Source: a bacterium
Lineage (GTDB): Bacteria; UBP6; JAFGXH01
Direction: 5' to 3'
Length of the DNA stretch: 11,000 bases
Assembly (NCBI GenBank): GCA_027064085.1
Contig: JAMOQH010000090.1
Coordinates: 1-11,000 of the forward strand
Shown piece after piece: positions 1 to 11,000 of the stretch. Below the pieces are notes generated by a model. The model was given only the letters and a program-made list of their open reading frames with translations. It had not been told where the DNA came from and made no database searches. Within the stretch, counting starts at the first letter, position 1. Every line of letters begins with the position of its first letter. The position numbers were made by a program, and so were the translations under genes.

Positions 1-1
1 A

Positions 2-745
2 TTAGAGCCAAGCTTTGCATCTATTATTCATAATTCAAGAAGTGGAGCATATATTGCTCATTCAGAATATAGAACAGCAAGCATGAAAGATAATAATATT
101 GTTTATGAAAAACAAAAATGTTTAACATATGCATATAAAGAAAATTATGAAATTTCAATGCTATCTAAAATGCTTGGAAATGAAGAAACTTTAGAAGCAT
201 ATAAACTTGATGATGAAATTACCGATAATGAAAAACAGACTTTAAATATTTCAAATATACTTTATGAATTTATGAAAATATCTAAATTTAAAGCAGATAC
301 TGATTTTATTTTAAAAGATAATGTTTCAGAAAAAGTATATGCATCTACTGTTTTTAAATCTAAAATTAACGAATTATTTGAATTTCCTATCAATAAATCT
401 AAAATAAAAAATACTCTTCCAACAAGGAATTCAAAAGAATGGAAAGCATTATATGATTATGCTGAAACTATTTATGAAATTAAATTATTAGATTATAATA
501 TTATTAACAAAATGTCACAAGATAACAAAAATGTATATTATGAAAAATTATATTTTGAATTAAATAGTGAAAAAGTAAAAGCTACAAATGTACAAAATCT
601 TGATATTATGAAATTGCAAAATGAATTTGCTGAATTTATTTATGATGAAATGAAATTTTACAATGATGATGATAAATTAAATGATGAAGCTTTTATAGAA
701 GAAATGGAAGCTTCTTATCAAGGAACCAAACTTAAAGGAAATTAG
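2..745 (+). CDS. Unrecognised protein, 3' part of a gene cut by the window start
   Basis: The reading frame is open from base 2, well upstream of the first ATG at 83, and the upstream codons read as ordinary protein (ending ...AHSEYRTAS before that ATG). I therefore read this as the C-terminal 247 residues of a longer protein and not as a gene starting at 83. The visible part is rich in Lys, Glu, Asn and Tyr, with no signal peptide, membrane segment, cysteine cluster or nucleotide-binding motif that I can see. The C-terminus is acidic. It ends in TAG directly abutting the ATG of the next gene (TAGATG), with that gene's ribosome site inside its last codons, so the two are translationally linked. 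Its place ahead of nuclease and helicase genes suggests phage or plasmid DNA metabolism. I do not recognise the family. Confidence 0.8.
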   Translation, partial: LEPSFASIIHNSRSGAYIAHSEYRTASMKDNNIVYEKQKCLTYAYKENYEISMLSKMLGNEETLEAYKLDDEITDNEKQTLNISNILYEFMKISKFKADTDFILKDNVSEKVYASTVFKSKINELFEFPINKSKIKNTLPTRNSKEWKALYDYAETIYEIKLLDYNIINKMSQDNKNVYYEKLYFELNSEKVKATNVQNLDIMKLQNEFAEFIYDEMKFYNDDDKLNDEAFIEEMEASYQGTKLKGN

Positions 746-1522
746 ATGATTGAATCAGTAGAAGTAATTGGATGTGGAGGGGCATTTGATACAGAAATGA
801 CAAATTCATCATTTTTAATTAATACATCAGATGAATCAATCTTATTTGATTGTGGATATAACGTATTTACAAAATTAAAAGAATTAGAAAAAGATAGACC
901 AAATATTATAAAAAATATATCTTATATAATTATTTCTCATCTTGATGATGATCATGTAGGATCTTTAAAATCATTTCTATATTATAGATATTTCATTTAT
1001 GGATTAACAACTACTGTAATCGGACAAGAAAAAGCATTAAAATTTCTTGATGGAATTAATAAAAAAATGGAAAGCTTCAAATTTGTTGGAGCTAATATTT
1101 ACAAAGCAAATATTATATATAATGAATTATTTTTCAATATAAATAAATTAGATAATATATCTTTTAAATCAATCTCAGGTATTCATCATATAGAAACAAG
1201 TGGAATTTTAATTAGAGATAGCGAAAAAATAATATTAATTTCTGGAGACACAAAAAGTACATGTAATTTTTCAAATACTATAGAAGAAGTTTCTAAAATA
1301 ATGAAAGTACCATTTGGTTCAAATACTTTGATATTTCATGATTATTCACCATGGAATGCACCATCTAGAAATGTTCATGCAACTGACAATTGCATGAGAT
1401 CTGAATATCCAGAATGGTTTAGAAACAAAATGATTAAATACCATTTTTCAACTTGTAATATTGAAGGAAATATATATAAATTTAATTCAAAAGAAAAAAA
1501 ATGGTATCTAGAAAATACATAA
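746..1522 (+). CDS. Metallo-beta-lactamase-fold hydrolase (tRNase Z/ComEC-like metal site)
   Basis: This 258-aa soluble protein carries the ordered metal motifs of the MBL fold. They are a start strand ending in FDCG (34-37), the motif H65-x-D67-x-D69-H70, His147/His148, the GDT motif with D168, and His198, His211 or His233 as candidates for the last ligand. The order HxDxDH, then His, then GDT, then His resembles RNase Z-type and phage MBL hydrolases. Asp at the second position of HxHxDH is unusual for RNase Z but occurs in ComEC-type MBL domains. Such enzymes hydrolyse phosphoesters of RNA, DNA or nucleotides using two metal ions; the substrate here cannot be told. AAAGGAA lies six bases before the ATG, which abuts the upstream stop. 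It could act in DNA or RNA processing with the nearby nuclease and helicase, or as a counter-defence phosphodiesterase. Confidence 0.85.
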   Translation: MIESVEVIGCGGAFDTEMTNSSFLINTSDESILFDCGYNVFTKLKELEKDRPNIIKNISYIIISHLDDDHVGSLKSFLYYRYFIYGLTTTVIGQEKALKFLDGINKKMESFKFVGANIYKANIIYNELFFNINKLDNISFKSISGIHHIETSGILIRDSEKIILISGDTKSTCNFSNTIEEVSKIMKVPFGSNTLIFHDYSPWNAPSRNVHATDNCMRSEYPEWFRNKMIKYHFSTCNIEGNIYKFNSKEKKWYLENT

Positions 1523-1540
1523 ACATTAAAAGGAAATTAG

Positions 1541-1723
1541 ATGAGAATATATCAACTTAAATACTTAGTAGATGAGCTACAAGCATTAAAAGCTTTAGGA
1601 GGCAGTAGCTATACTAAAGCAGAAAAACTATTGCATACAGAAGCTACTACAGAGAATATTGAATTATGCATGAAAGAAATACAACATGAAATCAACAAAC
1701 AACAACTTAAAAATAATAAGTAA
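1541..1723 (+). CDS. Small protein of unknown function (60 aa)
   Basis: A 60-residue, mostly helical-looking, charged protein with no cysteine cluster or membrane segment. A clear AAAGGAA ribosome site sits just ahead of the ATG. The 16-base block from that site through ATGA (1529-1544) is identical to the start region of the MBL gene (734-749), which supports genuine translation. It lies between the MBL hydrolase and the PD-(D/E)XK nuclease, with 18 and 39 bases of spacing. I do not recognise it. A small accessory or DNA-mimic role is possible, but nothing in the sequence demonstrates one. Confidence 0.65.
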   Translation: MRIYQLKYLVDELQALKALGGSSYTKAEKLLHTEATTENIELCMKEIQHEINKQQLKNNK

Positions 1724-1762
1724 ATATTTTGCTTTATTACAAAAACAAAAAAGGATAGATAT

Positions 1763-2506
1763 ATGGATCTCAAAGAGAAACTAATTACAACAATGCTAGA
1801 TGCAACTAAATATACTGGATCCACAGGAAAGGAAACAAAAAAGATTAGTGCTTCATCATTTGATTCAGAACCATTACAACTGTATTTAAGATATAAATAT
1901 GGAGATCAAAATGATAGTAAAGATTTTACAGCTTCTACTGCTGGATCATTATTACAACTTGGTGTAGATTCAATCTTTGGTTCTATGAATGATTTTAAGA
2001 TAGCTACAAGAGTTGAAAAAGTTTTACCCAATGGATTTACTGTATCAGGAGAAACAGACCTTATATCAGAAGAATATAAAGCAATTATTGACTTTAAATT
2101 ATTAGCTGGCGGAGGATTCAAAAAGGTATTATCAAGAGATTCATATGTATCAAACATGAGTATTTACAATTGGTTATTTGATAACAAATATCCTAATTCA
2201 TATTTATTTGCAATTAACAAAGCTGGTTCTTCAGTAAGAGGAGATCAGTATACTTTTATTGATTATACAGATTGCATTTGGGATTATGATGAAGTAGAAG
2301 AGATATTAATTGATAAAACAAACGAGATCCAACATATGATAGATCATCCAGAAGATATTCCTGAATGTAATGTATTCGAATATGGTAAAAGCAAAACAGG
2401 GGTTCCTAATAAATGTGAATTTTATTGTTCATTTAAAAATGTATGTCCTGCGTATAAAAAGAGAATGGAAAAGAATAATCATCATGCATTAAAGGCATTA
2501 ATTTAA
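1763..2506 (+). CDS. PD-(D/E)XK nuclease, RecB/Cas4-like, with C-terminal Cys cluster
   Basis: A 247-aa soluble protein with the catalytic signature of RecB/Cas4-type exonucleases. There is a helix with G61-x3-Q65 where these enzymes usually have GxxxH, then E85, then G-E-T-D99, then I-I-D110-F-K112, the D...DxK core that binds the metal ion. Cysteines C202, C218, C222 and C228 near the end (spacing C-x3-C-x5-C for the last three) resemble the cluster that binds iron-sulphur in Cas4/AddB. In those proteins, however, the first Cys lies ahead of the nuclease core, and I see none there. Phage versions of this family trim DNA ends in replication and recombination. AAGGA at 1751-1755 sits seven bases before the ATG. 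No Cas1/Cas2 or repeat array is in view, so I do not call it CRISPR-related. Confidence 0.8.
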   Translation: MDLKEKLITTMLDATKYTGSTGKETKKISASSFDSEPLQLYLRYKYGDQNDSKDFTASTAGSLLQLGVDSIFGSMNDFKIATRVEKVLPNGFTVSGETDLISEEYKAIIDFKLLAGGGFKKVLSRDSYVSNMSIYNWLFDNKYPNSYLFAINKAGSSVRGDQYTFIDYTDCIWDYDEVEEILIDKTNEIQHMIDHPEDIPECNVFEYGKSKTGVPNKCEFYCSFKNVCPAYKKRMEKNNHHALKALI

Positions 2507-2554
2507 AATATTGATTTAAAGAACATAAAAAATAAAACAATATAAAGGGAAAAT

Positions 2555-2893
2555 ATGGGTTATAGAAGTGAAGTATTTATAAAAATAGATTTAAAACATA
2601 AAGATGAATTAAATCAAGTTTTAAAAGAAAATGATTTATTAGATTGTTTTAAAACTACAAATGATGAAAATTATTATTATGCATATGGAAGTTGGTTAAA
2701 ATTTTATGAAGGATATACAGATGTAAAAGCCTTAATTAATTTTATAGAAGATGATGAAGAAGAAAATTCAAAAGCAATGTTAGCAATTGGAGAAGATGAT
2801 GCTACGACTTATTGGGGAGCATATGATGAAGTTGAATTATGGGCATTATGTGATGTAAATTCTGAAAATTTTCCAATACAAGAATTAAGATAA
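2555..2893 (+). CDS. Small acidic phage-type protein beginning MGYRSEV (112 aa)
   Basis: A 112-aa acidic protein. The opening GYRSEV followed by alternating strand and helix segments recalls a group of small phage proteins that begin MGYRS(D/E)V; this is from memory and gives no function. Aromatic residues are frequent (Y and W in YYYAYGSWLKFYEGY and TTYWGAYDEVELWAL), suggesting a compact alpha/beta fold, and the middle has an acidic run (EDDEEE). AAAGGGA at 2544-2550 precedes the ATG. The stop is followed within three bases by a strong RNA hairpin, so transcript level or stability may change after this gene. The function is unknown. Confidence 0.75.
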   Translation: MGYRSEVFIKIDLKHKDELNQVLKENDLLDCFKTTNDENYYYAYGSWLKFYEGYTDVKALINFIEDDEEENSKAMLAIGEDDATTYWGAYDEVELWALCDVNSENFPIQELR

Positions 2894-2895
2894 AA

Positions 2896-2923
2896 ATATA
2901 AAGTGGCTTATACCACTTTATAT
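2896..2923 (+). promoter_or_regulatory. Intercistronic RNA hairpin (11-bp perfect stem)
   Basis: ATATAAAGTGG (2896-2906) pairs perfectly with CCACTTTATAT (2913-2923) around a six-base loop, CTTATA. It begins two bases after the stop of the preceding gene and ends just before the ribosome site of the endonuclease gene. It is not followed by a T-run, so it is a poor intrinsic terminator on the + strand. It could stabilise the upstream mRNA, act as a processing site, or tune translation of the endonuclease. Confidence 0.6.
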
Positions 2924-2938
2924 AATAAAGGAGATCCA

Positions 2939-3610
2939 ATGCCATATAAGCATTCAGAAAAAAAGATACCTGAGAAATTAGATAGAAGAGTTAAATTAAC
3001 TAAGTCTCAAAAAGATGAAAAAAAAATGAAAAAAAATATAAAAAAATGTTCAGTTAAAGATTGTGATAAAAATGCTAAATGCAAAGGATTATGTATAACG
3101 CATTATAATAGATATAAAAGATATGGAAGAACACATTTAATAAGAAAATTTAATTTATCAGACAATGAAAAAAGAATGTATAAAATTTTAAAAGAAATGA
3201 TAAGAAGATGTGAAAATAAAAAATCAAATGCTTATAAATGGTATGGAGCTAAAGGGATAACTGTTTGTGATAGATGGAAAAATTCTGTTGAATTATTTAT
3301 ATCAGATATGGGAGAAAGACCAGATGAAAATTATAGTATCGACAGAATTGATAGCAATGGTAACTATGAACCAAGTAATTGTAGATGGGCAAACAGAACA
3401 ACACAAGCAAGAAATATTTCAACATTAAGAAAAAATAATACAACAGGGTTTAAAGGCGTAGGCAAACATGGTAAAAAATTTCAAGCAAGAATAACTATAA
3501 AAAAGAAATTAATACATATTGGAACTTTTGATACAGCAAAAGAAGCAGCTTTGGCATATGATAAATATATAAATATTCATAATTTAGAACATACTAAAAA
3601 TTTTATATAA
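2939..3610 (+). CDS. HNH-type homing endonuclease with zinc finger and AP2 DNA-binding domain
   Basis: I take the ATG at 2939 because AAAGGAG lies seven bases upstream; an in-frame GTG at 2903 lies inside the hairpin and has no ribosome site. The 223-aa protein has three parts. Residues 37-55 form a small metal site (C37, C42, C48, C52, H55). Residues about 87-160 match the phage HNH family, with RRC91, WYGAKGI (101-107), W113, DMG (123-125), SIDRIDSNGNY (133-143) and NCRW (147-150). Residues 168-211 form an AP2 domain (TTGFKGV, then FQARI, IGTFDTAKEAALAYD). Such proteins cut a specific DNA site and spread their own gene. Residues 1-27 (MPYKHSEKKIPEKLDRR...) look unlike the rest and resemble the N-terminus of the HTH family whose C-terminal part follows at 3598-3810, so the gene seems to have landed inside that HTH gene and adopted its start. 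Confidence 0.88.
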   Translation: MPYKHSEKKIPEKLDRRVKLTKSQKDEKKMKKNIKKCSVKDCDKNAKCKGLCITHYNRYKRYGRTHLIRKFNLSDNEKRMYKILKEMIRRCENKKSNAYKWYGAKGITVCDRWKNSVELFISDMGERPDENYSIDRIDSNGNYEPSNCRWANRTTQARNISTLRKNNTTGFKGVGKHGKKFQARITIKKKLIHIGTFDTAKEAALAYDKYINIHNLEHTKNFI

Positions 3611-3624
3611 ATGAATTAGCAAAG

Positions 3625-3810
3625 ATGTATGGTGTATCAAAAAGATTAATTTCATTTATAGTAGATCCAGATAAGTTAAAAAGAAACTATCAAAAAAGAG
3701 TAGAAAATGGTGGTTCTAAACAATATTATAATAAAGATAAACATACTCTACAAATACGTGAACATAGAAGATATAAGCAAGAATTGTATATAAGAGGAAA
3801 ACTAGAATAA
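3625..3810 (+). CDS. Helix-turn-helix protein, probable 3' remnant split by the endonuclease gene
   Basis: The frame is open from 3598 and reads NELAKMYGVSKRLISFIV across the ATG at 3625, so the helix-turn-helix begins before the only available start codon. No ATG, GTG or TTG lies in frame between 3598 and 3625, and no good ribosome site precedes 3625. The tail (GGSKQYYNKDKH, then EHRRYKQELY) is a pattern I recall from short phage HTH proteins, whose N-terminus resembles residues 1-27 of the upstream endonuclease. I infer one HTH gene of roughly 100 codons that was interrupted, with about a dozen residues unaccounted for at the junction. The piece may be untranslated, translated as a 61-aa fragment lacking half its HTH, or restored by an RNA event. 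It overlaps the next gene by one base (TAATG). Confidence 0.55.
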   Translation: MYGVSKRLISFIVDPDKLKRNYQKRVENGGSKQYYNKDKHTLQIREHRRYKQELYIRGKLE

Positions 3811-4112
3811 TGAATGATACAAAAGAAACATTATTAAATAATGTATTGTCAACAGTAAATGAACTTGAAGATGAGCAAACAGATATATTTAAATGGGTAG
3901 ATGAACAACTATCTATTGAATCAATATGTTTTGATACTGAAGATAATTTAAATGGAGTTGAAATATTATGCTCATTTGGTGGACCAGATATAAGAGTTTA
4001 TTGTGGAAGATATAATTATGTAGAAGGTTATTGGGGAACAGGCACAATAAGCAGAACATTTGATGACAATAGATTGTTTGAATATATGGAAGAGCTATAT
4101 AGTAGAAAATAA
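3810..4112 (+). CDS. Small acidic protein of unknown function (100 aa)
   Basis: A 100-aa acidic soluble protein. The N-terminal 40 residues look helical. The second half has alternating strands around FGGPDIRVYCGRY and VEGYWGTG, a glycine- and aromatic-rich segment of a kind common in small phage and plasmid proteins. Three cysteines are present but show no paired metal spacing. Its ATG overlaps the previous stop (TAATG), and GAGGA at 3794-3798 is a usable ribosome site, so translation is probably coupled or independent. The helicase gene follows 11 bases later behind AAAAGGAT. I do not recognise a family and assign no function. Confidence 0.7.
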   Translation: MNDTKETLLNNVLSTVNELEDEQTDIFKWVDEQLSIESICFDTEDNLNGVEILCSFGGPDIRVYCGRYNYVEGYWGTGTISRTFDDNRLFEYMEELYSRK

Positions 4113-4123
4113 AAGGATAATAG

Positions 4124-5971
4124 ATGAAATTAAGTGAAACAATTACACTTAGAGATTACCAAGAAGAAATGGTAATAAAAACACTTGATGCGATTGATGA
4201 GCTAGAAAGTGAACAAGCATTTGGTGAACCAGATTCATATACAATAATAATGAAGCTACTGATGTCGGCTGGAAAAACCTATACTGCTTTAGCATTAGCA
4301 AATGAGCTTTCAAAAAGAGGAGAAAAGATAGGGATCTTTTTTCCATATAAAATATTAGTTGATCAATTCGCAGAATCAGCAAGAGAAGCTAATATAGAAA
4401 TTGGAGTTATATCATCAGGAACTAAGAACCCTAATCCAGAAGCAAATATTCAAGTATGTATGATCCAAACTTTACATAGTATGTATAGAAACAATAAATT
4501 AGATATTAAATTTAGTAAAGTTATCCAGGACGAAGTTGCTTCTCACTTTGAAAGTGGTTCTGTTATTGATTTAAAAGAATCTCTTGGATATAACATTAGA
4601 ATTGGAATGACAGGTACTGATTTTACAAGTCAAGGATATGCTTTAAATGCCTTTAAAACTATTGAAACAATAGGACCAAAAGGATTGGTTGAACAAAAAG
4701 CATGGCATCCAAATATGAAATATAATGTTGCTAATTTTTCTGAAAAAATGGATTGGGATAAAATTAAAATTGAAAGTAATGGAGAATTTAATCAAGCACA
4801 ATTAAGTGAAATAATTGAAGCAGATACATATATACATCAAGCAATTAAAGCAATGAATAGTTTTAATATGAAAGACGATAAGACAATTGTTTTTACATCA
4901 TCAATACATATGGCTCAAAAAATAACAGTAGCATTAAATGAAGCAGGATATTCAGCAAAAGAATATCATTCAAAGATGAAAAAAAAAGAACGAGAAGCAG
5001 TATTAAATAGCTTTATAAATGAAACAGAATATAAAGATCCAAACAACAAACAAATAGCTCTTCCTGGAATGAGAGAACAAGAACCAGAGATTATCAAATG
5101 TTGTGTTAATGTTCAAGCATTAAATGTTGGGTTTAATGTTCCAGATATAAAGAATTTAGTATTAGCAACATCAATGATGAGTAGAATTAAACACCATCAA
5201 ACAATTGCAAGATTGATTAGATATCATGAAATGGAAGAAAAAATCCTTTTAGACTGTGGATCCAACATTTCAAGAAACTTTTTCTTAGATGATACATTTA
5301 CTCCTGTAAATAGAACAGAGAATAAACAAATAGACAAAGCTAACCTAGCTAGAGAAAATGCTAAATGGAGCTTGCCTTTATTAAATGAATTCCTAAGTGA
5401 CGATCTAACTACTGAAATATCAAGAGATTGGTATGATAGTAAATTGGATAATCTTAGGGCTATTGAAAATAGCATTTTTAATAATAACCAAGAAGAAGAA
5501 TTGGTTAAAGAGGGAACTGGATCTAGCAATAGGGATATAGATCCAGAAGAAGTGCGTATTAAACATGAACAAGATATGGCTAAAAACATGGCAATGGTCT
5601 TAAGAACAACAGATGACTTAGAACATTTAGCAAAAGCTTATATTTGGTTCTGGATGTATATAAATGGATCTCCTATATCAAAGGCTGGGCATAAATATGT
5701 TCCCAAAACGGAGTGGTTCGTAGATAAATGGAAAGCAGATATTGATAAATATCCTGAAGTGAGAAACAGATTTATGAAAGCTTTGAAAACAAGAGCTAAG
5801 AATATAATCAAAGAAGGGAAGAATATTAATTCTTTATCTTTTTTTACGAATTTCTTATTAACAAATTATGAAAATGAGATCCAACAACAAGATGAATATA
5901 AACAATTACAATTTGGTTCTGAAGACAACAATGTAATGAATGAAATTTCAGAAGAAGAATGTCCATTTTAA
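4124..5971 (+). CDS. Superfamily 2 DNA/RNA helicase (DEAD/DEAH-type core)
   Basis: A 615-aa protein with the SF2 motifs in order. These are LRDYQ (9-13, Q-motif-like), the Walker A variant MSAGKT (47-52, K51), the Walker B/DExx box DEVA (136-139) followed by SHF, and TGT (163-165, motif III). They continue with IVFTSS near 255 (motif IV), VQALNVGFNVPD near 329-340 (motif V) and QTIARLIR (359-366, motif VI with arginine fingers). The DExx box is not a clean DEAH or DEAD, which is usual for phage UvsW/RadD-like helicases. The last 240 residues form a separate helical region, with a WFW/YING segment near 507-513, that I cannot assign. It uses ATP to move on or remodel nucleic acid, probably in phage replication or recombination with the nearby nuclease. 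The ribosome site AAAAGGAT precedes the ATG. Confidence 0.9.
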   Translation: MKLSETITLRDYQEEMVIKTLDAIDELESEQAFGEPDSYTIIMKLLMSAGKTYTALALANELSKRGEKIGIFFPYKILVDQFAESAREANIEIGVISSGTKNPNPEANIQVCMIQTLHSMYRNNKLDIKFSKVIQDEVASHFESGSVIDLKESLGYNIRIGMTGTDFTSQGYALNAFKTIETIGPKGLVEQKAWHPNMKYNVANFSEKMDWDKIKIESNGEFNQAQLSEIIEADTYIHQAIKAMNSFNMKDDKTIVFTSSIHMAQKITVALNEAGYSAKEYHSKMKKKEREAVLNSFINETEYKDPNNKQIALPGMREQEPEIIKCCVNVQALNVGFNVPDIKNLVLATSMMSRIKHHQTIARLIRYHEMEEKILLDCGSNISRNFFLDDTFTPVNRTENKQIDKANLARENAKWSLPLLNEFLSDDLTTEISRDWYDSKLDNLRAIENSIFNNNQEEELVKEGTGSSNRDIDPEEVRIKHEQDMAKNMAMVLRTTDDLEHLAKAYIWFWMYINGSPISKAGHKYVPKTEWFVDKWKADIDKYPEVRNRFMKALKTRAKNIIKEGKNINSLSFFTNFLLTNYENEIQQQDEYKQLQFGSEDNNVMNEISEEECPF

Positions 5972-5992
5972 AATAAAAACAAGGATTTATAA

Positions 5993-6337
5993 TTGAATTC
6001 AATTAAAGATAAAATAGAAAAAGCAAAAAGACTTCGAGATTGGGAAACAGTTCAAAAAGAAAAAAAATTATTAGCTGAATCAATGATTCCAGAAAAAGCA
6101 AAAAGACTTTATAAAAAAGATTTTAAAGAATATGAAAATTCATTAATTGCTGGATGGTTATGTGATAGTCAATGTATTATTTATGGTATTTGTAAGAGTG
6201 CTAATTCTTGGCATGATAGCTTAAGTGTACCAAATTATAGTTTATGTGTTACTTGGGAACCAACTATAGAAGAAACAATTACATATTTAGGGAACAATAA
6301 ACTTGTATCTAAATTTAAAAAAAATAAAATTTTATAA
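5993..6337 (+). CDS. Protein of unknown function with a TTG start (114 aa)
   Basis: I accept the TTG at 5993 because AAGGA (5981-5985) lies seven bases ahead and no ATG is as well placed. The first 45 residues are a highly charged, probably coiled-coil helix (KDKIEKAKRLRDWETVQKEKK) in which the string EKAKRL occurs twice (residues 9-14 and 34-39). The rest has four cysteines (in GWLCDSQCIIYGICK and SLCVTW) and several aromatics, and may bind a metal or form a compact fold. There is no signal peptide or membrane segment. It is the last gene of the strongly AT-biased cluster, and a 160-base gap follows. The family is not recognised. Confidence 0.65.
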   Translation: MNSIKDKIEKAKRLRDWETVQKEKKLLAESMIPEKAKRLYKKDFKEYENSLIAGWLCDSQCIIYGICKSANSWHDSLSVPNYSLCVTWEPTIEETITYLGNNKLVSKFKKNKIL

Positions 6338-6497
6338 ATAAAAAATATTTATTGATATGGTTATTGTAAGATTAGAAGAAAAATACAAAAATAGATAATT
6401 ACCTGTACAAATGTTAATCAAAAGTTTTCTCTTTATACTGTATGTGAACGAAACATAGACCTCAAATTACTTAGGAATTTACACAAGGAAAAAATAA
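6338..6497 (+). promoter_or_regulatory. 160-base gap with a possible promoter for the downstream gene block
   Basis: No gene fits here. The best promoter-like feature is TATACT at 6434-6439, with a T-rich stretch (TTTTCTCTTT) just upstream and no convincing -35, as is often the case for sigma70 promoters in Campylobacterota. AAGGA at 6485-6489 is the ribosome site of the next gene. Codon and base composition changes across this gap, so it is also a plausible module boundary. Confidence 0.3.
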
Positions 6498-7073
6498 ATG
6501 AGTTATTCAGTTAGAATTGACCAAGAAAGATTTACTCCATATAAGGATATAGAAAATTTGACAGAACAAATGCTCTTAAACAACAACGAACTTCTCAAAA
6601 AAAGTGAACAGTTTTTATATTGGGCTAAAGATATGATTACGTCAGAGATGAACGAAGATAAAACGATAGAGATGTTCAAAGAAAGTAGTGCTTGTGACGA
6701 GCTAGTTAGAGGACTGGAAAGCCCTCTATATTATTGGAATCTTTTATCCTTTGAACCAAGTAAAGACAGAATAGAACTTACATACAAACTTGCTCCAAAT
6801 TGTTCTGTTATGTATGTGGAACCATTAGATAGCCACTTCATAGCTTTGACAGGTGGTGGAATGGATATGAGCGACACAATAGAGTTAGCTTACTATATAC
6901 TCCAAGGTTCAAGCCCTATAGAAGCAAGTGGTTTTTATACTATAGGTAAAATTGGAGAAAATGTGTTGAAAAGATGTAGAGAAGAGAAAAAAAAGGTCTA
7001 TCAATATGAGCTGAATGATTTTGTTAAAGAAGCAGAAGAAAAACTGTTGACTTGCTCTGAAAAAAAAGGATAA
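6498..7073 (+). CDS. Phage/plasmid-type protein of unknown function (191 aa)
   Basis: A 191-aa soluble acidic protein. The central part is the most distinctive: FIALTGGGMDMSDTIELAYY, a pattern I associate with uncharacterised phage proteins, preceded by a strand-rich region (YYWNLLSFEPS, RIELTYKLAPN). The end is a charged helix. AAGGA at 6485-6489 supports the ATG. G+C and codon choice are clearly less AT-biased than in the genes before 6337 (more GAG, CTT, AGC, GTG), hinting at a different recent origin. It is followed after three bases by the next gene, whose ribosome site lies in its own last codons, so the two probably form a pair. The function is unknown. Confidence 0.75.
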   Translation: MSYSVRIDQERFTPYKDIENLTEQMLLNNNELLKKSEQFLYWAKDMITSEMNEDKTIEMFKESSACDELVRGLESPLYYWNLLSFEPSKDRIELTYKLAPNCSVMYVEPLDSHFIALTGGGMDMSDTIELAYYILQGSSPIEASGFYTIGKIGENVLKRCREEKKKVYQYELNDFVKEAEEKLLTCSEKKG

Positions 7074-7076
7074 AAG

Positions 7077-7709
7077 GTGGGAACAAGTAATTTTTGTACA
7101 GAAGATGCAAGATGTGTGTACGCAATAAGCACATCTTATGAAGAAGAGGATAGAGAATTTGTATATGATGAATTTATTGTGGAGGACACCTGCAATAATG
7201 TATGGTCCGAGCTTAAAAAAATAATTAGCAAAACAAACACAATGGACATTTCAAATTCTGTATATAATGGCTATGATTTTTTGCGTAGCTATCCAGGACA
7301 TAGTTTGGGCGAAATATCCACAAGTATGCACATTAAAGAAATAGACATTGAGGTGGAAGTTATAATTGAAGTGCTTTGCATCAGTGGTTATTATGAAGGA
7401 GCTAATCTTGACTATGTTGTGAAGTTTAGAGATGAGTTTGGACAATATTCAGATAATATAGAAAACGCTATCCAAGAATTGATTGATTGTTTGAAGTATG
7501 GAGATATTGAGATACCTGAAGGAAAAGCAAAAGAGGATATTGTAAATATTATCGAAGAAGCAGAGACAAAACTTAGAGAAAAAGAAGAAGAATTAAGAAC
7601 AACTGTGGAGAATGTTTTTGGAATGTTCACAGATGCATACAAAGTTTCTGCACGGTTCAGTAATGGTGAAATTATATATGAAAAATGTGAAGACAAAGAA
7701 ACGGCATGA
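7077..7709 (+). CDS. Phage/plasmid-type protein of unknown function with a GTG start (210 aa)
   Basis: A 210-aa acidic protein. I take the GTG at 7077 because AAAGGAT (7064-7070) in the end of the previous gene is well spaced and the N-terminus MGTSNFCTEDA fits phage proteins that open this way. The middle has the string SGYYEGANLDY, the C-terminal third is a long charged helix (about residues 145-180), and the end reads FSNGEIIYEKC. The GYYEGANLD and FSNGE strings recall uncharacterised phage proteins, a recollection and not a search result. It pairs with the 191-aa gene in spacing and composition. No catalytic motif or membrane segment is visible. Confidence 0.72.
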   Translation: MGTSNFCTEDARCVYAISTSYEEEDREFVYDEFIVEDTCNNVWSELKKIISKTNTMDISNSVYNGYDFLRSYPGHSLGEISTSMHIKEIDIEVEVIIEVLCISGYYEGANLDYVVKFRDEFGQYSDNIENAIQELIDCLKYGDIEIPEGKAKEDIVNIIEEAETKLREKEEELRTTVENVFGMFTDAYKVSARFSNGEIIYEKCEDKETA

Positions 7710-7773
7710 AGAAAATGAATTTACAAGACTGTATACAAAAACTGAGTAATTTCACATGATTAAGAAAAATTAG

Positions 7774-7992
7774 ATGTATCAATTAGAAATAGAACTAGAA
7801 CCAACAGATATAGATAATGAGAAACTATATAAAGCCACTGAAAGCTCAAACGGAAACAACAAGAGTAAGTATATAGATAAGAACAAACTCAGTCATATAA
7901 TGCGAGTATTACATCCAGATTCTAAAGACTTAAATTTTGTTAGAAAAGCTACTCAATTATTTAGAGCTGAAAAGATTACTATTGAAAAGTAG
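7774..7992 (+). CDS. Small protein with a J-domain-like HPD segment (72 aa)
   Basis: A 72-aa reading frame that starts at an ATG directly after a stop (TAGATG) with only a weak purine stretch (AAGAAAA) upstream. The C-terminal half reads LSHIMRVLHPDSKDLNF followed by VRKATQLFRAEKI. This looks like helix II, the HPD turn (H47-P48-D49) and helix III of a DnaJ J-domain, but no convincing helix I precedes it. J-domains stimulate Hsp70 ATPases, and phage-encoded ones recruit host DnaK. It may be a divergent or decayed J-domain protein, or a chance match. The following 480 bases hold no gene. Confidence 0.45.
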   Translation: MYQLEIELEPTDIDNEKLYKATESSNGNNKSKYIDKNKLSHIMRVLHPDSKDLNFVRKATQLFRAEKITIEK

Positions 7993-8017
7993 ATCCAAAC
8001 AACAAACACAACCTCTC

Positions 8018-8174
8018 GTATCATCGTTACCGATTGAGCGTTAAGAAAAGCACTACTCAAAGGCTTGCCCCCAAAGGGCTTGTCCCTGGAGGGGGTGGCG
8101 TAAATGAGCCCGAAGGGCGAAAGCCACCTTTGACGTATGCTTTTATTATAAGCGATTGAGGTAAAAGATGATAC
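8018..8174. ncRNA. Candidate multi-branched structured RNA (strand uncertain)
   Basis: Pairings nest. GTATCATC (8018-8025) pairs with GATGATAC (8167-8174), and TACC (8028-8031) with GGTA (8160-8163). AAAAGCA (8046-8052) pairs with TGCTTTT (8138-8144), and TCAAAGG (8057-8063) with CCTTTGA (8127-8133). Inside are two adjacent arms. Arm A is CCCCC (8068-8072) with GGGGG (8091-8095), enclosing AGGG/CCCT (8075-8078, 8084-8087). Arm B is TGGC (8096-8099) with GCCA (8123-8126), enclosing GCCC-GAA-GGGC (8108-8118). This is a three-way junction on a long interrupted stem. No promoter is obvious on either strand, so transcription is unproven. It could instead act as single-stranded DNA at an origin. 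Confidence 0.5.
8068..8111 (+). other. Candidate origin of transfer (MOB_Q-like oriT)
   Basis: An inverted repeat (CCCCC at 8068-8072 with GGGGG at 8091-8095, inner AGGG/CCCT) is followed by GTAAATGAGCCC (8100-8111). From memory, the RSF1010/R1162 oriT has an inverted repeat followed at once by GTAAATGCGCCC, which differs at one of 12 positions; nicking there falls just before CCC. The layout matches, but the repeat sequence itself differs and no relaxase gene is in the window, so this is a hypothesis only. Confidence 0.3.
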
Positions 8175-8177
8175 ATA

Positions 8178-8222
8178 CTTATTATCTTAAATAAGAACCA
8201 AAATATTATATGTCTTGGTTCT
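8178..8222. other. Two overlapping hairpins
   Basis: CTTATT (8178-8183) pairs with AATAAG (8190-8195) across six bases. AGAACCAA (8194-8201) pairs perfectly with TTGGTTCT (8215-8222) across 13 bases. They share two bases (8194-8195), so they could stack end to end with one pair yielding. No T-run follows, so a terminator role is not supported. Confidence 0.45.
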
Positions 8223-8232
8223 GTTTGATTGG

Positions 8233-8323
8233 CTCTATTAGATTGTGCATATAGATTGGATCGATAGAGTAAATGTTCCGTGAGCAAGCTCACAAAACAT
8301 TTAGTTTAGCAACTGCCTCTATC
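8233..8323. promoter_or_regulatory. Switch-like alternative pairing around a strong hairpin
   Basis: GATAGAG (8263-8269) can pair with CTCTATC (8317-8323) downstream, or its ATAGAG part with CTCTAT (8233-8238) upstream, but not with both. The downstream pairing encloses a strong hairpin: AAATGTT (8271-8277) with AACATTT (8296-8302), a CC/AA internal loop, then GTGAG (8280-8284) with CTCAC (8289-8293) closed by CAAG. Read on the minus strand the loop is CTTG, a known stable RNA tetraloop. This is the geometry of an attenuator or copy-control RNA, though no target is identified. Confidence 0.4.
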
Positions 8324-8353
8324 TTGGTTGATTGTTTAAAGATAACTTTTGTA

Positions 8354-8382
8354 TTTTGACTCCAGCTACGCTGTCGTCAAAA
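8354..8382. other. Hairpin with symmetrical TC/TC internal loop
   Basis: TTTTGAC (8354-8360) pairs with GTCAAAA (8376-8382). Inside, TC faces TC, and CAGC (8363-8366) pairs with GCTG (8370-8373) around TAC. It is followed by CGGAGGGGTGG and not by a T-run, so it does not look like an intrinsic terminator on the + strand. It may be a protein-binding site or the last helix of a larger structured RNA. Confidence 0.45.
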
Positions 8383-8475
8383 CGGAGGGGTGGATTTTAG
8401 TTTAAGGTTATTTTAATTTGTTCCAGAAATTCTTCTCCTCCACATATAAGTAATAGTAGTGAAATAATTTTATAG

Positions 8476-8495
8476 TTTGTTTCCATGGAAACAAA
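8476..8495. promoter_or_regulatory. parS: parS-like site 1
   Basis: A perfect 20-bp palindrome, TTTGTTTCCATGGAAACAAA, first of three identical copies ahead of a ParB-like gene. Its 16-bp core TGTTTCCATGGAAACA matches the chromosomal-type parS (TGTTTCACGTGAAACA) at 12 of 16 positions. Only the central four bases differ (CATG in place of ACGT). It is probably bound by the adjacent ParB. Confidence 0.75.
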
Positions 8496-8510
8496 ATTAA
8501 TAGTAATTTC

Positions 8511-8530
8511 TTTGTTTCCATGGAAACAAA
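8511..8530. promoter_or_regulatory. parS: parS-like site 2
   Basis: Second identical copy of the 20-bp palindrome, its centre 35 bp after that of site 1. The sequence between sites 1 and 2 is plain AT-rich DNA with no shared motif, so the conserved unit is the palindrome alone. Confidence 0.75.
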
Positions 8531-8554
8531 ACTTTATGTATTTTCTATCTTTTT

Positions 8555-8574
8555 TTTGTTTCCATGGAAACAAA
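8555..8574. promoter_or_regulatory. parS: parS-like site 3
   Basis: Third identical copy, its centre 44 bp after that of site 2 and preceded by a run of T. It ends 28 bases before the -35 of the promoter inferred for the ParB-like gene, so ParB loading or spreading here could also repress that promoter. Confidence 0.75.
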
Positions 8575-8601
8575 GAAATATTAAAAAATAGCATTATCTA
8601 C

Positions 8602-8630
8602 TTTACTTTGTTCATAAAAAAAGCTATAAT
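8602..8630 (+). promoter_or_regulatory. Probable sigma70 promoter of the ParB-like gene
   Basis: TTTACT (8602-8607, four of six matches to TTGACA) and a perfect TATAAT (8625-8630) are separated by 17 bases. It lies between the parS cluster and the ParB-like gene and predicts a leader of about 40 bases. Confidence rests on the perfect -10 and ideal spacing. Confidence 0.6.
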
Positions 8631-8652
8631 ATTAATAATTATCTTGAACAAA
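8607..8652. promoter_or_regulatory. Inverted repeat flanking the -10 box, possible operator
   Basis: TTTGTTCA (8607-8614) and TGAACAAA (8645-8652) are perfect inverted copies bracketing the -10 and probable transcript start. The half-site TTTGTT is shared with the outer arm of the parS-like sites, so ParB or another regulator could bind here to control the gene. In RNA only the right arm would be present, so a DNA operator is more likely than a hairpin. Confidence 0.35.
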
Positions 8653-8678
8653 ATCAATCAGAAGAAGGAAAAACAGAC

Positions 8679-9485
8679 ATGAAAAAAGATAAAAAAATAA
8701 AAACAGAAGATATTTTTGCAAGAAATATTTACGATATAGAAACACATAAGTTAGCAAATATGAATCCAATGCAAAATGATGAAGATTTTTTAGCATTAAA
8801 ATATAGTATTGAAAAAATAGGTCAAACAGATCCAATATTAATGTTTAAAGGAAAATTAGTAGATGGAAGAAATAGATTAAAAGCATTAAAAGAACTTTAT
8901 GAAGATACCGAAGAAGAAAAATATAAAATTATAAAATATAAAAAACTTTCAACAACTCTTTCAAATGATGAATTAGAAGAATTAATAATTGGAAAAGAAA
9001 CGAGAAGACATAAAAGTATTGTACAAAAAGCAATTCAATCATTAAATTATTATGAAGCTAAAAAAGAATTAAAAGAAGATATAAATATGCGTGAATCTGC
9101 AAAAAAATTTGGAGTAAGCGTAGGACAAGTATCAAAAGTATTATCTTTAAAAAAAGTAGCTGGAGAAGCAGTGGTGCAAATATTGTTTAATGGTGGAAGT
9201 ATAAAAATAAAAAAAGCAAAAGCAAATGGAACAATATATGAAATTAAATCAACATCACCTGATGCAATTAGAAAATATTATGAAGGATTAATTGCAAAAA
9301 ATGATTCAATATACGAAAATATGGAAGCAGAAGAGATGGCATATATACAATTAATAAGTACAGAATTATTAAATGATTTATCTTTTGATGGAGCAAATTA
9401 TTTAATGAAAATAATTGAAAATTCAAAGGATATAAATAAAACTTCATATAATAAAGAAAAAATAGAAGATTATATTAGTTCATAG
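8679..9485 (+). CDS. ParB-like partition/DNA-binding protein
   Basis: A 268-aa protein with a ParB/Srx-type N-terminal domain: a strand-helix segment at 28-50 (with SIEKIGQTDPILMF at 43-56), then LVDGRNRLKAL (60-70). R64 and R66 sit where classical ParB CTPases have the GERRxRA motif, so the nucleotide pocket looks altered. KETRRHKSIVQKA (106-118) matches the next conserved block of this superfamily. A helix-turn-helix follows at about 136-157 (NMRESAKKFGVSVGQVSKVL). The C-terminal 90 residues are charged and probably mediate dimerisation. AAGGA (8665-8669) precedes the ATG. Three parS-like palindromes and a promoter lie upstream, which supports a role in segregation or replicon maintenance. 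No ParA gene lies in the window. A phage ParB-like regulator is the main alternative. Confidence 0.82.
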   Translation: MKKDKKIKTEDIFARNIYDIETHKLANMNPMQNDEDFLALKYSIEKIGQTDPILMFKGKLVDGRNRLKALKELYEDTEEEKYKIIKYKKLSTTLSNDELEELIIGKETRRHKSIVQKAIQSLNYYEAKKELKEDINMRESAKKFGVSVGQVSKVLSLKKVAGEAVVQILFNGGSIKIKKAKANGTIYEIKSTSPDAIRKYYEGLIAKNDSIYENMEAEEMAYIQLISTELLNDLSFDGANYLMKIIENSKDINKTSYNKEKIEDYISS

Positions 9486-9598
9486 CTAATAAGTAATTAA
9501 AATTTATATACAATAGATTTAAGATTTATTATATATAATGATTTTGAAATCATAAAATCAAATTATCGCTATAAATATATAAACAAAAAGAACAAAGA
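9486..9598 (+). promoter_or_regulatory. Gap with a possible promoter and a small hairpin
   Basis: TATAAT at 9534-9539 could be a -10 for the membrane-protein gene, but no good -35 lies 17 bases upstream. A short hairpin, ATGATT (9538-9543) with AATCAT (9548-9553) around TTGA, overlaps it. No T-run follows, so a terminator is not supported. Either reading is weak. Confidence 0.25.
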
Positions 9599-10075
9599 AT
9601 GAAAAGAATGAATTGTAATAAAATAGATTTGATGTTAATCAATCCAAAAACTTTAATATGTATAATATTAGAGTTTATAAGAGAAAAAAATAAAACAGAA
9701 AACTTTACAGGTTATGTAATTACTATGTTAATCATATTAACATTATGGTTTGTAATTGCATTATTTATATTTAATATAATTGGAAATAAGCCAATATTTG
9801 AATATTCAAAAGGAGAAATTACAGGTAAAGCTGTGAAATTATCAACTAAAGGTTTAATATTTAAAACTACAGAAGGTTATTTAATGACTGGAGGAATTGA
9901 TAATGGAACAGCAACAAAATGGGAATTTACAGTAATAGATAATAAATTAACAAAATGTATTAATTCAAATAATGATGTAATATTAACTTATACACAATAT
10001 TTATTAGTACCATATAGAATTGGAAATACACATTATATTGTAACAAATTGTAAAGAAAAAAAGGATAAAAAATGA
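9599..10075 (+). CDS. Single-pass inner-membrane protein of unknown function (158 aa)
   Basis: A 158-aa protein with one clear membrane helix at about 39-61 (YVITMLIILTLWFVIALFIFNII) and a strand-rich soluble C-terminal domain. That domain has GEITGKAVKLSTKGLIFKT (73-90), WEFTVIDN, then YTQYLLVPYRIGNTHYIVT. The pattern GxxxKLSxKGLxxKTxEG, weFxV, then Y(k/t)Q with a late GxTxYxV recalls a widespread small membrane-protein family of unknown role, sometimes mislabelled as a dehydrogenase. That link is from memory. The ribosome site is weak, and the ATG at 9608 is an alternative start nine bases downstream. The stop overlaps the next start (ATGA), so the two genes are probably co-translated. Confidence 0.75.
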   Translation: MKRMNCNKIDLMLINPKTLICIILEFIREKNKTENFTGYVITMLIILTLWFVIALFIFNIIGNKPIFEYSKGEITGKAVKLSTKGLIFKTTEGYLMTGGIDNGTATKWEFTVIDNKLTKCINSNNDVILTYTQYLLVPYRIGNTHYIVTNCKEKKDKK

Positions 10076-10194
10076 AAAAGATATTAATAGGATTATTGGT
10101 TCTAACTGGATTAGCAATGGCAGATTGTAAAACTGTAACTACCTTTCCAATTGACGGAGAACCAACGATTACAATTATATGTGTAGATGATTAA
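10072..10194 (+). CDS. Secreted peptide of 40 aa with signal sequence and two cysteines
   Basis: The ATG overlaps the stop of the membrane-protein gene (ATGA), with AAAGGAT just upstream. The first 17 residues are a textbook Sec signal (MKKILIGLLVLTGLAMA) with a likely cut after A-M-A. That would release a mature peptide of 23 residues starting DCKTVTTFPIDGEP and ending ICVDD. Its only two cysteines (C19, C37) could form one disulphide in the periplasm. A lipoprotein is unlikely because Cys is not at the expected LxxC position relative to the cut. Small exported peptides of this look are, from memory, found in Campylobacterota. The function is unknown. Coupling to the membrane protein suggests the two act together at the envelope. 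Confidence 0.7.
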   Translation: MKKILIGLLVLTGLAMADCKTVTTFPIDGEPTITIICVDD

Positions 10195-10227
10195 TAATTG
10201 TATATATAAAACATAAAGGATAAATAA

Positions 10228-11000
10228 ATGGGAGGATATAAATATATCCTTGATAGATTAGAAAAGCAAGGTGATAGAAAAACAGATAGATTAATATACT
10301 CAAATGCTATCTTGTTCCACGCTGCTGTATTAATTAATGCTATCAATGGAAAAGCAAAAAAATATAATGGAAAAAATATTACATTTTATGGATTAACATT
10401 AGCGGGAAGTGCTTGTGTATCTGGTGATACTGAATTTATGACAGAAAATGGATGGAAAAAAATATCTGATTTTGAATATAGAGATAAAGTATTAGAAATA
10501 GAAAAAGATACCCATATAGCAACATTCAGAGAACCAATAAGATATGTCAAAGAATTTGATGATAAACCAGCTATAAGATATGTACCAAACACAAACAGCA
10601 ATGTTTCAATGCATATAACAGAAGATCATACAGTTTTATATTTAGAAAATAAAAATGATATAAAATCTTCAAAAGCAAAAACAGCAAAAGAAGTTTCAAA
10701 ACTTAATAATATTTATATTCCATCATTAAAAGAAGATGGTTCTTCAAATAGTACCATAGCTTCAAAAGATCAAATTGTTTATGAACAATTACCTAATAAT
10801 ACAAAATATTGTTTTACAACTAAGACAGGGTTCTGGTTAGCAAGACATGACAATTTTGTATTTATTACTGGAAATTGTGGAAAAGATTTCTCTTATGATT
10901 TAGCAGCAAAAGTATTTGGTACTGATACTCCTGGATTTAAAAAAGGTTATGTAGAAACAATTAAAACAAACCTTAGAAATAATCTTGTAAATGATGAATC
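10228..11000 (+). CDS. P-loop ATPase (probably DUF3987-like), interrupted by an intein; 3' end beyond window
   Basis: The frame is open from the ATG at 10228 (ribosome site AAGGA at 10216-10220) to the window end. Residues 1-62 are the N-extein, ending TFYGLTLAGSA; a 154-residue intein follows (63-216); the C-extein resumes CGKDFSYDLAAKVFG. Joined, the exteins read FYGLTLAGSACGKDFSYDLA, a P-loop-like segment (G-S-A-C-G-K-D) in which Asp replaces the usual Ser/Thr after Lys. The pattern 'fYgLxLApSGxGKD' recalls DUF3987 primase/helicase-associated ATPases of phages and plasmids, so a replication role is likely but inferred. Inteins favour such conserved active sites. Activity would depend on splicing, because the insert separates the P-loop glycine from its lysine. 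Confidence 0.8.
   Translation, partial: MGGYKYILDRLEKQGDRKTDRLIYSNAILFHAAVLINAINGKAKKYNGKNITFYGLTLAGSACVSGDTEFMTENGWKKISDFEYRDKVLEIEKDTHIATFREPIRYVKEFDDKPAIRYVPNTNSNVSMHITEDHTVLYLENKNDIKSSKAKTAKEVSKLNNIYIPSLKEDGSSNSTIASKDQIVYEQLPNNTKYCFTTKTGFWLARHDNFVFITGNCGKDFSYDLAAKVFGTDTPGFKKGYVETIKTNLRNNLVNDE
10414..10875 (+). other. Mini-intein (154 aa) inserted in the ATPase P-loop
   Basis: The Hint domain is complete. Block A is CVSGDTEFMTENGWKKI, starting with the nucleophile C63. Block B has T131-x2-H134 (ITEDHTVL). Block F is KYCFTTKTGFWLARHDNFVF, and block G is ITGN216, followed by the +1 nucleophile C217. The usual penultimate His is Gly215, and the block F Asp position is Cys195; both variants exist in natural inteins. 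At 154 residues it has no room for a homing endonuclease. It splices itself out of the protein and ligates the exteins. It starts and ends with Cys at the splice junctions, so the protein should be splicing-competent, though this is not proven. Confidence 0.92.

Follow-up and report, generated by a model that had tools for sequence, protein, structure and literature searches.

The window, that is, the whole 11,000-nt stretch of DNA analysed, is low-GC phage DNA, and the features described at this locus lie on its forward strand unless otherwise stated. An open reading frame (ORF) of 223 aa (2939–3610) joins 27 codons of a small helix-turn-helix (HTH) gene to an HNH-AP2 endonuclease, and matches PHROG HNH endonuclease families with a best E value of 2.9e-49. 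The leader, MPYKHSEKKIPEKLDRRVKLTKSQKDE (2939–3018), represents the 5′ part of the HTH gene, its last codon ending at the junction, and aligns to a related viral sequence, L001. Directly after the endonuclease stop codon, a second open stretch reads NELAKMYGVSKRL...GGSKQYYNK... and ends at 3810. This stretch contains the 3′ remnant of the HTH gene (3613–3810, with the stop codon at 3808–3810), which shows 92.8% nucleotide identity to L001:3001–3198. The ATG of the next gene (3810–4112 in the ORF lists) overlaps the HTH stop codon (TAATG), and the same overlap is present in L001.

Empty-site relative and boundaries of the insertion

L001 (IMG/VR 3300026484_000002), part of a 91-kb viral contig, was found by searching for relatives of the second open stretch. 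Its HTH gene is uninterrupted (L001:2878–3198, 106 aa), and the leader runs unbroken into ...GELSKMYGVSKRL...GGSKQYY.... The first-pass annotation had read the first 27 residues of the endonuclease as the start of an HTH protein, and the leader indeed opens the unbroken L001 protein, with 93% amino acid identity (48–59% to eight other homologues). In the blastn alignment, window positions 64–3018 correspond to L001 1–2957 (92.8% identity) and positions 3613–4127 to L001 3001–3516 (92.8% identity), and the gene order is identical in the two sequences on both sides of the insert. The gap between 3018 and 3613 therefore delimits an inserted block of 3019–3606, whose right end is uncertain within about 3604–3612. 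These boundaries agree with the ends anticipated earlier, near 3020 and 3600, and the relative with an unbroken gene that the annotation had proposed to look for is supplied by L001, with its collinear, ~93% identical flanks.

In L001, the position of the insert is occupied by 43 nt; about 37–43 nt of the L001-type gene were replaced, with about 37 nt of host sequence missing if the window residues I N correspond to Q G of L001. The net length change of +551 nt shifts the frame, and the replaced L001 segment was not found within the insert above chance. This loss departs from the clean insertion of ideal homing, and no signature of a target site was recognized. Neither the L001 phage record nor any of 27 other genomes of the phylum contains the insert, and no donor copy of the endonuclease was found elsewhere in the genome, in its phylum, or in the L001 phage. 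A weak DNA match on another contig (C116, L008) was considered as a second endonuclease and rejected, as it lies among A/T-rich repeats beside an ORF that appears BatD-like by eye. On these sequence comparisons, we regard the insertion of the endonuclease gene into the HTH gene as real.

The HNH-AP2 endonuclease

Judging from the termini of homologues, the likely native start is the Met at 3026, which gives an endonuclease of 194 aa (3026–3610, with the stop codon TAA at 3608–3610) arranged as a zinc finger, an HNH core, an AP2-like domain, and a native-like C terminus. The N-terminal zinc finger CSVKDCDKNAKCKGLCITHYNR (3041–3103) matches Zf_WRKY19 with an E value of 8e-4, which is below the Pfam cut-off. 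Its relatives in Gordonia, Mycobacterium, and Aeromonas phages match from about residue 30, corresponding to Met 3026, and the homologous gene of Aeromonas phage AsXd-1 starts at the equivalent place. The HNH nuclease core (YKILKEMIRRC...DRIDSNGNYEPSNCRWANRTTQARN, 3179–3415) was recognized from conservation among nine aligned relatives, in which every invariant column except the start Met falls within this core. For the AP2-like DNA-binding domain (3434–3565), the best PDB sequence match was the AP2 domain of WRI1 (E = 0.0082), followed by weaker AP2/ERF matches. The C terminus of the homologue in Polaribacter phage Freya_1 aligns to the last residue of the endonuclease and ends two residues later. 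Since both native-like termini of the endonuclease, N and C, fall at the ends of the insert, the insert appears to comprise a complete endonuclease gene and almost nothing else.

The best phage relatives among the matches listed show only about 35–46% identity to the endonuclease, and the phage relatives among these matches align from residue 61 or later. It had been considered that the MPYK leader might turn out to be a normal part of such endonucleases; it is absent from every homologue found and, by this comparison, is foreign to the endonuclease.

The HTH gene family

The HTH family comprises proteins of about 100–110 residues with conserved ends (MPYK...DRRxKLT and EHRxYKQ). Its members turned up at 35 loci on viral contigs, on 4 genome contigs, in 25 phage records, and on 3 plasmids. 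One member, from a Rhodobacter phage, reaches the Pfam HTH_3 cut-off. The copies that contain the N-terminal region are all uninterrupted except for those of the window and of L039, while the L031 and L033 copies are cut by contig ends. No second homologue interrupted by an insert was found in the viral, genome, phage, or plasmid searches, and the copy in the window is the sole such case among them. The L039 gene (L039:1885–2204) is broken, without any insert, by a 1-nt frameshift immediately ahead of QRKLA, almost where the insertion lies in the window; this break may be an error, a pseudogene, or a frameshift.

The AlphaFold2 model of the L001 HTH protein contains five helices (mean pLDDT of 91.6), and a Foldseek search with it returned no PDB match at E ≤ 0.001. 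The insertion follows residue 27, inside predicted helix 1 (residues 22–35), and precedes both of the predicted helices (40–47 and 51–58) that would form the helix-turn-helix.

Expression of the fusion ORF and fate of the 3′ remnant

A Shine-Dalgarno-like GGAG (2930–2933) belonging to the HTH gene sits 5 bases upstream of ATG 2939, in a context (AAAGGAGATCCAATGCC) that is identical in L001; by reading, nothing comparable precedes ATG 3026 or ATG 3625. Because the endonuclease is fused in frame, with GGAG ahead of the host start and no such sequence ahead of 3026, we infer that the host start and ribosome site are used, and in the simplest reading the 223-aa fusion is probably made from the host start. 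The first-pass annotation had made the same suggestion, to which a small correction must be added: an ATG belonging to the endonuclease itself is also present in frame, at 3026. A 12-pair hairpin (ATATAAAGTGG...CCACTTTATAT, 2896–2923), recognizable also in L001, follows the upstream gene, precedes the ribosome site of the HTH gene, and is terminator-like on the minus strand only.

The remnant lies in the −1 frame with respect to the endonuclease, a frame that opens only at 3598. Its first ATG, at 3625, falls within predicted helix 2 (L001 residues 40–47) and has no Shine-Dalgarno-like sequence ahead of it, which bears out the earlier view that the remainder of the HTH gene resumes in another frame after the endonuclease stop codon without a usable start. 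The interpretation as an interrupted HTH gene would have been undermined by the 61-aa piece occurring as a gene of its own, and this was never seen in about 60 related loci and records; the exceptions in the survey were two contig-edge truncations and the frameshifted L039, whose N-terminal part is still directly upstream. The dN/dS of the remnant relative to L001 was 0.18, with 0.19 for the N-terminal piece and 0.14–0.34 for the neighbours, and the value of the remnant is compatible with either a recent insertion or continued use, which one sequence pair cannot separate. The next gene is possibly translationally coupled to the HTH gene; its start overlaps the stop codon of the remnant, and lost translation of the remnant could therefore lower its expression. 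The insertion probably inactivated the host HTH gene, with helix 1 cut and about 37–43 nt lost, so that its destruction, as first proposed, is best described as likely.

Alternative explanations

Many homing endonucleases in coding genes are carried by introns or inteins, and introns commonly hold their ORF in frame with the upstream exon, which would fit an endonuclease lying inside a self-splicing group I/II intron (or an intein) that restores the HTH protein. However, the insert is essentially all ORF, so that a ribozyme core could not be accommodated; Rfam searches at gathering and relaxed thresholds detected no intron in it, and its RNA folding was no more structured than that of shuffled sequences (z = −0.15), on which grounds a group I/II intron was rejected. 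An intein was likewise rejected, because no Hint domain was matched in the fusion ORF, which ends in a stop codon, and the downstream frame is −1. Moreover, excision of the insert cannot restore the HTH protein: the codons that separated DE from NEL have been lost, so that no more than about 3 residues would stand between them, whereas L001 has 14 and the shortest homologue about 8. We therefore consider splicing extremely improbable. An assembly artefact, in which the endonuclease would come from another phage or the frame break would be a base error, carries only a very slight probability: the window makes up the whole of an 11-kb contig in a genome assembly of 195 contigs, and at the 3′ junction, which falls in an A5T4 run, one wrong base would suffice to shift the frame, but both flanks are collinear with L001 across the insert, the GC content of the insert (24%) fits its surroundings, and the compared neighbouring genes have intact frames.

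A functional split gene of the Aeh1 nrdA type is unlikely but carries more weight. Under this reading, re-initiation at ATG 3625, or coupling of another sort, would keep the remnant translated, and the two pieces would either cooperate still or sustain translation of the downstream gene. The remnant has no stop codon or frameshift across 65 codons, its dN/dS is like that of its neighbours, the TAATG overlap with the next gene is shared with L001, and the pieces of split NrdA and of a split DNA polymerase stay active (PMC2988022). On the other hand, the remainder of helix 1 and the loop, about 12–14 codons, have been lost, a start at ATG 3625, besides having no ribosome-site-like sequence, would remove most of helix 2, and the constraint signal of the remnant may predate the insertion. 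Programmed −1 frameshifting was also considered, at a possible slippery heptamer, A AAT TTT (3598–3604), just before the endonuclease stop codon. A slip there would yield ...NLEHTKNF-YINELAKMYG... and a second product of about 290 aa consisting of the host leader, HNH-AP2, and the C-terminal part of the HTH protein; if so, the host gene would be recruited rather than dead, the endonuclease would gain an extra DNA-binding tail, and translation would keep flowing into the coupled downstream gene. Slippery heptamers occur at 1.3% per codon in the ORFs of the window, with 8 in the 223 codons of the fusion ORF, and the chance of finding one in the four-codon overlap is 5–13% (the upper figure derives from the rate in the fusion ORF itself). 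With the heptamer within chance and no stimulatory structure downstream of it (z = −0.44), programmed frameshifting was rejected, and the slip retains a slim chance of being used.

Proposed event and comparison with known systems

Overall, the favoured explanation, to which we assign a probability of roughly 0.86, is that an HNH-AP2 gene without an intron or intein was inserted in the HTH coding sequence and took over its start, the HTH function being probably lost. In this event, a complete, free-standing-type gene for a homing-type HNH-AP2 endonuclease would have entered the coding sequence of the small phage HTH gene, removing about 37–43 nt and landing in frame with the first 27 codons. 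Transcription and translation would begin at the host gene signals and give a leader–endonuclease fusion, with a shorter product from Met 3026 also possible, and the translation stop at 3608 would leave the rest of the HTH gene as an out-of-frame, start-less remnant. The endonuclease would presumably cut the uninterrupted HTH allele and spread by copying during repair.

Insertions of this kind have precedents in phages, to which the locus adds a new example; its endonuclease combines features of the free-standing HNH type: an HNH core together with an AP2-like DNA-binding domain, a site that is empty in the close relative L001, and no self-splicing intron or intein that carries it. With its empty-site relative identified, the locus exemplifies a homing-type endonuclease that has invaded coding DNA unprotected by an intron or intein, apparently taking over the start of the victim gene. 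It also suggests that this phage can dispense with or replace the small HTH protein, which occurs in phages infecting widely different hosts, and the L001-type and insert-bearing alleles form a concrete pair for a cleavage test.

The insertions of mobE in nrdA of Aeromonas phage Aeh1 and of mobA in the T4 topoisomerase gene 60 are transposition-like, gene-splitting events, and the split NrdA of Aeh1 is still functional (PMC2988022). As in these cases, a free-standing HNH gene with no intron or intein splits a phage coding sequence in the window and apparently uses upstream expression signals. In contrast to mobE and mobA, whose host pieces stay functional (as shown for NrdA), the 3′ piece in the window has no evident start; the interrupted gene encodes a small HTH protein and lost about 37–43 nt, and the endonuclease is fused to 27 host codons. 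To our knowledge, MobE is not an AP2-type protein.

In the ShiLan insertion, a 195-aa HNH ORF lies in a phage DNA methylase gene with no detectable splicing element (PMC11855218). Both inserts are little more than an HNH ORF (195 aa in ShiLan and 194 in the window) with its stop codon at the very end of the insert, both encode one or more zinc fingers, and no splicing element was found in either. The ShiLan endonuclease is out of frame, and its host frame stays open through the insert, whereas in the window the host start leads in frame into the endonuclease, and TAA 3608–3610 ends the host frame; being an in-frame reading, this endonuclease is not a hidden insertion of the ShiLan type. The same HNH core occurs in free-standing phage HNH-AP2 endonucleases (PHROG 374 and 3377; for example, those of Freya_1 and of Staphylococcus phages SEP9 and JDF86), several of which share the AP2 domain and the native-like C terminus, although most of these relatives, unlike the endonuclease in the window, are annotated as separate genes between others with their own start. 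In Escherichia phage ST4 (L067:1–1644), a related HNH gene is flanked by two pieces that carry the annotation DNA polymerase I, and it overlaps the first by 4 nt, representing another possible endonuclease-split gene or intron.

Other features of the window

A perfect 20-bp palindrome, TTTGTTTCCATGGAAACAAA, occurs in three copies (8476–8495, 8511–8530, and 8555–8574) just upstream of an ORF (8679–9485) that is ParB-like by eye. Its core, TGTTTCCATGGAAACA, differs only in the centre from the bacterial parS consensus, TGTTTCACGTGAAACA, and the arrangement suggests a partition site of a phage-plasmid. The ORF at 746–1522 encodes a protein with a metallo-beta-lactamase fold (Pfam E = 8.9e-12). It also matches the anti-Pycsar protein Apyc1, although below the cut-off (E = 2.7e-8), and its product is a possible counter-defence nuclease. 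At 10228–10998, an ORF running off the contig end contains an apparent mini-intein (CVSGDTEF...FITGN/C), with a Hint match (E = 5e-5) below the curated cut-off. The helicase gene (4124–5971) is mosaic relative to L001: roughly 4128–5143 is strongly diverged, with one 159-nt stretch aligning at 75%, and the remainder is 91% identical.

Follow-up and report, generated by a model that had tools for sequence, protein, structure and literature searches.

Whether three identical palindromes ahead of a ParB-like gene form a centromere, the loading sites of a ParB relative with another role, or the operator of a different regulator is the question raised by an 11,000-bp stretch of AT-rich phage DNA (the window), which is an entire contig (C90) of a 3.65-Mb draft genome (the host assembly, G000) and carries exonuclease-, helicase- and primase-like genes. 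The palindromes are 20 bp long, letter-identical (TTTGTTTCCATGGAAACAAA) and centred on CATG, with spacers of 15 and 24 bp that are unlike each other in sequence; they lie exactly where the original prediction had placed them, and the difference between the spacers was likewise borne out. The array ends about 100 bp upstream of the gene for a 268-aa ParB-like protein. The features of the locus, several of which align with a viral contig (L095) described below, are as follows.

8418 to 8431, no strand assigned: TTGTTCCAGAAATT motif upstream of the array, common to the window and L095 by alignment.
8476 to 8495, no strand assigned: site 1, TTTGTTTCCATGGAAACAAA, exact match, aligning with L095 site 1.
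8511 to 8530, no strand assigned: site 2, same letters, exact match, aligning with L095 site 2.
8555 to 8574, no strand assigned: site 3, same letters, exact match, aligning with L095 site 3.
8602 to 8630, + strand: putative promoter of the parB-like gene, TTTACT-17-TATAAT; the prediction is weak alone and is aligned with TTGACT-17-TATAAT in L095.
8679 to 9485, + strand: orphan ParB-like protein of 268 aa, with a ParB/Srx CTPase-type domain at residues ~11-111 and a helix-turn-helix (HTH) at ~114-161, from PHROG, hhalign and the predicted fold.

The clustering of sites in the window is far above chance. When TGTTTCCATGGAAACA was searched for with up to 3 mismatches, exactly 3 matches were found, compared with 0.08 expected from 200 dinucleotide shuffles, none of which (0/200) reached 3 matches. 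Exact copies of the 16-mer were expected at ~4e-6 per 11 kb (first-order Markov estimate), and the array sites account for three of the four perfect 16-bp palindromes in the window. Beyond these three, the site was not found in the 3.65-Mb host assembly, there was no Rfam match in the window, and literature mentions of TTTCCATGGAAA, judging by titles, included none on partition. Matches that BLAST gave for the array in plasmid and phage DNA were rejected as AT-rich or single-site.

The original prediction had assigned the array to the ParB-like gene, and this assignment was upheld by a survey of viral contigs based on the sites only (arms GTTTC/GAAAC with any centre, occurring twice within 70 bp), in which at least 118 loci were analysed. 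Among the matches listed was L095, which encodes a ParB 67% identical to that of the window; a scan with the protein only likewise found L095 and no other relative. Outside the locus, L095 and the window share only a weak exonuclease match (27.6%). The L095 TTGTTCCAGAAATT motif, three sites, promoter and ATG align one-to-one with those of the window, with 85% identity in the sites and 61% in the remaining aligned intergenic bases, and all three L095 sites have the centre CACA (in the parB sense) versus CATG in the window. Because both elements recur, with their promoter layout, in an otherwise different phage contig, the array and the ParB gene are an inherited pair. On the strength of this alignment, the pairing of the array with the ParB-like gene is real.

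The 268-aa protein gave a ParB-like PHROG match (2.7e-8) and, in profile-profile comparison (hhalign) with ten ParB/RepB sequences, a score of 98.4% (E 9e-15). Pfam ParB_N did not reach E 0.1 against it, no PDB relative was found by phmmer, and a search of 99 relatives and 28 genomes of the phylum turned up no related protein. A first structure model, built from two sequences, was poor and was discarded; the AlphaFold model was made from six aligned sequences and has a mean pLDDT of 73.5, with the C-terminal 60 residues unreliable. Model residues 11-111 match the Myxococcus ParB fold (7bnk; Z 13.2, rmsd 1.6 over 91 residues), and the model matches Noc with Z 12 and aligns with KorB over 161 residues. 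The helices of the HTH (residues 114-130, 137-144 and 148-161) have pLDDT values of about 87-92 and were aligned to the ParB HTH.

9087 to 9161, + strand: HTH including the recognition helix (..FGVSVGQVSKVLSLKKVA..), from the predicted model and alignments with L095 and ParBs.

As modelled, the protein is a member of the ParB superfamily by its fold and has the central HTH. Whether it would behave as a clamp is uncertain, given that its nucleotide-pocket motif is divergent (DGRNR versus the GERR type) and that ParB-fold relatives can bind ATP, GTP or neither (PMC12704722). By sequence, its distant relatives are orphan ParB-like genes found on phages, such as one in StB12 that adjoins repressor genes, and on Pseudomonas plasmids, such as one on pCAR1 that begins 1.7 kb after the real parB. 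L032, L033 and L062-L070, whose ParB-like genes are more distant, had no palindrome arrays beside those genes, bar an unrelated pair in L065.

That the locus moves as a unit is suggested by L014, a 91-kb record from a phage closely related to that of the window. The flanking DNA of the two is 92-97% identical, while the interior has been exchanged and the ParBs share 32% identity.

8409 to 10057, + strand: exchangeable cassette of array, parB-like gene and a 158-aa ORF (9599-10075), defined by the comparison with L014.

No array lies upstream of the L014 ParB. The whole record contains a single CATG site, at the right cassette edge and >0.5 kb from its ParB; since the 16-mer is expected only 3.6e-5 times in 91 kb, this site would be either a remnant or a working site. 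As a relative of the window phage with so low an expected count, L014 was the sole single-occurrence contig kept as evidence. The single 16-mers of viral contigs (15 stretches) were otherwise rejected, being about as frequent as chance (an estimate, the total bases being uncounted) and mostly not at ParB loci. Beside the single site are nested TTCGATCGAA-type palindromes (8786-8831 of L014), possibly the L014 ParB's own site or a terminator. Other observations on the window were made in passing. Positions 7993-8408 are non-coding, partly conserved with L014 (8225-8408, 93.5%) and GC-rich at 8057-8150, with no Rfam match; an HNH/AP2-like ORF at 2942-3607 (named from reading the sequence) looks inserted relative to L014; the protein encoded at 746-1519 has the metallo-beta-lactamase fold and matches the anti-Pycsar protein Apyc1 below threshold; and a primase-helicase-like gene at 10228-10998, which runs off the contig, is split by a Hint/intein-like domain.

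Among known systems, the ParB relatives KorB and VirB load at sites of this kind and influence distant promoters (PMC11790492, PMC10770331). The window has a comparable layout, kept in L095, in which palindromic candidate loading sites stand upstream of the predicted promoter, the first base of which is 28 bp past the end of site 3, and the array lies outside the -35/-10 box. KorB of plasmid RK2, acting at OB (PMC11790492), is a ParB-family CTPase clamp with an HTH to which the model of the window protein could be aligned, and its operators are also 16 bp, some of them 45 bp or more upstream of the target promoters; however, the site sequence differs, no KorA-type partner was found here, and the clamp here is only predicted. 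Shigella VirB at virS (PMC10770331) is likewise a ParB relative without partition that loads at parS-like palindromes upstream of promoters, but it belongs to another replicon and has an H-NS silencing context; the comparison with it concerns its role and the placing of its sites. Canonical ParABS (Caulobacter ParB-parS, TGTTTCACGTGAAACA) shares with the window the outer arms TGTTTC/GAAACA, a 16-bp palindrome clustered near the gene, and the N-domain plus HTH, whereas the window lacks a ParA and its protein lacks the ParA-binding motif. Noc and its site NBS (PMC7383237) offer an orphan ParB paralogue with an altered site in which position 6 is also C, although position 1 of NBS is A versus G here, Noc is chromosomal, and the window protein is without Q173.

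The view that CATG palindromes form parS-like arrays was also correct for loci with genuine ParAB genes. The related phages L013 (64 kb) and L021 (46 kb) carry ParA and ParB and, no more than about 10 bp further on, three copies of GTTTCCATGGAAAC, whose core is identical to that of the window. L165 has a ParA, a ParB 84% identical to that of L013 and four CGTG-centred copies 3′ of parB, and pMAQU01, the nearest plasmid relative, has seven AGTTTTCTATAGAAAACT-type sites after parB. The seven TTTTCTATAGAAAA palindromes at 4139-4490 of the pMAQU01 record (L039), right after parB, are a probable parS array with the centre TATA. These four systems resemble the window in having three to seven palindromes by parB, but they include ParA, their arrays are 3′ of parB, and their ParBs share only 13-20% identity with that of the window, so the identical core in the ParAB phages is either convergent or very old. 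Candidates rejected were L034 and L035 (low-complexity repeats) and, as parS arrays, L094 and L170 (GTTTCGATCGAAAC; inside coding sequence).

Partition was the function first proposed for the array, and the locus does contain a cluster of 16-bp parS-like palindromes near a parB, co-conserved in L095. If the phage were a phage-plasmid, the array would be its centromere and the ParA would be encoded elsewhere on its genome or borrowed from the host. The tight spacing of three sites by the gene resembles a parS array, identical core arrays adjoin ParA-ParB in L013 and L021 (with the CGTG version in L165), and the host assembly has many ParA-type ATPases. Against this, no ParA was found among the ORFs of the window, itself an incomplete 11-kb contig, nor was there a PF13614 match in the 91-kb L014 record; the ParA-binding motif, defined as (L/F/I)G(K/R)G(L/F/I) (PMC12704722), was absent from the 268-aa protein on reading its sequence; and the ribonucleotide reductase-, ThyX- and ligase-like genes of L014 (named from reading translations) better fit a lytic phage. 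We regard partition as unlikely, and that part of the original prediction did not find support. Less probable still is an array that is the operator of another regulator, with the ParB gene a mere neighbour. Such an arrangement would agree with L018, in which one TGTTTCCATGGAAACA lies within a longer near-palindrome (7770-7785) roughly 250 bp upstream of the gene for a Rep_3-like initiator, and with L020, an Actinomycetaceae MAG that was the one genome of 84,980 species genomes scanned to contain a pair of exact sites separated by 10-40 bp. In L020, three TGTTTCCATGGAAACA copies with a 27-bp period (1456-1525) stand ahead of genes for a flavodoxin-fold oxidoreductase and then a MarR-like protein, and no ParB was seen near the array. 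Clustering beside an unrelated regulator had been named beforehand as evidence against the pairing, and L020 has that form; it is a single instance set against three loci where the array accompanies a ParB, as a ParB gene is next door in 3/4 of the exact-core array loci found. L095 argues further against a mere neighbour, since it keeps array, position and parB in an otherwise different phage, and in the window the array and promoter do not overlap.

The pairing of array and gene thus probably serves regulation, not DNA partition, to judge from the analyses above. We consider it likely that the palindromes are the cognate loading sites of the downstream orphan ParB, a phage clamp of the KorB/VirB type, within a mobile cassette and with a regulatory role. 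The ParB-like protein would bind the site as a dimer, and the bound dimer would close as a nucleotide-gated clamp that slides or spreads over nearby phage DNA. By analogy with KorB and VirB, the clamp may control its own promoter, 28 bp off, and neighbouring genes, and it would not feed a ParA partition motor. The unit of three sites, promoter and orphan parB would travel between phages as a mobile cassette.

A further question, which bears on the preferred regulatory reading without replacing it, is whether the centre of the site encodes specificity. In Caulobacter ParB, R173 reads G1 of parS, and K171 and N178 also contact DNA (PMC7383237). The window falls outside this specificity class, the centre being CATG and not ACGT and the equivalents of K171, R173 and N178 being V, V and K (hhalign); since these residues are lacking, the resemblance of the arms to canonical parS may be convergent. 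In the host assembly, contigs C139, C115 and C157 hold two ParAB sets, one chromosomal and the other plasmid-like, and canonical parS matches are weak only, so site counts are no guide to orthogonality with respect to the host ParB.

An orthogonal code, possibly superimposed on the regulatory role, would make the centre tetranucleotide a switch and would have phages swap parB/site cassettes against cross-talk. Several observations favour the proposed orthogonal specificity: centres are uniform within each array and differ between homologues (CATG/CACA with ParBs 67% identical, CATG/CGTG with 84%, and TATA in pMAQU01 with 25%), the cassette is exchanged between the window and L014 within conserved flanks, and the first residues of the recognition helix are VGQV in the window versus ASQI in L095. 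However, L013 and L165 have identical recognition helices and different centres (CATG versus CGTG), and gene conversion can also yield uniform arrays. Because of the L013/L165 pair, centre-encoded specificity is unproven, and one or more of the central positions probably go unread; from the sequences, the centre may be only loosely read. We therefore hold such a code to be possible and on balance doubtful. A bolder form, in which a ParA-less phage ParB family has a swappable array with fixed arms and a centre re-coded array-wide, giving mutually exclusive clamp specificities like incompatibility groups, is more speculative and is offered only tentatively.

Mobile elements commonly carry orphan ParB proteins, and to our knowledge sequence rarely reveals the DNA sites that these proteins use. 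The ParB fold is turning up in many functions other than partition (PMC12704722). In the present case a protein family can be named along with its putative sites, and both vary naturally, as CATG/CACA between 67%-identical proteins, CATG/CGTG between 84%-identical proteins, and a cassette swapped in a near-identical phage. These paired variants open two questions to direct testing, namely whether the central bases of parS-like sites are read and what role a ParB clamp has where the phage lacks ParA, and they may yield further ParB/site pairs for DNA labelling.
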